Below, piece by piece: positions 1 to 64,000 of a DNA stretch of 64,000 bases. The notes beneath the pieces were generated by a model. That model was given only the letters and a program-made list of their open reading frames with translations. It was not told the DNA's origin and ran no database searches. The DNA is taken from assembly GCA_025451235.1 (NCBI GenBank), contig JANWKT010000016.1:1-64000 (forward strand). Reading direction: 5' to 3'. The translations under genes were made by a program, and so were the position numbers. Within the stretch, counting starts at the first letter, position 1; each line of letters opens with the position of its first letter. This DNA comes from Flavobacteriales bacterium (lineage in GTDB: Bacteria; Bacteroidota; Bacteroidia; CAIKAF01).

Positions 1-1906
1 CGTTATTGGTGGAATAATATGTTTGCCATCCTGAACTTAAGGCTGTATTGTTGCTCGCTGTTACATTTACATTGGTACAGCCTACCCAAGTTTCTCCTCC
101 ATTGGGCGTACTGATCGTTACCGGTTTCCGGGTAGAGAACGTAGCGTTGGATACATCGTTCATCAGCAGATTGGCTGTTTCACTTACTTTCACCAACCAA
201 TTACTGTAAACCTGGTTCAATGGCATATATGGAATTACCCAACCTGAATAAGATCCTGAGTTGGTATAGGCACTACTGATCAGGTTCCAGGTAGTTCCAT
301 TGTCGGAAGAATATTCTATCCGAACAGTGGAATAATACGTAGCAGGGTTCCAGGTAATCGTGATATTCTGGCCTACATTGAACTGTTCTCCGCCATTAGG
401 ATAAGTAACCAACGGGGTTAATGGAGAAACGGTAAATACTGCATTGTTTTGATCTTGCTTACAGGAATTGGCATAGTCAGATACTGTAATTGTATAATTG
501 GTTGCGGGTAAATTAGGAACCGTCCACAAATAATTATTACCGGTAATATTAGAAGCGATAGTTCCCGATCCTGCGCTGGAAGAATAAGTAATATTATAAG
601 CCCCGGATACATTGGCTGTATTGGTCCAGCTGATCAAAAATGTGGATCCAGGAGTTAAAACCTCTCCTCCGTTAGGAGCCGTTACTGTAATATCATTGCT
701 TGATTGCATCGTAAATACCGCATTGCTGGTATCTGAGTACTGGGTATAAGTATTATGAATAGTTCTAATAAGTGCCTGTGTAGAATTGAATCCATTTGGG
801 AAATTCCAGTTGTAGGATGGACTAGATCCGGTAACGAGTGAATTCCAGGAGGTTCCATTATTCGTAGAATAAAAAATAGACCAGTTACTGTTTAACCCTG
901 TTGCGTTTAAAGATGAAGAAATATTATAATTATTACAACCTGTCCAAACTTCTCCCCCATTGGGTGAATTCAATGTAAGTGGTTTTCTAATAGTGAATGT
1001 TACATTACTTACATCATTGAGCGCCGGAACACTGCTGTTGCTCACCCTCACCAAACATTGACTGTAAGCTTGATTCAAAGGTAAATAAGGAAGAACCCAT
1101 GGCTCAGTACCATCGTTGGTGGTGCTACTGGCAATAGTCGTCCACGAAGATCCATTGTTGGTTGAATATTCTAGTCGAACAGTATTGTAAAAAGTATTGA
1201 GATCCCAGGTAATATTAACCGTACTGCCCACATTTAATTGTTCACCACCGTTAGGATAGGTCATTAATGGTGGCAAAGGATTGATCGTAAAAACGGCATC
1301 GCTTTGATCGACCATGCAGGAAGTAGTAGCATCCTGTACCCTTACAAGGCAATTGGTGGAGGGAGTATTAGGAACATTCCAGTTATAGGTGGCACCCGGT
1401 GAATTATAATTGCTCACAATGGTATTCCAAATAGAGCCACCATTTGTGGAATAAAATAAATTATAATTATTTGAAGTACCGGCTGCATTCCATGTAATGG
1501 TATAAGATGTAAAAGGAGTATATGACTCTCCTCCATTAGGAGCTGTTACTGTAATAGGAATATTAATGGTAAAAAAGGCATTACTTACATCCACTATTGA
1601 CCCATTGTTCGTATCCTTCACCCTAACCAAAACAGTACCTGATTGAATATTCGGAACTGTCCATACGTAGGTCCTGCTAGGGGAAAAATAATTGGTGGTT
1701 ACCGATGCCCAAATAGTTCCCCCATCCAAGGAATAATCAATATCATAATAATTAGAAACGCTTCCGCCTACGCCCCAAGAAATGGTATATTGCTGGCAAG
1801 CATATAATATTTCACCGCCATTGGGCTGTGTGATGGTAATGGTTTGTGATTTTGCTGTTAAAATAAAAAAAACAGCTAAGCATGAAATAATGGCAACTCT
1901 TTTCAT
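1..1906 (-). CDS. Surface protein of repeated PNGGE (Kre9/KNH-like) domains, 3' end outside window
   Basis: The frame is open from an ATG at 1906 to the left edge (635 codons, no stop), so the C-terminus is missing. It starts with a signal peptide (MKRVAIISCLAVFFILTAKS, cut near the following Q). The rest is a chain of about 95-residue beta-sandwich-like domains. Each opens with a PNGGE motif followed by an (I/V)(T/S)W strand and a YS(T/S).(N/D)(G/N)G..W motif. Seven PNGGE openings are visible, spaced about 280-295 nt, matching the Kre9/KNH-type Ser-Thr-rich repeat common in Bacteroidota surface proteins. Domains recur with a period of three. A T9SS sorting domain is expected in the missing end but cannot be seen. 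Likely role: adhesin or cell-surface protein (inference). Confidence 0.85.
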   Translation of the reverse strand, partial: MKRVAIISCLAVFFILTAKSQTITITQPNGGEILYACQQYTISWGVGGSVSNYYDIDYSLDGGTIWASVTTNYFSPSRTYVWTVPNIQSGTVLVRVKDTNNGSIVDVSNAFFTINIPITVTAPNGGESYTPFTSYTITWNAAGTSNNYNLFYSTNGGSIWNTIVSNYNSPGATYNWNVPNTPSTNCLVRVQDATTSCMVDQSDAVFTINPLPPLMTYPNGGEQLNVGSTVNITWDLNTFYNTVRLEYSTNNGSSWTTIASSTTNDGTEPWVLPYLPLNQAYSQCLVRVSNSSVPALNDVSNVTFTIRKPLTLNSPNGGEVWTGCNNYNISSSLNATGLNSNWSIFYSTNNGTSWNSLVTGSSPSYNWNFPNGFNSTQALIRTIHNTYTQYSDTSNAVFTMQSSNDITVTAPNGGEVLTPGSTFLISWTNTANVSGAYNITYSSSAGSGTIASNITGNNYLWTVPNLPATNYTITVSDYANSCKQDQNNAVFTVSPLTPLVTYPNGGEQFNVGQNITITWNPATYYSTVRIEYSSDNGTTWNLISSAYTNSGSYSGWVIPYMPLNQVYSNWLVKVSETANLLMNDVSNATFSTRKPVTISTPNGGETWVGCTNVNVTASNNTALSSGWQTYYSTNN

Positions 1907-2527
1907 AAGTCGGGTTCTATTTATAAAAATTTACAAATGGTTAATAAATTTGCATTTATTTTGGTCTGAATTGACTCAAGTAAAATTACAAGAATAACAT
2001 TGATTCACAAGGCAGCCTTTTCCGGAAGGATCCGGTGGACTCAAATTCATGAAAAGGCCGATTTATATATTAAATAGATTATCAAATAGATACAAAGACT
2101 TTGACGGCAAAAAACCGTTCAATAAGTTTATGACACATAACGAATGACTTATCGGTTGGTAGGTATAAATGATCTCCCCGCCAGAAATTCGTCCTGATTT
2201 TTACTTATTATTTCCTTAGGAAAAAATACCTGGGGAAAAACAATCCGTTGTAAATAATATACCAGGTAAATTTGAAAAGTTTCCTGATGGAATAGATAAT
2301 AGCCTTAGGCACACTCAGGAATATCCAGAGTAATACAAGACCTATCCATGCAAATATATAAGAAGCCGACATGAGGGGTTGGTAATTATCGGCAAAAGTA
2401 TTTTTAATAAATATCAATAACAACCTTCTATATGAATAGAAGCTGAATCAATTATTAAAAAATGTTTATTACAAATGTCGACCTATATTCTAAAACGAAA
2501 TAGCAAGGCATTCCTTATTTCCCGGAA
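1907..2527. other. Gene-poor intergenic stretch
   Basis: Between the PNGGE-repeat gene and the MORN-repeat gene there is no convincing long gene. It holds two short hairpins, CCGGA/TCCGG around 2022-2035 and CTTCTA/TAGAAG at 2425-2442, neither followed by a clear T-run. It also holds one possible tiny membrane-protein frame at 2208-2372, listed separately. I see no tRNA or riboswitch. Confidence 0.5.
2208..2372 (-). CDS. Possible 54-aa single-pass membrane protein
   Basis: A short frame starting at ATG 2372 encodes one strongly hydrophobic segment (YIFAWIGLVLLWIFLSVP) followed by a basic, aromatic-rich tail ending FFLRK. An upstream TTG at 2423 would add 17 residues. The composition looks like a real membrane peptide rather than random translation, but no family is recognised and no promoter is clear. 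It could be a remnant of a larger membrane protein. Low certainty. Confidence 0.3.
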   Translation of the reverse strand: MSASYIFAWIGLVLLWIFLSVPKAIIYSIRKLFKFTWYIIYNGLFFPRYFFLRK

Positions 2528-3649
2528 TTAAATCGGTGTGGTGGGTTTGTTGATCTTCTTTTTCTTTTTCTTTATTCCGTCAAAATAAATTCCTTTCACT
2601 AACTGTCCATCCACCCATTCCCCTTCATACTTCGTGCCATCGGGATAGGTCAATAGGCCATGTCCATTATAGTTACCCCGATGGATCTCACCTGTATAGG
2701 ATTTTCCATTCGCATAAGTATACAATCCCGATCCATCGATGGCATCATCTCTAAATTCACCATCAAAAGATGATCCGTCAGCCCAGGTAAATTTACCCGT
2801 ACCGGTTCTTTTACCCGACATCCAACCTCCAACATATTTATCACCTGATTTCCAAGTACATGTTCCAAACCCATGTAATGTATCATTTTCAAATGCGCCT
2901 TCATATCTGGTACCGTCGTTCCAAATCATTAGACCATACCCTGATTTAAGCCCACTGTTCCATTCTCCGTCATAATAATTCCCTCCGGATTTGGAATAAG
3001 TTCCATGCCCATGTTCTTCTCCATTTTCCCATTGCCCTGAATACGTCTCACCTGTAGTCCATGACATGGTTCCCATCCCATGTTCCAGGTCATTTTTAAA
3101 CTCTCCTGAATATCTATCTCCATCTCCCCATACTACCGTACCTTTTCCATTTCTCTTTCCTTCAGCCCAATAACCTTCATATTTTTCTCCATCAGGCCAG
3201 GTCATCACTCCAAATCCATGTTTTTTATCATGTAAAAAAGTCCCCTCATAAACAGCTCCATCCTCATATTCAATCTTCCCCTTTCCTTCCATCAGGCCAT
3301 TGATAAAATCTCCAGAATACTTTACCCCACTAGCCCAAACATATACTGCATATCCATTGATCTGATCATCAAAAAACTCTCCTTCACACCATTCCTTTTC
3401 CGACCAACGAATAATTCCCTTACCAGAACGTTTATCCAGTTTCCAGTCTCCTTCATAGATTTCTCCTGTCGACCATACACATTTTCCTTTTCCATGTCGC
3501 AATCCGAGTTTGAAATTTCCGGTATAAACAGTTCCCTCGGAGTAACGGTACTTGCCAGGACCTTCTTCACAATTTCCCTCTAAACATTGTGCATATAAAG
3601 TTGTTGCCAAACAAGCAACCAAAATAAAAGCACTTCTTACTTTCATCAT
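2528..3649 (-). CDS. Secreted MORN-repeat protein (14 repeats)
   Basis: After a signal peptide (MMKVRSAFILVACLATTLYA) the protein is almost entirely MORN repeats of 23 residues, of the form Y.G.(F/W)..G..(H/N)G.G...(W/Y).(D/S)G. I count 14 copies of the Y/F/C-x-G-(D/E/x)-(F/W) core. It ends in a lysine-rich tail (KKKKKK followed by INKPTTPI). MORN repeats form an extended beta-hairpin array, in known cases for membrane or protein contact; the function here is unknown. The ATG at 3649 (or 3646) is chosen because the longer frame to 3703 adds a non-signal-like leader and overlaps the upstream gene's stop. It lies 34 nt after the beta-barrel gene, so co-transcription with it and rlmL is likely. 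Confidence 0.85.
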   Translation of the reverse strand: MMKVRSAFILVACLATTLYAQCLEGNCEEGPGKYRYSEGTVYTGNFKLGLRHGKGKCVWSTGEIYEGDWKLDKRSGKGIIRWSEKEWCEGEFFDDQINGYAVYVWASGVKYSGDFINGLMEGKGKIEYEDGAVYEGTFLHDKKHGFGVMTWPDGEKYEGYWAEGKRNGKGTVVWGDGDRYSGEFKNDLEHGMGTMSWTTGETYSGQWENGEEHGHGTYSKSGGNYYDGEWNSGLKSGYGLMIWNDGTRYEGAFENDTLHGFGTCTWKSGDKYVGGWMSGKRTGTGKFTWADGSSFDGEFRDDAIDGSGLYTYANGKSYTGEIHRGNYNGHGLLTYPDGTKYEGEWVDGQLVKGIYFDGIKKKKKKINKPTTPI

Positions 3650-3683
3650 TGTTCTAGATTTTATAAAATAAACATACGCATTT

Positions 3684-4415
3684 TTATTCTTCATCCTGTA
3701 CATCTCCCTTTTGTTTTTTCTCTTTTTTCTTCTTTTCCTTCACCGGTTTGATTTCTCCCTCGGTTTTTTCTTTTTTGGTAAAATGAAAGGTATACTGAAG
3801 AGAAAAGGTTAATACAGAGTTGAGTTGACCAATATTAATAGAAGAGACCCCCCAAGGCAATTGGCCATTGGTTGGACTAATGGGTGCAATCGAATTCATG
3901 AACCTGGCATTTAAGGTAAATCCCTTTGGTAAATGATAATTGAATCCCGCCGCAAGGCTAATGTCATAAATATTGAATCCGGTTGACGAACTATTCACCG
4001 CAGCACCATTTTCATACGCTTTCTGCCTGACCAAAAAGCCGAATGATGGGCCAAATTCTACCGAAAGGTTTCTTTTTTTTCCAAAATGGTAACTAAATAA
4101 AAGTGGGACCTCAATATAATCCAGGTCGACCGAAAAGGAATAGTAATCTCCTTTTTCAACATTCGGATATCGAGCAGCCCCCTTCATATTATAAAGTACT
4201 TCAGGATCGAACGAAAACCTGCTGGCAAACCTCCAACCCAACTTAGGTCCTCCGGAAAAACCAAAATGGTTGAACGCCTGAGAACCAGAACCAAAGATCT
4301 GAGCTACATTTAACCCGGCCCTTAGAGAAAAGGTAACTTTGCCTTGTGCCCTCAATGATGAGAAACTCACCATAAAGATCAAAACAAATAAGGACCAGAA
4401 TAACCTAACCTTCAT
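3684..4415 (-). CDS. Outer-membrane beta-barrel protein (PorT-like family)
   Basis: The ATG at 4415 begins a clear signal peptide (MKVRLFWSLFVLIFMVSFSS, then LRAQ). The mature part has alternating aromatic/polar beta-strands with glycine-rich turns (FSLRAGLN, GFSGGPKLGWRF, FSFDPEVLYNMKG, FSVEFGPSFGFLV) typical of the 8-stranded barrel family PF13568. A strand ending in aromatics (LTFSLQYTFHF) is followed by a charged tail of Lys/Glu (KKEKTEGE to the end), probably periplasmic. Its start overlaps the end of rlmL by 11 nt, which indicates an operon. The longer frame to 4487 lacks a plausible leader and was rejected. Substrate or partner unknown. Confidence 0.8.
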   Translation of the reverse strand: MKVRLFWSLFVLIFMVSFSSLRAQGKVTFSLRAGLNVAQIFGSGSQAFNHFGFSGGPKLGWRFASRFSFDPEVLYNMKGAARYPNVEKGDYYSFSVDLDYIEVPLLFSYHFGKKRNLSVEFGPSFGFLVRQKAYENGAAVNSSSTGFNIYDISLAAGFNYHLPKGFTLNARFMNSIAPISPTNGQLPWGVSSINIGQLNSVLTFSLQYTFHFTKKEKTEGEIKPVKEKKKKEKKQKGDVQDEE

Positions 4416-5583
4416 TCTCTGTATACTTAGCTTTTTTACTTCCTGCATAAATGTCAAAACCGAGATATTTACATTCCAAAGCTCCATTCATTACATCATA
4501 CTTTTTAAATGGTTTCAATCCAATGGATTTAATTCCTTCTTTACTGCTGGTAATCATCCAGCATTTAAATCCCTTATATTGTTGTTTCCATGTATCTCCG
4601 ATTTCCTTGTACAATGCTTCGATATCCCCAACCGCTAATCTTTCTCCATAGGGAGGATTAATGATCACCACTCCCCCTTCAAAGTTATGATGATATTTCT
4701 TAAAATCAGAAATTTCTATTTCTATATTTCTCAATCCAGCTTCCTTCAGGTTTTGAAGGGCAACTTTAACTGCCCCCGGAGAATGGTCGCATCCACCAAT
4801 GAATCCTTTATATGCATTCAATTCAGCTTCTTTGGCTGTACCTTTTATTTTATTCAGCAGGTCTTCTTCGAAATTTCCCCATTTCTCAAATCCGAATTGT
4901 TGTCTGAAGAATCCAGGGGCCACATTTTCTGCAATCAGGGCCGCTTCCGATAAAATAGTTCCCGATCCACACATGAAATCAATGAGCGGCTCCCCCGGTT
5001 GCCATCCACTTAACTTGATCAACCCTGCTGCTAACACTTCATTCATAGGAGCTTCCTTGGCATCTTTTTTATAACCCCGTAAATGCAAAGAAGAACCTGA
5101 ACTGTCCAATGAAACCGTTACCTTGTCTTGGTGAATATGAACATTGATCATGATATCAGGGTTCTCCGTATCAACATTCGGCCTGATGGTGTATTTATCC
5201 CTGAATTGATCTACAATAGCATCTTTGGTTTTTAAGGAAACATAATGGGAATGATTAAAATAATCGGAAAAAACCGTTCCGTTGATCGCCAAAGAGTTTT
5301 TATACGTAAATAGTTGATCCCATTCAAACTTCTTGATCCCATCATATAACATTTGCTCGTTATGTGCAGTAAACTCATAAATGGGGACCAATATCCGGAT
5401 GGCAGTTCGGCATAGATAATTGGCTTTATACAAAACCGATTTATCACCCGTGAACGTGGCCCCCCGCTTAACAGGCAATACATTCTCAGCACCTATCGAG
5501 GTTAGCTCTTCTGCCAATATCGATTCCATGCCCATGAGGGTCTTTGCAAGAAAACTATGTTTTGGTTGTATAAATTCTTCCAT
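4405..5583 (-). CDS. rlmL: THUMP-domain rRNA guanine-N2 methyltransferase (RlmL/RlmK-type N-terminal half)
   Basis: 392 aa. Residues about 45-160 match a THUMP RNA-binding domain. The catalytic Rossmann domain follows, with the SAM-binding motif DFMCGSGT at 202-209 and the active-site motif NPPYGERL at 309-316. That NPPY form is typical of base N-methyltransferases acting on a planar exocyclic amino group. Length and order match the single-domain bacterial relatives of E. coli RlmL, which makes m2G2445 in 23S rRNA. Older annotations call this family 'putative N6-adenine DNA methylase', which is misleading. Start is ATG 5583. A 28-nt perfect palindrome ends 17 nt upstream of this start. The exact rRNA target is inferred. 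Confidence 0.85.
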   Translation of the reverse strand: MEEFIQPKHSFLAKTLMGMESILAEELTSIGAENVLPVKRGATFTGDKSVLYKANYLCRTAIRILVPIYEFTAHNEQMLYDGIKKFEWDQLFTYKNSLAINGTVFSDYFNHSHYVSLKTKDAIVDQFRDKYTIRPNVDTENPDIMINVHIHQDKVTVSLDSSGSSLHLRGYKKDAKEAPMNEVLAAGLIKLSGWQPGEPLIDFMCGSGTILSEAALIAENVAPGFFRQQFGFEKWGNFEEDLLNKIKGTAKEAELNAYKGFIGGCDHSPGAVKVALQNLKEAGLRNIEIEISDFKKYHHNFEGGVVIINPPYGERLAVGDIEALYKEIGDTWKQQYKGFKCWMITSSKEGIKSIGLKPFKKYDVMNGALECKYLGFDIYAGSKKAKYTENEG

Positions 5584-5600
5584 TGTATTTTTTTGTCTGT

Positions 5601-5628
5601 ATATCCCACGACATATGTCGTGGGATAT
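5601..5628. promoter_or_regulatory. 28-nt perfect palindrome upstream of rlmL
   Basis: The left half ATATCCCACGACAT is followed by its exact reverse complement ATGTCGTGGGATAT. It lies between the membrane-protein stop (5645) and the rlmL start (5583). On the transcribed (minus) strand it is followed by ACAGACAAAAAAATACA and the ATG, with no T-run, so it is not a normal intrinsic terminator. It could be an operator for a dimeric regulator, a leader hairpin or a REP-like dispersed palindrome. Confidence 0.7.
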
Positions 5629-5644
5629 GCGATGTAAAGTTAAA

Positions 5645-7162
5645 TTAATTCTCAGTTGATTTTTTCATCCAATAAATATGTACCGGCCATTTTCCTATCC
5701 AAGCCATTTTAACTGAATCGGATTCATTCACTATATCAAAATTATCAGCACAAAAAGCTCCGTCAGAATCCGATTCTCCGGGCTCGGTCACCACCACATC
5801 CGGATGATAAGTATTCTTGATGTCTTGATAATTTAAAAAATCCTTCCAGACCGGTAATGACCTCATCCTAGTGTTCCAGGTTACCGTAGGGGCCCAAGGG
5901 CCAATCACCACCAGATTCTTGTTATTGTATTGCTGCATATAAGCACTTAGCTCCATTACCCTATAAGTGATCCGGTTGAAAGCAATCGTATAATTATATA
6001 AGTGGGTACCTACTAAAATGATCATACCTAAAAAATAGATCTGGTAGAACCTTTTAACAAATCCTCCCTCTCTTTCCATCGTCAAATAACATAACCCAAA
6101 TAAAACCGTGCCGGTTAAAATCAGCATGGCAGCATATCCACTTAACAAATACCTGCTCGGAACATGATGGATAGCAATTTTATGCAGTTCGAATATAGAC
6201 CAGATCAACGAAAACAGAAAGATCCTTTTGTATAATTTGTTTTGAACCTTGATCCAGGTATAGATCCCAATAGGCAAAGCGATCAAAAAACTGATCCACA
6301 TCGGCTGCACATACTGGGTGCTGAAATATCTCCGGAGGTTTTCTCCGATAATTGCCCAGAAATATATACCAAAATCAAACCTGTTCCCCGTTTGGTTTTG
6401 CATAATATAAATATAAGGCCCTCTGTACCTGATATACCAGAACTGGTAATAAATAACTACCAGAATAAGGGTACATATAAATCCAACAGCAGCAATGTTC
6501 GCCGTACCCTTTGATAGTTTTTTGTTTTTCGCAATATCCCGAACCAGGTAAATAAGCATGATCACCGCAGCTATCCCGGCAACATATGCAAACTGGATCT
6601 TCATATACCAGGCAAACATCATAAAACTCAAACCGAATACGAGATAAAAGATCTTCTTTCTACCATTCGGCTCATCCCACATTTGTACAATACCAAACAT
6701 TCCAAGCAATATACAGGTAATCGACATCATTTCAGCCAAAGCAAAATGCATGTACTGAAAAACCTGGAATTGTAAAAAAACAATAGGTGCCACAAACATG
6801 ATCCATTTTCTCCAAGGTTTGTGAAGGCCAATAAAGAACAATGCAGATGCCACAAAGCTTAGTACAGTTAACCTGGCTACCAATAATTTTGTTCCAAAAA
6901 TTTTAAAAGGAAGGAATAAGATGAGATTAAACAAAGGGTTTTTCATCAGGTTATCACATTCCCAGGGGTCCAGGTAACCATGATTGATGTAGTTGCGAAG
7001 TTGAATAGTGTTCAATCCTTCATCACTGTGAGCATCCCTGCTGTGGGATAAAAACAGGTCAGGATCGGCTTGTAAAAAAGGGATCTGTAAAATCAGTATA
7101 AACAACAACAGCATCCACCATAGATGCTGTTGAAAAAAATTTATGACCTTGTTTTTACTCAA
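5645..7162 (-). CDS. Polytopic membrane glycosyltransferase-like protein (GT39/ArnT-like GT-C fold)
   Basis: 505 aa with roughly ten hydrophobic segments. The first is at about residues 15-31. A long first periplasmic loop follows, carrying [13 protein letters not shown] and an acidic DE pair. This layout (one TM helix, acidic loop, then many helices and a soluble C-terminal domain) is that of GT-C enzymes using polyprenyl-phosphate sugars. The soluble end starts near residue 400. The frame begins with TTG overlapping the rocD stop (TTGA), which suggests translational coupling; the first ATG (7114) would cut into the first helix. Donor and acceptor cannot be read from sequence; an unrelated membrane protein is possible. 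Confidence 0.55.
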
Positions 7163-8412
7163 ACTTTTTCCGGAAGTGAATTAAAAGTGTCTTTTACCAT
7201 AGCAATACATTCTCTTAATTGATCTTCGGTAATCACCAAAGGGGGTGCAAATCGGATGATATTGCCATGAGTGGGTTTTGCCAACAAGCCTCTTTTCATA
7301 AACTCATAGCAAATGTCATAGGCAGAATAACCATGTGTTTCGTTGATCACTACGGCTATAAATAATCCTTTACCTCTTACTTCTTCTATCAAGGGAGATT
7401 GTATTGTTTTTAATTCGGATTTCAATATTTCTCCAAGCCTGTTTGCATTTTCAGCCAGGTGCTCATCCCTTAATACTTGAAGGGCTTCGATGGCCACTGC
7501 ACATGCCAATGGATTTCCACCATAGGTGCTTCCATGTTCACCAGGTTTGATTGTTAGGATCACTTCGTTGTTACTGAGCACTGCACTTATCGGCATAACA
7601 CCACCGCTCAATGCTTTTCCCAATATCAGGATATCTGGTTTAACTCCTTCCCAATCACAAGCCAGCATCTTACCGGTTCTGCATAATCCGGTTTGTACTT
7701 CATCCGCCATCATCAATACATTGTACTTCGTGCAAAGCTCCCTAACTCCTTTTAAGTATCCATCATCGGGAACTACTACGCCGGCTTCCCCTTGTATAGG
7801 TTCAAACATAAAACCCGCAATATATGGATCGGCTTTCAATGCATTCTCCAATGCTTTCAAATCGTTGTAAGGTATTTTTAAAAATCCTGGAACATACGGT
7901 CCGAAACCGGAATAACTGCTAGGATCGGTGCTGCCCGAAACAGCTGCCAATGTTCTGCCATGAAAATTCCCTTCAACAAATATGATCTTTGCTTCATTGG
8001 TTGGAATGCCTTTTACATCATATCCCCAACGACGGGCTAATTTGATGGCTGTTTCTCCTCCTTCCACACCTGTATTCATGGGTAATACTTTGTCGTAACC
8101 AAAATATTCGGTTATATATTTTTCGTATTCTCCTAATCTATTATTATAAAAAGCACGAGAAGTTAAGGTTACTTTCTTTGCTTGTTCGATCAATGCATTG
8201 ATAATTCTCGGATGACAATGGCCTTGGTTAACTGCACTATATGCACTCAAAAAATCGTAATACCGATTTCCTTCGGGATCCCATACAAAAACTCCTTTCG
8301 CTTCTGCAACAACTACCTTGATGGGTGCATAATTATGAGCACCGTAGGCGTTTTCCAGCTCCATGGCTGTCTGGCTATCTATTTTCCCGATTTTTTCCAT
8401 CTCAACCTTCAT
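7159..8412 (-). CDS. rocD: Ornithine--oxo-acid aminotransferase
   Basis: A PLP-dependent class III aminotransferase of 417 aa that converts ornithine and 2-oxoglutarate to glutamate semialdehyde and glutamate, linking arginine catabolism to proline and glutamate. Motifs seen: [17 protein letters not shown] near the N-terminus, [19 protein letters not shown], the PLP-phosphate and aspartate region [14 protein letters not shown], and the PLP lysine in ILGKALSGG at K266 (counted from ATG 8412). These are the ornithine aminotransferase forms, closer than acetylornithine or GABA enzymes. The open frame extends to GTG 8490, but a promoter (TTG-N20-TATCTTTG) lies inside that extension, so 8412 (or ATG 8400) is the start. 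The membrane-protein gene follows with overlapping TTGA. Confidence 0.92.
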
Positions 8413-8432
8413 ATCCAATTGTTTTACAGGGT

Positions 8433-8463
8433 CAAAGATAGCGAAAAAAGGGCGATAGAGCAA
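8433..8463 (-). promoter_or_regulatory. Promoter of rocD
   Basis: On the minus strand there is TTG (8463-8461), a 20-nt spacer and TATCTTTG (8440-8433), an exact match to the Bacteroidota -33/-7 pattern TTG...TAnnTTTG. The start of transcription should fall near 8427-8429, leaving a leader of about 15 nt before ATG 8412. It decides against the longer frame starting at 8490. Confidence 0.7.
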
Positions 8464-8535
8464 GTTTTGCCGGTCATGCCAGAAGTCCACTGGGAGAGGC
8501 CGTTTAGCCTTGTTAAAATTAAAACAGAAGGATGA

Positions 8536-9831
8536 TTATTGGGTAATGACCACTTGTTTTGTGATCCATGAATTTCCTACCTGGATCTTGAGGAAATAGA
8601 TTCCTGCCTCTAATGCGGAAAGATCCATCGTTGTTTGGTTGGTTCCATTTGTACCAAAGTCTTTGGATTGTAAAATAGATTGTCCCTGGATATTGGTCGT
8701 ACTAATGGAGTTGATGAGAATTCCATCTGCAGCCGAAATATTAAAAATACCATTCGACGGATTCGGATGTAGATTGATTTCATTTGCAATATTCTGGCAA
8801 GTAACTGAAATAGGATTATAATATTTAAAACTTCCGTTCATATCCACTTGTTTCAATCTATAATAGGCAATGGAAGAAATGTCATTATCCTGGTATGAAT
8901 ACTGCCTGATAATATTGCTGTTCCCATTTCCACCCACCCTGCCTATTTCTTGCCATGAGACTACATCCATGCTTTTTTCAATCACAAAATGACTATTGTT
9001 TTCTTCAGATGCTGTCGACCATTCCAATTTAACTAATCCATTTTCGCAACTGGCATCAAAAGAAATCAGGTCTACGGGTAGCACCACCGTACCTGAAATG
9101 GTAACATCATCCACTGCAAAAGAAGGGTCAGCGCCTGCACCATCGCCATTGTTGGTCCACCTAAATCCTACCCGAAGATTTGGATTATTGTTGATGGAAG
9201 CGGGGAAATTAAAAGTGAAAGCGGTCCATTGACCTTGTGGTGCACAACCTCCGGCCGGCGATTTGGCCAAAGCAATGGTGGTCCATACGGCTCCATCAAA
9301 ATATTCGAAATCCGCATTGTCAAGTGCTGCTTGTCCATTCTCCATATAAACAAAACTTACCGAAACAGCCGTATACCCCGTTGCATTAATCACAGGCGAC
9401 CTAGCCGTTCTATTTGAAATTACATTCGCTCCTACACCTCCACAGGTACATAATCCAAAGCCACAACAAAAGCCACCGCAAGTGGCACCCGCATCATAAG
9501 CCGCACCACAATCTCCGGTGGGGCAAAAAGAGGGAGCCCATGGACTGCAAGCCTGGTTCGCAATATGCAATGCTTCGTCACTTCCACACCCGGCACCACA
9601 AGAACCTGCAATTCCACCATTTTCGGCACAACTTATATAAAATTGATTAGGACAGCTTCCATTGCCTCCGGTAGTAACAACTGTCCAGGCACCATTGGGG
9701 CCCACATAGGCGGATGCCAAACAACCGCTTGCGCATCCATTCTCAAACGCTTCAGTCCAAAATGTAGTTTGGGCAAATCCGGATATACATAGACTTAGGA
9801 ATAAAAGAGAAGTTAATGCGAGCCTTTTCAT
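8536..9831 (-). CDS. Secreted protein with T9SS type A sorting domain
   Basis: 431 aa from ATG 9831. It has a signal peptide (MKRLALTSLLFLSLCISGFA, then Q). A cysteine- and glycine-rich N-terminal half follows (ENGCASGCLAS, CGAGCGSDEALHIANQACSPW, GATCGGFCCGFGLCTCGG), probably a beta-sandwich (concanavalin/MAM-like) that ends near FAVDDVTISG. Then comes the usual linker VLPVDLISFDASC, a Fn3-like region, and the C-terminal type A sorting domain (NLHPNPSNG ... LEAGIYFLKIQ ... KQVVITQ). The dense cysteines suggest disulfides or metal binding on the cell surface. The longer frame to 9870 was rejected because the -7 element at 9868-9875 lies in it. Confidence 0.85.
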   Translation of the reverse strand: MKRLALTSLLFLSLCISGFAQTTFWTEAFENGCASGCLASAYVGPNGAWTVVTTGGNGSCPNQFYISCAENGGIAGSCGAGCGSDEALHIANQACSPWAPSFCPTGDCGAAYDAGATCGGFCCGFGLCTCGGVGANVISNRTARSPVINATGYTAVSVSFVYMENGQAALDNADFEYFDGAVWTTIALAKSPAGGCAPQGQWTAFTFNFPASINNNPNLRVGFRWTNNGDGAGADPSFAVDDVTISGTVVLPVDLISFDASCENGLVKLEWSTASEENNSHFVIEKSMDVVSWQEIGRVGGNGNSNIIRQYSYQDNDISSIAYYRLKQVDMNGSFKYYNPISVTCQNIANEINLHPNPSNGIFNISAADGILINSISTTNIQGQSILQSKDFGTNGTNQTTMDLSALEAGIYFLKIQVGNSWITKQVVITQ

Positions 9832-9867
9832 TTTTAGGGATGGAGTTCTAATAACTGTTGTTACCTT

Positions 9868-9898
9868 CAAATTTAAGCTAATCTAGACAGAAAACCAA
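9868..9898 (-). promoter_or_regulatory. Promoter of the 8536-9831 T9SS gene
   Basis: Minus strand: TTG (9898-9896), 20-nt spacer, TAAATTTG (9875-9868). This is a full match to the Bacteroidota promoter pattern and gives a leader of about 30 nt before ATG 9831. Confidence 0.65.
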
Positions 9899-9899
9899 A

Positions 9900-10250
9900 T
9901 TATTTAGATCCGTGTTGTATAGTATCTTCCGGGAAATAAAAGCAGCCCATTTCTTTTAAACAGCTATCTGCCTGAGTATAACCATTCTTTAATAAAATCG
10001 ACATTTCCTCACAGGCATAATGGTTATGGCCAAGGCCATAATAACATAGGGCCTTGTAATATTTTGCCTCGGTTATACTGCTATCCACTTCCAATGTTTT
10101 GTCAAAAAACCTGATTGCCATTTGATAGTTCTTCTTTTTATAGTATTCCTTTCCCTTCCGGAGATAAATAGACGCAGCAGATTTACCGCAGCTCATGAGG
10201 CCGATGCATAAAAACAAGATCAAAAAAGGAAGTAGTACGTACTTCTTCAT
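9900..10250 (-). CDS. Small lipoprotein with TPR-like helices
   Basis: 116 aa from ATG 10250. The hydrophobic leader MKKYVLLPFLILFLCIGLMS precedes CGKS, a lipobox, so the mature protein should be lipid-anchored at that cysteine. The body contains one to two TPR-like helix pairs (YLRKGKEYYKKKNYQMAIRFFDKTLEVDSSITEAKYYKALC is split by the usual A/Y spacing). The tail YFPEDTIQHGSK is polar. It starts 1 nt after the SDR stop, so the two are co-transcribed. Function unknown. The longer frame to 10334 lies inside the SDR gene and adds no leader. Confidence 0.75.
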   Translation of the reverse strand: MKKYVLLPFLILFLCIGLMSCGKSAASIYLRKGKEYYKKKNYQMAIRFFDKTLEVDSSITEAKYYKALCYYGLGHNHYACEEMSILLKNGYTQADSCLKEMGCFYFPEDTIQHGSK

Positions 10251-10251
10251 A

Positions 10252-11040
10252 TTATAAACAGGATAATCTTCCTCCATCCACCGGTAAATTAATTCCGGTA
10301 ATATAAGCTGCTGCCGGGGAGGCCAGGAACGCAATAGCGTTGGCTATCTCGGTTGCATCTGCAAAACGACCCAATGGGATTTCTTTTTCCATTTCGTTCC
10401 TCACCTCATTCTCGTTTTGCGTATTTTTGTTAGCCTTATTCTTAATAATACTCTCAAGTCTTTGGGTGGCTGTGGCACCCGGTAGTACATTGTTTACCGT
10501 TACCCCGAACTTGCCCACTTCGTTGGCCAGGGTTTTGGCCCAATTGGCCACCGCTGCCCGTATGGTATTCGAAACTCCTAATCCTGGAATCGGTGCTTTT
10601 ACCGAAGTAGAAATAATATTGATGATCCTTCCGTATCCACTGGCTATCATTCCGTCCATGACCAATTGGGACAGGATATGGTTACAGATCAAATGTTGCT
10701 GAAAGGTAGCCAGAAATTTTTCAGGCGGGTCCTGCAACAATGGTCCACCTGCCGGTCCACCAGTGTTATTAACCAGGATATGGATCTCATTTCCTTTCGA
10801 AATATAGTTACTCACCACTTCCTTCACCTCTTCATGATTGGTAAAATCTGCTACCAGGGTATGGTGTTTTTGTTGTTTGAGGTTCAACAACCCTGATTTA
10901 ACATTTTCTAATTCCTCCGCATTCCGGGCAATCAATGTAACATGAGCACCCATTAAGGCCAATTCCTGGGCAACGGCTTTCCCAATTCCCTGCGTACTGC
11001 CTCCTACCAATGCCCTTCTTCCGGTGAGATCAAGATTCAT
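10252..11040 (-). CDS. SDR-family protein lacking the canonical YxxxK pair
   Basis: 262 aa with a classical Rossmann N-terminus. The nucleotide-binding motif GGSTQGIG is at 13-20, NNTGG near 92-96, and the C-terminal signature (ITGINLPVDGG) is near the end. The serine position is kept (S144/S146 in NIISTSVKAP), but at the place of the catalytic tyrosine and lysine it reads S157-N-T-I-R161. This means either a divergent oxidoreductase clade with altered chemistry or a non-catalytic protein. It is divergently transcribed from 3-hydroxyanthranilate dioxygenase with 83 nt between starts, so a role in tryptophan/kynurenine degradation is possible (inference). A -7 box TAAATTTG lies at 11058-11065 on the minus strand. 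Confidence 0.85.
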   Translation of the reverse strand: MNLDLTGRRALVGGSTQGIGKAVAQELALMGAHVTLIARNAEELENVKSGLLNLKQQKHHTLVADFTNHEEVKEVVSNYISKGNEIHILVNNTGGPAGGPLLQDPPEKFLATFQQHLICNHILSQLVMDGMIASGYGRIINIISTSVKAPIPGLGVSNTIRAAVANWAKTLANEVGKFGVTVNNVLPGATATQRLESIIKNKANKNTQNENEVRNEMEKEIPLGRFADATEIANAIAFLASPAAAYITGINLPVDGGRLSCL

Positions 11041-11057
11041 AATGAGCGTGTTTATTA

Positions 11058-11065
11058 CAAATTTA
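11058..11065 (-). promoter_or_regulatory. -7 element for the SDR/lipoprotein pair
   Basis: TAAATTTG on the minus strand, 18 nt before the SDR ATG. No clear TTG lies at the expected distance, so only the -7 half is supported. Confidence 0.4.
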
Positions 11066-11123
11066 GAAATCTCACGTAATTATTAAAGAGAATCTTATAA
11101 ATTTATACCAAATTGTTAGCAAT

Positions 11124-11663
11124 ATGGAAATTCAACGCCCTTTTAACTTTAAGAAATGGATTGACGATCATCGTGATCTGCTTAAACCGCCGGTTGGAAA
11201 TAAAGCGGTTTGGAAAGATACCGAGTTCATCGTGATGGTAGTTGGCGGACCCAATGCCCGAAAGGATTACCATTTTAATGAAGGGGAGGAATTTTTCTAT
11301 CAACTCGAAGGCGATGTTGAAGTAACTATACAGGAACATGGAAAAGCAGTGAACATTCCGATCAAAGAAGGGGAAATATTTTTACTCCCTCCCAGGACAC
11401 CTCATTCTCCCAGGAGAGGTGCAAACACCGTGGGCATTGTGATCGAACGCCGGAGAAAAGACCATGAAAAAGACGGGCTCTTATGGTTTTGTGAAAACTG
11501 CAACAATAAATTATACGAAGAATATTTCCCATTGGTAGATATTGAAAAGGATTTTCAAGCTGTATTTGCCAGGTTCTATACTTCCCTGGAAAACCGTACC
11601 TGCGAAAAATGTGGAGTAGTGATGGATGCCCCGGAGAAATATAAGGCAGATGTAAATACATAG
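11124..11663 (+). CDS. nbaC: 3-Hydroxyanthranilate 3,4-dioxygenase
   Basis: 179 aa cupin enzyme that opens the ring of 3-hydroxyanthranilate to 2-amino-3-carboxymuconate semialdehyde, the step leading to quinolinate or to full catabolism. The catalytic iron ligands are visible as H50, E56 and H94 (in YHFNEGEEFF and RTPHSP), the positions expected from characterised bacterial enzymes. The second, rubredoxin-like iron site is complete: C123-x2-C126 and C160-x2-C163. Length is normal for the bacterial single-cupin form. The other kynurenine-pathway genes are not in the window; the adjacent divergent SDR may be a partner. The symbol nbaC (haao in eukaryotes) follows family naming. Confidence 0.93.
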   Translation: MEIQRPFNFKKWIDDHRDLLKPPVGNKAVWKDTEFIVMVVGGPNARKDYHFNEGEEFFYQLEGDVEVTIQEHGKAVNIPIKEGEIFLLPPRTPHSPRRGANTVGIVIERRRKDHEKDGLLWFCENCNNKLYEEYFPLVDIEKDFQAVFARFYTSLENRTCEKCGVVMDAPEKYKADVNT

Positions 11664-11707
11664 GCTTTATCCTCTCTCCATTTTTTATAATTACCTACTT
11701 ATCAGTA

Positions 11708-11738
11708 TTGCCAGCCATCAACAAATGCTGCACATTTG
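11708..11738 (+). promoter_or_regulatory. Weak candidate promoter for the 87-aa gene
   Basis: TTG (11708-11710), 20-nt spacer, CACATTTG (11731-11738), one mismatch to TAnnTTTG. It gives a leader of about 27 nt before ATG 11769. Confidence 0.4.
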
Positions 11739-11768
11739 CGTACAATTTAAAAATAAAAATCAAACGCT

Positions 11769-12032
11769 ATGATCATCGCAGTAAAACACAAAATCAACAA
11801 CCCAGAAAGTTTTTGGGCAAGCGCCCAACAACATTTACCAAACTTGCCTGAAATGGGAGTAAGCAGAGTATTGCAAGTAATGCCAAACGCAAATATGACA
11901 GAAGCTACCTGTGTTTGGGAAGCTGAAAGTATCGAGCAACTAGACACTTATCTTCGCGATAAAGTGAAAGATTGGAGCCATGATGAATACCATGAAATCA
12001 ACATGGCGAATGCTTCAGGGTTGACCGTTTAA
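11769..12032 (+). CDS. Conserved small cytosolic protein, dimeric alpha/beta-barrel-like
   Basis: 87 aa, no signal peptide. The pattern (strand MIIAVKHKI, helix PESFWASAQQHLP, strand VSRVLQVMP, strand EATCVWEAES, helix IEQLDTYLRDKVKDWS) resembles ferredoxin-like proteins of the dimeric alpha-beta-barrel group. Such proteins include small monooxygenase-like and stress proteins. No catalytic signature is recognised and the function is unknown. It is a single gene with its own candidate promoter and a strong downstream terminator. Confidence 0.75.
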   Translation: MIIAVKHKINNPESFWASAQQHLPNLPEMGVSRVLQVMPNANMTEATCVWEAESIEQLDTYLRDKVKDWSHDEYHEINMANASGLTV

Positions 12033-12060
12033 AATAAATCGGTTTGTTAACGAGTGATTT

Positions 12061-12088
12061 GGTCGTACATGATACGACCATTTTTTTT
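12061..12088 (+). terminator. Intrinsic terminator after the 87-aa gene
   Basis: Stem GGTCGTA / TACGACC with loop CATGA, followed by A and eight Ts. It ends the plus-strand gene before the convergent large T9SS gene. Confidence 0.85.
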
Positions 12089-12110
12089 AGCTGGGTTTTA
12101 CCAAAATAAA

Positions 12111-15100
12111 TTACCGTAATAGATTCACATGGCCGATCAGCGTGCCACCTTTGCCGGATAGTTCGGTATAATCGATCTTCCACACATAAACACCCAACGG
12201 ACAGGCTTGTCCTTTATAGGTACCATTCCATCCATCGTCCAAATGATGGCTTACAAAGATCTCCTGCCCCCAACGATTAAAGATCCACATCTTGAAGGTT
12301 GCGATCTCCACTCCATAGGCGAAGAAAATATTATTCAACTCATCCCCGTTTGGCGTAAATGTGTTAGGTACATACAAGCTCCCTTCCACAAATACATTGA
12401 TGGTATCAACAAATGCACAGTTATTAGAATCAATTAAAATAACCGAATATTGAGTTGAGCTGAATGGATTGGCCCATGGATTAGGACATGTGGAGCAGGT
12501 TAAAAATGAATCGGGGGTCCAGGTAAATTGACCTACCCCATGTGCATTCAATTGGGTTTCTCCACCAAATGGGATCAATACATCCGGCCCCAGGTTGATA
12601 TATTGTGCAGGATAAAGATCCACAAAAACAGTATCATAATCTACGCATCCGTTTCCATCTGTCACCGTAACTATATACGAGGTGGGAACCGCCGGGCCAG
12701 CCAGCACCGCTGGGCCAGAAGAAGGGACGAGGTTGAAGTTCGGACTCCATGCATAGTTCACACCCCCGGTAGCAGTTAACCAAACTGAATCACCTGGGCA
12801 AATAATGGTATCAGGAATAGTAGCAGCATTCACGACTATTACCTGGAGAGTGACCGTATCAAAATCGGTTCCGCAACTATTACTTGCAGCCATTTGATAA
12901 GAAATGGTTGCAAGTGGAGTTGATAATGGATTAAAAATAAAAGGATCATTTAAATAAGTTCCAGGCGACCATGCATAGGTAGCTCCACCGGTTCCATTTA
13001 ACTGATAAGAACTACCATAGCATAAGATCTGATCAGGGCCGGCATCAGCTACCGGAAAAATATCCACTGTTACGATAACAGTATCTGTATTGGTGCACCC
13101 GTTCACATCTGTTACTGTTACAGCATAGGGAGTGGTTGATCCTGGTGTGGCAATTGGATTGGCTATATTTGGATTACTTAAAGTGCCAGCATTGTTCCAT
13201 GCGTATCCAACCCCTCCCGATGCATTCAGTTGGGTATTTTGGCCGGTACAAATAGACACGTCAGGTCCTGCATTCGCATTTACCGTAATGATATTTACAG
13301 TAACGGTTGCATCGTCACTTCCGCAATTATTGGAAACATGCACTGTAAAGTTGGTGGTGGTGGAAGGAAATGCAAATGGATCAGCAACATTCGTAGCAGA
13401 TAAAAAAGAAGATGCATCCCAAACATAGGTGGTCCCACCTGAAGCTAATAGTTGTACAGAATCTCCCTGACATAAAGGAGGAACATTTTGTATGACTGCT
13501 ACCGGGGGTGCCTCCACCGTGATCAAAAGCGAATCCATTTGTGGGATCAAACATGCCCCTGGAGCATTCACCGTTAAATATACCATATAGGTCCCGGGCG
13601 TTGAATAAGAGTGACTCACTGTTTGATCTGTCGAAAAAGTCCCATCCCCAAAATCCCATAGAATAGAAAATCCTCCCGTACTTGCATTGTTCAATGTAAC
13701 TACTCCATTCACGCAAACTGTTGTAGCCGAAATAGGTTCTATGATGGCTGAGAATTGAGAAATATCAAATTTAAAAACACCCAGGTTACAGTTGGCGGAG
13801 TTGTTGGTATTACTCCAGGCTCCTCCTGTAGTTGGAAAATCATTGTTACTTCCGCAACCTGCACAAACGGCTTCATACACTATCCCGTTTTTATCAAAAC
13901 GTGAAGTTCCTCCATCCACGTGCTCCGCACTAATACCTCCTCCGAAATAAGTAGCGTATTGTAATCCGGTGGCATTTGCATCCAACACGATCAAATAAAA
14001 GTCACTTCCATCAGTGGATGCCTGATGTGCATTTGCGGTAATTGGCATACCGTTGGTAGATCCACCTCCATGAGTTGAGTTCACCGCTCCACCCCACCCG
14101 GCTGCATAAATATAATCGCATACATCCACCAGGAATGCTGTAGGCACAATGTCGATCTGTCCAACCGCTCCTCTTCCAAATACAGTAGAAAATCCGGTAA
14201 CCGAAAGACTGGGATTTAATTTATGAATGAATTGGCCTGAATTAGGATTTGAATATACTCCACCCGTTACAGGATATCCACCTACACTTTGACCCAATAC
14301 AAATGGATTGTTGCTGTTGTCTAATTGAACATTGTAACATTGATCATAAGAAGCAGTACCAATATAGGTGCTATTCATCATAGCTCCTCCTGCTGATACT
14401 CGGGTTAAAAATCCATCAATGTTACCTCCATAGGCAGGCCTGATCACTCCAGGCGTTGTTGGGAAATCTGCACTGATCGTTCCACCGGTGATATACACCT
14501 CGTTACTGGCATTCAACTGCACCGCATAACCTGCATCACTGTTCGTACCTCCGAGGTACGATCCATATATCATCGTGGTAAGATTTCCATTCAATTTACA
14601 AATAATGGCATCTTGTCCTCCCTGTAAACCTCCTTGAAAAGGCGCTTGCGTAGGAAAGTTAGCTGATTTGGTACAGGAAGCGATATAACAATTTCCGGCA
14701 TTGTCTACAATGATCTCTCCACGAAATTCATCCGCATAATTATGATTCAATCCTCCATTGCCAATATTCAACCCATCATTTCCACTTCCTCCTAGGAAAG
14801 TGGAGCCTAAAAGCGTAGCGCCGTTTGAACTTAGTTTGGTAACAAAGAGATCCGTACCTGAGAAAAATTCAGATGGACTGCCGAGCCCCCATACCGAAAC
14901 ATTGTTCCCTCCTCCATGAGCGGGCTGGAAAGCACCAGGACTTGTAGGAAAAGCAAATGACCCGGTAACACCTAAAATAAAGATCTCATTGTTGCTATTG
15001 CATACCAAACTCACCGGCGCATCAGACGAAGCTCCTCCCAAATAAGTATAGTACAATAAATTGGTTCCGTTCATATTGAATTTGCACAACAATACATCGT

Positions 15101-16016
15101 AGGTACCACCCCCAAAATTCAATTGAAAACTTCCTGGGTTTCCTGGAAATGCATTGTTGCCGAAAACGATCCCACCTCCGTACATATTGTCATTGAAATC
15201 GTAGGTGGCGGTAAATCCCCAGTTATCCTGAGCACTTCCTGTATAAGATGCAAAAATAAGGGTAGGGTCTATAACCAGTTCTTTCGAACGGTCATACTTC
15301 CCTACTTTAAAACTTACTATATCTTCTTTTACAACGAACTGACAATCTATTTCTACTTTTTTACCATCTATCACCTGGTAAGCAAAAGGCTTTTGCTCGA
15401 TCCATTCGTTTACACTGGTCATAATATGCAACCCGTTTTCGAAGGTAGCCACAGAAGTAGCTCCCCGATAATGCACTTTAATATCTTTTGGATTGGCGCC
15501 AGGAGCTACGATCCAATCATATTTTAAATGTGAGCTATCGGTATAGAACACCATGTTGATACCGTTGTACACGTTTTGGTAGGACATTTTCTTATAAACA
15601 GGCACTTCCGATGCCCATTTCGTTGGATCATTGCCTAAAAAATAATTATGGTAAAAACTATAGGAATCATCTCCTACAAGCTGAACATTGGGGTTAGCGC
15701 CCAGAAAATCTGCATAAACTCCATGGGCATCTACCATTCCTGTATTTTCAACAGGTTTTTCTCCATGGCTATGCATGGCTTCCATGAGATCTCCTTTTTG
15801 CTTGGCATCCCAAAAGCCAAATATCATTCCCTTGGGGGTAAAGAAAATCTCTCCATTCCCCAGTTTCACTTTATAATTGAATGGTTCAGCCCATTGTCCT
15901 TTATTGGGAATAAATTGAAAACCCTCTATTTGCGCATGGTTCAAAGAAAACGATCCGACCCAGACAACGAGGGTCAGTATCCAAAAAGAGGTTCTATATC
16001 GAAAGTTTAGTTTCAA
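12111..16016 (-). CDS. Large T9SS type B surface protein with DUF7948, SBBP and PKD domains
   Basis: 1301 aa. Order: signal peptide (ending SLNHAQ), then a DUF7948-like head (FIPNKGQW, YNGINMVFYTDS, YDWIVAPGANP; to about 255). An SBBP/beta-propeller region of repeated 'YIGTASYD / YGSYLGGTNSD / FPTTPGVI' units follows (about 260-760), then a PKD domain (LWDFGDGTFS ... HSYSTPGTYMVYLTV, about 780-830). Next come four Ig-like repeats of the 'NAGPDVSICTGQNTQLNASGG' type. The C-terminal type B sorting domain (gliding-motility-associated CTD; YVPNTFTPNGDELN, IFNRWGQEIF, GVYVWKIDY) closes it. It should be exported by T9SS and surface-held or released. The start codon is TTG 16016; no ATG precedes the signal peptide. 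A -7 element sits only about 6 nt upstream. Confidence 0.9.
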   Translation of the reverse strand: MKLNFRYRTSFWILTLVVWVGSFSLNHAQIEGFQFIPNKGQWAEPFNYKVKLGNGEIFFTPKGMIFGFWDAKQKGDLMEAMHSHGEKPVENTGMVDAHGVYADFLGANPNVQLVGDDSYSFYHNYFLGNDPTKWASEVPVYKKMSYQNVYNGINMVFYTDSSHLKYDWIVAPGANPKDIKVHYRGATSVATFENGLHIMTSVNEWIEQKPFAYQVIDGKKVEIDCQFVVKEDIVSFKVGKYDRSKELVIDPTLIFASYTGSAQDNWGFTATYDFNDNMYGGGIVFGNNAFPGNPGSFQLNFGGGTYDVLLCKFNMNGTNLLYYTYLGGASSDAPVSLVCNSNNEIFILGVTGSFAFPTSPGAFQPAHGGGNNVSVWGLGSPSEFFSGTDLFVTKLSSNGATLLGSTFLGGSGNDGLNIGNGGLNHNYADEFRGEIIVDNAGNCYIASCTKSANFPTQAPFQGGLQGGQDAIICKLNGNLTTMIYGSYLGGTNSDAGYAVQLNASNEVYITGGTISADFPTTPGVIRPAYGGNIDGFLTRVSAGGAMMNSTYIGTASYDQCYNVQLDNSNNPFVLGQSVGGYPVTGGVYSNPNSGQFIHKLNPSLSVTGFSTVFGRGAVGQIDIVPTAFLVDVCDYIYAAGWGGAVNSTHGGGSTNGMPITANAHQASTDGSDFYLIVLDANATGLQYATYFGGGISAEHVDGGTSRFDKNGIVYEAVCAGCGSNNDFPTTGGAWSNTNNSANCNLGVFKFDISQFSAIIEPISATTVCVNGVVTLNNASTGGFSILWDFGDGTFSTDQTVSHSYSTPGTYMVYLTVNAPGACLIPQMDSLLITVEAPPVAVIQNVPPLCQGDSVQLLASGGTTYVWDASSFLSATNVADPFAFPSTTTNFTVHVSNNCGSDDATVTVNIITVNANAGPDVSICTGQNTQLNASGGVGYAWNNAGTLSNPNIANPIATPGSTTPYAVTVTDVNGCTNTDTVIVTVDIFPVADAGPDQILCYGSSYQLNGTGGATYAWSPGTYLNDPFIFNPLSTPLATISYQMAASNSCGTDFDTVTLQVIVVNAATIPDTIICPGDSVWLTATGGVNYAWSPNFNLVPSSGPAVLAGPAVPTSYIVTVTDGNGCVDYDTVFVDLYPAQYINLGPDVLIPFGGETQLNAHGVGQFTWTPDSFLTCSTCPNPWANPFSSTQYSVILIDSNNCAFVDTINVFVEGSLYVPNTFTPNGDELNNIFFAYGVEIATFKMWIFNRWGQEIFVSHHLDDGWNGTYKGQACPLGVYVWKIDYTELSGKGGTLIGHVNLLR

Positions 16017-16021
16017 GATTC

Positions 16022-16029
16022 CAAAGTTA
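16022..16029 (-). promoter_or_regulatory. -7 element of the 12111-16016 gene
   Basis: TAACTTTG on the minus strand, an exact TAnnTTTG match, ends 6 nt before the TTG start codon. The transcript would start at or a few nucleotides before the start codon, so a leaderless mRNA is possible. No TTG at the usual distance was found. Confidence 0.45.
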
Positions 16030-16127
16030 CAAAACTCGTCTTATGCATCTTTATTATGTTCAACTATTATTGTGCCAAATAATTGTAAAAATCAAACTAA
16101 TGGCAGTTCCAAATTTCTTAATTTACC

Positions 16128-16135
16128 TATCTTCG
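16128..16135 (+). promoter_or_regulatory. -7 element of the purF homologue
   Basis: TATCTTCG ends 4 nt before ATG 16140. It fits the TAnnTTTG pattern with one change, also seen before the second crtB copy. Transcription would begin almost at the ATG, so a leaderless message is possible. Confidence 0.4.
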
Positions 16136-16139
16136 CGGC

Positions 16140-18041
16140 ATGAGTGAACTCATCAAACATGAATGCGGGATCACCGTATTACGCCTCCTGAAACCCCTTG
16201 CCTATTACAAAGAAAAATATGGGACTCCCCTGTACGGTATTAATAAGATGTATCTGCTCATGGAAAAGATGCATAACCGAGGGCAGGATGGAGCAGGTTT
16301 AGCGAATATTAAGATCCATATAGAGCCCGGACATCGTTATATCAGTCGCCGAAGGTCCATCAAACCCAATCCCACGGCCCATTTGTTCAAGAAAATACAG
16401 AAAAGATTCAACGAATTATACGAGAAGGATAAGGAAAAGCTCGATGATGTAGTATGGCTTCAAAAAAACATGCCTTATACAGGGGAGCTTTTCATCGGAC
16501 ACCTGCGCTATGGCACTTATGGGAAATATGGAATTGAGAGCTGTCACCCCTTTTTAAGGCAGAATAACTGGAGAAGCAGGAACCTTTTAGTAGCCGGAAA
16601 CTTTAACCTCACCAATGTGGATGAACTGTTCGACCATTTGGTGGAGATAGGTCAGCATCCGAAAGAAAAGGCTGATACCGTAACGGTGATGGAAAGGATT
16701 GGCCATTTCCTGGACGAAGAAGTGGAAGAAATGTATGTGGAATATAAAAAGAAAGGATATTCCAAAAAGGATATTACCCCTCTGATCACCAGCGAGCTGA
16801 ACGTAAAGAATATGCTCCAACGGGCTTTTAAAAAGTTCGATGGAGGTTATGTGATCGGCGGACTCATCGGACATGGAGATGCATTTGTGGTAAGGGACCC
16901 CGCCGGTATCCGGCCTGCTTTCTATTATCATGATGATGAAATTGCAGTAGTGGCTTCCGAAAGACCCATCATTCAAACCGCCTTTAATCTGGAGGTCGAC
17001 AAGATCAAGGAATTGGATCCCGGACATGCCTTTATTATCAAAAAGGATGGAACGATTTCGATTGACGAGATCTTAACCCCCATAGAGAAAAAACCTTGCT
17101 CTTTTGAAAGGATCTATTTCTCCAGGGGGAATGATGCCTCTATTTATGAAGAAAGAAAAGCCCTGGGAGTGCTTACTTGCAACGATATTTTAAAGGAGAT
17201 TGACTATGACCTGGAAAACACGGTCTTTTCTTTTATCCCCAATACAGCTGAGGTAGCTTTCTATGGAATGGTAAAAGGGATGGAAGATTACCTGATCGAC
17301 AAGAAAAAGAAACTCATTGCCGAAAAAGGGAATAACCTAAATGCCAAGGAATTAGAAAGTCTTCTTCAATTCAGGCCCAGGGTAGAAAAGATTGCCTTAA
17401 AAGATGCCAAGCTCCGCACCTTCATTACAGATGATAGCCACCGGAACGACCTGGTCCAGCATATTTATGATATTACTTACGGGATCATTAGGCCCGGAAA
17501 AGATACCATGGTTTTGATCGATGATTCCATTGTTCGCGGAACCACACTCAAGCAGAGTATATTTAGAATTCTTGACCGACTACATCCTAAAAAGATCGTT
17601 ATTGTTTCCTCGGCTCCCCAGATCCGTTATCCTGATTGTTATGGAATAGATATGGCCAGGCTCAAAGATTTCGTTGCTTTCCAGGCTGCCATTGAACTTC
17701 TGATCGAAAGAGGGATGTGGCAACTCACCCAGGATGTATATGCAGAAGCCAAATCACAGATGCAATTGCCCATTGAAAAAATAGAGAATGTGGTTAAAAA
17801 GATCTATGAGCCCTTTACCAATGATGAGATCTCCGAAAGGATCACCCAGTTATTAAGACCTCATAATATCAAGGCCGAAACAAAGATCATCTACCAAACT
17901 GTTGAAAACTTACATCAGGCATGTCCCAATCATCTTGGCGACTGGTATTTTACCGGAAATTATCCTACCCCAGGAGGCAATAGAGTAGTGAACAAAGCGT
18001 TTATTAATTATATCGACGGCAACAACGAAAGAGCCTATTAA
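16140..18041 (+). CDS. purF: Long amidophosphoribosyltransferase (PurF) homologue
   Basis: 633 aa, longer than the common ~470-510 aa enzyme. It carries the N-terminal nucleophile glutamine amidotransferase domain with C9 in HECGIT, preceded by a short propeptide-like stretch, and RNRGQDGAG-like and GHLRYGTYG motifs. The C-terminal phosphoribosyltransferase domain has the PRPP loop VLIDDSIVRGTT near 457-468. It should transfer glutamine ammonia to PRPP to start purine synthesis, or a related reaction. Extra length comes mainly from an insertion between the two domains' core motifs and a C-terminal extension (about residues 540-633). Bacteroidota often carry such a long paralogue beside a standard PurF; whether this is the housekeeping copy is not visible here. 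Confidence 0.85.
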   Translation: MSELIKHECGITVLRLLKPLAYYKEKYGTPLYGINKMYLLMEKMHNRGQDGAGLANIKIHIEPGHRYISRRRSIKPNPTAHLFKKIQKRFNELYEKDKEKLDDVVWLQKNMPYTGELFIGHLRYGTYGKYGIESCHPFLRQNNWRSRNLLVAGNFNLTNVDELFDHLVEIGQHPKEKADTVTVMERIGHFLDEEVEEMYVEYKKKGYSKKDITPLITSELNVKNMLQRAFKKFDGGYVIGGLIGHGDAFVVRDPAGIRPAFYYHDDEIAVVASERPIIQTAFNLEVDKIKELDPGHAFIIKKDGTISIDEILTPIEKKPCSFERIYFSRGNDASIYEERKALGVLTCNDILKEIDYDLENTVFSFIPNTAEVAFYGMVKGMEDYLIDKKKKLIAEKGNNLNAKELESLLQFRPRVEKIALKDAKLRTFITDDSHRNDLVQHIYDITYGIIRPGKDTMVLIDDSIVRGTTLKQSIFRILDRLHPKKIVIVSSAPQIRYPDCYGIDMARLKDFVAFQAAIELLIERGMWQLTQDVYAEAKSQMQLPIEKIENVVKKIYEPFTNDEISERITQLLRPHNIKAETKIIYQTVENLHQACPNHLGDWYFTGNYPTPGGNRVVNKAFINYIDGNNERAY

Positions 18042-18128
18042 ACAGTGGTTCTGGGGTTTTAGTAAAAAATTAACTATAATGCCGCAACATTTGATATGCG
18101 GTGCCGTTTAAGATAGTATATTTGTGCA

Positions 18129-18208
18129 ATCGTTCCTTCCTTTTCATAAACTTGGGTTCTAGAAAAACATGTTAGCCGGCCTCCACCGGCTTCATGTTTT
18201 TTCCTTTT
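18129..18208 (+). ncRNA. Candidate intergenic small RNA (about 80 nt)
   Basis: The unit has a -7 box TATATTTG at 18117-18124 with TTG 23 nt further up (18091-18093). It ends in a long hairpin: outer stem AAAAACATG (18163-18171) with CATGTTTTT (18193-18201), and inner stem AGCCGG (18174-18179) with CCGGCT (18186-18191). The T-rich tail runs TTTTTTCCTTTTTA. The transcript would be about 80 nt with no ORF. An alternative is that it is just the purF terminator with a chance promoter match. Confidence 0.45.
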
Positions 18209-18209
18209 T
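18163..18209 (+). terminator. Two-part hairpin terminator between purF and kbl
   Basis: Nested stems of 9 and 6 bp around loop CCTCCA, then a T-rich run. It could end purF transcripts, the candidate small RNA, or both. Confidence 0.65.
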
Positions 18210-18345
18210 AGGGCCATCCCTACTTCGTATTCCTTCCACTTCTATTCATTAAAACTTCTTTTCTCTTAGGTCGATTAACCATCGTCATTTGGTACCGGGC
18301 TTCTATGCCTTAGGCCATTTTCAATACGATACATACAAAAACAAT

Positions 18346-18353
18346 TATATTTG
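18346..18353 (+). promoter_or_regulatory. -7 element of kbl
   Basis: TATATTTG, 20 nt before ATG 18374; an exact match to the Bacteroidota -7 pattern. No TTG at the standard distance. Confidence 0.5.
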
Positions 18354-18373
18354 TACATAAACCCATTTACGCT

Positions 18374-19582
18374 ATGTACGGTAAATTAAAAGAACATCTT
18401 CAGGCTGAATTAAAAAGTATTGAAGAAGCTGGCCTGTTCAAAAAAGAAAGGATCATCGTTAGTGAACAAGGAGCGGAAATTGTATTGAATACCGGTGAAA
18501 AAGTATTGAACTTTTGTGCCAATAATTATTTAGGCTTATCCAGTCATCCTAAGGTGATCGAGGCTGCACATAAAACATTAGACAGCCGTGGATATGGAAT
18601 GAGTTCGGTTCGGTTTATATGCGGCACCCAGGATATTCATAAAGAACTTGAACAAAAGATCGCAAAATTTTTGGGCCAGGAAGATACCATCTTGTACGCC
18701 GCTTGCTTTGATGCCAATGGTGGTGTATTTGAACCTCTTTTTGGTGAAGAAGATGCCATCATCTCCGATGAATTGAACCATGCCTCCATTATCGATGGAG
18801 TTCGTTTATGTAAATCGGTGAGGTATCGTTACAAAAATTCTGATATGGCCGATCTCGAAGAAAAATTAAAAGAGGCCCAGGCACAAAGATTCAGGATCAT
18901 CGTTACAGATGGCGTTTTTTCAATGGATGGATATGTGGCTCCTTTAGATAAAATTTGTGACCTAGCAGATAAATACAATGCATTGGTGATGGTAGATGAA
19001 AGTCATGCCACAGGATTTATAGGAAAAACGGGAAGAGGAACAGTTGAATTAAAGAATGTAATGAACCGCGTGGATATAATTACCGGAACTTTGGGCAAGG
19101 CGTTGGGTGGTGCCATGGGAGGATTTACTACCGGAAAAAAAGAAGTGATCGAAATGTTACGCCAGAGAAGCAGGCCCTATTTGTTTTCCAATTCATTGGC
19201 TCCCTCCATTGTAGGTGCTTCTATTGCTGTGTTTGACATGTTGAGCGAAACAACTACTCTTAGAGATAAATTGGAATCGAACATCCAATATTTTAAAGAA
19301 GGAATAAAAAAATCAGGATTGGATTATAAGAATGGTGAATCAGCTATTATTCCGATTATGTTATACGATGCTAAGCTGGCGCAGGATTTTGCCACTCAAT
19401 TATTAGCCGAAGGTATTTATGTAATTGGTTTCTTTTATCCAGTTGTTGCTAAAGGGCAAGCCAGGATAAGGGTGCAGATCTCTGCGGCGCATGAAAAAGA
19501 ACACCTTGATAAGGCAATTGCTGCTTTTACAAAAGTGGGCAACGAACTCGGAATAATAAAAAAGGCGGAATTAAAAAATTGA
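18374..19582 (+). CDS. kbl: Glycine C-acetyltransferase (2-amino-3-ketobutyrate CoA ligase)
   Basis: 402 aa alpha-oxoamine synthase. It interconverts 2-amino-3-oxobutyrate + CoA with glycine + acetyl-CoA, the second step of threonine breakdown. Motifs: [20 protein letters not shown], the conserved [27 protein letters not shown], and the PLP lysine K242 in [14 protein letters not shown]. Length matches KBL (about 398). KBL, not BioF or SPT, is supported by the sequence [13 protein letters not shown]...GLFKKERII at the N-terminus. Threonine dehydrogenase is not nearby. The four-helix-bundle element lies directly downstream. Confidence 0.93.
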
Positions 19583-19594
19583 TATGATCTAAGA

Positions 19595-20101
19595 ATTTAA
19601 TTCAAGATTCAATGTTCAAGATTCAACATTAAAATCAAAAAATGGCAACCATAAAAAACTTTGAGGATTTAAGCGTTTGGAAAGAAGCACGAATCCTATC
19701 AAAGGATATTTATCAGTTGACAAAAAAAAGTAGTTATAGCAAAGAATTGGACCTTAAAAACCAAATTAAACGATCGGCTGGCTCTATTACAGATAATATT
19801 GCTGAAGGGTTTGAAAGAGGTGGAAATAAAGAATTTATACAGTTTTTGTATATTGCAAAAGGATCATACGGAGAATTGCGGTCTCAATTGTATCGATCGG
19901 TGGATTTTGATGTAATTACAGAAAAAGAATCTGCTGGTCATATAGAAAAGGCAAAAAATATATCATCGATGCTTCAAGGTTTTATTTCATACCTTAAGAA
20001 TTCGGGATTTAAGGGCGATAAATATGTTCTGAAAGAACCAAAGGCAATATATAAAAACCTGAAATAAAATTTTGAACATTGAATTTTAAACTTTGAATTA
20101 A
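19595..20101. mobile_element. Inverted-repeat-bounded four-helix-bundle unit (candidate mobile element)
   Basis: The four-helix gene sits between a perfect 13-nt inverted repeat: ATTCAATGTTCAA at 19606-19618 and TTGAACATTGAAT at 20072-20084. Outside both copies lies a matching TTTAATTCAA-type end. On the left the motif TTCAAGATTCAA(T/C) occurs twice in tandem. Nothing like it flanks the other genes here. The unit separates kbl from yicC-gmk. A self-contained insertion is inferred; no transposase is present, so movement would need factors in trans. Confidence 0.5.
19642..20067 (+). CDS. Four-helix-bundle protein (23S rRNA intervening-sequence/S23 family)
   Basis: 141 aa, all helical by composition. 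The N-terminus FEDLSVWKEARILSKDIY, the middle LKNQIKRSAGSITDNIAEGFERG and KEFIQFLYIAKGSYGELRSQL are hallmark motifs of the four-helix-bundle family TIGR02436. That family was first found inside 23S rRNA intervening sequences and is now known as a widespread stand-alone gene. It forms pentamers with a basic face in solved structures; cellular function is unknown. The gene is between inverted repeats, with AT-rich DNA either side, unlike its neighbours. It looks like an inserted unit. Confidence 0.88.
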   Translation: MATIKNFEDLSVWKEARILSKDIYQLTKKSSYSKELDLKNQIKRSAGSITDNIAEGFERGGNKEFIQFLYIAKGSYGELRSQLYRSVDFDVITEKESAGHIEKAKNISSMLQGFISYLKNSGFKGDKYVLKEPKAIYKNLK

Positions 20102-20105
20102 AGAA

Positions 20106-20975
20106 ATGATTTACAGCATGACTGGCTACGGAAAAAGTAGCAAAGAAGTAAATGGCAAAAAGCTAACCGTAGAAGTTCGGACATTAAATAGCAAGGGCTT
20201 GGATGTGAACCTGAAAACGCCCAGCATGTATAGGGAAAAGGAAAACGAGTTGCGCAATCTCATCAGTCAGAAGCTCGACAGAGGCAAGGTGGATTTCTGG
20301 ATGAACCAGGAAGACCTGGGTGAAAGCAGCAATGTAAAGATCGATACTGGCTTAGTAAAATCATATTATAATCAACTTACAAAAATCGGAACTGAATTAA
20401 AAACGGATACAGATTGGATGCAGATCATCTTCCGCATGCCAGATGTAGTAAAACCGGCCGAAGGAGAGATCACCGAAAAAGAATGGAAATTGATCGAAGA
20501 AATTGCTTCTTCTGCTTTGGACCAATGTATGAAATTCAGAAGATCGGAAGGGGAACAATTACAAATTGCCCTTACCGAACATATTCAACGCATTGAAGAG
20601 TTGATGGCAGGGGTGGCTCCCTTTGAAGGAGAAAGGGTGACCCGGTTAAGGGACAGGATCTTGAAAAATCTGGACGATTCTATTAAAGATGGCAAAGTGG
20701 ACAAAGACAGGTTTGAGCAGGAAATTATTTTTTACCTGGAGAAACTGGATATTACGGAAGAAAAGATCCGCCTGAAAAGCCATCTGGAATATTTTATCGA
20801 AACCATGAAATCAGAAGGTTTTAATGGAAGAAAATTAAATTTTATTGGCCAGGAAATGGGAAGAGAGATCAATACGTTGGGAAGCAAAGCCAATGAATCC
20901 AATATCCAAAAGCTGGTGGTTTTAATGAAGGATGAACTGGAAAAAATAAAAGAGCAAGTGTTGAACGTGTTGTAG
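20106..20975 (+). CDS. yicC: YicC-family endoribonuclease
   Basis: 289 aa. The N-terminus MIYSMTGYGKSS is the family signature, and the C-terminal DUF1732 region ends with the conserved EKLDITEEKIRLKSHLEYF and GRKLNFIGQEMGREINTLGSKAN. YicC proteins are cytosolic RNases that act on structured or small RNAs (the E. coli member promotes decay of RyhB sRNA). It is followed 5 nt later by gmk, an ancient and common pairing, so the two are co-transcribed. Confidence 0.92.
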   Translation: MIYSMTGYGKSSKEVNGKKLTVEVRTLNSKGLDVNLKTPSMYREKENELRNLISQKLDRGKVDFWMNQEDLGESSNVKIDTGLVKSYYNQLTKIGTELKTDTDWMQIIFRMPDVVKPAEGEITEKEWKLIEEIASSALDQCMKFRRSEGEQLQIALTEHIQRIEELMAGVAPFEGERVTRLRDRILKNLDDSIKDGKVDKDRFEQEIIFYLEKLDITEEKIRLKSHLEYFIETMKSEGFNGRKLNFIGQEMGREINTLGSKANESNIQKLVVLMKDELEKIKEQVLNVL

Positions 20976-20980
20976 CGGAT

Positions 20981-21550
20981 ATGAACCTGGAAAAAGTGAT
21001 CATATTTTCAGCTCCAAGCGGTGCAGGCAAAACAACCATCACCCGTTTTATATTGGAAAAAGTAGAGCGAAGCGAGTTTTCGGTTTCGGCTACCACCCGG
21101 CCTCCCAGGTCACACGAAAAAAACGGTTTTGATTATTATTTTATTTCTATCGAGGATTTTAAAGATAAAATAGAAAAAGATGCATTTGTAGAATGGGAAG
21201 AGGTATATAGCCAACACTTTTATGGTACCTTGAAATCAGAAGTAAAAAGGATCTGGGACAAGGGAAACATCGTTCTGTTTGATGTAGACGTGAAAGGGGG
21301 CATTAATTTAAAAAAGTATTTCAAAGAAAAGGCCTTGGCTATTTTCATCATGCCTCCTTCCATACAGGTATTGGAGGAAAGATTGAGAAAAAGAGGAACA
21401 GAAACAGAAGCGGCCATTCAAATGAGGATTGCCAAAGCCAGCAAGGAAATGGAATATCACAAGGATTTTGACCAGATCGTATTGAATGATGACCTAGTAA
21501 GTGCTCAAAACGATGCCTACAAAAAAATACTCAACTTTATCAAGAACTAA
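20981..21550 (+). CDS. gmk: Guanylate kinase
   Basis: 189 aa. It phosphorylates GMP to GDP with ATP. The P-loop APSGAGKTT is at 11-19, followed by the GMP-binding SATTRPPRSHEKNGFDYYF and EWEEVY motifs, and DVDVKGGINLKK with IMPPSIQVLEERLRKRGTE. Length is standard. It follows yicC with 5 nt between, and the secreted 147-aa gene starts 12 nt later, so all may share one transcript. Confidence 0.95.
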   Translation: MNLEKVIIFSAPSGAGKTTITRFILEKVERSEFSVSATTRPPRSHEKNGFDYYFISIEDFKDKIEKDAFVEWEEVYSQHFYGTLKSEVKRIWDKGNIVLFDVDVKGGINLKKYFKEKALAIFIMPPSIQVLEERLRKRGTETEAAIQMRIAKASKEMEYHKDFDQIVLNDDLVSAQNDAYKKILNFIKN

Positions 21551-21562
21551 AACACAACAGTT

Positions 21563-22006
21563 ATGAATATAAAAAAAATAGTCTTCGTGCTTTGCCTGAT
21601 CATAGGCATGTCGGCTGCCCACGCCAACAATGCAAAACTGATCTCCATTAGTTTCAAATATAGTTTTAAGCATGCCAACTCAGGGACCGATATCAACACC
21701 CGGTTGAAAATATATGTAGATGATGTGGTAAAAGGGGTTTCCCTGGAAAAAATGGAAACTGCCAGCAACCATGTTACCATTCAGATCCCGGCCGGTACCC
21801 ATAAGATCCGGGCTGTGATCGAATCGGAATTTGAACATGTTTGGGAAGAACATACTATTGTAAATGAATACAGCATTGATTGTGTATACCTAAAAGAAAT
21901 GAATTTTACCAAGAATTTTTTTGTGGAGCTGATATTTGACCTCGAAAAGGGCACCATTGTTAAGAACGACGGGTCGAACAGTGGAACTTTCTACAATTCC
22001 TATTGA
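21563..22006 (+). CDS. Secreted protein of unknown function, first of a pair
   Basis: 147 aa with a signal peptide (MNIKKIVFVLCLIIGMSAAHA). The mature part is predicted beta-rich, with ISFKYSFKHANSG, LKIYVDDVVKG, VTIQIPAGTHKIRAVIESEFEHVWEEHT and YSIDCVY. The 'V.I..G.H.IRAV.ES' centre resembles PEGA/beta-sandwich modules that display a small molecule-binding or structural fold. It is clearly related to the next gene (shared GxHxIRAVxES.x..WEEHxxxNxYSIDC), so they arose by duplication. Function unknown. Confidence 0.75.
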   Translation: MNIKKIVFVLCLIIGMSAAHANNAKLISISFKYSFKHANSGTDINTRLKIYVDDVVKGVSLEKMETASNHVTIQIPAGTHKIRAVIESEFEHVWEEHTIVNEYSIDCVYLKEMNFTKNFFVELIFDLEKGTIVKNDGSNSGTFYNSY

Positions 22007-22083
22007 TCAGATCCCTGATACCTAAAAATAAGTAATATGGTATCCTGGAAGGTGAAATTGTAACTTATATTCCCACACTTCGT

Positions 22084-22091
22084 TATTTTTG
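22084..22091 (+). promoter_or_regulatory. -7 element of the second secreted paralogue
   Basis: TATTTTTG, 38 nt before ATG 22130, with TTG 23 nt further up (22058-22060). It suggests the second copy can be transcribed separately from gmk. Confidence 0.45.
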
Positions 22092-22129
22092 TTGAAATAT
22101 AAATCGAAACCTATAAAAAACTAATCATC

Positions 22130-22543
22130 ATGAATGCAAAGAAAATCCTCCTCCTATTTGTTTTATTAACGGGGTTTGCAGCAACCAAAGCTATTGCTGC
22201 AAGTAATGTAAAGATTACCTTCAGGTTCAAGTTCATCAATATAGAGGCCGGTTACGACCATATATCGAGAATGAAAGTATATGTAGATGGGAATTTAGCA
22301 GGTACCTCTCCTGAGAAAAAAGAAAGTGAACTAAATACCGTGGTGGTGGAAGTATCCAAGGGATTTCATACCATCAGAGCAGTTGTTGAATCTTTATACG
22401 AAGGTAACTGGGAAGAACATATAGCAGCCAATGATTATAGTATTGATTGCTTATATGAAAGATCCATGAAGTATACCAAAAAGAATACAAATATCATCAT
22501 CGACTTCGACATCAATGTCGGCACGGTGATCAAAAAGAAATAA
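22130..22543 (+). CDS. Secreted protein of unknown function, second of a pair
   Basis: 137 aa; signal peptide MNAKKILLLFVLLTGFAATK followed by AIAAS. It aligns along its whole length with the 147-aa neighbour: KITFRFKF, MKVYVDGNLAGTSPEKKESE, VVVEVSKGFHTIRAVVES, NWEEHIAANDYSIDCLYE, DFDINVGTVIKKK. The C-terminus is shorter. A strong bidirectional terminator follows. Beta-sandwich fold likely, role unknown. Confidence 0.75.
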   Translation: MNAKKILLLFVLLTGFAATKAIAASNVKITFRFKFINIEAGYDHISRMKVYVDGNLAGTSPEKKESELNTVVVEVSKGFHTIRAVVESLYEGNWEEHIAANDYSIDCLYERSMKYTKKNTNIIIDFDINVGTVIKKK

Positions 22544-22545
22544 TA

Positions 22546-22574
22546 AAAAAGGGAAGTTTAACTTCCCTTTTTTT
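22546..22574. terminator. Bidirectional terminator between paralogue pair and M16 peptidase
   Basis: Stem AAAAAGGGAAGT / ACTTCCCTTTTT with loop TTA; T-runs exist on both strands, so it serves both convergent genes. Confidence 0.9.
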
Positions 22575-22577
22575 ATG

Positions 22578-25412
22578 CTAGTTAATTTTATTTCCCTGTG
22601 AATCCAGCTCCACTAAAGGATAAGGTAAAGCCTTGAGCTTGTTGTACACTTTGGCTTTGTCGCCTACCACCACAATGATAGACTTTTCAGGCTTCAATAA
22701 AGTTTTCGAAAGTTGATTGATATCAAAAGTGGTCAATCCCTTCAATATATCATTTTGTTGTTTTACAAAATCTTTGTTGAGTCCGTATTCAATAATAGCT
22801 CCCATGAATCCGGCTTTTTGGAAAATGGTTTCGTATTTCAATGCATCGTTCTGGCTCACGGAATTTTGAGTAAATACCAATTCTGCCTGTGTAATCCCGT
22901 TGTTCTTATAGTTCTCCAATTCCTTGATGATCTCCATCACACAACTATCCGTTGCATGGGCAAGGAATCCTCCTGATACACGATAGGTACCGGAAAGATT
23001 GGAGCCTGCAAACCCGGAACGAACTCCATAGGTATATCCTTTGTTTTCCCGTAGATTCAAATTCAACCTGCAATTAAAAGCTCCTCCCAATGCATAGTTC
23101 ATGATCTGTGCCCTGAAGAACTGACCTGTTGCATCAAAAGGTAGGCCGTTGGATACCACCCTGATCTCACTTTGGGCTGCATCTTTTTTATCTACAAAAT
23201 AAATGGTGGTTTTTTCCGGCTCAATCATTTTTCTATAGGCCGGTTGGGTCACTTCTTTTCTCGTCCATGCTTTTAGGAATTCCAATTTTTTCAATACATC
23301 TTTTTTAGAGATGTCGCCTACAAAAACGGCATGTGTAATGTTCGGTGCAAAATAAGTAGCATAATATTTTTTTACATCGTCCAGAGTAACATTGTTCAAT
23401 GTGGCTTCGGTGCCAATGCTAGGTGTACCGAAAATATCACCGGAGCCATACAATAAACCGGCCAATACATTTTCGGCAATGGTGGTTGCCTGCGTTTTTT
23501 GATTGGCAATGGCTTCGAGGTTCTGTTTTTTGATTCGATCGAAGTCAGCCTGGTCAAACCTGGGTTTGAACAAAACCTCCTGTAGTAAAACAAGGGTCTT
23601 GTCAAAATTTTCTTTGGTACTGGTTACCTGGATGGAAATCTCCTCACGACTGGCGAAAACAGAAATACGACTTCCTAGCAGATCCAATTGTTTTGAAAGT
23701 TCTTCGGATGAATAGGTAGTGGTTGCTTCATTCATTAAACTGGCAGTGATCGATGCCAATCCCGATTTGTCAAGAGGATCCATCATATGTCCGGCTTTGA
23801 TGGTAAATGAAAGTCCTACCATAGGCAATTCGGTATATCCGGTACCAATGATCTTCAATCCATTCTCCATTTCCTGTTCCCAATATGCAGGAACATTTAC
23901 CGCAGCAGCTACTCCAGCCGTTGGACGATAAGTAGCCGCAAAAGGATATTTCGCCTTGTTGTAAGTAAGCTTGTTGTATTCAGAAAGATCATTGATATAT
24001 CCATTTGGTTTCTCCGGTTTTTTAAAATTATCCGGAGCAGCGATCAATTCTGATTTACCTTTTGGAACAATGCTCAATATCACCGCAAATTTATTTTTTA
24101 CATATTTATTGTAAACCCGCATTACATCGTCCTTGGTTACTTTTCTATAACGGTCCAGGTCTTGCTTGATATAATTGGGATTACCTGTAAAGGTTTGGTA
24201 ACTGGCCAACTTGGCCCCTTTACTGGAAACACTTTGTAAACTTGAAAGTTCCCGGGTCTCATTGGTCGCCACAAACTTTTTAATATCGTCGTCATTTACT
24301 CCTCTGTCTTCAAATTCAATCATGGCTTGTTTTACCATGGTGAGCATATCTGCCAAACCTGTTCCGGGAAAGGAACGAACGGTAAAGATCATTTGTCCCG
24401 ACAATTCACTGGTAGGGGTCGAGCAATTAGCCATCAATGCTTTTTGGGTCTTTACCATGTTCTGGTAGAGGATGGAATTTTTACCACCTCCCAGGATATC
24501 CGCCAACACATCCAGCGGGGCCTCATCGGCATGCCTTGCAGGAATGGTTGGATAAGTGATGGTGAGTTGAGGAAAACGAACATTGTCTTCATAAGAAATA
24601 TACCGGTCTTTATCCAATACCGGAACATTGGCCGCCATATTTTTTACTTCAGGACCAGAAGGTATAATAGCAAAATATTTTTCTATCATGGCCAGGGTTT
24701 TCGTTGGGTCCATATCGCCTGCAACAACGAGGGTAGCATTGTTGGGGCTATACCAGCGCAGGAAAAATCTTTTCAGGTCTTCGAGGGTAGCTGCATTGAG
24801 ATCTTCGATATAACCGATGGTGAGCCATGAATAAGGATGACCAAAAGGATATAAAGCTTCGGAAGTTTTTTCACCTTGTAATCCATACGGACGGTTATCG
24901 TAGTTCTGACCTCTTTCGTTTTTTACGGTGGCCCTTTGGATTTCAAATTTCTGCTGAGTGGCCGAATCGAGGAACCATCCCATGCGATCGGCCTCCAGCC
25001 ATAGGGCTGTTTCCAATTGGTTGCTTGGCATGGTTTCGAAATAAGTGGTGCGATCCAGGTTAGTAGTTCCATTTAACCGGCCACCACTTTCAGTAACTAT
25101 TTTAAAATGTTCTTCATCTCTTACATGCTCCGATCCCTGGAACATCATATGCTCAAAAAAGTGAGCAAATCCGCTGCGACCTACCAATTCCCTGGCTGAA
25201 CCTACATGGTACATTACTTCCACATGGACAATAGGATCTGAATGATCCTCATGTAAAATAACTGTAAGCCCATTGGGCAATTTGTATTTTTTATAGGGGA
25301 TCACTAATTCACCCCCTTTGCCGGGTAATACCTCTTCAATAAAAGTTGCGGTTTGTGAAAATGAAGTAACGGAGAACATAGTTACCAGGAATCCAAACAA
25401 TAGTTTTTTCAT
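22578..25412 (-). CDS. M16-family zinc metallopeptidase, two-lobe secreted form
   Basis: 944 aa with signal peptide (MKKLLFGFLVTMFSVTSFSQ). The N-terminal half has the inverted zinc motif HFFEH at 84-88 and the downstream glutamate in a NERGQNYDN context, so it is active-type. The C-terminal half (from about 500) is a second M16 fold without HxxEH. Its R-x-Y-pair region (LRENKGYTYGVRSGF) is the substrate-grasping motif. It is the pitrilysin/insulinase-like 'clam shell' fused in one chain, expected in the periplasm and degrading peptides. Many Bacteroidota have several of these. Single gene, convergent with the secreted pair, sharing their terminator. Confidence 0.92.
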   Translation of the reverse strand: MKKLLFGFLVTMFSVTSFSQTATFIEEVLPGKGGELVIPYKKYKLPNGLTVILHEDHSDPIVHVEVMYHVGSARELVGRSGFAHFFEHMMFQGSEHVRDEEHFKIVTESGGRLNGTTNLDRTTYFETMPSNQLETALWLEADRMGWFLDSATQQKFEIQRATVKNERGQNYDNRPYGLQGEKTSEALYPFGHPYSWLTIGYIEDLNAATLEDLKRFFLRWYSPNNATLVVAGDMDPTKTLAMIEKYFAIIPSGPEVKNMAANVPVLDKDRYISYEDNVRFPQLTITYPTIPARHADEAPLDVLADILGGGKNSILYQNMVKTQKALMANCSTPTSELSGQMIFTVRSFPGTGLADMLTMVKQAMIEFEDRGVNDDDIKKFVATNETRELSSLQSVSSKGAKLASYQTFTGNPNYIKQDLDRYRKVTKDDVMRVYNKYVKNKFAVILSIVPKGKSELIAAPDNFKKPEKPNGYINDLSEYNKLTYNKAKYPFAATYRPTAGVAAAVNVPAYWEQEMENGLKIIGTGYTELPMVGLSFTIKAGHMMDPLDKSGLASITASLMNEATTTYSSEELSKQLDLLGSRISVFASREEISIQVTSTKENFDKTLVLLQEVLFKPRFDQADFDRIKKQNLEAIANQKTQATTIAENVLAGLLYGSGDIFGTPSIGTEATLNNVTLDDVKKYYATYFAPNITHAVFVGDISKKDVLKKLEFLKAWTRKEVTQPAYRKMIEPEKTTIYFVDKKDAAQSEIRVVSNGLPFDATGQFFRAQIMNYALGGAFNCRLNLNLRENKGYTYGVRSGFAGSNLSGTYRVSGGFLAHATDSCVMEIIKELENYKNNGITQAELVFTQNSVSQNDALKYETIFQKAGFMGAIIEYGLNKDFVKQQNDILKGLTTFDINQLSKTLLKPEKSIIVVVGDKAKVYNKLKALPYPLVELDSQGNKIN

Positions 25413-25522
25413 TTTATAATGTTTTAGTGAAACAAATTTATCGGAATATAGCGAATAACCTCAAAGGGAACTGCAAAAAAGCTCTAAATACCGTTAATCA
25501 GGAATCATGCCAAGGTGGCCTT

Positions 25523-26935
25523 TTATTGAGCCCTGGGAGGCAGGACCTCATAGGTAGTGCTGGTAGAGCCATTTTCTGCCCCTTTTTCGGTATAATATTG
25601 CTGCTCTTCTACCTGGTCTTTTCGGGAATAATTACTTATTGTCCAATAGGTTCCATTCTGATGGTAGTAGATCTCTTTTCCGGCATACTCAGCAAAACGG
25701 CTATAATAATACGAACTCAAACTTTGGACGGGAGTATTCTCATACACCTGATCCTCGCCTGCTTTTCCAAAATGGGCATGCTGACAAAGTTGCCCATTGT
25801 TCCACCATCTTTTCATTTCACCATAAAAGATTCCATCCTGGATAAATACATCTACCGACTTGAGGGTGTCATTCCACCATTCCACCAGATGACCTGTTCC
25901 ATTTTTTACCACTTGCTCCCCTTTTATATTCCAATAATTATCCAGGTAAAAAAAGGACCGGGTATACCAGGCTACCGGTTCCTCATGAACAGATCCTTCT
26001 ATATACAATTCGCCGGTTTCCCTATACTCTTTGAGAGAAGCGAAGCCATCTCTTTGTGTACGCCCGACCTGCTTCAACTTTCCATTACCATAATAGTAAT
26101 AAGAGACGGGCAGACCATCCTCGATGAGCATTTTGTAAAATAGATGATCTCCATCATATTGATATGTTTCGGTTTGAGCTCCCTCCTCATTCAAATAATA
26201 GCGATGAGACAAGGAACCGTTCTTGTAAGTTTCCTGCCAGCCGGTTTGAATCCCTTTTTTATACCGCTCCAAATAAACATAAGAACCTGAATAAATCATG
26301 GTGCTATCTAACATTCCATAGGTATAATAACTGGTTTGTAAAAGTTTTTTGGGTGGGGCTTCCTGGCCTAATATAATTGCATACATAGCATCCGGGTCTT
26401 CATACTCCCATATACCATGTGGCATTCCATTCACCATGGTACCTTTTGCATAAAAAGTATCTACAGCCCCATTCTCGGGTAAATGGGTCATTGATTCCAA
26501 TAGCTGCAAGAAATCATCATTCTTTACATATTCATCGATCCTTTCATTAGAAACATTTTCCGGGAAATCGCTTCTTGAAAACTTCCGGTACCTTGAGCAA
26601 GTGGAGATAGATCCATCAGAGAATAAAAGATATACATCACCTGTGCGAAGGGTGATTCCACAAGTGCTTCCCACATCCGACCTGATCGTTACCAATATTT
26701 CGTTCCCTCTGTTTTTAGAATACCATCGCAAAGGTTTAAACACACCTACAGAGGTGGTAGGAAGTCCATACCGTTCGTTTTCTACCAGTTGAGTATCGCT
26801 TACTATAATGCCAATGAATACATATTTACGGTCCAGGTCGAGTAATGACAACGAAGACTGGTCTGCACAAGAACAGGCTTGTAAAAAAGGGGAGCCGGTT
26901 AAAACCAAAAATGATACAACGAATAGGTAGCGCAT
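25523..26935 (-). CDS. Secreted NTR-like domain fused to YwqK/MORN_2 repeats
   Basis: 470 aa. The N-terminus MRYLFVVSFLVLTGSPFLQA leads into CSCADQS. The C-x-C right after the leader, followed by KYVFIGIIVSD and VTIRSDVGSTCGITLRTGDVYLLFS, matches an NTR/TIMP-like beta-barrel with an N-terminal cysteine (about 21-130). From about 150 on there are repeated 'NGMPHGIWEYE / KKGIQTGWQETYKNGSL / YGNGKLKQVGR / ETGELYIEG' units of the YwqK (MORN_2) type, continuing to the C-terminus. The cysteine at 21 could instead be lipidated. Function unknown; it could be a surface recognition protein. Confidence 0.72.
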   Translation of the reverse strand: MRYLFVVSFLVLTGSPFLQACSCADQSSLSLLDLDRKYVFIGIIVSDTQLVENERYGLPTTSVGVFKPLRWYSKNRGNEILVTIRSDVGSTCGITLRTGDVYLLFSDGSISTCSRYRKFSRSDFPENVSNERIDEYVKNDDFLQLLESMTHLPENGAVDTFYAKGTMVNGMPHGIWEYEDPDAMYAIILGQEAPPKKLLQTSYYTYGMLDSTMIYSGSYVYLERYKKGIQTGWQETYKNGSLSHRYYLNEEGAQTETYQYDGDHLFYKMLIEDGLPVSYYYYGNGKLKQVGRTQRDGFASLKEYRETGELYIEGSVHEEPVAWYTRSFFYLDNYWNIKGEQVVKNGTGHLVEWWNDTLKSVDVFIQDGIFYGEMKRWWNNGQLCQHAHFGKAGEDQVYENTPVQSLSSYYYSRFAEYAGKEIYYHQNGTYWTISNYSRKDQVEEQQYYTEKGAENGSTSTTYEVLPPRAQ

Positions 26936-26994
26936 GTGATCAAAAAAAAGTATCCTAAAAGTAACGATAATTTTGGCTAAATAATATGGCTCCT

Positions 26995-27185
26995 TGTTTT
27001 TTTCGCCGGAGTGGCAGCACCAGCTCGGGGAGCCCTGACGCTTAGCAGAGCTTAGGTAGGCATTTATGACAGGGGAATAACATGCCGGCCTTTAGCTGTT
27101 CTTGCGACAAGGGAGAGGACTGGTGCAGAACACCAGACCTGCCTGCCATGGAGCAGGCCTGCACGTCGGCAGGAAGGAATAAGTA
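26995..27185. repeat. GC-rich structured intergenic island A
   Basis: A GC-richer stretch between two minus-strand genes, with many short inverted repeats (CTGCCTGCC/GGCAGG, GGTGCAG/CTGCAC-like). It shares the 11-mer TAGCAGAGCTT (27043-27053) with island C (57969-57979). No ORF. It probably belongs to a dispersed intergenic repeat family of this genome; a structured RNA is less likely. Confidence 0.4.
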
Positions 27186-27209
27186 CTAATATAAATACGC
27201 CGTATTGTA

Positions 27210-27920
27210 CTAGATATTGGCTATTTTGGTGATCATTCTCTTGACGATGGGAAGATAGGTGGCATCTACCGGGATAGCATAGTTAGACTCGAATGCATAA
27301 ACGGAAGGATGAGGAAGTGCAGGATATTGCTTGATCATTTCGAGCTTGATATAATGATTGGTGACCGATAAATTCTTTACAAAAGCCGTGGCATAGCGGG
27401 TATGAATGGCCCTGTATTTATCCTCAGGGGTTTCGAAAAGACTTACCTTATATCCGTATACCAATGTTTCGTTGAAACCGTCCGCATTCAAAATAAAATA
27501 GCCTTCGTCGTTTTTTAAGGGCTCCACTCCTACGGGTTCCACATGGATGTTTTTTTCAATCTCCTCGTAAATTTCTTTGCCTTGCTGAATGGTTTCTTTT
27601 AAAAAAGGGATCGCCATTTCAATGATATTGGTGACTTCTTCCACCCAATTCTCCTCTGAGATCTCCCTGGAAAAAACCATTTTCATATCTTTAGCATCCA
27701 CCCCTTTAAGGGTTTTTGGGAATTTCTCCGCCAAGGAGATCCGGTTATCCTTTAACTGGATCAATTCGCAATATTGGTCGATCAATTCCGATAAATGGGG
27801 GTATATTTTTAACTGGTCGTAGGAGCCTTTGATCTCCTGTATATAGGCCAACAGCACATATTGCTTGTATTCGGTATCTATAATAGGTGCAGTGATCCAG
27901 TTCTTATCTAGCTTTTTCAT
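27210..27920 (-). CDS. Conserved cytosolic protein of unknown function
   Basis: 236 aa, start ATG 27920, no signal peptide or TM helix. It is rich in charged residues, with a predicted helical N-terminal half (YKQYVLLAYIQEIKGSYDQLKIYPHLSELIDQYC broken by loops) and a mixed C-terminal half (GYFILNADGFNETLVYGYKVSLFE, YATAFVKNLSVTNHYIKLEMIKQYP). I do not recognise the family. It ends just before GC-rich island A and is divergent from the OmpA lipoprotein gene. Role unknown. Confidence 0.65.
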   Translation of the reverse strand: MKKLDKNWITAPIIDTEYKQYVLLAYIQEIKGSYDQLKIYPHLSELIDQYCELIQLKDNRISLAEKFPKTLKGVDAKDMKMVFSREISEENWVEEVTNIIEMAIPFLKETIQQGKEIYEEIEKNIHVEPVGVEPLKNDEGYFILNADGFNETLVYGYKVSLFETPEDKYRAIHTRYATAFVKNLSVTNHYIKLEMIKQYPALPHPSVYAFESNYAIPVDATYLPIVKRMITKIANI

Positions 27921-28032
27921 CCCTGTACATTTAGTTATGTTATACGCAATCCATTGTTCAAAAGTTGCCTGGTAAGCCCGTCATTCAAGGCAATACTCTT
28001 TGCAATTTTGAAATATTTTAAAATTGCCTGGG

Positions 28033-28968
28033 ATGAAATTACAAAATATATTTAAAATATTGTTACCTGCCTTTTTACTTGTTGGATGTGTGACCAGCAA
28101 AAAGTATAAAGACCTGGAAGGTTTATATAACAATTGCACCAAAAACAGGGATAGCCTTCAAATAGCTAATCAAAACCTGCAATCGGCCCTGGCGGATGCC
28201 AATACCAAGATTGATGTATTGGAAAGAATTAAAAAAGAACTGATATCGGATACCACTTCCATTGGTTCGGAAATACGATACCTGAGAGATAAGAACAAAG
28301 AGCTTTCTGATTTGAACACCATACTGGAGAATAACTATTCCAAACTCTTAAAAGGAACTGAAAAAGAAATGACCGACCTGTTGAACGAATTACGAGATGC
28401 CAAGGTGAAACTGCAGGAAAGAGAAGAAGAGCTGGCCCAAAAGTCGCAACGGTTAAAAGACCTAGAAGAGGCCCTTGCTCAAAAAGACAGGGATGTGCAG
28501 AACCTGAAGAACAAATTATTGGATGCTTTGAAAGGCTTTAAAGATTCGGGCTTGTCGGTAGAAATAAAAAACGGGAAAGTTTATGTAAGTATGAGTGAAA
28601 AATTATTGTTTGCCAGTGGAAGTACTGAAGTGGACCAAAAAGGAATTGATGCTTTGAAAGAGCTGGCAAAAGTGTTGGAAAAAGAAAAGGATATCCATAT
28701 CATGGTTGAAGGACATACCGACAATGTCCCTTTAAAAGGAACAGGTTGTAACAAAGACAATTGGGACCTCTCGGTGGCACGTGCTAATGCGATTACAAAG
28801 ATCATCCTGAAAAGTGCGACAATAGACCCTTCACGCATTACGTCAGCTGGTCGAGGGGAGTTCTATCCACTTGTGCCGAACGATTCGCCCGAAAACAGAG
28901 CAAAAAACAGGAGGACCGAGATCATCCTTACACCTAACCTGGATGCTTTACTGGAAATTATGAAATAA
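28033..28968 (+). CDS. OmpA-family lipoprotein with coiled coil
   Basis: 311 aa from ATG 28033 (the longer frame starts at TTG 28024). The leader MKLQNIFKILLPAFLLVG ends at a lipobox cysteine (LLVGC), so it is lipid-anchored. Residues about 25-165 form a long heptad coiled coil rich in L, K and E. The C-terminal OmpA/MotB-like domain (about 175-300) has LFASGSTEVD, VEGHTDNVP and the peptidoglycan-binding NRRTEI. It should tether the outer membrane or another structure to peptidoglycan. Upstream 110 nt are shared with the divergent 236-aa gene. Confidence 0.88.
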   Translation: MKLQNIFKILLPAFLLVGCVTSKKYKDLEGLYNNCTKNRDSLQIANQNLQSALADANTKIDVLERIKKELISDTTSIGSEIRYLRDKNKELSDLNTILENNYSKLLKGTEKEMTDLLNELRDAKVKLQEREEELAQKSQRLKDLEEALAQKDRDVQNLKNKLLDALKGFKDSGLSVEIKNGKVYVSMSEKLLFASGSTEVDQKGIDALKELAKVLEKEKDIHIMVEGHTDNVPLKGTGCNKDNWDLSVARANAITKIILKSATIDPSRITSAGRGEFYPLVPNDSPENRAKNRRTEIILTPNLDALLEIMK

Positions 28969-29067
28969 AAAATATTCCCTTTTCCTGTACTAAACGCTTA
29001 TAGATTTATTACTTACCGGAATTAACCGTATTCGTGTTATAACTTTCACACTTTTCATGGCGAATAG

Positions 29068-29099
29068 TTGCGTGAATGATTTGGAATATGATATATTTG
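29068..29099 (+). promoter_or_regulatory. Promoter of the 29160-31244 T9SS gene
   Basis: TTG (29068-29070), 21-nt spacer, TATATTTG (29092-29099). It gives a leader of about 55 nt before ATG 29160. Confidence 0.6.
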
Positions 29100-29159
29100 A
29101 ATATCCAAGTTCGCCACAGCAAGTATTAGTATTTTAATATTGACCCAAGAATATTAACT

Positions 29160-31244
29160 ATGAAAAGATCACTTGTCTTTTGGTGTTTCCTATTATCCTT
29201 ATGTCCCACCTTATTTGCCCAGCTTCCTGGAGCTGACTGTGCTTTTGCCAATACCCTCGTTGTAAATGGTGCTTGTGCCGTAGGAGTTTCTCTTACCAAT
29301 ACTACGATGGAACCGGGAGTGGTGAATACCAATATTTGTGGTTCAGGTCAAACTGCGCAAAGAGAAGGTTGGTATATTTTTCAAGCCATCAATACAACCG
29401 CAACGGTTACTGTTGATGCAGCTGCCAGGAATGCTACTATCCAGGTTTTTTCAGGAGGATGTGGAGCATTAACTGAAATTGCCTGTGCCAATGCAATTAC
29501 CACTAATGGCCCTCAGGTTGAAACAGCAAATGTAGCCGGACTTATTATTGGTAACTTTTACTATGTAAGAGTGGGCAATATTACCAACAATAATATGGCC
29601 ATTAACACGGTCTGCATCACTGGACCACCAGGACCACCATCAAATGACGATCCTTGTTCCGCCATACCTTTAACTCCTTCAGGTATATGTTCCTATGCCA
29701 CTTATACCAATGCCTCGGCCACCAATACAGGTGGAGTACCTGTGCCAGGCTGTGCTGGTTATTCTGGTGGTGATGTATGGTTTTCGGTAGTAGTTCCTGC
29801 AGGTGGAAGTCTAAATTTTGATACACAAACCGGTGTGATGTTAGATGGTGGAATGGCGGTCTACTCCGGCACTTGTGCTGCCATGGTATTGATTGCCTGT
29901 GATGACAATACCAGCGCTAATGGAAATATGCCCATGATCTCTTTAACAGGTCAAACTCCTGGTAATACATTATGGATCAGGATATGGGAAAATGGAAATA
30001 ACAACAATGGGAGTTTTGGTATTTGCGTGGTGGATCCCAATGCTCCTCCACCAGCCGGAGCAGTATATATTGGATCAACGGGTGGTGATCCCTGGTTCTC
30101 CAATTCAAACCAGGTAGCGATGAATACTGTTTTCGGAGCTACATGGACCCAAGCTTATTTTGAAACCTTGAATGTATCCGCCATTTTTTCAGCCAGCAAT
30201 TGTTTTATTTTTATGGAAGGGGGAGATTTTACTACCACTGCTTTTGAAAATTTCTTAAACACCAATTTACCAGCCATAGAAGCATGGGTAGCTGCCGGTG
30301 GAAGATTAATTATAAATGCAGCACCCAATGTGGGTGGGAATGTAAACTATGGTTTCGGGGGGGTCACTTTAAATTATGATGGAGGAACCTCTCTTGCCTG
30401 GGATGGAAATGCATCGGCCGGACAAGCGGGTCATGCTATTTTTAACGGACCCTATTTGCCTTGCGGAACCACTTTCTTCGGTAATTATTTTGCACATGCA
30501 TGGATCTCCGGTGGAGCTACCATATCCTTAATGGATTATATGCCGGCACCCGGACCCTCTTTGACTGAAAAAGCCTGGGGAGCAGGACGTGTTTTATTCG
30601 GAGGTATGACCACTTCCAACTGGCATACACCCTGGCCAGAAACAGATAACCTGATTGCAAATATCATCAGCTATCAATCCTCCTGCACGCCACCATTGCC
30701 CATTGAAATGATCTCTTTTACGGGAGATTGTGCCGATAACGGTAGTGTTTTATATTGGACAACCGCATCAGAAACCAACAATGCTGAATTTATTATTGAA
30801 TCAAGTACAGATGGAATAACTTACCAGGTAGAAGGCAAAGTAGCAGGAGCAGGGAATAGTAATGTGATAAAAGAATATAGTTATTTATCCCCGTTAAGAG
30901 CTGAGCCCGGAAATTATTTCAGACTGACACAGAGAGATTTTAATGGAACGGAAACGAAATATGCACCGCTCTATATTTCATGTGACCATGGATCCAATTC
31001 GAATTGTGCAATATTGAATCTGAACAATGATCAAATTGAATGGAACGTTTATTCCAACAAAGATGAAGAAATTACATGCACCTTAATGGATGTAAGAGGT
31101 TCCATCTTGCAAACATTACAAATGAAAACCACCAAAGGTTCCAATCATGTTCAAATAAGTGCAGAAGGATTGACCTCCGGAGTATATATCATAATGGTGG
31201 TTGGGTCCAACCATCAATGTGCCTCTAAGTTTTTGAAAAAATAA
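29160..31244 (+). CDS. T9SS type A protein with PPC-like domains and an alpha/beta domain
   Basis: 694 aa. Signal peptide (MKRSLVFWCFLLSLCPTLFA). Then come two beta-sandwich PPC/DUF-like domains (ANTLVVNGACAVG ... and DDPCSAIPLTPSGICSYA ...), each with a 'GGDVWFSVVVPAGG...VYSGTCAAM..IACDD' theme. A ThuA/GATase-like domain (AVYIGSTGGDPWFSN to IANIISYQSSC, about 300-510) follows, then the PLPIEMISFTGDC linker, an Fn3-like segment and a C-terminal type A sorting domain (ISAEGLTSGVYIIMVVG...KFLKK). The second PPC domain is a close relative of the N-terminal domain of the 45473-46996 protein. Function unknown, surface exposed. Confidence 0.85.
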   Translation: MKRSLVFWCFLLSLCPTLFAQLPGADCAFANTLVVNGACAVGVSLTNTTMEPGVVNTNICGSGQTAQREGWYIFQAINTTATVTVDAAARNATIQVFSGGCGALTEIACANAITTNGPQVETANVAGLIIGNFYYVRVGNITNNNMAINTVCITGPPGPPSNDDPCSAIPLTPSGICSYATYTNASATNTGGVPVPGCAGYSGGDVWFSVVVPAGGSLNFDTQTGVMLDGGMAVYSGTCAAMVLIACDDNTSANGNMPMISLTGQTPGNTLWIRIWENGNNNNGSFGICVVDPNAPPPAGAVYIGSTGGDPWFSNSNQVAMNTVFGATWTQAYFETLNVSAIFSASNCFIFMEGGDFTTTAFENFLNTNLPAIEAWVAAGGRLIINAAPNVGGNVNYGFGGVTLNYDGGTSLAWDGNASAGQAGHAIFNGPYLPCGTTFFGNYFAHAWISGGATISLMDYMPAPGPSLTEKAWGAGRVLFGGMTTSNWHTPWPETDNLIANIISYQSSCTPPLPIEMISFTGDCADNGSVLYWTTASETNNAEFIIESSTDGITYQVEGKVAGAGNSNVIKEYSYLSPLRAEPGNYFRLTQRDFNGTETKYAPLYISCDHGSNSNCAILNLNNDQIEWNVYSNKDEEITCTLMDVRGSILQTLQMKTTKGSNHVQISAEGLTSGVYIIMVVGSNHQCASKFLKK

Positions 31245-31273
31245 TACGACGGTGAATTTTCGTCTGAGTTGGA

Positions 31274-31696
31274 TTACTTCAACATAAAATTGATCGGAGC
31301 TTTATAGATCACCCTCACGGCCACTCCCTTATTCATTCCGGGAACCAGTTTGGGTAAATGTTGAAGAGCTCTCACCACTTCGTCTCCGCATCCTTCGCCA
31401 ATATCACGTATGATCTTGATGTTCGAAATGGAACCATCTTTTTCCACCACAAATTGAACAATTACCTGGCCTTCCAGTTTTTTCTTTTTAGCCCTTTCAG
31501 GATAAATGATAAAATCATCAAAAAATTTGGCCAGCTTATTTTCGAAACATATATTATTTAGTGAATCGGTGTTATCCTCGCAACCCTTCCAGGTAGGTCT
31601 TACCTCCACATCATACAAGATGGGCTCCTCCGTTGCTTGTGCAAAAACAGCTAAGCCAAATGAAGAGAATAACAATATAAAAAAGGATTTTTTCAC
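31274..31696 (-). CDS. Secreted TonB C-terminal-domain protein
   Basis: 140 aa. Signal peptide MKKSFFILLFSSFGLAVFA. The C-terminal two thirds (about 60-138) are a TonB C-terminal fold (IIYPERAKKKKLEGQVIVQFVVEKDGSISNIKIIRDIGEGCGDEVVRAL is its beta-alpha core, given here in overlapping parts). There is no TM anchor or proline-rich linker, so it is not a classic energy-transducing TonB. Its start is GTG 31696, touching the menE stop TAG, so it is translated in coupling with the men operon. What it does there is unclear. Confidence 0.82.
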   Translation of the reverse strand: MKKSFFILLFSSFGLAVFAQATEEPILYDVEVRPTWKGCEDNTDSLNNICFENKLAKFFDDFIIYPERAKKKKLEGQVIVQFVVEKDGSISNIKIIRDIGEGCGDEVVRALQHLPKLVPGMNKGVAVRVIYKAPINFMLK

Positions 31697-32746
31697 CTAA
31701 AATTTTGATCTTATTAGTTTTCCTGTACCGGTATAATCAAATTTATCAATAAATATGATATGTTTTACGGTCTCATGTTTATTTAACATCCTATTGATGG
31801 AAGTCAATAACTCTGCCATAGGTTTTTCCTCTTCCTGTTTTAACAATACGATAACAGGGACCTGCCCAAACTTGGCGTCTTTTTGAGAAGTGATATAAAA
31901 CTTTCCTTCCACCAAAAGACCCGTATCCAGGATCTTTTTTTCCAGTACTTCTGCTTGCAGTTTGATTCCACCGGTATTGATCACATGATCGTATCGCCCC
32001 TTCCAAACAAATGATTTTTCGCTCTTCCATTCAATCACATCCTTCGTGAATAACTTCTCCTTACTCATTTTCGGCAGATCAATACATAAACAATGATGCT
32101 CATCGACCGAAAAAACAATATCCGAATAAATGGCCTGGTAGGTGGGTTCCCCGATCCTTCGAACCGCCACATGGGTTAAGGTTTCCGTCATGCCATAAGT
32201 GGCAAAAATCTTATTGCTGAAGGTTTTCAATTCTTTCTCCAATGGAAAACTGATCTCCCCTCCACCGATAATGATGGTTGGAATAGAGGCAAAAATGGGT
32301 CGGGTGGTCGGATCTGCCAATATAGTAGCCACTTGTGCCGGAGTAAAAGCTGCAAACTGAATACCTTCAATCCCTTTCAAAGGATTTAACGAAGGTTCGG
32401 TCCATACGAGAGGACTCCCGGCATACAAAGCCCTGGCCATCATCATTCTTCCAGCAACAAAATCAACCGGCAAACATAAAAGCAACGTAGAGGTATGGTT
32501 GATATCAAAGTATCTGCAAGTATTTTCTGCACTGTATAGGATCTGTTCCTTTGTAAACAATATTTCTTTTGGAACACCTGTGGTTCCAGAGCTGATAAAT
32601 TTGATGGGTGTATCCGAAGGATCGAGTAATTGGATCAGAAACTCCCATCCTTTTTCCTTCCATACAGGGGGGGTACTTATCCATTCCTCCATCACCTGGG
32701 GAGCATTGTACTTGAGTCCATTGATATATAGAAAACGGTCTTTCAT
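31697..32746 (-). CDS. menE: o-Succinylbenzoate--CoA ligase, short form
   Basis: 349 aa from ATG 32746 (TGATG overlap with menC); the TTG one codon earlier is not needed. AMP-forming acyl-CoA synthetase with ISSGTTGVPKE (phosphate loop), ATYGMTET, and KGRYDHVINTGGIKLQAEVLEKK (hinge and A8). It is shorter than the ~450-480 aa enzyme because the N-terminal subdomain is reduced, as is usual in Bacteroidota MenE. It activates o-succinylbenzoate for MenB. Last enzyme gene of the men operon. Confidence 0.9.
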   Translation of the reverse strand: MKDRFLYINGLKYNAPQVMEEWISTPPVWKEKGWEFLIQLLDPSDTPIKFISSGTTGVPKEILFTKEQILYSAENTCRYFDINHTSTLLLCLPVDFVAGRMMMARALYAGSPLVWTEPSLNPLKGIEGIQFAAFTPAQVATILADPTTRPIFASIPTIIIGGGEISFPLEKELKTFSNKIFATYGMTETLTHVAVRRIGEPTYQAIYSDIVFSVDEHHCLCIDLPKMSKEKLFTKDVIEWKSEKSFVWKGRYDHVINTGGIKLQAEVLEKKILDTGLLVEGKFYITSQKDAKFGQVPVIVLLKQEEEKPMAELLTSINRMLNKHETVKHIIFIDKFDYTGTGKLIRSKF

Positions 32747-33852
32747 CAAACCATCAATTTCCAGGTTTTAGCAGGATCATACATCAGGTTTTCACCATCT
32801 AGGTATAAAGGTGAATCAAAATTATTGGTGAACAACTGTCCTGTGCCTAATCCCTGGTGAATAGGATTTTGTTTGGTAAAGGTCCACTGGGCGATCGCAT
32901 TCAATCCCAGATTAGACTCCAATGCGCTGGTGATCCACCAACTAATATCTCTTTGATCTGCTAATTCAATCCATTCTTCACTTTGTTGGAAACCACCTAA
33001 TAAAGATGGTTTTAAAATAATAAATGCAGGATTGATCTGGTCCAGTATTTCTTCTTTATCCTCTTTGCTGATAGCACCAATGCATTCTTCATCCAAAGCA
33101 ACCGGAATAGGACTCGCCTGGCAAAGATCCGACATTTCTTCCCATTGACCGGCTTTGATTGGTTGTTCAACGCTATGGATCTCGAAAGGTGCCAGCCGGT
33201 CTAATATATCCAGGGCATCCTCCACATGAAAAGCACCGTTAGCATCCAACCTGATCTCCAGGTCATGGTAACCAAATACCTCTCTGATCTGTTCGATGAT
33301 CTTCAATTCATCTTCTATATCAAGCGATCCAATCTTTAATTTCAAACATTTAAATCCCTGATGAATCTTTTCGTTGATCTGTTCAATCATATAATCCGGG
33401 CTACCCATCCAAATGAGTCCATTGGTTTTGATCAACTCTCTGCCACTTGTAAATTTTGAAGGGAACAAAATTCGGTCACCATTGTTTTTCAGGTCCAGTA
33501 ACGCTTGTTCCAAACCAAATTGAACCGATGGAACATGGTCCAGTTTACCCGCCACCAGATCATGATAGGAGTTGATCTTTACGCAAACGTCGATGAGGGT
33601 ATCTTCTATAAGTGCAGGAGTTTCAATGCTCAACCCGGGAAGAGGAGCCACTTCACCATACCCTGCCAGTTCAGGGAAATCTTTTTCATACACTTTCAGC
33701 AACCAAATATTTCTCTCTGTCATGGTACCACGAGATGTTTTACCTGGTTTTCGAAAATGAAGACGGTATGGAAAAAATTCCGCCTTCAGGTTTTTAAAAT
33801 CCATGTTCCTTAGGAGGTCAAAAACATCTTCTGAATCAAAATCTGGCTGCAT
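32746..33852 (-). CDS. menC: o-Succinylbenzoate synthase
   Basis: 368 aa enolase-superfamily enzyme that dehydrates SHCHC to o-succinylbenzoate. It has the N-terminal capping domain with TSRGTMTERN and a C-terminal barrel with the lysine motif LKLKIG and metal ligands in LDANGAF, SVEQPIK and ALDEECIG. The ATG at 33852 lies 4 nt after the menA stop; an internal ATG at 33804 gives the length more usual at the N-terminus, and either may be used. It overlaps menE by one base (TGATG). Confidence 0.9.
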   Translation of the reverse strand: MQPDFDSEDVFDLLRNMDFKNLKAEFFPYRLHFRKPGKTSRGTMTERNIWLLKVYEKDFPELAGYGEVAPLPGLSIETPALIEDTLIDVCVKINSYHDLVAGKLDHVPSVQFGLEQALLDLKNNGDRILFPSKFTSGRELIKTNGLIWMGSPDYMIEQINEKIHQGFKCLKLKIGSLDIEDELKIIEQIREVFGYHDLEIRLDANGAFHVEDALDILDRLAPFEIHSVEQPIKAGQWEEMSDLCQASPIPVALDEECIGAISKEDKEEILDQINPAFIILKPSLLGGFQQSEEWIELADQRDISWWITSALESNLGLNAIAQWTFTKQNPIHQGLGTGQLFTNNFDSPLYLDGENLMYDPAKTWKLMV

Positions 33853-33856
33853 GAAA

Positions 33857-34756
33857 CTAGTGATTGAATAATGAAATACTTAGTAATATAGCATATAATA
33901 AAGTTCCTAACACATTTATCTTAAGTTGCTGGTCATATTTTTTTTCCTGCTTGATCTTCCATACAATCAACAAGTGAACCACCCAAATGGTCAGACTTGC
34001 CAAACTCCAACTATTTCCTATCGGCAAATAATATACCTGAAACAGAACAGCACAACCAATCCCTGATAAGATCAAAAAAGAATGGTATACTTTCGACCTC
34101 TTAAAGCCCAATCTAACTGGAATGGTTATTTTTCCGCAGGCTTTATCGTTCACCACATCCCGCATGTTGTTCATATTAAGTACTCCGGCTGAGAAAAAGC
34201 CCACTGCGGCTGCCGGAAGCAAGACCTGCCAGAGCATATCCTTGAATTGTAAATAAAAAGAGCCAGCCACCGCTGTTATTCCAAAAAACAAAAAAACCAT
34301 GATATCGCCCAATCCTTTGTATCCATAGGCATGTTTTCCCATTGTATAAAAAATGGCGGCTATGATACAAACAATGCCAATCCCAATAAAAAATAATCCA
34401 GCCACAAGATTTGCTTGGCTTAATCCTAAAAATACCAACGATGCTCCGCAAATGAATGCAAAAAAACCTACAATGATCATGGCGGTTTTCATATCCTTGG
34501 GTTCAATGGCACCACTTTGTAATGCTCTTTCGGGCCCTACACGGTTCACATTGTCGGTACCTTTTTGAAAATCTCCATAGTCGTTGGCAAGGTTCGATAA
34601 TATCTGAAGTAAAAGAGCCGTGTACAATGACAATTTAAAAATCAAGGAATCGAACTGGCCATAATAGTATGCCACTGCATTGCCCACTACAATGCCTGAA
34701 ACAGCAAGTGGTAATGTTCGAATTCTTAATGCCTTTATCCAGGCTTTTATTTGCAT
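33857..34756 (-). CDS. menA: 1,4-Dihydroxy-2-naphthoate polyprenyltransferase
   Basis: 299 aa from ATG 34756. A polytopic UbiA-family enzyme with eight to nine TM helices that attaches the isoprenoid tail to DHNA. The first Asp-rich motif is NLANDYGDFQKGTD and the second DVVNDKACGKITIPVRLG, as in MenA. The longer frame to 34798 (TTG) adds a non-conserved leader. In many bacteria menA lies apart; here it is inside the operon between menB and menC. An imperfect inverted repeat lies between menB and menA. Confidence 0.92.
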   Translation of the reverse strand: MQIKAWIKALRIRTLPLAVSGIVVGNAVAYYYGQFDSLIFKLSLYTALLLQILSNLANDYGDFQKGTDNVNRVGPERALQSGAIEPKDMKTAMIIVGFFAFICGASLVFLGLSQANLVAGLFFIGIGIVCIIAAIFYTMGKHAYGYKGLGDIMVFLFFGITAVAGSFYLQFKDMLWQVLLPAAAVGFFSAGVLNMNNMRDVVNDKACGKITIPVRLGFKRSKVYHSFLILSGIGCAVLFQVYYLPIGNSWSLASLTIWVVHLLIVWKIKQEKKYDQQLKINVLGTLLYAILLSISLFNH

Positions 34757-34774
34757 ATTAGTTACTTGCAATTT

Positions 34775-34828
34775 GTAACTGGTAATTCGGAAAAACAATT
34801 AGTAAGGCTTTCACGAATTACTCATTAC
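34775..34828. repeat. Imperfect inverted repeat between menB and menA
   Basis: GTAACTGGTAATTCG (34775-34789) and CGAATTACTCATTAC (34814-34828) pair with three mismatches around a 24-nt spacer. It lies in the only larger gap inside the operon. It could be a regulatory hairpin or a trace of an excised element. Confidence 0.4.
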
Positions 34829-34865
34829 CATTTACTGTTTACAAATTTCCCGGGCCGCTAACATG

Positions 34866-35684
34866 TTAAGGAAATTTAGGCAATTTCGAAAAATCAGGAG
34901 TTCTTTTTTCCATATAAGCATTTCTTCCTTCCTTCGCTTCCTCCGATAAATAATATAGCAATGTTGCGTTCCCGGCTAGTTCCTGTATTCCCGCCTGACC
35001 GTCCAATTCGGCATTGAAAGATGATTTCAGCATACGAATAGAGATGGGACTTTTTTCCATGATCTTATAACACCATTCAACGGTTGTATCTTCTAATTTT
35101 GATAGAGGTACCACCTTATTCACCAAGGTCATTTCCAGTGCTTCCTGGGCATTGTATTGATCACATAAATACCAGATCTCCCTTGCTTTTTTCTGGCCAA
35201 CAATTCTTGCAAGATAAGAAGCTCCAAAGCCTCCGTCGAAACTTCCCACCCGGGGGCCGGTTTGTCCGAAAATAGCATTTTCGGAAGCAATAGAAAGATC
35301 ACAGACCACATGCAGTACGTGTCCACCCCCAATGGCATAGCCATTTACCATAGCGATCACTGCTTTCGGAATAGAACGGATCAACTTTTGGAGATCCAAT
35401 ACATTCAAACGCGGGACCTCATCAATTCCCACATAGCCGCCATGCCCTCTTACGCTTTGATCACCCCCACTACAAAAGGCCATATCCCCTTCTCCGGTCA
35501 ATATAATGGTTTGGATCTTCACATCTTCACGACAGATATGCATGGCATCGATCATTTCTTTCACTGTTAAGGGAGTAAATGCATTTCTTTTTTGCGGCCG
35601 GTTGATCGTGATCTTTGCAATCCCTTCGAAAAAATCAAATTTAATTTCTTCGTATTTTTTTATGGTTGTCCAGTTTCTCGACAT
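34866..35684 (-). CDS. menB: 1,4-Dihydroxy-2-naphthoyl-CoA synthase
   Basis: 272 aa crotonase-fold enzyme that cyclises o-succinylbenzoyl-CoA. It carries the oxyanion-hole motifs [14 protein letters not shown] and [19 protein letters not shown], the MenB-specific [21 protein letters not shown] and the C-terminal [11 protein letters not shown]-type end ([15 protein letters not shown]). Length matches the family. 3 nt separate it from the menD stop. Confidence 0.95.
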
Positions 35685-35687
35685 AAT

Positions 35688-37349
35688 TTATGGTTGTATT
35701 TTTTTATAAAAATCCTTGAATGCATTGGCACTCATTTCGGGATCAGTAAAAATTTCTAAAATTGAAGGACGGTTTGCTCCTTTCATAAAGCTATCCCACA
35801 CCTCGCTTAATTCTTTTTCATCCTTAGCTGAAAAATAATTCAGTTCAAAGTGTTTAGCCAGATTCGAAAATTCATGTTCAGTTGAAGTTTCAAAAAAATC
35901 ACCGCATTCCTTTTGTTCACGTGGACCATCAATCACTCTGAAAATATTCCCTCCTGAGTTATTGATAATGATCACTTTTAAATTTCCTCTCATATGTTTA
36001 TTAAAAAACGCATTAGAATCATATTGAAAAGCCAGGTCGCCGGTTATCAAAAGATTGAGTGCACCTGTTGAATATGCAAACCCAACCGCCGTGCTAGTGG
36101 ATCCATCTATTCCGCTGGTTCCTCGATTTGAAAGAAAATAACAACTTTCAGGGTAATTGTCATTAAAGATCTGGGCGTACCTAACTGGAGTACTGTTTCC
36201 CAAATGCAAAACTAAACTGGGAGGCAACTTTTTACTGATCCAATCGAAGACCTTCAAATCACAAAAAGGGATCTGTTCTAAATACTCATTTCTTAACTTT
36301 TTTGCATTTTCGCTGGCCAATTTCCAATCCGCAGAAAAGGTGGAAGGAGTTTTATTTTTCTGAAAATAATCGATCAAAGTTGTGAACGCATCAAATATTG
36401 ACTGACGAACCACCGCCACATTACTTTGAAAAGTATCCACTTCCTCATCATTCATTTGCACACGAACTACCGGAACATGCAAAGAAGCTATATGGCGTTT
36501 AAGTTGCTTAGAAACAATAGGGCCCCCCAAGTAGATGATCACATCGGGTTTTAATTTTTCATTTGCTTTACAAATCACCTCTGTTGCATTGGAAATGGCC
36601 ATATCTAATGGCACGTTCGAAAGATTCTCTGCCACCATCACAACATTTGGGAATTCATTCAATTCTTTTGCTAAACGAGGCATTTTTTCATGGCCCACAT
36701 ATTGACCAACAAGAATTAAAATATTTTTCTTTTCTTTTAAAATGACCGGCCAATCATAAAAATCGGTAAGAGCTATATAGTTCTCTATTTTTCTTGCATT
36801 CACTCTTTCAAAACCATCTGCGTATAGTGATTCGGCAAATGAAAGATTGATGTGAACAGGTCTCGATTGTGCAACGGCTATATGAATCGCTTCGTTGGTA
36901 ACTTTTTCAGTATGCCAAAGATCATCCGTACAATAAAGCTCCCCTCTTAGATGATAGGATTTCGCAATTATATTAGCATATATGTTTTTTTGATCAATGG
37001 CCTGTCCATCCTGCTGTTTGATCCATGATTCCGGGCGATCCGCCGTTAAAACGATCAAAGGTATTTGTTGATGAAATGCCTCCGCGATGGCAGGAGCTAA
37101 ATTCAATGTTGCCGTTCCTGAGGTACAAACAATTACAACTGGTACTCCTGTCGTTTGTGCCAAGCCCAACGCAAAGTACCCTGCGCTGCGTTCATCAACA
37201 ATGGAAAGACATTTAAATTTTCCATGGCGGGCAAAAGCAAGTGTTAGTGGAGCATTTCGGGAACCTGGACAAATAACTACCTGCTCAACTCCTTGCTGAT
37301 GTAGAATATCCGCAATAAAAGGGGTAGATTTCTGTCCATTAAAATCCAT
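35688..37349 (-). CDS. menD: 2-Succinyl-5-enolpyruvyl-6-hydroxy-3-cyclohexene-1-carboxylate synthase
   Basis: 553 aa from ATG 37349. ThDP-dependent enzyme that joins isochorismate and 2-oxoglutarate. The N-terminal PYR domain has VVICPGSRNAPLT and VDERSAGYFALGLAQTTG (with the conserved Glu). The C-terminal ThDP region has GNSTPVRYAQIF and ITGDLAFQYDSNAFF with a NNSGGNIF segment. The GTG at 37379 adds ten poorly conserved residues. It follows menF by 89 nt. Confidence 0.94.
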   Translation of the reverse strand: MDFNGQKSTPFIADILHQQGVEQVVICPGSRNAPLTLAFARHGKFKCLSIVDERSAGYFALGLAQTTGVPVVIVCTSGTATLNLAPAIAEAFHQQIPLIVLTADRPESWIKQQDGQAIDQKNIYANIIAKSYHLRGELYCTDDLWHTEKVTNEAIHIAVAQSRPVHINLSFAESLYADGFERVNARKIENYIALTDFYDWPVILKEKKNILILVGQYVGHEKMPRLAKELNEFPNVVMVAENLSNVPLDMAISNATEVICKANEKLKPDVIIYLGGPIVSKQLKRHIASLHVPVVRVQMNDEEVDTFQSNVAVVRQSIFDAFTTLIDYFQKNKTPSTFSADWKLASENAKKLRNEYLEQIPFCDLKVFDWISKKLPPSLVLHLGNSTPVRYAQIFNDNYPESCYFLSNRGTSGIDGSTSTAVGFAYSTGALNLLITGDLAFQYDSNAFFNKHMRGNLKVIIINNSGGNIFRVIDGPREQKECGDFFETSTEHEFSNLAKHFELNYFSAKDEKELSEVWDSFMKGANRPSILEIFTDPEMSANAFKDFYKKIQP

Positions 37350-37438
37350 GTGCAAATGTAGCAATTGCCAAGCATTCACGAATTTCTTTTAAAAAATAAA
37401 CCAACCATGGGTGAAGCTAGGTGGACCCTGGCATCTAG

Positions 37439-38500
37439 CTATAAAAACTTGAGGAGGGCCTGAGCCTTCAACCGGGTTTCTGCCCATTCTGCTTCCATCT
37501 GAGATCCTGTGGTAATGCCTCCTCCAGCAAATACAAATAAAGAATCCTCGTTCAGCGTCATGCATCGCAAGTTCACAGCCAATTCCGCAGAACTATCGGT
37601 AATCGGCCCCAGGTATCCTGAATAGTATAAACGGGAATGTTTTTCGGTTTTTGTAATTAAATCAAAAGCTGTTTCTTTAGGATACCCACCAACCGCCGGA
37701 GTAGGGTGAAATTTTTGAACCAGTTGCATGAAGTTTTTCCATTTAAAATCACGAGTGGTTTTGGCTGATATTCGGGTAATCAAATGTAACATTTCACCGT
37801 ACGAAAATTCGATGGGTTTTTGGATCTCCATTTCATCAAAGTACCCGGCAAACACCTGTTCAATGTACTGGGTAACTATTTTCTGTTCTTGTTTTTCTTT
37901 CTCACCAAAACCAGACCCGTGAACCTGGTTCTTTGTTCCAGCTAATGACATGGTCGAAATTTCATTGCCCTCCCATTTTAAAAAAGTTTCCGGAGTAGCT
38001 CCTATCCATGTTCCGGTAAGCGGTGATGAAAACAAATAAATAAATGCCTGCGGATATGCCTGCCGCAACCGAAGAATGAATTCGCCCGGATAAAAGTTAG
38101 TTGGCATATTGGATTTCGTAACGGTTGACAGGATCGCTTTATGACAATGCCCTTGCTGAATAGTGGACATGTATCTTTTAAATTGAATTTGATATTCTTT
38201 TTTATCCGTACTTTCTAAATCGCCCAATGAATCCAGGCTCCAGAAGGTGGAAAGATCCACAGATAGATCCAACTGTTGAAGAGCTTGCTCATTTTTAAAC
38301 TGGGGTTTTAAAAGAATTCTTGGATTGAAGGTAGAATCGAAAGGATGAAAAATAAATTGGGCCTCTACCGATGAGGGGGTATTCAGATCCTGTAATAAGA
38401 ATTGGAAATCATTTTGAAAAGGTGAAGAATAAAATACACCCGCCCAATTTGCATTTCTGCATTTTTTCAAAAACTGATCAATATTCTCCGATGACACCAT
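37439..38500 (-). CDS. menF: Isochorismate synthase
   Basis: 353 aa from ATG 38500 (GTG 38503 is also possible). Chorismate-binding enzyme; the C-terminal motifs FIYLFSSPLTGTWIGATPETFLKWEGN, MSLAGT, HLITRISAK and FHPTPAVGGYPK match MenF. The final FAGGGITTGSQMEAEWAET carries the metal-binding glutamate. The N-terminal part is shorter than in enterobacterial MenF, as usual in Bacteroidota. It is the first gene of the men operon, with its own promoter. Confidence 0.93.
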   Translation of the reverse strand: MVSSENIDQFLKKCRNANWAGVFYSSPFQNDFQFLLQDLNTPSSVEAQFIFHPFDSTFNPRILLKPQFKNEQALQQLDLSVDLSTFWSLDSLGDLESTDKKEYQIQFKRYMSTIQQGHCHKAILSTVTKSNMPTNFYPGEFILRLRQAYPQAFIYLFSSPLTGTWIGATPETFLKWEGNEISTMSLAGTKNQVHGSGFGEKEKQEQKIVTQYIEQVFAGYFDEMEIQKPIEFSYGEMLHLITRISAKTTRDFKWKNFMQLVQKFHPTPAVGGYPKETAFDLITKTEKHSRLYYSGYLGPITDSSAELAVNLRCMTLNEDSLFVFAGGGITTGSQMEAEWAETRLKAQALLKFL

Positions 38501-38507
38501 CACTATA

Positions 38508-38540
38508 CAAAAATAGAATTTTAACCAGTACTTGTACCAA
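38508..38540 (-). promoter_or_regulatory. Promoter of the men operon
   Basis: Minus strand: TTG (38540-38538), 22-nt spacer, TATTTTTG (38515-38508), ending 8 nt before ATG 38500. The leader would be very short or absent. Confidence 0.6.
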
Positions 38541-38551
38541 CCCGGAGGCTC

Positions 38552-38583
38552 AATAAAAAAACCCTGATGTTACCATCAGGGTT
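38552..38583 (-). terminator. Terminator of the 38608-40476 gene
   Basis: Minus strand: AACCCTGATG, loop, CATCAGGGTT, then TTTTTTT. It separates that gene from menF. Confidence 0.9.
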
Positions 38584-38607
38584 CATAAGTGTATATATCA
38601 ATAATGA

Positions 38608-40476
38608 TTATTCCTTGATCAATTTTTTTCTGATCGCAAAATTGCCCACATGAACATCTACCGTATAAACGCCATTGGCTAATTGGCTAATATCGAACTG
38701 ATGGTTGAGTTGACCACCGCTTACCTCAAAATATTTTTGATATACGGTTTGACCAACCATATTAATGATGGATACAGTTACCTGGTCTCCTTGAACATCC
38801 TGCAGATCGAGTGTAAAGCTATTCGAAGCTGGGTTGGGATACAAAGAAAGTTGAGAGATCACATTTTCATCCTCAAGACCGAAGGTGGCCAGTGTATATA
38901 CAGCAGTATCCGTACAGTTATTGATCGTATTAATGATCAATCTGAAATCTCCATTACCTGTAGGAGAATAAAAGTTTTGTACACCGGCGGGTGCAGAAAT
39001 ATTTACCCAGGTACTTCCGTTCCAGAATTGCCATTGGTAAAAATAACCGGCTCCAGTAACAGATGATTGAAGTTGCCCCTGGCCTGAATTTAAAGTGATA
39101 GCAAATGAGCCTGGTATTGCCGGATAAAAAGTTAAGAGCGTATCAGGCATCATCGAGAAGCAACCGGTTAAAGGATCAATTAATTTAACTGAATAGGATC
39201 CAGGAACCATTGCCCAATATTGGTTGGTGTTACCAGCCAAAGCAGTGGTATCATTTAAAAACCATTCGTAGCTATAACCTGGTAGGGTGGTAAGTAAAAT
39301 AGAATCACCAGAGCATACTGCTGTAGCAGAAGCTACCAATGGAGTAACAGGTGGCAATGGATTTACCACAATTGTATCCGTACCGGTAATGGTGAGTACC
39401 ACTTTCTCAATTTTATATTCGATCAACAAACCACCTGAAGTTACAGTTTGAGTTGTAACGCCATAACTATTTACCGGTGGTAAAGTGAAATTAACCGTTC
39501 CACATCCATCATCCCCCCCTTCAAGGCCCGAATCTTCATCTGTAAAGCTGGCTGAAAATGTCCAGTTAGAAGGATTGATGGGAAGGTTCATATTCCAGGT
39601 ACAAGGTGAACCTGGTGTAGGTAGATGGTCTGAAATTTCAGCCCCGTTATAAATAACGGTTGAAGATGAATTGCTAACCACCATGGAATAATCCGGATCA
39701 GAAAATGTATCGGTGCAAGGGCCTGTTAAAACAGAAACCTGTTTTAAAACAAAACCAAATGTATCCACAATCAATGTATATGTTACCGGATAGTTACCCG
39801 CTGTATTATACAGGATGGGTGAAGGATTCTCCACATTCGATTGGTTACCGTTTCCAAAATCCCAGGAGTAAATAAATCCACCATAATGCGCAGCATTCGG
39901 GGAAACGTAGCCACCGCTTGAATTGTTATTTGTATAGCTTACAATCAAGGGCTCACAACCTAAAGGTGGAGTTAAAGTAAATCCTGCATTCGAAGAGCTT
40001 CCTGGTAACAATACCATCTGCATATAAAAGTTCTGCTGCCCCTGTTGATTACCGAATATCCCGGCATCTACAGTAGCGGTTACAGTAACAGTTATATTAT
40101 ATACACCAGGTGTTCCTATCGGAGTTCCACATAATTTTACGCAGCCATGTCCTCCATTCCCATTCAAAATATAGGTATTGCTGGGTTGATCAGCAGTCCA
40201 GTTAATTCCAAAAGGCAATCCGGCCACTGCATCAATATGTACCTCCAGCAAATCCACCATTCCAAGTGGAGGAGCATCTACCTGGGGAGGCAAATAAAAG
40301 GTTACATCTTCATTATAAGCTACTGCAACCGTAGCGGCAGGAACAGAATCAGGACATAAGCCACCTGTTGGAGGAAGGCAGGATGAATTGATTATGCAGC
40401 CCGGGCATTGCGAAAATAGCTGGGTAGCAGAAGCAAAAACTAATACGAGAAATAATACCTGGGTACATTTTTTCAT
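38608..40476 (-). CDS. T9SS type A protein with PKD domain
   Basis: 622 aa. Signal peptide (MKKCTQVLFLVLVFASATQL). After a cysteine-rich start (CPGCIINSSCLPP) come beta-rich domains, including a PKD-type module (FIYSWDFGNGNQSNVENPSP ... NYPVTYTLIV, about 200-240) and an Ig-like segment (SGDSILLTTLPGYSYEWFLND). The C-terminal type A sorting domain (LSLYPNPASNSFTLDL, ISQLANGVYTVDVHVG, KKLIKE) ends it. It is terminated by a strong hairpin. Ligand unknown; surface location inferred. Confidence 0.87.
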   Translation of the reverse strand: MKKCTQVLFLVLVFASATQLFSQCPGCIINSSCLPPTGGLCPDSVPAATVAVAYNEDVTFYLPPQVDAPPLGMVDLLEVHIDAVAGLPFGINWTADQPSNTYILNGNGGHGCVKLCGTPIGTPGVYNITVTVTATVDAGIFGNQQGQQNFYMQMVLLPGSSSNAGFTLTPPLGCEPLIVSYTNNNSSGGYVSPNAAHYGGFIYSWDFGNGNQSNVENPSPILYNTAGNYPVTYTLIVDTFGFVLKQVSVLTGPCTDTFSDPDYSMVVSNSSSTVIYNGAEISDHLPTPGSPCTWNMNLPINPSNWTFSASFTDEDSGLEGGDDGCGTVNFTLPPVNSYGVTTQTVTSGGLLIEYKIEKVVLTITGTDTIVVNPLPPVTPLVASATAVCSGDSILLTTLPGYSYEWFLNDTTALAGNTNQYWAMVPGSYSVKLIDPLTGCFSMMPDTLLTFYPAIPGSFAITLNSGQGQLQSSVTGAGYFYQWQFWNGSTWVNISAPAGVQNFYSPTGNGDFRLIINTINNCTDTAVYTLATFGLEDENVISQLSLYPNPASNSFTLDLQDVQGDQVTVSIINMVGQTVYQKYFEVSGGQLNHQFDISQLANGVYTVDVHVGNFAIRKKLIKE

Positions 40477-40591
40477 AGGAAATACTTTTACTTAGGGCAG
40501 TGAAATTACGTTAAATTGGCTTAGCCTCCAAATAAAAATGGACACACGACATACCGTTTAATCTTGTAAATGGCTGATAACCAGGATCGGT

Positions 40592-42016
40592 TTACTTAAC
40601 GTATTGTTCGGCCTTTTTTAAGAGCCATGAGATACTTGCTACCTGTTTTGTTTCATTGATCTCTTCCACCAATTTTTCAGCCGCCTTGGTATCTCCTTGC
40701 TTGATCCTCATCAATCTTTTGGCAAATTTCACAAAGTTCAAACAAATATTCTTTTGATATGCAGAGATCAATTCATTGCGACGGAGATACACATAGAATG
40801 AATCGATCAGAGAATAAAATGCATCGGCATCATCCAGCTCAAAATATGTTTTAAGCAATAATATTTTTGAGTCCAATACATAATATACATCCATGTATTC
40901 AACATTACTTAATAGCCGCAAGGTTTTTTTGTACTCTTCTTTGAAAAAATGAAGCCAGGCCAGGTTATAAGTAAATGCATTTTCCTTATACTTCGGGGCC
41001 AGTTTTTCTTTATAGGTATAAATAAAATTCTCCGTCCAATCGAATTCTTCCAGCCTTAATCCTACCGTCACAATATTTTTAAAAGTAGAAGGAATAATAT
41101 ACCCGTTTTCATAGATCATTTCTTTCTCGATCAGTTTGTTGGTGAGCTTAAAATATTCCTTTAGATATTTGTTTTCGTGGTCACCCTGGTTGATCTTTTT
41201 GGTACAATAATTTTGTGCAAGGAAATAAAGATCCCTCATTTCTTCCTTACTGAAGAATTTTTCATTCTTGTCTAATAATTCGAGTAATTTATGATAATGT
41301 GCCTCTTCTGATTCATCTATCAGTGTTCGTAATACATAATAATACACAATGATGGCCGGATAATCTTCGTATCCAACAGTTTCTATATGAGATAGGATCT
41401 CTTTTAGGAATTTTGTTTGATAGTTAGAATTCAGAAAGTTCTGCCGGGTATACATCTCACAGTAGAATTTTAACTTTTTCGACAGGTAATAGCTATCCAG
41501 GTTATCGGCTACTTGTTGTAAAACCTCATCTAAGGACTTATCTCTTTTAACGGATGAATAGTTGAACAATATTTCTTCGGCCAGGTATTTATTGAAGTAA
41601 TAATCGGAGTCTTTTGTAGATACTTCCAATGCTTTGTTCGTTTCATCGAATGTTTGGTTAAAGTACTTTTCAATATCGTTTGCTTTATAAAACTCAAGAA
41701 GGAGCAGTTTCTCCTTGGTTTTATCCTTTTCCAATTCCTTTGAAATGATATATTTTTCGAGCAATTTGCCCAGATCCGAAAAAGCATACCTCAATTTGCT
41801 TTCATCAAAATCTTTTGTGTTGAACAACTTATGGTATATCTTCTCCCTATCCACTCCAGCCCCCTCATAATCAGGATGTTCCTTTTTTAGGATCCCAAAG
41901 AGCTTTACCAGCACTTCATTCTTATTGTAATATGGGGAAGAGACGAACTTATCGAATTCCTTCATGTCCTGGCCAGTAAAGGCCTTCAGAATCATTACAG
42001 GTTTGCTTTTATGCAT
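40592..42016 (-). CDS. Helical-repeat protein of a Bacteroidota-specific family, unknown function
   Basis: 474 aa, no signal peptide or TM helix. It is almost all helical, with Tyr/Leu/Lys-rich helices spaced as in TPR/HEAT-like solenoids (LAQNYCTKK, LLDKNEKFFSKEEMRDLYFLA, LAWLHFFKEEYKKTLRLL, KILLLKTYFELDDADAFYSLIDSF). The start FTGQDMKEFDKFVSSPYYNKNEVLVKLF is a recurring N-terminal signature in Bacteroidota proteins of this size, for which I know no function. Single gene; its neighbours are secreted T9SS proteins, so no context for function. Confidence 0.7.
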   Translation of the reverse strand: MHKSKPVMILKAFTGQDMKEFDKFVSSPYYNKNEVLVKLFGILKKEHPDYEGAGVDREKIYHKLFNTKDFDESKLRYAFSDLGKLLEKYIISKELEKDKTKEKLLLLEFYKANDIEKYFNQTFDETNKALEVSTKDSDYYFNKYLAEEILFNYSSVKRDKSLDEVLQQVADNLDSYYLSKKLKFYCEMYTRQNFLNSNYQTKFLKEILSHIETVGYEDYPAIIVYYYVLRTLIDESEEAHYHKLLELLDKNEKFFSKEEMRDLYFLAQNYCTKKINQGDHENKYLKEYFKLTNKLIEKEMIYENGYIIPSTFKNIVTVGLRLEEFDWTENFIYTYKEKLAPKYKENAFTYNLAWLHFFKEEYKKTLRLLSNVEYMDVYYVLDSKILLLKTYFELDDADAFYSLIDSFYVYLRRNELISAYQKNICLNFVKFAKRLMRIKQGDTKAAEKLVEEINETKQVASISWLLKKAEQYVK

Positions 42017-42265
42017 AAGTTCCGGTTATAAAGATTAAATGATATTTATAAAAGTATAGTTATTATACGATAAACAAAATATAAGTTTTCGCGACAAATT
42101 CGAGAAATGGCATTAATTCTATTGGCTGATTATCAATACTATAAGTATTTTTTTAAGCTATTTTAACAGCGATTTATAGGGGCTAAATTTCCGACAAAAC
42201 TTTTTTTTTGTCCCACCGTTAAATAGAAATAACTTCCTATATTGCATGTACAAAATATTTACCAT

Positions 42266-43030
42266 ATGAAAAAAATGTATCAATTGGGTCTTATTGCTGC
42301 GCTGGTTGCGCTGCTCCCCGCAGGAATGCTATTTGCAGGAAACGGTAATGGAGAGGGTGAAGGTAAGAAGAATTCCGTAAGTATGACGAAAACTTCCGGA
42401 ACAGCTCAATCTGTAACATTTACAGTATACACCCCGGAGATGGTTGCTATCGAAAGTATCGATATTCTTCCAAGGGATCCTTCGGCTTCCATTAAAGAAA
42501 TCAATCCTGTTCTGGGTGGATTTGAAGTGGTGGTTGATTTTGTTCCCGTAACCAATTATGATGCAAACCCCAATAATGATGATGTTATTATATTTGATAT
42601 TGTAGGGGTAGATAATATTACCGGGGTAGATGGATCCAACAACAATGATGGTACCCATATTCAAACCAATATTTCTGAAGCGCAGGAAGGTATAACCAGT
42701 TCAAATGGAAATAATGGGCAAGGCAATGGAATTGGTTGTATCAATCCAAGTGCCAGCACCAACCTAACTCCAGCCTTTTCTTCAACCCGTACTGATATCA
42801 ATATCTTCCCAAACCCAGTGGTTGATGAGACCAATGTTGTAACAGTGGGTGAGATTCTTGGAAAAACCATTAATATAATGGACCTCACCGGTAAAATGGT
42901 TTTATCGCTAGCCATTCCTAACAGCCGTTCAACTGTATTAAATCTTTCCCAGTTGAATCCGGGTCTGTATATCTTGAATTATGAGACCGAGGATGGAAAA
43001 GTGATCTCAAAAAGGATCCAAAAGATCTAA
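42266..43030 (+). CDS. Small T9SS type A secreted protein
   Basis: 254 aa from ATG 42266 (the longer frame begins at TTG 42242). Signal peptide MKKMYQLGLIAALVALLPAG followed by MLFAG. A single beta-sandwich-like region follows (VSMTKTSGTAQSVTFTVYTP, VEVVVDFVPV-like strands, DDVIIFDIVGVDN), then a Gly/Asn-rich linker (SSNGNNGQGNGIGCIN) and a type A sorting domain (INIFPNPVVDET, ISMDLTGK-like, LNLSQLNPGLYILNYETEDGKVISKRI). It is compact for a T9SS cargo. Function unknown; ended by a clear terminator. Confidence 0.82.
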   Translation: MKKMYQLGLIAALVALLPAGMLFAGNGNGEGEGKKNSVSMTKTSGTAQSVTFTVYTPEMVAIESIDILPRDPSASIKEINPVLGGFEVVVDFVPVTNYDANPNNDDVIIFDIVGVDNITGVDGSNNNDGTHIQTNISEAQEGITSSNGNNGQGNGIGCINPSASTNLTPAFSSTRTDINIFPNPVVDETNVVTVGEILGKTINIMDLTGKMVLSLAIPNSRSTVLNLSQLNPGLYILNYETEDGKVISKRIQKI

Positions 43031-43050
43031 ATAAAATTAAAATATTATTA

Positions 43051-43087
43051 AAAGCCCTGTCCCTCACCGGTTAGGGCTTTTGTTTTG
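43051..43087 (+). terminator. Terminator after the 42266-43030 gene
   Basis: AAAGCCCT (43051-43058) pairs with AGGGCTTT (43073-43080) around a 14-nt loop, followed by TGTTTTG. Confidence 0.85.
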
Positions 43088-43293
43088 GGGGCTGTTTTAT
43101 CGTTCACTCATTTTTTAACCTCGTTCACTCAGTAAAAAACCGGTCCCTTTAATGCGCTGAACCTGCTGTAAAATGGGCCTGTTCAAGATTAATCGCACTG
43201 GCACAGCGGATTAGCCCCTGTTTTTAATAAATGTTTAACCTTAAAATGCAACCATGGTGTGAATTACCTCATCTGTAAGTATCAAATGGCTAC

Positions 43294-43323
43294 TTGTAGA
43301 ACCATGAAATATTGTTAAATTTG
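43294..43323 (+). promoter_or_regulatory. Promoter of cassette 1
   Basis: TTG (43294-43296), 19-nt spacer, TAAATTTG (43316-43323), a full match to the Bacteroidota pattern. The leader before ATG 43355 would be about 27 nt. Confidence 0.7.
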
Positions 43324-43354
43324 AACATTACTAAACCCGAAAACCGAGTTGATT

Positions 43355-43741
43355 ATGAAATACATCGTTTTTACATTTCTCTTATGCTTGGCAGGTACAC
43401 AATTGTATTCTAACAATACAACAGTTCCTACCACTCCTTCCAGTTCAGCTAGCTATTATAGTGAGGCTGATCTTTATAGCTATACGTTTACGATAGCAGG
43501 CATAGATCAATATGGATATAAACCATTTATTGACTTTATTGAATCTACTTTCGGAAAAAGACCTGTTTATAACGAAGCCACCGGTAGATTCAATGATGCT
43601 AACGGGATGTTCCAGATCGTTGATTGTTCAATCAATATCACACAGGCTTCCTTTACTCAAAAAATAAGTGAATTAGGGCTTGAAGTAACCAGCTTTACTA
43701 CAGTTGCCAAAGTATCTACCAACCCTTCTGATCATAAATAA
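43355..43741 (+). CDS. Small secreted protein of cassette 1
   Basis: 128 aa from ATG 43355 (the frame also has TTG 43349). Signal peptide MKYIVFTFLLCLAGTQLYS, then a Thr/Ser-rich linker. Next is a compact domain whose order looks beta-alpha-beta-beta-alpha-beta: YSYTFTIAGI, YKPFIDFIESTFGK, VYNEATGRF, MFQIVDCSINI, TQASFTQKISELGL, EVTSFTTVAK. This is the topology of ferredoxin/HMA-like domains, but the CxxC metal pair is absent. It is 14 nt upstream of the T9SS gene, so the two are co-transcribed. No family recognised. Confidence 0.75.
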   Translation: MKYIVFTFLLCLAGTQLYSNNTTVPTTPSSSASYYSEADLYSYTFTIAGIDQYGYKPFIDFIESTFGKRPVYNEATGRFNDANGMFQIVDCSINITQASFTQKISELGLEVTSFTTVAKVSTNPSDHK

Positions 43742-43755
43742 TAACCTAGCTAACC

Positions 43756-44871
43756 ATGAAAAAATTATTACTACTTACCTCTTTAATGACCTGCTTTTCA
43801 ATAGCTGTTCTGCAGGCTCAGACCAACTGTAGCTCGGCCATCCCTGTTTGCAGCGATGCTTCCTTTGCGGGTGGTTCACCAGGTTTTGGTGTACAGGAAT
43901 TGAATGCCAGTAACCGTGGTTGCTTGGTTGCTAATGAGCACCAGTCTACATGGTTTGGATTTTCTCCTCAGTTAACGGGAACCATCCAATTTCTTATTTC
44001 TCCTGCCGCAGGTCCGGCTACTGATTATGACTTCGCGATTTGGGGACCTTTTCCTCCGGGAACCGGTTGCCCAATCACAAGTACACCTACCCGTTGTTCT
44101 TATAGCGACAACACTACGCCAACAGGTTTAACCGCCACTGCACTTGACTTTACCGAAGATTTTACCGGAGACGGGTTCGTGAACCAACTTACCATTGGTG
44201 TAGCACAAATTGGACAAGTATATTTTTTACTCGTAGATAACTGGACTGGAAATTCCAATCCATTTACCTTGGATTGGACCCTAGCTCCTGTTAATATATT
44301 GGATTGTACTCCACCCCTACCAGTTGAAATGCTCACTTTTGAAGCATATCCTAATAAAAAAGTAAACGAAATATTCTGGACCACTCAAACAGAAGTAAAC
44401 AGTGCTTATTTTATGATTGAAAAATCAAATGATGCTGTTAATTACTCCGAGTTAGGCCGAACAACTGCTGCCGGCAACTCAAATGTGCTGCTGGACTATT
44501 CATTTGTGGATGAATCACCTTACCCTGTTACCTATTATAGGATCAAGCAGGTGGATAAAAATGGACAATCCAAAACGTATGGTCCGATGGTCGTGAACAA
44601 TGAACAAGCAAGTGGATTGGCTGTGGAAAATGTGTATCCTAACCCGGCAAGTGAATCTTTCTTTGTAGATATTTTTGCCAAGGAAGCACTTCCTGTAGAC
44701 ATATTTGTTTATGATTCATACGGCCAATTGATCCATACCGAAATGGTTGAAGTAGAAGGGAAAGTGAACCACGAGATCAAATCATCTACATGGCCCTCAG
44801 GTATTTATATTATAAAAATGATCAATGATAGCTATGGATTGAACGAAGTGAGAAGAGTAGTGATTAATTAA
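43756..44871 (+). CDS. T9SS type A protein of cassette 1
   Basis: 371 aa. Signal peptide (MKKLLLLTSLMTCFSIAVLQ, then A). One beta-sandwich domain follows (CSSAIPVCSDASFAGGSPGF, STWFGFSPQLTGTIQF, DYDFAIWGPFPPGTGCPIT, TPTRCSYS), then the PPLPVEMLTFEAYP linker and an Fn3-like region (WTTQTEVNSAYFMIEKS...YYRIKQVDKNGQSKTYGP). The type A sorting domain (NVYPNPASESFFVDIF, WPSGIYIIKMIND, VRRVVIN) ends it. It is a near relative of the second half of the 45473-46996 protein. Terminator directly downstream. Confidence 0.88.
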   Translation: MKKLLLLTSLMTCFSIAVLQAQTNCSSAIPVCSDASFAGGSPGFGVQELNASNRGCLVANEHQSTWFGFSPQLTGTIQFLISPAAGPATDYDFAIWGPFPPGTGCPITSTPTRCSYSDNTTPTGLTATALDFTEDFTGDGFVNQLTIGVAQIGQVYFLLVDNWTGNSNPFTLDWTLAPVNILDCTPPLPVEMLTFEAYPNKKVNEIFWTTQTEVNSAYFMIEKSNDAVNYSELGRTTAAGNSNVLLDYSFVDESPYPVTYYRIKQVDKNGQSKTYGPMVVNNEQASGLAVENVYPNPASESFFVDIFAKEALPVDIFVYDSYGQLIHTEMVEVEGKVNHEIKSSTWPSGIYIIKMINDSYGLNEVRRVVIN

Positions 44872-44891
44872 TAAAATATTAAAATCTTATT

Positions 44892-44922
44892 AAAAAGGCC
44901 TCCAATATGGGGGCCTTTTTTT
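44892..44922 (+). terminator. Terminator of cassette 1
   Basis: GGCCTCC / GGGGGCC stem (one G·T pair) extended by A/T pairs, loop AATAT, then TTTTTTT. Confidence 0.9.
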
Positions 44923-45057
44923 GTTGGTCCCTGTTTATCCATTGATATGAAATCATTAGGTGTTCTTCGTCTAATCAGTTTAGCCATTCCTCCTGGTTTG
45001 TTACTTCATCTGGACATATGTCCTGTATCCGGATTAACCAGAAGGGCCAAAAAATAT

Positions 45058-45065
45058 TATATTTG
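45058..45065 (+). promoter_or_regulatory. -7 element of cassette 2
   Basis: TATATTTG, 45 nt before ATG 45111. No good TTG at standard spacing. Confidence 0.5.
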
Positions 45066-45110
45066 GCTGCAGTAAATTGAATATTTTCAGATCCCATTAA
45101 AAGAAACATT

Positions 45111-45452
45111 ATGAAAAGAACATTACTCTTTCTCTTCTTAGTAGTGAGTAGCTACCTTGGTATTAAGGCACAAAATGCCAATTTTAGCAGTTATCTCATT
45201 TATTGCGAAGAGATCAAAACAGAAACTTCTTCCAATACTTTAAGAAGTTATTTACTCGAAAATTTTCCTGAAAAGATCTCCCAATACACCGCCAATCTTA
45301 GTGATCAAACAGCGGTGGTTGTTACGATTGTTCAGCCTATAGATATTCTCCAACTTTATCGTCAAAATGGTTATGAGGCTGTTCTGCTTGAGAATGGTAA
45401 AAGATATTTCTTAAACATACCAGGCGACCAATTAGTAACGATCAAAGAATAA
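45111..45452 (+). CDS. Small secreted protein of cassette 2
   Basis: 113 aa with signal peptide MKRTLLFLFLVVSSYLGIKA. The mature part again reads as beta-alpha-beta-beta-alpha-beta: FSSYLIYCEEI, SSNTLRSYLLENFPEKI, SQYTANLSD, TAVVVTIVQPI, DILQLYRQNG, YEAVLLENG. It is not obviously alike in sequence to the cassette 1 protein, but is in the same place, of similar size and of the same predicted topology. 20 nt before the T9SS gene. No known family. Confidence 0.72.
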   Translation: MKRTLLFLFLVVSSYLGIKAQNANFSSYLIYCEEIKTETSSNTLRSYLLENFPEKISQYTANLSDQTAVVVTIVQPIDILQLYRQNGYEAVLLENGKRYFLNIPGDQLVTIKE

Positions 45453-45472
45453 CGACAAAATCGCTCTATCCC

Positions 45473-46996
45473 ATGAAAAAAATATTTCTCATACTTGCAT
45501 TGGTTTATTCTACAGGAATAGGATTTGGCCAAACCGATAATCCATGTGGAGCTACTGTATTAACGGTAGCCGCCACCTGCACATATGCTGCCGGGAACTT
45601 TCCGGCCTCCTTAACGGCTACCGCTGGAGTGCCAGCACCTACCTGTTCAAGCTATCCAGCCGGAAGTGATGATTCGTGGTATCAGTTTACTGTCCCGGCT
45701 TCAGGAGCGGTAACCATTGATCTAAATACTGGAACGCTTACTGATATGGGTATGGCCTGGTACTCGGGCGCCTGCGGTGCGCTTACTCAGATTGCCTGCG
45801 ATGATGACAGCAGCCCTAATGGGTTAATGCCAATGATATCTATGGGTTCGCTTACACCCGGTGCAACTATTTGGGTAAGATTATGGGAATATGGCGGAAA
45901 TGCCAATGGAAATTTTACTATTTGTGCTTATGATCCCAGCGATCCTTCGCAGGATTGTGCAGGAGCAATTCCGGTCTGCAATGATGCCACCTTTGCCGGT
46001 AATTCGGGAGGATTTTTAAATCAGGAATTATCAGGCCCACAACAAGGTTGTTTAACAGGTGAAGAAAATCAAACCACTTGGTTTGGGTTTTCTCCTCAGC
46101 TTACGGGTACCATTCAATTAACCATTACACCAACCGCCGGAGCAATTGACTATGATTTTGCGATTTGGGGTCCTTTTCCTGCGGGAACAGGTTGTCCGAT
46201 CACCAGCACACCTACCAGATGCTCATTTGCTGCAGCCACTGGTCCAACTGGATTGCAAACCGGAGCTGGAGATCAAACGGAAGGTGCCGGAGGAGATAGA
46301 TGGGTAGATCCTCTTGTGATTGGCGTGGGTCAGATAGGAATGGTTTATTATCTGGTTGTAGATAATTTTACCGCTAACACTACTCCATTTACATTAGATT
46401 GGACACTTTCTACTCCTGGTATGTTGGATTGTACTCCTCCTTTGCCTGTTGAATTAGTGAATTTTGAGGCATACCCCGATCATAAAATCAATCATGTTCA
46501 TTGGATCACCCAAGTGGAGATCAATAGTGATTATTTTATTGTTGAACGGTCGAGCGATGGAATCAATTATGAAGAATTCGGCCGGGTGAAGGCTGGTGGA
46601 AACTCAAATATTTTATTGGAATATGCTTATACCGATACCGACCCATTTCCAACCACTTATTATCAACTCAGGCAGGTTGATTTGAATGGAGCATTTAAAA
46701 ATTATGGCCCGATCGTTATTAATAATGAAGAAGCTCAAGGGATTTCATTACGTAATATCTATCCAAATCCAGCTGATCATTCTTTCTACCTAGATATGTA
46801 TTCAAAAGATCCTATTCCGGCCGACGTATTCGTTTATGATTCCTATGGCAAAATGGTATACTCAAAACTCATTGGAATAAATGGGATGACCACCTACGAA
46901 ATTCCATGTTCACAATGGGCCTCTGGCATCTATGTGGTAAAAGTGATCAACGAAGCAGTGGGACTCAATCAGGTAAGAAGAGTAGTGATCAACTAA
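45473..46996 (+). CDS. T9SS type A protein of cassette 2
   Basis: 507 aa. Signal peptide (MKKIFLILALVYSTGIGFGQ). The first PPC-like domain (DNPCGATVLTVAATCTYAAG ... DDSWYQFTVPASGAVTIDL, about 20-160) resembles the second domain of the 29160-31244 protein. The second domain (AIPVCNDATFAGNSGG, TTWFGFSPQLTGTIQLTI, DYDFAIWGPFPAGTGCPIT) is close to the cassette 1 protein. PPLPVELVNFEAYP linker, Fn3-like stretch and type A sorting domain (NIYPNPADHSFYLDMY, WASGIYVVKVINE, VRRVVIN) follow. It looks like an added-domain version of cassette 1. Confidence 0.88.
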   Translation: MKKIFLILALVYSTGIGFGQTDNPCGATVLTVAATCTYAAGNFPASLTATAGVPAPTCSSYPAGSDDSWYQFTVPASGAVTIDLNTGTLTDMGMAWYSGACGALTQIACDDDSSPNGLMPMISMGSLTPGATIWVRLWEYGGNANGNFTICAYDPSDPSQDCAGAIPVCNDATFAGNSGGFLNQELSGPQQGCLTGEENQTTWFGFSPQLTGTIQLTITPTAGAIDYDFAIWGPFPAGTGCPITSTPTRCSFAAATGPTGLQTGAGDQTEGAGGDRWVDPLVIGVGQIGMVYYLVVDNFTANTTPFTLDWTLSTPGMLDCTPPLPVELVNFEAYPDHKINHVHWITQVEINSDYFIVERSSDGINYEEFGRVKAGGNSNILLEYAYTDTDPFPTTYYQLRQVDLNGAFKNYGPIVINNEEAQGISLRNIYPNPADHSFYLDMYSKDPIPADVFVYDSYGKMVYSKLIGINGMTTYEIPCSQWASGIYVVKVINEAVGLNQVRRVVIN

Positions 46997-47017
46997 AAAT
47001 AATGGCCTAATCATCAT

Positions 47018-47048
47018 AAAAGCCCTTCCGTCCGTAAGGGCTTTTTTT
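47018..47048 (+). terminator. Terminator of cassette 2
   Basis: AAAAGCCCTT (47018-47027) and AAGGGCTTTT (47036-47045) with loop CCGTCCGT, then a T-run. Confidence 0.9.
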
Positions 47049-47086
47049 GTTTTTTTTTGTCAGCTAATCCTGTCTTGCGCTCTAGT

Positions 47087-47182
47087 GCCGTCAATGACCT
47101 GCACAGCGATTCTAAGCCCTTACCTGGTGGGCTTTTTGCTACTCGGCAAGGGCAATGCTGCTTGGTGCAGGCCATTGGCGGC
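47087..47182. repeat. Structured intergenic island B with long stem
   Basis: The left arm 47087-47104 (GCCGTCAATGACCTGCAC) and right arm 47165-47182 (GTGCAGGCCATTGGCGGC) form an 18-bp stem with one A-C mismatch and one G·T pair. The enclosed part holds AAGCCC/GGGCTT and further small stems. No ORF. It could be a MITE-like remnant, a member of the dispersed intergenic family, or a structured RNA. Confidence 0.55.
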
Positions 47183-47270
47183 AGCTACTGCTTCAACCAG
47201 GACTGCTTTTAAGAATAATTTAATCCGTAAGATGACACCCTAAAAGGATCTAGATATAGGTCTAAAAACT

Positions 47271-47278
47271 TATATTTG
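47271..47278 (+). promoter_or_regulatory. -7 element of cassette 3
   Basis: TATATTTG, 40 nt before ATG 47319; no TTG at standard spacing. Confidence 0.5.
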
Positions 47279-47318
47279 GCATACTTCCAATAAGATACTC
47301 ATGTAAACCAATATCATT

Positions 47319-47741
47319 ATGAAGACAAGGTTAAGAAAAAACACTTATTTATCTCTTGCTTGTAAAGCTATCCTCCCCTTAGCCATAGCAATTCTCTCTT
47401 TGAATTTTCAATATGCTCTTGCCCAAGCACCCGATCAATCAGGCATTATTTATAGTGCCGGAACCAACGGCGAAGAGTTTAACCATATCTGTATCAAGTT
47501 TGAAAATAGTATCAGTGCCGATCAGGAATCTAGCATCCATACCGAATACAATAAATATCCGGGAATTAAATCGATCGTCCTTAATGTCAATGAAGGTTAT
47601 ATTTATCTCAAATACACGAATGAGATAAGTGCCAACCAACTATTGGCCATTCTTGATAAGATCAATTTACCTGGGCATTATTTAAGTAACGGAGTCCCCA
47701 CTTATTATCAAAAAGACAATAGCATTTACTTTATTAGATAA
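47319..47741 (+). CDS. Small secreted protein of cassette 3
   Basis: 140 aa. A long signal peptide (MKTRLRKNTYLSLACKAILP ... FQYALAQ) is followed by a domain with the order FNHICIKFENSI, DQESSIHTEYNKYPG, IKSIVLNVNEG, YIYLKYTNEI, ANQLLAILDKINLP, GHYLSN. This again fits beta-alpha-beta-beta-alpha-beta, closest of the three to an HMA-like pattern but without metal-binding cysteines. 20 nt upstream of the 1250-aa T9SS gene. Function unknown. Confidence 0.75.
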   Translation: MKTRLRKNTYLSLACKAILPLAIAILSLNFQYALAQAPDQSGIIYSAGTNGEEFNHICIKFENSISADQESSIHTEYNKYPGIKSIVLNVNEGYIYLKYTNEISANQLLAILDKINLPGHYLSNGVPTYYQKDNSIYFIR

Positions 47742-47761
47742 GAACCAAAACAATTTTGCTC

Positions 47762-50700
47762 ATGAAAAGATATATACTTTTATTAGCTATTAGTTCCTTA
47801 CTAATTTTTAACCGATCATTCGGGCAGTTCAGCTATACATTTAATGCTGTTGGGGGAACTTATACAGCTAACTTCCTTCCAACATCCATAGTTGCTGCCA
47901 ATTCTGATGACGTCTTATCGCCTGTTACTAATATTGGATTTAATTTTACTTATGCTTGTAATACCTATACGCAGTTCAGGGCATGTTCGAATGGATGGCT
48001 AACCTTTAACACAGGAGTAACCGGTACAAATCTTACCAATAACCTCAACACAAGTACCGATCGTCCAATGATTGCCCCCTTATGGGATGACCTTCAAACA
48101 GGCTCTGCGGGTGACGTAAATTATAAATTAACAGGAACCTCTCCCAATAGAATTCTAACCATAGAATGGAAAAATATGGAATGGAATTATGTAGCTGCAG
48201 GACCGGTTATTTCATTCCAGGTAAAATTATACGAAACAACCAATGTAATTGAATTTGTATACCTGCAAAATGCAACGGCAGTAAATTCTGGCAGTGCTTC
48301 TATAGGTATTGGAGGTCCAACTTCGGGCCAGTTTTATTCTTTAGGGAATACTTCCGCAGCTCCTCCGGTTTCATCCGTTACTGAAACTACCACACTTAGC
48401 ACCAAGCCTGCCAATGGACAAATTTATAGGTGGACACCATCAGCGCCTTTATGCTCAGGAACACCAGCCGGCGGTATAGCGAATGCTGCACCTGCCTCAA
48501 CAAGCTGTGCTTCGCTTACAACTACTTTAACTTTAACCGGCGCATCTTCTTCATGTGGCATTATGTATCAATGGCAATCATCACCGGATAATATTGTTTG
48601 GACCAATATTGCCGGTGCTAATGGAACATCTTATGTTGCTACCAATAGTACCAACACGTATTATAGATGTGTGGTAACATGTACCAATAGTGGTTTATCA
48701 GCTAACTCAGTTGTGGTCCTGGTTAATTTTGTAGGAGCTGCTCCGGCTAACGATTTGCCTTGTAATGCAACTGCTTTGACTTTAGGAATTCCAGGAGGTG
48801 GAGATAATACCTGTTCCGGAAATGCAAGTGAACCTGCAGCTCCAGCCTGCTGGATCAACGGAACCATTAATACTGTTTGGTATACATTTGTCGCACCGGC
48901 GGGTGGGACAGTAAAAATAAAAACAGTTCCTGTTTCAACGGGAACCCCATTACAGAACACTCAGATCGCAGTGTATTCGGGAACATGCGGAGCTTTAACG
49001 TTGGTAGCGTGCAACGACGATGCCCCTGCATGCGGTTTCTATACACAGGTCAATTCTGAGTTATCACTAACCGGACTTACTCCCGGGGCAACATACTTTG
49101 TGGTGGTGGATGGAAATATGACCGCCCAAGGACAATTTGAGATCCTTGCGATAAATGGAAGTGGAAACTTCCCTTTGGTTCCTGGACAAGATTGTCCATT
49201 ATCATTTCCAATATGCAATCAAACAACTACCATAGGAAATCCAGGCTATCAGGTCATCGGAGGGCAATGTGATAATACCGGTGCAGCAATTTCGGAGTGT
49301 ACAAGTGGTGAGGCCAATTCGGTTTGGTATACCATCAACATTGCAGCTGGAGGAAATCTGGATTTTGATATTATCCCTAATGACTATGGAAATCCAAATC
49401 CAATAACTGGTCAGGTTAACACTGGCTATACCGGTTCGGGAACCGAAACTGATTATGATTGGGTACTATGGAAAACTATTGGTGCAGGATCAACTACATG
49501 CGCAAATATTATGAGTTCCGGTGGAGACTTGTCCATCAGATGTAATTTTAGCTTCTTAGGAGTTACAGGATGCTCTCCAACTGGAAATACTCCAGCCGCC
49601 TATGGCCCACCCAACTTTGATGCAGCTTATGAAACGTCCCCAGCTGTGGTTGCGGGTGAACAATATGTGCTGGCAATTCATAATTTCTCCAACTCTACTT
49701 CTGGATTTACAATTCAATTTCCAGCAGGATCACCTGTAGCCTTTACACCTACCACTACTTACTATTGGTCGGGTGGTGCAGGTACAACTGCCTGGACAAC
49801 TTCTGCCAATTGGGGTGGTTGCGGAACGCCGGATTGTGCACATGATGCAGTAGTTACTTCAGCTTCTTCCTTTCAACCTTCTTTGCCTGCGGGAACTTAT
49901 AATGTTAGGGATCTAACTATAAATCCGGGAGCCACTCTTACTTTACAAAATGGGGCCAACTTGAATATTTGTGGGCACTTCACCAATAACGGAAACCTAG
50001 TATGTCAGGCAGGATCAACCATTACTTTTGTTGGAACTGGTGTACAAAATGTTACTGGTTCATTTGTAAATGCAGATGGGTTTTATCACCTCACTGTAAC
50101 AAAAGCTTCAGGTACTGTAGTACTGAATAATAATATTGACGTAAAAGGAAACTTTACAACCAGCAGCGCAACAAGTGTATTCAACTCGAATAACCGCTAT
50201 GTAAAAGTGGCTGGTCATTTTGCCAATAATGCAGGTAATACCACTTATACAAATCCGGGCCCAACAGGTACATTAGAATTTAACGGAACAGCCGGTCAAA
50301 ACTATAACCAGGGGAGTTCTCAATTAGACTTAAATTTTGTGCTGATGAACCATACCGGACCAGGAGTAACTTTGTTATCCAATATGTTCATCATGACCGG
50401 TACCGGCACTTTAACCCTTACACTCGGGAAAATAAATACGGGGGCATTAAGGGTGGATGTAGCCAACAGTGCTCCAACATCCGTTACTGTGGGAAATACC
50501 AATAGTTATGTGAACGGAAATTTATGGAGAACTGTTTTAGCAGGTGGAGGTGCATATAATTTCCCGGTTGGTACCGCCGCCTTGTATGAAAGAGCACTCG
50601 TCACCTTAGCTGCCAATACCTATACTCGGTTGCAATCGAGATTTGATCCTTGGCCTAGCGGACCTAATATACAAGGCGGATCTGAATGTACCGTAACATA

Positions 50701-51511
50701 CAGTCTTCCTTCAGAAGATATGGGATATTGGACCATTACCCAGACCGGCGGAAATACTGGAAGTTACAATATGACCTTATATTGTAATGGAGCCACCAAT
50801 ACAGCCGGGGCAATGGCATGGACAGTTGAAAAGGCTGCATCAGTAGTTGGACCATGGACGTTAAATGGAACCTGTGCCGCTTCTACAGCTACAGTAGTTA
50901 ACAGAAATGGAATGAATGGATTCTCGGTATTTGGCGCCGCACAAGCCCCTACTCCCCTTCCAGTTCAACTCACCTCATTTGATGGTTATCCTGAGGATGA
51001 CGTAAATATACTTACCTGGGTTACTGAATCTGAAGTGAACAACAGCCATTTTATTGTTTTAAAATCAAATGATGGAATTCAATATTCGGAAATGGAAAGA
51101 GTTGAGGGGTCTGGGAACTCAAATACCATCAAAAATTATTCAGCAGTTGATGAAAATCCATATGGAATAACTTACTATATGTTGAAACAAGTGGATTTGA
51201 ATGGAGCATTTGTAGAGTATGGTCCTATCGTTATTTCTAATAGCAATGTGGATGAGTTTAGTATTCATAATATCTATCCAAATCCTGCTGATGAATCCTT
51301 CTTTATAGAAATATTCTCTAAAAATGAAGTCACTGCTCGTCTGGATATTTTTGATTCATATGGTCGAGTAATATATAACAAACCACTAACCATTACCGGA
51401 TTAAATACCATAGAAATTGAATCTCTTCACTGGTCGGCTGGTGTATACACTGTAAAAGTCATCAACGAAGAATTAGGGTTCAGCTTTATAAAACGGATTG
51501 TGATCCAATAA
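47762..51511 (+). CDS. Large T9SS type A protein of cassette 3
   Basis: 1249 aa from ATG 47762 (the longer frame starts TTG 47756). Signal peptide (MKRYILLLAISSLLIFNRSF, then GQ). Order: an N-terminal beta-sandwich (NIGFNFTYACNTYTQFRACSNGWLTFN, about 25-220); Ig-like segment (TTLTLTGASSSCGIMYQWQS); a PPC-like domain (ANDLPCNATALTLGI); another domain with DYDWVLWKTIGAG; a YYWSGGAGTTAWTTSANWGG module followed by a beta-helix-like stretch (about 660-900); a PLPVQLTSFDGYP linker; Fn3-like region; and a type A sorting domain (NIYPNPADESFFIEIF, WSAGVYTVKVINE, IKRIVIQ). It is probably a fibrous adhesin. The last ~180 aa are closely related to the cassettes 1 and 2 proteins. Confidence 0.88.
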   Translation: MKRYILLLAISSLLIFNRSFGQFSYTFNAVGGTYTANFLPTSIVAANSDDVLSPVTNIGFNFTYACNTYTQFRACSNGWLTFNTGVTGTNLTNNLNTSTDRPMIAPLWDDLQTGSAGDVNYKLTGTSPNRILTIEWKNMEWNYVAAGPVISFQVKLYETTNVIEFVYLQNATAVNSGSASIGIGGPTSGQFYSLGNTSAAPPVSSVTETTTLSTKPANGQIYRWTPSAPLCSGTPAGGIANAAPASTSCASLTTTLTLTGASSSCGIMYQWQSSPDNIVWTNIAGANGTSYVATNSTNTYYRCVVTCTNSGLSANSVVVLVNFVGAAPANDLPCNATALTLGIPGGGDNTCSGNASEPAAPACWINGTINTVWYTFVAPAGGTVKIKTVPVSTGTPLQNTQIAVYSGTCGALTLVACNDDAPACGFYTQVNSELSLTGLTPGATYFVVVDGNMTAQGQFEILAINGSGNFPLVPGQDCPLSFPICNQTTTIGNPGYQVIGGQCDNTGAAISECTSGEANSVWYTINIAAGGNLDFDIIPNDYGNPNPITGQVNTGYTGSGTETDYDWVLWKTIGAGSTTCANIMSSGGDLSIRCNFSFLGVTGCSPTGNTPAAYGPPNFDAAYETSPAVVAGEQYVLAIHNFSNSTSGFTIQFPAGSPVAFTPTTTYYWSGGAGTTAWTTSANWGGCGTPDCAHDAVVTSASSFQPSLPAGTYNVRDLTINPGATLTLQNGANLNICGHFTNNGNLVCQAGSTITFVGTGVQNVTGSFVNADGFYHLTVTKASGTVVLNNNIDVKGNFTTSSATSVFNSNNRYVKVAGHFANNAGNTTYTNPGPTGTLEFNGTAGQNYNQGSSQLDLNFVLMNHTGPGVTLLSNMFIMTGTGTLTLTLGKINTGALRVDVANSAPTSVTVGNTNSYVNGNLWRTVLAGGGAYNFPVGTAALYERALVTLAANTYTRLQSRFDPWPSGPNIQGGSECTVTYSLPSEDMGYWTITQTGGNTGSYNMTLYCNGATNTAGAMAWTVEKAASVVGPWTLNGTCAASTATVVNRNGMNGFSVFGAAQAPTPLPVQLTSFDGYPEDDVNILTWVTESEVNNSHFIVLKSNDGIQYSEMERVEGSGNSNTIKNYSAVDENPYGITYYMLKQVDLNGAFVEYGPIVISNSNVDEFSIHNIYPNPADESFFIEIFSKNEVTARLDIFDSYGRVIYNKPLTITGLNTIEIESLHWSAGVYTVKVINEELGFSFIKRIVIQ

Positions 51512-51532
51512 TAAAAATAGCTATTTATGGTC

Positions 51533-51562
51533 AAGGGCCCTCTTCGAAGGGCCCTTTTTTAT
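51533..51562 (+). terminator. Terminator of cassette 3
   Basis: AAGGGCCC / GGGCCCTT with loop TCTTCGAA, then TTTTTT. Confidence 0.9.
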
Positions 51563-51695
51563 TAGGCCTACAGGACATTCACAAAAATTTAATAGTCGGA
51601 AATTTGGCGGTGTATAATTCTTGAACGTTCTTTGTGTCGAAATATCCCAGGAGCACAATCATACATTTAGTGAACTGTTCCCCAAGGCATATTTT

Positions 51696-51816
51696 AATTT
51701 ATAAAGAAGAGGTGAGAGCACAGGCTCAATGACCCTCTGGCAACCCCGCGATACCGGCCCAGGCCGGCAGGAAGGTGCTTCAACCTGCTCCGATGAAAGA
51801 CGGAGAACTATAAATT
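51696..51816 (+). ncRNA. SAM-I (S-box) riboswitch
   Basis: P1 closes with AATTTATA (51696-51703) and TATAAATT (51809-51816). The core shows AGAGGTGAGAGCACAGGCTC, then AATGACCCTCTGGCAACC (kink-turn region of P2). P3 is CCGGCC/GGCCGG, the conserved AAGGTGCTTCAACCTGC follows, then TCCGATGAAAGACGGA and GAAC, all as expected for S-box leaders. It should bind S-adenosylmethionine and control the gene(s) after it. There is no T-run after P1, so control is probably not simple termination. The uORF start lies 8 nt after P1, so P1 can affect its translation. Confidence 0.93.
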
Positions 51817-51823
51817 AAATATT

Positions 51824-51919
51824 ATGTATACAACAAAAATTCTTCTTAAGACATCTGATCAGCAACTATTTTTTGCTGAAACAACGTGTGTATCCCATTC
51901 ATTCCGAATGCGAATGTAA
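51824..51919 (+). CDS. 31-codon ORF between SAM riboswitch and hom (leader peptide candidate)
   Basis: ATG 51824 starts 8 nt after P1 of the riboswitch and ends at TAA 51917-51919. The peptide begins MYTTKILLKTSDQQ and ends CVSHSFRMRM, basic with three methionines (one is the start) among its 31 residues, two of them in the last three positions. It is not a run of regulatory codons as in the thr leader. The A-rich DNA before it would suit Bacteroidota initiation. A short leader peptide whose translation is gated by the riboswitch, or a chance ORF, are both possible. Confidence 0.5.
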   Translation: MYTTKILLKTSDQQLFFAETTCVSHSFRMRM

Positions 51920-52028
51920 TTCCCCCTTATAAAATTTTAATTAACCATTTACTTGCTGTTATTGAACGGCCAAAGTGAATATGTATATATCATTTAAAAA
52001 TAAAAACAACCATAAAAAACAATTAATC

Positions 52029-53267
52029 ATGAGCAAACAATTAAACATAGGTTTATTCGGTTTTGGCTGCGTAGGTCAAGGCCTGTATGAGGTCCTCAGC
52101 AATAGCGTAAAATTCAAGGCTGACTTCCAAAAAATATGCATTAAGCATCCGGAGAAAAAAAGGATCCTTGATCAACAACTATTTACCACCAATAAATGGG
52201 ATATTCTGAATGATCCAACCATCAATACAGTGATCGAATTGATTGACGATCCCCAAGATGCTTATATCATCGTAACTGAAGCGCTCAAAAGAAATAAAAA
52301 TGTAGTAACCGCTAATAAAAAATTAGTAGCCGAACACCTGGAAGAGCTTTTGGAATTACAAAGAAAACACCATGTTTCCCTTATTCATGAGGCTGCTGTA
52401 TGTGGTGGCATACCCATCATCAGGACCTTAGAGGAATACTATGACAACGAAAGACTCACTTCCATTACCGGTATTTTTAATGGATCATCCAATTATATTC
52501 TTACCAAGGTATTCAAGGAAAACCAGAGCTACCAGGGAGCATTAGAGCAGGCACAAAAATTGGGTTTTGCTGAAACGGATCCTACGCTTGATGTAGGTGG
52601 ATTTGATCCTAAGTATAAACTGGTGATATTGGCACTCCATGCATTTGGTATTATTTTAAAGCCGAAGGATGTATTGAACTGCGGGATACAAAATATCAGT
52701 TCCATTGAAAAAAATGTTTATGATGATTCCTCTTTACAGATCAAATTAACACCCAGTATTCAAAGGCTTCCTAACGGACATATTCAGGCATTTGTTCTCC
52801 CACAGCTTATCGGCACTACACACCCTTTGTATAACATCAATAACGAATACAATGCTGTGATTGTTGAGGGGATATTCTCCAACGAACAACTGTTCATAGG
52901 TAAAGGTGCCGGTGCCCATCCAACCGGATCAGCCGTTCTATCAGATATTTCTGCTCTTTGTTATGACTATAAATATGAGTATAAAAAATACTATCATCAC
53001 CAAAATATAAGCCTGGATAACAGTGCAAAGATCAAATTATATTTTAGTGGAGAGAAACAGAACCTGGAAAAGATATTCGGTGAAGACAGGGCTATTGAGG
53101 TGGAGAATGGAGGAGTGGTTTTGGCCGAAGAAAGTATTCAATGGGTCATTGATCATCAGAAACAAATAGAGGCTTTAAGCCTATTCGTTGCCCAGATCCA
53201 TAATGAAGCCCTTGTTCCCTTGCAAAAATGGCTCAAAAAATATGAGTTAGTATATGCTTTAACATAG
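52029..53267 (+). CDS. hom: Homoserine dehydrogenase
   Basis: 412 aa from ATG 52029. NAD(P)-dependent enzyme that reduces aspartate semialdehyde to homoserine for methionine, threonine and isoleucine. The nucleotide motif GFGCVG is at 11-16, followed by KNVVTANKKLVAEH, EAAVCGGIPIIRTL, the family motif FNGSSNYILTK and FAETDPTLDVGGFDPKYKL (catalytic Asp/Lys region), and GKGAGAHPTGSAVLSDI. A C-terminal ACT-like regulatory domain is short or degenerate. The frame extends to GTG 51975, but the later ATG gives the conserved start. It is under the SAM riboswitch, consistent with feedback by the methionine branch. Confidence 0.94.
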   Translation: MSKQLNIGLFGFGCVGQGLYEVLSNSVKFKADFQKICIKHPEKKRILDQQLFTTNKWDILNDPTINTVIELIDDPQDAYIIVTEALKRNKNVVTANKKLVAEHLEELLELQRKHHVSLIHEAAVCGGIPIIRTLEEYYDNERLTSITGIFNGSSNYILTKVFKENQSYQGALEQAQKLGFAETDPTLDVGGFDPKYKLVILALHAFGIILKPKDVLNCGIQNISSIEKNVYDDSSLQIKLTPSIQRLPNGHIQAFVLPQLIGTTHPLYNINNEYNAVIVEGIFSNEQLFIGKGAGAHPTGSAVLSDISALCYDYKYEYKKYYHHQNISLDNSAKIKLYFSGEKQNLEKIFGEDRAIEVENGGVVLAEESIQWVIDHQKQIEALSLFVAQIHNEALVPLQKWLKKYELVYALT

Positions 53268-53303
53268 GTTGGGTTGCTCGGTCAAGGGGGTTTAAAGTTT
53301 ATT

Positions 53304-53313
53304 CGTAAATTTG
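53304..53313 (+). promoter_or_regulatory. -7 element of the 7TM-HD gene
   Basis: TAAATTTG at 53306-53313, 16 nt before ATG 53330; no TTG at the usual distance. Confidence 0.45.
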
Positions 53314-53329
53314 TAAATCCCCATTTTAT

Positions 53330-55420
53330 ATGGCTAAAAGGAGAAAACAATATACCCTCAGTATCGCTGGCTTTTTAGTTACAGCAGCTATCATCGTATT
53401 GCTTTTCCCCAAGCAAGGGAAATTCAATTACGAATACCAGCAAGGGCGACCGTGGCAGCACGAAGACCTGGTTACCCCTTTTGATTTTCCTATTATTAAG
53501 TCAAAGATGGAGATCAGTGAAGAAATAACCAGGATAAAAGCAAATACCAAACTATTCTTCAAAGTAGATTCAACCCAAATAAGGTTTACCAAAGATGTAT
53601 TGGAGGCGAACATCGAAAGAGAGCTGGTAAATCTTGATAAAAATGCTGACAAGATCATACAGGATATAAAAGCCAATCCGGCACTCGAACTGGCCTATAT
53701 AACCGCTATAAGAAAGGAAGGAGACAAGATCATCGACAGTTTGTTCAGCGAAGGGATCATTCAGGAAAGTGAAAATATTTCAGGAAAAAGCAATGATTAT
53801 ATTGTTTACCTGCTCAAAGATGAAAATGAGTACACTGAAAAATTTCTGGGTGATCTACTTACCTTGCCAGAAGCGGTGGATAAAATAGAATACCTATGTG
53901 CTAAGCTGGAGGAAAAGCAAGGCCTGATACTTGAATCGGCTCTTTTACAATCCATTCGGCCCAATATTTTATACGACGAAACCAATACCATTAAATTCCA
54001 GGACAACGAGATCAACAACATTGCTACCACCAAAGGTGCGGTTCCCTCGGGTCAAGTGATCATTTCAAAAGGGGAAATTGTAAATGATGAAAAAATAAGC
54101 AAGCTTGACTCCTATAAAGCATATTATAACAAAGAAAGAGGTGCGCTGATCAATAGCTTCTACCTGATCTTAGGGCAGGTAGTTTTTGTGGGTATGCTTC
54201 TATCCTTCCTATATCTTTTTATTGCCCTTTTTAGAAAGGATATATTAAAGTCTTTCAAAAAAACATTTTCTATCCTCTCTCTTGAAATTGTTGCCATTGC
54301 CATGGTTTACATTATTTCGCAATTTGAAAATGTAAGTCTTTACATTTTACCCTATACCATCCTGCCCATATTGATCAGGTCATTTTATGATACAAGGCTT
54401 GCATTATTTGCTCATTTAACCGCTATCCTCCTATCCGCCTATTTTGCTCCGAACAACTATGAGTTTCTTTTATTGCAAACGGGAGCAGGAATGATCTCCA
54501 TCTTTAGTTTTGTTGGATTTAGGAAAAGGGCACAGTTATTTCTTACCATACTTATTATTTTCCTTACTTATTCAGCCTTGTTTACGGCTATCACATTAAT
54601 GAAAAAAGGCACCATTCATGAAGCGGATACTGTGATGTATTTGTATTTTTTCATTAGCTGTTTCTTAACCCTGCTTACTTTTGCCTTTATTTTTATTTTC
54701 GAAAAGACCTTCGGATTTTATAGCGATTTTACTTTACTGGAAATAACGGATACCAATTCGAAATTATTACGGGAACTATCAGCGAAAGCTCCAGGCACTT
54801 TTCAACATTGCATACAGGTAGCCAATATTGCAGAGGCAGCTATTGCCGAGATCGGCGGTGATTCTCTATTAATTAGGGCTGGTGCTCTTTACCATGATAT
54901 CGGCAAAATGAAAGAGCCTCTTTATTTTATCGAAAATCAGGTTTCAGGGATGAATCCGCATGAAAGTCTGACCGAAGAAGAAAGTGCCAGAAAAATAATG
55001 GACCATGTTCCTTATGGAGTTGAATTGATAAAAAAAGAAAAGTTACCTCCTGTTCTGTTGGATTTTATTAAAACACATCATGGTACTCAGCAGGTACATT
55101 ATTTTTATAAGAATTTCATTAAATCCCACCCCGAAGATCATGTGGATCTGAGTAAGTTCACTTATCCTGGACCGATCCCATTTAGCAAGGAAACGGCAGT
55201 TTTAATGATGGTCGACTCTGTAGAAGCAGCCTCCCGAAGCGTCAATGAGCCGGACTATCAAAAAATAAGCGACCTAGTTGAAAAGATCATTGGATATCAG
55301 TTAAAGGAACATCAATATGACAATGCTGATATTACTATTAAGCAGATCAACCAGGTAAAAAAGATCCTCAAAGAGAAACTGGTAGCTATTTACCATATTA
55401 GAATTGAGTATCCTGAATAG
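53330..55420 (+). CDS. pgpH: 7TM-HD phosphodiesterase (PgpH-like, cyclic di-AMP)
   Basis: 696 aa. N-terminal TM helix (LSIAGFLVTAAIIVLLFP), long extracytoplasmic 7TMR-HDED region (to about 275), seven TM helices (about 280-470), then an HD domain. The metal ligands are visible as H-C-I-Q-V-A-N-I-A (first H) and YHDIGKM (H522-D523), with KTHHGTQQ and MMVDSVEAA further on. This layout is that of PgpH, which hydrolyses the second messenger c-di-AMP in other bacteria. Substrate by homology only. Confidence 0.92.
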   Translation: MAKRRKQYTLSIAGFLVTAAIIVLLFPKQGKFNYEYQQGRPWQHEDLVTPFDFPIIKSKMEISEEITRIKANTKLFFKVDSTQIRFTKDVLEANIERELVNLDKNADKIIQDIKANPALELAYITAIRKEGDKIIDSLFSEGIIQESENISGKSNDYIVYLLKDENEYTEKFLGDLLTLPEAVDKIEYLCAKLEEKQGLILESALLQSIRPNILYDETNTIKFQDNEINNIATTKGAVPSGQVIISKGEIVNDEKISKLDSYKAYYNKERGALINSFYLILGQVVFVGMLLSFLYLFIALFRKDILKSFKKTFSILSLEIVAIAMVYIISQFENVSLYILPYTILPILIRSFYDTRLALFAHLTAILLSAYFAPNNYEFLLLQTGAGMISIFSFVGFRKRAQLFLTILIIFLTYSALFTAITLMKKGTIHEADTVMYLYFFISCFLTLLTFAFIFIFEKTFGFYSDFTLLEITDTNSKLLRELSAKAPGTFQHCIQVANIAEAAIAEIGGDSLLIRAGALYHDIGKMKEPLYFIENQVSGMNPHESLTEEESARKIMDHVPYGVELIKKEKLPPVLLDFIKTHHGTQQVHYFYKNFIKSHPEDHVDLSKFTYPGPIPFSKETAVLMMVDSVEAASRSVNEPDYQKISDLVEKIIGYQLKEHQYDNADITIKQINQVKKILKEKLVAIYHIRIEYPE

Positions 55421-55429
55421 AATTCTTTG

Positions 55430-57793
55430 TTAGGGTTCATTAAAAACATTCAATGTACTGGTATAAGGATCGTGTCCTGGAATCGTAACAATATAGAAGT
55501 AGGTGCCATCCGTTAGATTAGTGGGTCCCCAGTTATTCTGATAGTCGCTGCTTTCATATACAATTTCTCCCCATCTGTTGAACACCGCTAAAGTACTGAT
55601 CCCATAAAAAGGAAGGTATTGAAAATACAAAATATCGTTGACCCCATCGTTGTTGGTACTGATAACATTGGGAAGGATCAGCTCATTCGGTATTACCTGG
55701 ATCGTATCGCAGATGGTATCCGAGCATCCAAATGCAGAATTAACGATCAAACAAACATTGTATGTGCCCGGTGCAGAATAAGAATGTATAGCCACTGAAT
55801 CAGGAGATAATCCGCCGTCTCCAAAAGTCCAACTCCAGGCTCCTCCAGAACCCGCCTGATAGTTGGTAGTATCAGAAAAAGTGACGGGTTGATCGATGAA
55901 GGCCACCAGTGGATGCGATGAACCGGCCAATGGATTAGGTGATGTATAAAACGACATACTATCCGACGAAGCTATGCAACCATTTAAATTAGCATTGGCC
56001 ACATAGGTGTTCTGACTCATCCCAGGTCCGGGATTAATAAAAGATGTGTCGATAGAACCGGATCCAGAAAAACCTGGGGTTGTCCAAGTAACGGTGGTTC
56101 CGGCCGGGCATACGGTGAAGTTAAATTGTGCAGCATCTCCACTACAGATCAAAATGCTGTCGGTAGAAACACTGATATCAGGAGTGGGTTTAATGGTTAC
56201 TGTTTTGGCTGGTAATCCGGTAACCGCATTTCCACAAGCATCTGTAATGGTCGGCAATGGAATGTTTACACTGGTAGCTGTATCACAGAAAATCGGACAA
56301 TTAGGACGGGTAATAGGCACATCCACGTTGAATGAGGTAAGTGCACAGGTATAGATAGGATTGCCCAAAGGTACCGGTCCGGCAGCCCAAGGGTGATTGA
56401 TGGTATAGGGTGGAACTCCATATCGTACGAAAGGTTTGAAAGAAAGATTACATTCATCAGAACATACAGTAGTGGGTGTTACAGTCCACTGCACTCCTGC
56501 AGATTCTATCGTTCTGCCCTCCACATAACAACTGAAGGGATAAAGATTAAACGGGTCATGATAAATATAATTGGTATTACATCCGGCACCTCCAGCTGTT
56601 CTGCCTAAATGCATCCGCAAATAAAAAGTTCGGTCAGTACAAGAAGGTCCCAGACAACAAGTAATTGGATTTCTATAATCGCCATTGGTTAAATATGCAG
56701 TGCCGGCTGTATTACCTGTAGGTGGTGGAACAGTAAGGTTTTGTGTTTGACCGCATGCATGAGAACTAAAATACATTTGACCCTGGGCCATGATGGCTCC
56801 AGCAAACGGGTCGGCATAATAGCTGCCCGAAATAAAAACTCCCGTAATAGTAGTTTGACCGGGTATGGTAACCAATATACTGTCGACCGCATATGCCGGC
56901 ACAAAACAAGAGGGTATATAACTTCCTCCCCAAAGTGTGGTAGGGCCCACAATTAAAGGATCCACCACAATAGGATATGTTCTTTGCGGTGAATTGATCC
57001 ATTCCTTATCCAAATGAAGTATGATCTCATATCCATCCTGGTTTTTTTTGAAGCTATATTCACCTTTCGAAATGCTACCGTTCTCATCGGTTGAAATAAT
57101 GGGATATAATATTCCCATTTCTTCGCCATGGGCATCCTTGATACTTAATGCTCCCAACATCATTGGATGTTTGGAGAGTTGCAGGTCGCTATTACAATTT
57201 AACTGCTGTTTGATGGTTCCATCGGCAACAGCCATGGGTGAATGAATTAAATAATCTGTTTTGATTCCATTATGCCTGAATGTGGATCGCTGCATCACTT
57301 GATTATCCTTCAATCCAAAGAATACCTGATTTGGGTCCTGCTGACCATCACCAACAGCCCACATAAATCCATATTCCTCCGGTTTTACTTTTTCACCAAA
57401 AAATTCTGTGGTTTGAACACTGAAGATTTTACCGGATGCATTTTCTATTTCTACTCTACCATCGGAAGTAATCCCTACCGGATTATTTTGATTGGCTGCC
57501 CTATGACCTCCATTTAATGTACCTAGGGGTGTAATGTCTACCGGAAGCCATTCTCCGTTTTTTCCTTGATAGTTTAACGGGGCTTCGCTGAATTGATAAA
57601 TAACCCGACCATCATCGGTTTTATAAGCTCTTTGATAAAGACCTCTTTTTTCAACCATTTCTATGGAAGAAGCTGGCAGATCGTAAGTAGCCTCTCCACC
57701 TGAATAATTTAATGCTGAACTTGGTAATTGAGAAAAAACAGTAACGGTACTCATTACCAACATAGTCCATACTGTGAAAATTTGGGTTTTCAT
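55430..57793 (-). CDS. T9SS type B protein with PKD domain
   Basis: 787 aa with signal peptide (MKTQIFTVWTMLVMSTVTVF, then SQ). The N-terminal half holds beta-rich domains (GLYQRAYKTDDGRVIYQFSE ... PIVVDPLIVGPTTLWGG). The middle has a disulfide-rich region (CNTNYIYHDPF, CYVEGRTIES, SDECNLSFKPF) and the second half a PKD domain (WSWTFGDGGLSPDSVAIHSY, about 640-690). The C-terminal type B sorting domain (LPNVISTNNDGVNDILYF, VFNRWGEIVYES, DGTYFYIVTI) ends it. It should leave by T9SS. Convergent with the pgpH-like gene. Confidence 0.88.
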   Translation of the reverse strand: MKTQIFTVWTMLVMSTVTVFSQLPSSALNYSGGEATYDLPASSIEMVEKRGLYQRAYKTDDGRVIYQFSEAPLNYQGKNGEWLPVDITPLGTLNGGHRAANQNNPVGITSDGRVEIENASGKIFSVQTTEFFGEKVKPEEYGFMWAVGDGQQDPNQVFFGLKDNQVMQRSTFRHNGIKTDYLIHSPMAVADGTIKQQLNCNSDLQLSKHPMMLGALSIKDAHGEEMGILYPIISTDENGSISKGEYSFKKNQDGYEIILHLDKEWINSPQRTYPIVVDPLIVGPTTLWGGSYIPSCFVPAYAVDSILVTIPGQTTITGVFISGSYYADPFAGAIMAQGQMYFSSHACGQTQNLTVPPPTGNTAGTAYLTNGDYRNPITCCLGPSCTDRTFYLRMHLGRTAGGAGCNTNYIYHDPFNLYPFSCYVEGRTIESAGVQWTVTPTTVCSDECNLSFKPFVRYGVPPYTINHPWAAGPVPLGNPIYTCALTSFNVDVPITRPNCPIFCDTATSVNIPLPTITDACGNAVTGLPAKTVTIKPTPDISVSTDSILICSGDAAQFNFTVCPAGTTVTWTTPGFSGSGSIDTSFINPGPGMSQNTYVANANLNGCIASSDSMSFYTSPNPLAGSSHPLVAFIDQPVTFSDTTNYQAGSGGAWSWTFGDGGLSPDSVAIHSYSAPGTYNVCLIVNSAFGCSDTICDTIQVIPNELILPNVISTNNDGVNDILYFQYLPFYGISTLAVFNRWGEIVYESSDYQNNWGPTNLTDGTYFYIVTIPGHDPYTSTLNVFNEP

Positions 57794-57880
57794 GGGCTCC
57801 TTTTATAGTATTAAAGTAAGGATTTTTTAGAAATCTGCAAAAAAATTAACAGTTTTAGAATTACCAGCTAAGTGGAATAA

Positions 57881-58017
57881 GGCCCGGATAGCAGCGGCAG
57901 TGCCCGAACAGCAAAGCCAGGCTATGCTTGCGGGTTGTGAGTAAACAACAGGAATACCAGCAGCCCGGTAGCAGAGCTTGGCTTTGCTGAAGGGACTATA
58001 GCGGATAGCCGGTAAAG
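57881..58017. repeat. GC-rich structured intergenic island C
   Basis: It contains nested stems CCCG..AGC..GCC / GGC..GCT..CGGG at 57903-57934, and a hairpin AGCAGAGC / GCTTTGCT at 57970-57988. The motifs CCGGATAGC and AGCGGATAGCC mark its two ends. The 11-mer TAGCAGAGCTT is shared with island A; AGCGGATTAGCC occurs at 43205-43216. No ORF. It looks like a member of a dispersed intergenic repeat family. Confidence 0.5.
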
Positions 58018-58019
58018 CC

Positions 58020-58538
58020 TTATAAAAAAGGAGCAGAAAATGAAGGAAGTAAAGTCTTTAGTTTTTCAACCACATTAAAAACAATGGGACAAATAGAATA
58101 ATTTTCCTCCACTTGTTTCATCCTCCATTTTAAGCGTGGACGGTGAAGACCTGGAAAATCAGCGCAGGAGGCTGGGCGTGAATGATAGACCGAACAAATG
58201 TTACCGGATAAAAAAGTACAAGGCTTTACACATAAAAAAGATATACCCTCCCTATCCCATGCTATATATTGGTCTTTAAAGTTTTCGACCGGAAGCTCCT
58301 TTAGCCGAGCTAATTTTTCCACTTCATCCATGGTAACTCCTGGCTCCTGGGAACGACAACAGTTTCCACATTGGGTACAATCAATGGCTTGAGTGATTTC
58401 GTTTACGATTGGATGAGCCAATGCATCAAATTGCATAATGGAAATTTTTTTTACGCTTTGCTTGAATTCCTGAAAAGAGGCTTGATCCGATCTCGCCTTC
58501 TCCTTGATCAACGCCAAATCTATTACCAGGTTTTCCAT
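58020..58538 (-). CDS. YkgJ-family cysteine cluster protein
   Basis: 172 aa, cytosolic. It carries the zinc/iron-binding cysteine cluster typical of the family: CTQCGNCCRS, then CTFLSGNICSVYHSRPASCADFP. Eight cysteines fall in the region 60-140. Function of the family is not established; the name covers many proteins linked to flagella or pigments by context. It lies 7 nt after the lycopene cyclase gene, so is co-transcribed with carotenoid genes; a role in that pathway is only inferred. Confidence 0.85.
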   Translation of the reverse strand: MENLVIDLALIKEKARSDQASFQEFKQSVKKISIMQFDALAHPIVNEITQAIDCTQCGNCCRSQEPGVTMDEVEKLARLKELPVENFKDQYIAWDREGISFLCVKPCTFLSGNICSVYHSRPASCADFPGLHRPRLKWRMKQVEENYSICPIVFNVVEKLKTLLPSFSAPFL

Positions 58539-58545
58539 GCGATGT

Positions 58546-59238
58546 TTAGGTGGATTTTTTGAATTTAGATAATCCTTCGTATACGGTGAGATTGATCAAC
58601 AGCAGGAACATAGAATAAAAAGAATCTTCTAAAGGTACTGTTCCTATCCTTACGCCCAGGTTCTCTGTATCATCATAAGTGACTACCGGGATCCCAGTTA
58701 AAAATCCGTTGATGATGAAAAGTGGAATAAGGTGGATGAGCCACATGACATAAAAGTTCCCCAGATATTTGCCTTTGAAAATCATGTAATGAATGAGCAA
58801 CATGGTTCCGGCCCCGGTAAATGTAATCGCAGTATATATTCTGTGATAGTTGGGAAGGCCGATGATTAAAAACAAAGGAATAATAGTAAAGGTAATTACC
58901 GGAACGTTGAGTCGAATATCAGGGAAATAAGCCCGTACGCATTCGTAAATAAACATACAACTAAAAGGAATGCAAATAAAGAACAACCATTCTTCCAACG
59001 GAAGATGACCAATAAAGATCCCTGTGATATAATTGGGATTAAAACTCCAGACATTCAGCCCAGCAAACCACTCATCCCAGACAAGAAATACAATTGCGCC
59101 TACAATAAGGGCTGGGAACAATCTCCACCAATAGGTATAGAAGCGTACTTTTCTATCGAAGGACAAAATAAGTGGAAACAGGATGCTAATTAGATCCAGA
59201 AACAGATAGGTATATCTGCCGAAAAAACCTTCGATCAT
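58546..59238 (-). CDS. Lycopene cyclase, CrtY c/d type
   Basis: 230 aa, six or seven TM helices. It contains two copies of the carotenoid cyclase motif: HLPLEEWLFFICIPF near 82 and TVPLEDSFYSM near 200. These PxE(E/D)xxF repeats mark the fused heterodimeric type (CrtYc/CrtYd-like) that makes beta-carotene ends from lycopene. This is the single-chain form common in Bacteroidota. Its ATG overlaps the stop of the second crtB (ATGA). Confidence 0.88.
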   Translation of the reverse strand: MIEGFFGRYTYLFLDLISILFPLILSFDRKVRFYTYWWRLFPALIVGAIVFLVWDEWFAGLNVWSFNPNYITGIFIGHLPLEEWLFFICIPFSCMFIYECVRAYFPDIRLNVPVITFTIIPLFLIIGLPNYHRIYTAITFTGAGTMLLIHYMIFKGKYLGNFYVMWLIHLIPLFIINGFLTGIPVVTYDDTENLGVRIGTVPLEDSFYSMFLLLINLTVYEGLSKFKKST

Positions 59239-60074
59239 AGCAAATTAAGTTTGTACCTGGCAAATGATTTAGTGAGAATAAATAACTTCAAGAGATTATT
59301 GATCCGTATCCTGCCCATTAATACCTGTTGTGGTTTTTTGCGTTTGATCTTTTTAAATAACTTCAAATAATATTTATAAGCAATGTAAACCCCTATCCTG
59401 CTTCCATCAGGCAACTGCCTGATCCCTTCCAGTGCTTCGTTAAATTCCTGTTGAATATCTTCCTCGATAACGTCTTTTATCTTTTTATCGAATTTCGAAA
59501 AATCGAGGTTGGGAAAATAGGTGCGGCCTTTTAATGCAAAGTCGTCTTTGATATCCCTTAAAAAGTTTACTTTTTGTAAAGCTGATCCCAGCTTTTTAGC
59601 CGACTCTGTAAGTCTTTCATACATCTCTTCATTCCCATCACAAAAAACTTTTAAGCACATTAACCCTACCACTTCGGCTGAACCATGAATGTATTTTTCA
59701 AATAAGGAAGGATCGTATTTTTGTTCTTCCAGATCAAGTTTCATACTGGTATGAAATGCCTTGATAAGATCATAATCGATGTTGTACTTTCTCACCACCT
59801 GAACAAATGTATTGATCACAGGATTGGCGCTGATCCCTCTTTCTAATGCTAACCAGGTATCTCTTTCATACTCATCCCAGATTTGCTGACGATCGAAATC
59901 ATGAAAGGAATCTACAATTTCATCGCCCAACCGAACATAACCATAAATAGCAAATATCCCTTTCTGGTATTGCTTGCCCAACATTTTAATCCCCAAAGTA
60001 AATGAGGTGCTATATCTTTTGGTGATAACAGTATTACACTCCTGTGCAGTTTTATGGTAAAGCCCGATGCTCAT
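59235..60074 (-). CDS. crtB: Phytoene/squalene synthase, copy 2
   Basis: 279 aa. Head-to-head prenyl synthase with both catalytic Asp motifs: DEIVD (51-55) and LRDIKDDF (DIKDD near 174-178). It is very similar to the neighbouring copy, including the first 35 residues and the C-terminus (ARYKLNLL in both), so the two arose by tandem duplication. It starts 78 nt after the end of copy 1 and has its own promoter. Product could be phytoene, or the two copies may differ (for example C30 vs C40); sequence alone does not decide. Confidence 0.92.
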   Translation of the reverse strand: MSIGLYHKTAQECNTVITKRYSTSFTLGIKMLGKQYQKGIFAIYGYVRLGDEIVDSFHDFDRQQIWDEYERDTWLALERGISANPVINTFVQVVRKYNIDYDLIKAFHTSMKLDLEEQKYDPSLFEKYIHGSAEVVGLMCLKVFCDGNEEMYERLTESAKKLGSALQKVNFLRDIKDDFALKGRTYFPNLDFSKFDKKIKDVIEEDIQQEFNEALEGIRQLPDGSRIGVYIAYKYYLKLFKKIKRKKPQQVLMGRIRINNLLKLFILTKSFARYKLNLL

Positions 60075-60092
60075 CTGGTTAACTTTCGAACA

Positions 60093-60123
60093 CGAAGGTA
60101 GAGGTAATAATCTAAATCGGCAA
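60093..60123 (-). promoter_or_regulatory. Candidate internal promoter before crtB copy 2
   Basis: Minus strand: TTG (60123-60121), 20-nt spacer, TACCTTCG (60100-60093). It lies in the gap between the two copies. Confidence 0.5.
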
Positions 60124-60152
60124 ATATCCTGGTAAACAATAGGTTAAATCAG

Positions 60153-60992
60153 CTATAAGAGATTGAGTTTATACCGGGCCACTGACCTGGCCAGGATATA
60201 GATCTTGGAGACGTTGTTGATCCTAACTCTTTGTCCCATTACTTGTTCGGGCATTTTTCGCTTGATCCTCCTGAACAGTTTGGTATAATATCTATAAGCC
60301 AGGTATACTCCTATCCGGCTTCCTTCAGGCAATTTTCGTATCCCCTCCAATGCCCGGTCAAAATCCTTTTGTATATCCTCCTCAATGATCCTTTTCGACT
60401 CCTGATCAAATTTTTGAATATTTAATCCGGGGAAATAAATACGACCTCTTTCATAAAAATCTTCTTTCATATCCCGCAGAAAATTTACCTTTTGAAAAGC
60501 AGCTCCCAAACTTTTGGCAGGTGGAGTTAGTTCTTCAAATTTCTTCTGGTCACCATCACAAAAAACTTTCAGGCACATTAATCCAACCACTTCTGCGGAA
60601 CCATAAATATATTTTTCGTATAGAACCGACGTGTAGCTCTGGTCTTCAAGATCCATTCGCATGCTATCGATAAAAGCTTTTATCAGTTCGTGATCGATGG
60701 AGTAAGTTTGTACCACCTGTTGAAAGGAATGGATGACAGGATTGATGCTAATTCCTCGGTTAATAGCCATCCAGGTATCCCTTTCAAATTCGTCGAGTAA
60801 TATTTTTTTATCATATCCATGAAAACTATCTACAATTTCGTCCGCAATCCTCACATAACCGTAAATTCCATAAATGGCCTGCTGGTATTTTTTACCCAGC
60901 AATTTTATCCCCAATGTAAAAGAAGTACTGTATCGCCGGGTGATCAGCGAGCTACATTCATGCATGCTATCATTATACAAGGCTATGCTCAT
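60153..60992 (-). CDS. crtB: Phytoene/squalene synthase, copy 1
   Basis: 279 aa. Motifs: DEIVD at 51-55 and DMKED at 174-178, plus YRYSTSF-like RRYSTSFTLGIK near the N-terminus, all intact. It should join two geranylgeranyl diphosphates to phytoene. Its ATG lies inside the last 20 nt of crtI, so it is translated with it. Differs from copy 2 mostly in surface residues (for example IADEIVDSFHGY vs LGDEIVDSFHDF). Confidence 0.93.
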   Translation of the reverse strand: MSIALYNDSMHECSSLITRRYSTSFTLGIKLLGKKYQQAIYGIYGYVRIADEIVDSFHGYDKKILLDEFERDTWMAINRGISINPVIHSFQQVVQTYSIDHELIKAFIDSMRMDLEDQSYTSVLYEKYIYGSAEVVGLMCLKVFCDGDQKKFEELTPPAKSLGAAFQKVNFLRDMKEDFYERGRIYFPGLNIQKFDQESKRIIEEDIQKDFDRALEGIRKLPEGSRIGVYLAYRYYTKLFRRIKRKMPEQVMGQRVRINNVSKIYILARSVARYKLNLL

Positions 60993-62463
60993 GCAATACT
61001 CTTTCGGTTACTAATTTTGAACTGATCACTACGATGGGCAAGCCCGTACCAGGAACTGTACTTGCTCCAACATAATAAAGGTTATCGAATTCCTCGTCCT
61101 TGTTCGAAGGCCGGAACCCTCCTACCTGATTCATTCCATGTGCTAAACCTAGTCCACTTCCTTTGTACAGGTTAAATTTATCTCTCCATTCAATAGGGGT
61201 CATGAGTTTCCGAGAAATGATATTGTTTTTTATATCATATTCGCATCTTTTGCCCAGGTCTTCAATGATATTATCTGCCAATGATTCTGCATCCGACCAA
61301 TCTTTTTTAAACCTTAGGTCGGGCATGGGGCATAGAATAAATAAATTTTCACACCCTTCGGGAGCACATTCGGGATTTGATTTGCTGTTCACATTTACAT
61401 AGTAATAAGGTTTCTCCGGGCTCACAGATGTTTTGAATATTTTATCCGCATATTCCTTAAAGTTGTTCCCCAAAAAATAATTATGATGGTGCAACCCATC
61501 TATTTTCCCTTTTACTCCCAGGTAGATGGTAAATGGGGATAAGGTCCAGTCTAACTGGTCTAGTTTTTCTTCGGTATATTTTTTTCTTCCCAAGACGGTA
61601 CCTCTAAATGCTGCTGCATCACTATTACTTACGTAAATATCTGCCTGCCAGTTTTTACCATGCTGATCTACAAAATTTTTCAAGCCGGTTCCGTTCTCCT
61701 GAAAGCCTTTTATTTCTGTATTATATACAATCTTTACCCCTCTTTTATCCAGTTCTTTTACCAATGCTTCCGTGATTCTATACATACCCCCTTTAATGTT
61801 CCAGTATCCATCGTGAACCAGTTCGGTATAGTTAAGCAATTTATACACCGCCGGTGTATCAAAAGGAGTAGCCCCCAGAAAAAATCCTACCAACGAAAAG
61901 ATCACCTTGATCTCATGCGAATCGAAATATTTTTCCAATTCAGTCCACATGCTTCTTAACATACGGGGCGCATGTTTCCAAGGAACCGTGGTCATAGTGG
62001 CCATGTATTGCAGTTTATTCTTGTAATTTCTTTTTACGATCTTGTATTCGGTGTCGTGAAAAATTTCTCCTGCACTTTTTAAATAGGCATCCAGTTTTTT
62101 TCTGAAACCGGATTCCAGGTCCTCAAATTCTTGGGTAAGTTTGTCCAGGTCTTTATAAATATGAAATTTTCGTTGACTTCCGGCAAAGTTCACCACATAT
62201 AATGGATCCAGTTGCTGGTATTCAAGCGGGTTCTCTATTCCGCAATATTTAAAAAACTCATCAAACTCATAGCTCATGCTAAAGAAGGAAGGGCCCATAT
62301 CGAAGGTAAAGCCATCCTGTTTCAATTCATTCAACCTTCCCCCCGGTTTTGAGTCCTTTTCTATGATGGAGACCTCATAGCCTTTCACAGCCATTCTTAA
62401 AGCTGTACTTAGGCCACCCAGTCCGGCGCCAATAATTAAAACCGATTTTTTTTTCTGAGGCAT
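60973..62463 (-). CDS. crtI: Phytoene desaturase
   Basis: 496 aa FAD-dependent enzyme that makes lycopene from phytoene. The dinucleotide motif GAGLGG is at 12-17. The rest follows CrtI: EKDSKPGGRLNELKQDGFTFDMGPS, and the C-terminal FAD signature GLGLAHGMNQVGGFRPSN with YYVGASTVPGTGLPIVVISSKL. It is the first gene of the crt operon. The divergent UbiE-like gene begins 114 nt away. Confidence 0.95.
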   Translation of the reverse strand: MPQKKKSVLIIGAGLGGLSTALRMAVKGYEVSIIEKDSKPGGRLNELKQDGFTFDMGPSFFSMSYEFDEFFKYCGIENPLEYQQLDPLYVVNFAGSQRKFHIYKDLDKLTQEFEDLESGFRKKLDAYLKSAGEIFHDTEYKIVKRNYKNKLQYMATMTTVPWKHAPRMLRSMWTELEKYFDSHEIKVIFSLVGFFLGATPFDTPAVYKLLNYTELVHDGYWNIKGGMYRITEALVKELDKRGVKIVYNTEIKGFQENGTGLKNFVDQHGKNWQADIYVSNSDAAAFRGTVLGRKKYTEEKLDQLDWTLSPFTIYLGVKGKIDGLHHHNYFLGNNFKEYADKIFKTSVSPEKPYYYVNVNSKSNPECAPEGCENLFILCPMPDLRFKKDWSDAESLADNIIEDLGKRCEYDIKNNIISRKLMTPIEWRDKFNLYKGSGLGLAHGMNQVGGFRPSNKDEEFDNLYYVGASTVPGTGLPIVVISSKLVTERVLHEHSLV

Positions 62464-62577
62464 GTTAACAAGTTAAGTGGATATTTTAGATGATAAAAAA
62501 ATTGATTTTTATTCATTAAAACTGACCAATACCAAATATAGTTTATAATATTGTTCGTTGAATAGAATAAAACCAAT

Positions 62578-63306
62578 ATGGGGTTAAAATCAACCGTACT
62601 TATTGACAATAAACAAGCTGTACCTAAAGAATTTAACAAAATATCTGGGAGGTACGACTTTGCCACAGGACTGAGCCATGGTTATCAGGAAGATCTTAAC
62701 TATAGCGCATCCTTATTGAAACTCGAGGGCCATGAGCAAGTACTGGACCTTTGTTGTGGCACCGGTAAATCAACCAGTGCGGTGTTGGATTTTATCGCCA
62801 CAGGCAAAGTGATCGGAGTGGATAATTCAGAGGGGATGTTGGTGGAAGCCAATAAAAAATTCCAGCAAAAAAGCGTCGAAGGAAATGTGGAGTTCCAGTT
62901 ACAAGATGCAATGCACCTGAATTTCCCACCGAATAGTTTTGATGCCATTTTTATGGCATACGGTTTAAGAAATATGCCCGATTATAAGGTATGCCTTCAA
63001 CAATTATTCACCCTGCTCAAACCTGGGGGAAAATTGGTCATCCACGATTATTCATTGGCCAATACATGGTATGCCCGTCCTTTATGGGGCATTCTTGGAT
63101 GGGGATTTATTGTTCCGTTTTGCACCGTGGTCTCAGGTTCGTCGAGAATATTTACCTATCTGGTAAAAAGTGTTTTTAAATTTCTCAGTCCACACCAAGC
63201 CATCGAGTTACTGACTCAGGTGGGATTTGTAAATGCCAAAGCATATCCACATAAATACTGGAGGGCCATTTTTTTTCATGCTTTCTATGGGGAAAAGCCC
63301 GGATAG
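62578..63306 (+). CDS. UbiE/COQ5-like SAM-dependent methyltransferase
   Basis: 242 aa. SAM motif I LDLCCGTGKST, motif II DNSEGML, FDAIFMAYGLRNMPD (the UbiE-type 'GLRN'), and LKPGGKLVIHDYS. C-terminal VVSGSSRIFTYLVKSVFKFLSPHQAIELL resembles demethylmenaquinone methyltransferases. This could be MenG, finishing menaquinone, but its N-terminus (ISGRYDFATGLSHG) departs from the usual YD..N..LS pattern. Being divergent from the carotenoid operon, it may act on another quinone or a carotenoid. Moderately sure of the family, not the substrate. Confidence 0.72.
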   Translation: MGLKSTVLIDNKQAVPKEFNKISGRYDFATGLSHGYQEDLNYSASLLKLEGHEQVLDLCCGTGKSTSAVLDFIATGKVIGVDNSEGMLVEANKKFQQKSVEGNVEFQLQDAMHLNFPPNSFDAIFMAYGLRNMPDYKVCLQQLFTLLKPGGKLVIHDYSLANTWYARPLWGILGWGFIVPFCTVVSGSSRIFTYLVKSVFKFLSPHQAIELLTQVGFVNAKAYPHKYWRAIFFHAFYGEKPG

Positions 63307-63420
63307 GCTTGTAATTAGTATAGGGCCAAACCCTTAGCCGATTAGGGGTGATGCAATCTCTGCCAGCATGATACATACTTATCCAAAAAGCCTTATATTT
63401 ATATATTAAACCCAAATAGA

Positions 63421-64000
63421 ATGAGAAAAAGGATATTGCTTATCGGGCTTATTTATGTTCTTTTTTACGCCCTTCTTCCTGCTCAAAAAACGTGGACCGT
63501 TACCGATCCCTTTGATCAAAAATGTTTTATCGAGAACAATGGCCAGTTTAAGTTGGCCGGAGAAAACGCCAATGAAAAAATATTATTCGGTAACAGGAAT
63601 AATGGCGTTTACTATTATTTTGCTGCAAATGGATTTTTTATTTCTTATCCACAAAAAGTAGAACGCTCCGAAGATGAGATCAAATTGATTCTTAAAAATC
63701 TACATGAAACTGAAGAAGACGAGAACGAGTTCAAATATAAAACCATCTACCACACCATTTCTTTCTCGTTTTTAAATGCCCATCAACATCCATTGATTGC
63801 TCCACAAACCCAGCTTTCTGAGTACTTTAATTACCATCATACAGATGAATCAAAACAAATCAAAACTATTTCGGCGAATGCGTTTAAAACAATTGTCTAT
63901 GAGAATCTGTATCCCAATATTGATTTAGTTTTTCTCTACAAGGAAAAAGAGAAAGGGCTGAAATATTACTTTAAAATTAATCCCGGTGGTGACATGAACA
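63421..64000 (+). CDS. DUF7948-type T9SS surface protein, 3' end outside window
   Basis: Partial: the frame is open from ATG 63421 to the right edge (193 codons). Signal peptide (MRKRILLIGLIYVLFYALLP, then AQ). The mature start CFIENNGQFKLAGENANEKI, the motif YENLYPNIDLVFLYKEKEKG and YFKINPGGD match the same DUF7948 head as the 12111-16016 protein (there FIPNKGQW, NVYNGINMVFYTDS). SBBP repeats and a T9SS domain are expected beyond the edge. Confidence 0.8.
   Translation, partial: MRKRILLIGLIYVLFYALLPAQKTWTVTDPFDQKCFIENNGQFKLAGENANEKILFGNRNNGVYYYFAANGFFISYPQKVERSEDEIKLILKNLHETEEDENEFKYKTIYHTISFSFLNAHQHPLIAPQTQLSEYFNYHHTDESKQIKTISANAFKTIVYENLYPNIDLVFLYKEKEKGLKYYFKINPGGDMN

Follow-up and report, generated by a model that had tools for sequence, protein, structure and literature searches.

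An IVP-family gene between inverted heptad arrays in the kbl-yicC spacer: a candidate intervening-sequence element in a protein operon

Introduction

The closest described counterparts of the locus analysed here are the intervening sequences of 23S rRNA genes. For Coxiella, the available text of PMC4990558 describes three tandem heptamers (GACAGAT) ahead of the S23p ORF, a 28-bp terminal stem, and excision by RNase III. The same text gives the S23/IVP protein family no known function and presents one member, XCC0516 (2gsc), as a pentamer. Stand-alone PF05635 genes annotated as four helix bundle or S23, XCC0516 among them, belong to the same family as the gene studied here. S23 genes have been associated with cas genes, with no mention of repeats in the available part of that source (PMC3936711), and Avd of diversity-generating retroelements has a related, PF05635-like fold, according to the accessible portion of PMC10053308.

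Tandem 7-nt units are also the building blocks of the bacterial heptanucleotide repeats, which are intergenic and sometimes inverted; examples are the GGGAATC repeat of Xanthomonas (some 70 inverted pairs in each genome), those of Nostoc, and TAACTGA of Beggiatoaceae. Neither S23 nor a helix bundle appears in the searched text of the papers that describe them. In a literature search with few subscription papers in its coverage, no paper connected heptad arrays to stand-alone IVP genes; the nearest case is that of the heptamers in Coxiella (PMC4990558). Taken singly, IVP proteins, intervening sequences of rRNA, and heptad repeats of bacteria have all been described, and in the literature searched they are linked by nothing further than these Coxiella heptamers.

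The window, by which we mean the whole stretch of DNA analysed, comprises 64,000 nt of a Flavobacteriales genome (G000:C16:1-64000, G000 being the genome itself).

Results and discussion

An IVP gene enclosed by heptad arrays

An earlier note, made from the sequence alone, described a four-helix-bundle gene between kbl and yicC with perfect 13-nt inverted repeats. Profile searches confirm both neighbours and assign the 141-aa product to PF05635 (23S_rRNA_IVP/S23; E 8.8e-33, 113.1 bits against a cut-off of 33.8, covering profile positions 1-106 of 106). The same search found no other domain in the protein, and specifically no transposase or nuclease domain. The 13-mer ATTCAATGTTCAA begins one base later than had been reported (19607-19619 rather than 19606-19618), and its exact reverse complement lies at 20072-20084. 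The further matching ends described outside the 13-mers, TTTAATTCAA and TTGAATTAAA, are also present, inside arms of 35 nt each that are 77% complementary. What had been overlooked is how the arms are built: each is a tandem array of about four copies of the 7-nt unit TTCAANN, and the two arrays are mutually inverted (Table 1).

Table 1. Features in and around the kbl-yicC spacer of the window
Feature	Position	Strand	Basis or details
kbl (glycine C-acetyltransferase-like), upstream operon neighbour	18374..19582	+	ORF, Aminotran_1_2; Kbl 74-86% identical directly before yicC in 10 relatives
Inserted spacer, 523 nt	19583..20105	.	3-20 nt in ten relatives
Left arm	19596..19630	+	TTCAAGA 19601, TTCAATG 19608, TTCAAGA 19615, TTCAACA 19622; units read from sequence
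IVP gene (23S_rRNA_IVP/S23 four-helix-bundle), 141 aa	19642..20067	+	ORF, Pfam profile
Right arm, inverted	20068..20102	-	TTCAAAG 20097-20091, TTTAAAA 20090-20084, TTCAATG 20083-20077, TTCAAAA 20076-20070; units read from sequence
yicC, downstream operon neighbour	20106..20975	+	ORF, profile
gmk, after yicC	20981-21550		ORF, profile

The best inverted match between 160-nt flanks of the gene scores 31. Among 345 other genes of the same genome, taken with 200-nt flanks, 8 reach a score of 24 and 1 reaches 30. In the predicted RNA fold of the whole spacer the arms are paired with each other and enclose the gene (-110.2 kcal/mol, z -3.36, with 0 of 100 shuffles as stable), so that complementary ends able to form a stem around the ORF are present here as they are in 23S rRNA intervening sequences. 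Farther downstream, two adjacent ORFs (21563-22006 and 22130-22543) encode small proteins that seem, by eye, to be paralogs carrying signal peptides.

Empty kbl-yicC junctions in relatives

A yicC match was found in 15 of the 16 genomes of the family, the source genome included. In 10 of the 14 non-self loci kbl lies directly upstream of yicC and gmk downstream, with kbl-yicC spacers of 3, 3, 3, 3, 6, 6, 10, 12, 17, and 20 nt, while kbl was not found upstream of yicC in the other four. The IVP gene and the heptads are absent from all ten spacers. The earlier note had proposed that the gene and its ends form a mobile or domesticated unit, had suggested looking for empty junctions, and had held that the same gene and repeats at this place in all relatives, with no copies elsewhere, would refute the proposal; instead, every relative that keeps the junction has it empty. 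Since the spacer is short and devoid of both gene and repeats in all ten of these genomes, the IVP gene and its arms are an insertion between kbl and yicC. Across the empty sites considered in this study, the spacers available for reading a target-site duplication measure 2-20 nt and come from diverged genomes. The same-genus genome G001, which is 77% complete, yielded neither yicC nor a close kbl.

Heptad arms at IVP loci across bacteria

The source genome contains seven IVP genes, six of which have inverted heptad arms, with six different heptads. The seventh (L014, on G000:C39) has no heptads; two tRNA genes lie nearby, as does a G+C-rich repeat on its downstream side. IVP genes are present in 44 of the 60 genomes searched, the source genome included. 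For comparison we collected 162 loci: a first set of 77 from these genomes, which remained of 87 IVP matches once identical cores, and genes truncated where a locus ends, had been removed, and 85 from named genomes and plasmids. The first 77 were drawn from the upper part of a score ranking and do not share the peptide pattern of the second set, in which 80 loci are the top 80 among at least 587 confirmed matches to one such pattern and lean to the fad-type IVP. The collection spans Bacteroidota, Cyanobacteriota, and Pseudomonadota, together with records titled Clostridia, Pyrinomonadaceae, and Chlorobiota. A search of phage records with one query gave no IVP match.

An inverted flank match of at least 24 occurs at 125 of the 162 loci, compared with the 8 of 345 control genes noted above (Fisher p 1e-73); in the first set the proportion is 56/77, against 4.1% of 3000 mismatched flank pairs. 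When either an inverted match or a lag-7 segment is accepted, 144/162 IVP loci and 30/345 controls qualify. In the 56 first-set loci, the arms are self-similar at lag 7 (identity 0.60-0.62, against about 0.26) and lag 14 (0.58-0.64), with 0.37 at lag 8 and 0.19-0.32 at other lags; the distal flanks give 0.25-0.29. Where array length could be measured, its median is 4.6 units upstream (99/125 loci) and 4.3 downstream (96/125). Long heptad arrays that are direct rather than inverted occur at three loci (L017, L034, and L037).

Each locus has its own heptad, and fixed transposon ends are therefore rejected: an IS or MITE with a common terminal inverted repeat would not give six heptads at six loci of one genome, and PF05635 as the sole domain of the IVP protein likewise argues against an IS or MITE moved by a transposase in the carried gene. 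The 13-nt repeats, which the earlier note had treated as transposon-type ends, are instead parts of heptad arrays that vary from locus to locus.

Heptads follow the protein sequence

Folding the arms at period 7 reveals a core AG, directed inward (towards the gene) on both arms, with A at 0.71 and G at 0.78 (120/162 loci); this inward motif was itself fitted on the inward strand. The other five positions are mostly specific to the locus. In register, agreement between both arms of a given locus is 0.80-0.94, and shifting them by one or two units gives 0.44-0.77; the excess is due in part to picking the best register.

Among the 115 of 162 loci with a score of at least 26 and an arm of at least 18 nt, heptads are more alike the higher the IVP identity (Mantel r 0.29, 0/2000 permutations). 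The trend persists when the comparison is confined to pairs without a neighbouring gene family in common (0/500 permutations). In those no-shared-neighbour pairs, heptad similarity of 0.6 or more is found in 2% below 40% IVP identity, 41% at 55-60%, and 54-62% above 60%. The closest relative of the window IVP among the 162 collected is L103 of the same-genus genome G001, 52% identical and at a different site, and its arms are of the same TTCAANN type (GTTCAAAAGCTCAATTGTTCAAAAGTTCAA). The recurrence of this architecture around IVP genes across bacteria, with a repeat particular to each protein lineage, hints that protein and repeats form one unit, mobile or regulatory.

A candidate operon-resident element

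We give an even chance to the reading that the window unit is an operon-resident intervening-sequence element, an IVP gene lying in the sense direction between kbl and yicC and enclosed by inverted arrays of its own heptad. On read-through from the operon the arms would form a stem whose loop contains the gene, in line with the predicted RNA fold. Solved PF05635 relatives have five chains per entry, and a pentameric IVP could bind the stem or a single arm, with about one subunit per heptad on about five heptads. RNase III might then cleave the stem, in the way described for intervening sequences of rRNA; cleavage would free the IVP message and separate the two cistrons, and such a cut would be harmless in an intergenic spacer. 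Occasionally the unit, or its arms alone, may be copied to new sites, leaving gene-less hairpins; copying through reverse transcription by a host enzyme would be a guess.

The host of the window element is a protein-operon spacer rather than an rRNA. Elsewhere in the collection, an Azospirillum IVP (L204) sits inside a 23S rRNA gene, with heptad arms that are evident by eye although their automatic score is below 24. In the 23S intervening sequences of Coxiella and Azospirillum, an S23/IVP ORF likewise lies between complementary stem-forming ends with heptads, and because these 23S elements also carry heptads and a stem, the rRNA and operon elements follow one plan. Lying as it does between kbl and yicC, the window element would work like a 23S rRNA intervening sequence without being a member of that group. 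The operon elements studied here differ from the 23S intervening sequences in having gene-less heptad hairpins and a match between protein and heptad.

Position in operons and turnover at junctions

Both neighbours are oriented in the direction of the IVP gene at 137 of the 162 loci and both are opposite at 2; in the first set sense exceeds antisense by 60 to 0, compared with 153 to 31 for control genes. With gene names read from the sequences except in annotated records, occupied junctions include fadB|fadA (25/162 loci; 7/77 in the first set), carA|carB, purC|purF, sdhA|sdhB, sufA|sufB, and cas6|cas4, where two cas6|IVP|cas4 cases carry heptad arms. An IVP gene is also found at the gene after sufB, and at certain junctions occupation extends over many families. 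Purifying selection acts on IVP: six ortholog pairs, all from loci other than that of the window, have dN of 0.01-0.08 and dS of 0.11-1.19, two of eight pairs having been left out with saturated dS. Between the orthologs L135 and L136, the arms have changes that look one-sided by eye.

The repeated use of fadB|fadA, a dN far below dS in the six pairs, and the sense position inside operons would all be expected if IVP were a domesticated regulator of operons that is immobile, or has become so, and that binds heptads in its own transcript in a TRAP-like manner, balances the flanking genes, and is kept at useful junctions. So would the sufA|sufB junction of the source genome and G001, whose SufB proteins are 96% identical: both genomes keep a gene-less TTCAANN hairpin there in which, by eye and at the sole site so judged, the variable positions have all changed, differing in both arms, while the core is kept. 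Other genomes have an IVP gene at sufA|sufB, and most of the loci examined have nothing.

We nevertheless consider such a regulator rather unlikely as the explanation, given how patchy the occupation is. Only 6 of 30 class relatives have IVP at fadB|fadA, and in a single family an IVP match lies upstream of fadA at 15 of 30 loci, seven others being empty, with 2-7 nt. At least four of these 30 loci have heptads without IVP, two of them around unrelated sequence, and were taken by eye for remnants. Moreover, kbl-yicC is empty in all ten relatives, related IVPs occur at unrelated sites with near-identical heptads, and there are truncated copies (L042 and L346, the latter being, with L348, one of two truncated matches among the 15 upstream of fadA). 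The description of the unit in the earlier note as mobile or domesticated is upheld as far as insertion goes, while domestication is possible in view of the purifying selection in the six pairs from other loci and the junctions occupied in many families. At L366 and L369, also upstream of fadA, heptad arms enclose sequence that is not IVP.

Gene-less heptads and tests of RNA pairing

In 1.264 Mb of the source genome, 17 short hairpins have a best period of 7, 6 have a best period of 8, and no other period accounts for more than 3. Gene-less TTCAANN hairpins are present in this genome away from the window. Two gene-less heptad hairpins, L052:10697-10786 and L050:4619-4694, look like copies of one gene-less element because they have a common loop sequence, ATTCGGGGCTAACAACCAATAAC, of which the source genome holds no third copy. 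Near the start of a contig (G000:C12:763-935), about 25 units of TTCAANN, the heptad found in the window element, follow one another as a direct array.

Heptads without a gene accompany IVP genes across genomes. Ten IVP-free genomes had no heptad hairpins and no heptad arrays in 400 kb, while ten IVP-rich genomes had 6 hairpins and 11 arrays in 400 kb without an IVP match. Over 60 genomes, the number of IVP genes correlates with that of period-7 matches to TAG or GAT (rho 0.61, p 2e-7; 0.56 per Mb) and much more weakly with that of period-9 matches (rho 0.28, p 0.03), kinship being ignored in both cases. G009 has a single IVP, with heptad ACTACCC (= TAGTGGG), and 91 heptad matches; most of those listed belong to this type. 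A genome of the same genus, G014, lacks IVP and yet has 34 such matches, which a recent loss of IVP would fit. That gene-less heptads match those of resident IVPs better than others has p 0.002-0.004 over 17 hairpins and p 0.22 over 10 collapsed families. Movement in trans, as the earlier note envisaged, is suggested by the gene-less TTCAANN hairpins elsewhere in the genome; the match to resident IVPs is significant only before families are collapsed.

Sense-strand mismatches compatible with G.U pairing are not in excess in the arms of the 107 of 162 loci that score at least 28; the counts point the other way, 77 against 121. They lend no support to selection for RNA pairing, and recognition of the heptad array, rather than pairing alone, may be the selected feature.

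REP sequences and their RAYT proteins provide a DNA-level precedent, in which a gene is flanked by inverted repeats, gene-less copies occur elsewhere, and the repeat is matched to the protein. IVP elements resemble them in these three traits and differ in lacking a transposase domain and in having variable heptad arrays instead of a fixed end. If IVP were similarly a DNA-binding accessory that aids the recombination or spread of heptad arrays, with RNA pairing incidental, then gene-less arrays and hairpins that follow IVP number, the existence of direct arrays, the missing wobble signal, and a genome such as G009, where a lone IVP is accompanied by many arrays of the corresponding heptad type, would be easily understood. 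We regard this as improbable, since the protein has no transposase or nuclease domain that we could find, the ends are not fixed, and both the sense bias and residence in rRNA point to RNA. That heptads came first, as slippage-born tandem repeats or hairpin terminators where IVP genes happen to insert or survive, agrees with how common heptanucleotide repeats are in bacteria (available text of PMC4692102) and with gene-less hairpins also lying between convergent genes, and is very improbable given empty sites without heptads, none in 400 kb of IVP-free genomes, and a heptad sequence that follows IVP sequence at unrelated sites. The empty sites without heptads likewise disfavour insertion into pre-existing hairpins as the sole account.

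Returning to the operon-resident intervening-sequence element, we find it supported by the arms with their period of 7 and inward core, the insertion, the plan shared with rRNA elements, the match of protein to heptad, the sense orientation, purifying selection, and the association of gene-less heptads with IVP. Arms of 4.3-4.6 units (medians) beside five chains in the solved relatives, and the pairing of the arms in the predicted RNA fold, also speak for it. Against it stand the G.U result, the direct arrays at three loci, L014 without heptads, G014, and the loss of the match in collapsed families, as well as the Coxiella protein, which the available text of PMC4990558 describes as evidently not made in vivo and its ORF as decaying.

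Wider implications and repeats of other periods

More tentatively, and at somewhat less than an even chance, we propose that PF05635 proteins could be the agents of widespread minimal mobile elements, each lineage recognising, making, maintaining, and spreading its own heptad arrays, with or without the gene, in bacterial transcripts. These proteins would then have given rise to the intervening sequences of rRNA and to some, at least, of the bacterial heptanucleotide repeats that lack an explanation. One account would thereby unite rRNA intervening sequences, stand-alone four helix bundle protein genes, IVP genes of cas loci, and dispersed heptanucleotide repeats. The S23/IVP family would gain a directly testable candidate ligand in the heptad arms beside each gene, and more than 100 natural pairs of protein and repeat would be offered for reading a recognition code.

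Repeats of other periods were also encountered. In the source genome, L053:19551-19607, L301:8015-8071, and L307:16766-16810 are gene-less hairpins of an 8-nt unit (TACGAACT type). In G052, a 9-nt array (TAGAGNNNT type) at G052:C9:1788-1835 lies just upstream of an IVP match (G052:C9:1989-2294) and is perhaps a 9-nt variant of the IVP-heptad system; such 9-mers are dispersed in that genome.

Follow-up and report, generated by a model that had tools for sequence, protein, structure and literature searches.

What does a small secreted protein do when its gene stands immediately ahead of a T9SS cargo gene, and when the same pair of genes recurs three times in succession? The question is raised by a stretch of 64,000 nucleotides (hereafter the window; contig JANWKT010000016.1, positions 1 to 64,000) from a 4.28-Mb Bacteroidota assembly that is 98% complete and encodes at least 150 type A CTDs (150 of 379 candidates scored). 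Three consecutive units occupy its plus strand, each consisting of a -7 box, a small signal-peptide gene, a type A T9SS cargo gene and a terminator (Table 1). A first-pass annotation of the window had described this layout, and we confirm it: the open reading frames, boxes, gaps and terminators lie where they had been placed, and the small proteins S1, S2 and S3 are 128, 113 and 140 aa long. The intergenic gaps measure 14 nt between S1 and A1 and 20 nt in both S2–A2 and S3–A3. The -7 boxes (starting at 43316, 45058 and 47271) are located 31–45 nt ahead of the ATG of the small genes, and the occurrence of TAnnTTTG within the last 150 nt at all three has a chance probability of about 0.0005, as estimated from base shuffles. 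The terminator scan overall gave no excess over shuffles, so the evidence for the terminators consists of the position and quality of the perfect stems. One transcript per cassette is predicted from this layout. All three cargos carry type A CTDs (TIGR04183/PF18962) that score above the NCBIfam curated and Pfam cut-offs, as well as N-terminal Sec signal peptides, recognized as hydrophobic signal sequences by inspection and with a crude predictor. Beyond cassette 3, a SAM riboswitch (RF00162, 63.4 bits, positions 51696-51816, plus strand) precedes a homoserine-dehydrogenase-like gene, from which it is separated by a 31-codon open reading frame (51824-51919).

Table 1 Features of the three cassettes and of the flanking gene T0 (window coordinates).
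Feature	Position	Strand	Basis or remark
T0, small T9SS type A gene flanking the array, outside any cassette	42266..43030	+	ORF and CTD
-7 promoter element TAAATTTG, cassette 1	43316..43323	+	sole TAnnTTTG of the intergenic region, 31 nt 5' of the S1 ATG
S1, small Sec-secreted protein, 128 aa from ATG, fam1 member	43355..43741	+	HMA-like beta-alpha-beta-beta-alpha-beta fold (model), without CxxC
A1, T9SS type A cargo, 371 aa	43756..44871	+	ORF and CTD match
DYDF domain of A1	43816..44289	+	A1 residues 21-178
Type A CTD (TIGR04183) of A1	44632..44868	+	profile match
Terminator 1, 13-pair stem and T tail	44892..44920	+	stem scan
-7 promoter element TATATTTG, cassette 2	45058..45065	+	sole TAnnTTTG of the intergenic region
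S2, small Sec-secreted protein, 113 aa	45111..45452	+	ORF; congener orthologue is the only detectable relative
A2, T9SS type A cargo, 507 aa, N-terminal galactose-binding/PPC-like domain	45473..46996	+	ORF and CTD match
DYDF domain of A2	45944..46414	+	A2 residues 158-314
Type A CTD of A2	46757..46993	+	profile match
Terminator 2	47018..47045	+	perfect stem
-7 promoter element TATATTTG, cassette 3	47271..47278	+	sole TAnnTTTG of the intergenic region
S3, small Sec-secreted protein, 140 aa, fam4-related by profile	47319..47741	+	HMA-like fold (model), without CxxC
A3, multidomain T9SS type A cargo, 1249 aa from ATG	47762..51511	+	ORF and CTD match
DYDF domain of A3	49181..49732	+	A3 residues 474-657
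Type A CTD of A3	51272..51508	+	profile match
Terminator 3	51533..51556	+	perfect stem

The cargos have in common a domain of ~155 aa, named DYDF in this analysis, with the conserved stretches EHQxTWFGFSP and DYDFAIWGP and conserved cysteines. No Pfam family covers this domain, and no solved structure was matched to it by sequence. The GBD_T9SS_assoc (PF23759) and PPC models, typical of T9SS surface proteins, match the N-terminal part of A2 but leave the DYDF domain itself uncovered. The C-terminal ~180 aa reported in the first-pass annotation as shared among the cargos are indeed present but represent a generic T9SS module (from about residue 315 onward, A2 has matches in dozens of T9SS proteins encoded elsewhere in this genome), and what is distinctive about the three is the preceding DYDF domain, which all of them share. 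Growth of the cargos by domain addition likewise describes the step from A1 to A2 well (58.6% over 348 aa, with an additional N-terminal domain in A2) but extends only loosely to A3. Overall, the cargos look like beta-sandwich adhesins. Elsewhere in this genome, two tandem pairs of DYDF T9SS genes are found without any small gene (G000:C7:391000-394700 and G000:C32:25600-28400), the first of which ends in an unusual H-rich tail (THFHGDGGAHWYGE).

A general rule by which a small signal-peptide gene would precede any T9SS gene was rejected (12/181 T9SS genes versus 20/391 other secreted genes, under loose criteria and across about half of the genome). The association is with the DYDF cargos. Under a tight rule (80-190 aa, signal peptide and a gap of up to 50 nt), a small secreted gene is located directly upstream of five of the seven DYDF type A genes of this genome, compared with 2 of 176 other T9SS genes (p = 2.7e-7). 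When the trio of the window, which had drawn attention in the first place, is set aside, the proportions are 2/4 versus 2/176 (p = 0.002); the two DYDF cassettes outside the window are on contigs C25 and C44. In other genomes, the small gene is upstream in 44 of 62 cases with DYDF and in none of 14 without it. That the DYDF domain always comes with a small gene was also rejected: the phylum-wide sample consists mostly of type B cargos devoid of one. Specifically, of 53 cargos associated with a small gene, 44 have a type A CTD and none has a type B CTD (TIGR04131), and 43 of the 46 DYDF cargos without a small gene in the phylum-wide sample are type B. Thus, the small partner goes with the combination of DYDF and a type A signal, not with T9SS cargos in general. 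There are type A DYDF cargos without a small gene (the G000:C7 pair, L153, L181, L196, L208 and L211). A search for SprF immediately downstream of DYDF cargos with a type B signal revealed no obvious gene. Small secreted proteins are also encoded ahead of two T9SS genes without DYDF in this genome. One, of 118 aa, is encoded 15 nt before a 1242-aa T9SS gene (L092, G000:C17, 846-4946) and contains the motif FPVFVNTGNPxxDxxNYxxAKxxWI, which also ends several cassette small proteins of other genomes; the other, of 129 aa and of another kind, is encoded 8 nt upstream of a 428-aa T9SS gene (L058, G000:C8, 10039-11723).

The two-gene arrangement is old and widespread. A cargo-only scan, in which an alignment of the cargo core was compared with 84,980 prokaryote genomes, identified 76 loci (67 of them evaluable), chiefly in Flavobacteriales, including Crocinitomix (Crocinitomicaceae), and in some other Bacteroidota. 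The first-pass annotation had raised the prospect that small genes might be absent from homologous T9SS loci elsewhere, and this is not what we found: under the strict rule, the cargo gene is immediately preceded by a small secreted gene at 48 of the 67 evaluable loci. At six further loci, the upstream position is taken by a short open reading frame with a signal peptide missed by the heuristic, and inspection added small upstream genes at L169 and L187. The small proteins across these loci range from 96 to 186 aa, and the commonest gap to the cargo gene is -4 nt, that is, a 4-nt overlap. Reciprocally, a profile of the S1 family (34 sequences), searched at E <= 1e-4 against 295 genomes drawn evenly from the class, produced 16 matches in 14 genomes. 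Fifteen of them immediately precede a DYDF cargo gene or, at contig ends, a DYDF-type secreted gene, and the remaining match is an ordinary HMA protein with CxxC in an apparent metal locus. The canonical CxxC HMA proteins at this sole non-cassette match (L253, G149:C5, 2549-3801) may hint at where the small family came from.

Several observations support the earlier proposal that the cassette multiplied as a unit. A congener (G001, a Flavobacteriales MAG, JANWKQ01) also has three cassettes at the syntenic place, in the order of an S2 orthologue with its cargo followed by two cassettes with S1-homologous small proteins, the latter 79% identical to each other. The same genes follow the array in both genomes, one homoserine-dehydrogenase-like and the next 7TM-HD-like (names from sequence reading), and the C-terminal part of T0 is found beside the congener's array as well. 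Tandem arrays of two to four cassettes occur elsewhere, including four in a row, 175-235 nt apart, in G220. Finally, small proteins and cargos diverge together: across 44 fam1 pairs, their distances are correlated with a Mantel r of 0.68 (reached in 0/2000 permutations), to which the species tree contributes, and the cleaner test is the one within loci, where re-dealing the small proteins among the cassettes of one locus reached the observed r in 14/2000 trials, indicating that the pairing is kept inside arrays. No convincing fusion of a cargo gene with a small-protein gene was found, the one long ORF match being an N-terminally over-extended frame in a GC-rich contig. The pairing of small gene and cargo is well supported.

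Mean identity is 17% among the small proteins and 49% among the DYDF domains. Divergence of the small protein that is much faster than that of its cargo is expected of a specific partner, and it also fits weak constraint. Fast divergence and tandem arrays are, in addition, what could be expected of an effector/immunity or toxin-antitoxin pair, along the lines of the toxin-like effector proposed in the first-pass annotation. We consider such a pair extremely unlikely: A1–A3 contain no catalytic or toxin domain and resemble beta-sandwich adhesins, and the small gene is upstream and its product periplasmic. Among the options raised earlier ('chaperone, cap or toxin-like effector'), the fold and the genomic context point to a chaperone or co-subunit, with nothing in favour of a toxin.

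The small proteins S1, S2 and S3 display no likeness to one another by BLAST. Single-sequence searches with S2 and S3 recovered almost nothing beyond one congener, and the family surfaced only via the cargo. Profile-profile comparison relates S3 to fam4 (95.6%), and in the S1 family, fam1, a single lysine close to the beginning of helix 1 is invariant (34 sequences). No relatives of S2 are detectable beyond one congener orthologue, and descent of the three as sequence paralogues is not demonstrable for S2. The small proteins of L139 (G000:C25), L048 (G001:C206) and, marginally, L150 (G000:C44) form a separate family, fam5, with no detectable relation to S1–S3. AlphaFold2 models of S1 (pLDDT 77, a moderate confidence) and S3 (pLDDT 72) adopt the same beta-alpha-beta-beta-alpha-beta fold, and the secondary-structure pattern of S2, judged by eye, appears to resemble theirs. 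Foldseek aligns S3 with HMA/copper-chaperone structures at target-normalised TM scores mostly of about 0.75-0.86 (rmsd about 1.7 A); for S1, the better HMA matches are less close (0.57-0.69). By sequence, the small proteins carry a Sec signal peptide and no T9SS signal of their own. Glutamine follows the plausible signal-peptidase site in 49 of 59 of them; a glutamine after the cleavage site is the Q-rule of Bacteroidetes (PMC5837995). Several of those from Flavobacteriales also end in a segment with the motif TGNxxxDxxxYxxAKxxW.

This fold, together with a distant profile similarity and the weak match of a canonical CxxC HMA protein to the family profile, places S1 and S3 beside the HMA/copper chaperones (PF00403; CopZ, Atx1 and MerP), and a metallochaperone or metal-sensing partner that delivers metal to the cargo can be envisioned on this basis. 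Such a role is very unlikely given that CxxC is absent from all 64 small-protein domains and that no metalloenzyme domain was found in A1–A3. Pfam HMA gives no match for S1–S3 and only single weak matches among their relatives (E 0.0008 and 0.067), short of the gathering score, and the small proteins further differ from HMA chaperones in being secreted and coupled to a T9SS cargo. The weak sequence conservation could alternatively reflect a co-transcribed passenger or a translational leader without physical partnership, as short coupled upstream genes can set the translation of the next gene. A leader, however, needs neither a signal peptide nor a conserved fold nor an invariant lysine and would have no reason to accompany a single cargo domain through many taxa, which makes this explanation distinctly improbable.

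The small protein is most likely a cognate periplasmic partner of the cargo, more probably an escort chaperone than a co-subunit, a binding and a function that we infer from context and fold. Under this model, each cassette would encode a DYDF type A surface protein and its own small periplasmic partner, the latter made first from a presumed single transcript; the upstream place of the small gene and the frequent 4-nt overlap suggest matched dosage, with the partner produced first. The small protein, an HMA-like domain of ferredoxin type in which the CxxC site was lost or never existed, would be exported by Sec. Once in the periplasm, it would bind the cargo encoded beside it, and a possible mode of contact is the pairing of edge strands with the DYDF domain or an adjacent beta-sandwich domain. 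Until the CTD arrives at SprA/PorV, such binding may protect the cargo or maintain its competence to fold; the small protein would afterwards be released or carried out as a bound subunit. We assign this explanation of the two-gene unit, with a dedicated small periplasmic partner, a probability of roughly 0.5. The location of the small gene beside a single cargo gene is that of a dedicated chaperone. Published work, however, regards a type A CTD with no helper other than PorV as enough for secretion (PMC10202324, PMC12618676), so that in principle such cargos could do without a chaperone of their own.

Instead of working only as a periplasmic chaperone, the small protein might leave the cell through the T9SS bound to its cargo and be built into a surface structure. 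A Sec signal peptide without a CTD, the near-obligate pairing and a divergence faster than that of the cargo are all compatible with such a surface co-subunit, and the extra C-terminal TGNxxxDxxxYxxAKxxW segment of some families could be an exposed binding segment. Yet the small protein has no T9SS signal of its own, its upstream and translationally coupled placement suits a chaperone equally, and to our knowledge piggy-back export is not established for partners of this type. We regard exit as a surface co-subunit as possible, although doubtful. The exported small protein probably serves the large cargo as a dedicated helper or subunit.

One of the closest known systems is the T9SS type B substrate with its PorP/SprF shuttle, in which the cargo gene adjoins its own partner gene, several pairs occur per genome and each cargo has one partner (PMC12618676, PMC9143113). 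A type A counterpart of PorP/SprF, deciding after secretion where or how the cargo is attached, would follow the same one-to-one cognate logic (PMC12618676), and the small gene accompanies the type A, not the type B, versions of DYDF. This role is nonetheless unlikely, as a small soluble protein with a ferredoxin fold bears no resemblance to a barrel of the outer membrane and type A cargos are already served by PorV and the PorU sortase. The cassettes depart from the type B arrangement in further ways: the cargo is type A (none of the 53 small-gene cargos matches the TIGR04131 CTD), the partner of 96-186 aa is encoded upstream and is soluble and, in the S1 and S3 models, HMA-like, SprF is a barrel encoded downstream, and DYDF cargos with type B signals do without the small gene. 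A cargo-specific partner on a type A protein is unexpected because, in published work, type A CTDs need only PorV and cognate partners are a type B feature (PMC12618676, PMC10202324).

Our literature search, with subscription papers and preprints mostly outside its reach, found no description of a small protein paired with a DYDF cargo, and the first-pass annotation had likewise known of no described system of this form. Two-gene units with a metal-site-free partner of copper-chaperone fold thus seem to be undescribed in the many Bacteroidota that carry them, and the odds are about even that their small proteins constitute a new class of periplasmic partners, HMA-fold proteins without the metal site that serve one large T9SS type A family, each as the escort or co-subunit of a particular cargo. 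Two uncharacterized protein families, the small HMA-like proteins and the DYDF domain, are named in the process. Type A cargos are the most numerous T9SS substrates, and their export is regarded as dependent on no more than a CTD and the general shuttle PorV. If most members of a widely conserved family come with a small periplasmic partner encoded in tight coupling, the pathway gains a step specific to the cargo, one that is directly testable in cultured Crocinitomix.

NapD is a cytoplasmic protein that binds a Tat signal peptide, unlike the exported small proteins of the cassettes. Tests for homology between the two gave a single chance-level Pfam match (E 0.23). The likeness to NapD-type export chaperones (PF03927) is one of principle: as described in two papers (PMC3712460, PMC4159696), these too are small ferredoxin-type-fold proteins dedicated to one exported protein. 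If our reading of the cassettes is correct, type A export does not always proceed by CTD plus PorV only, and one and the same cargo domain would follow a different partner logic depending on whether it bears a type A or a type B signal.
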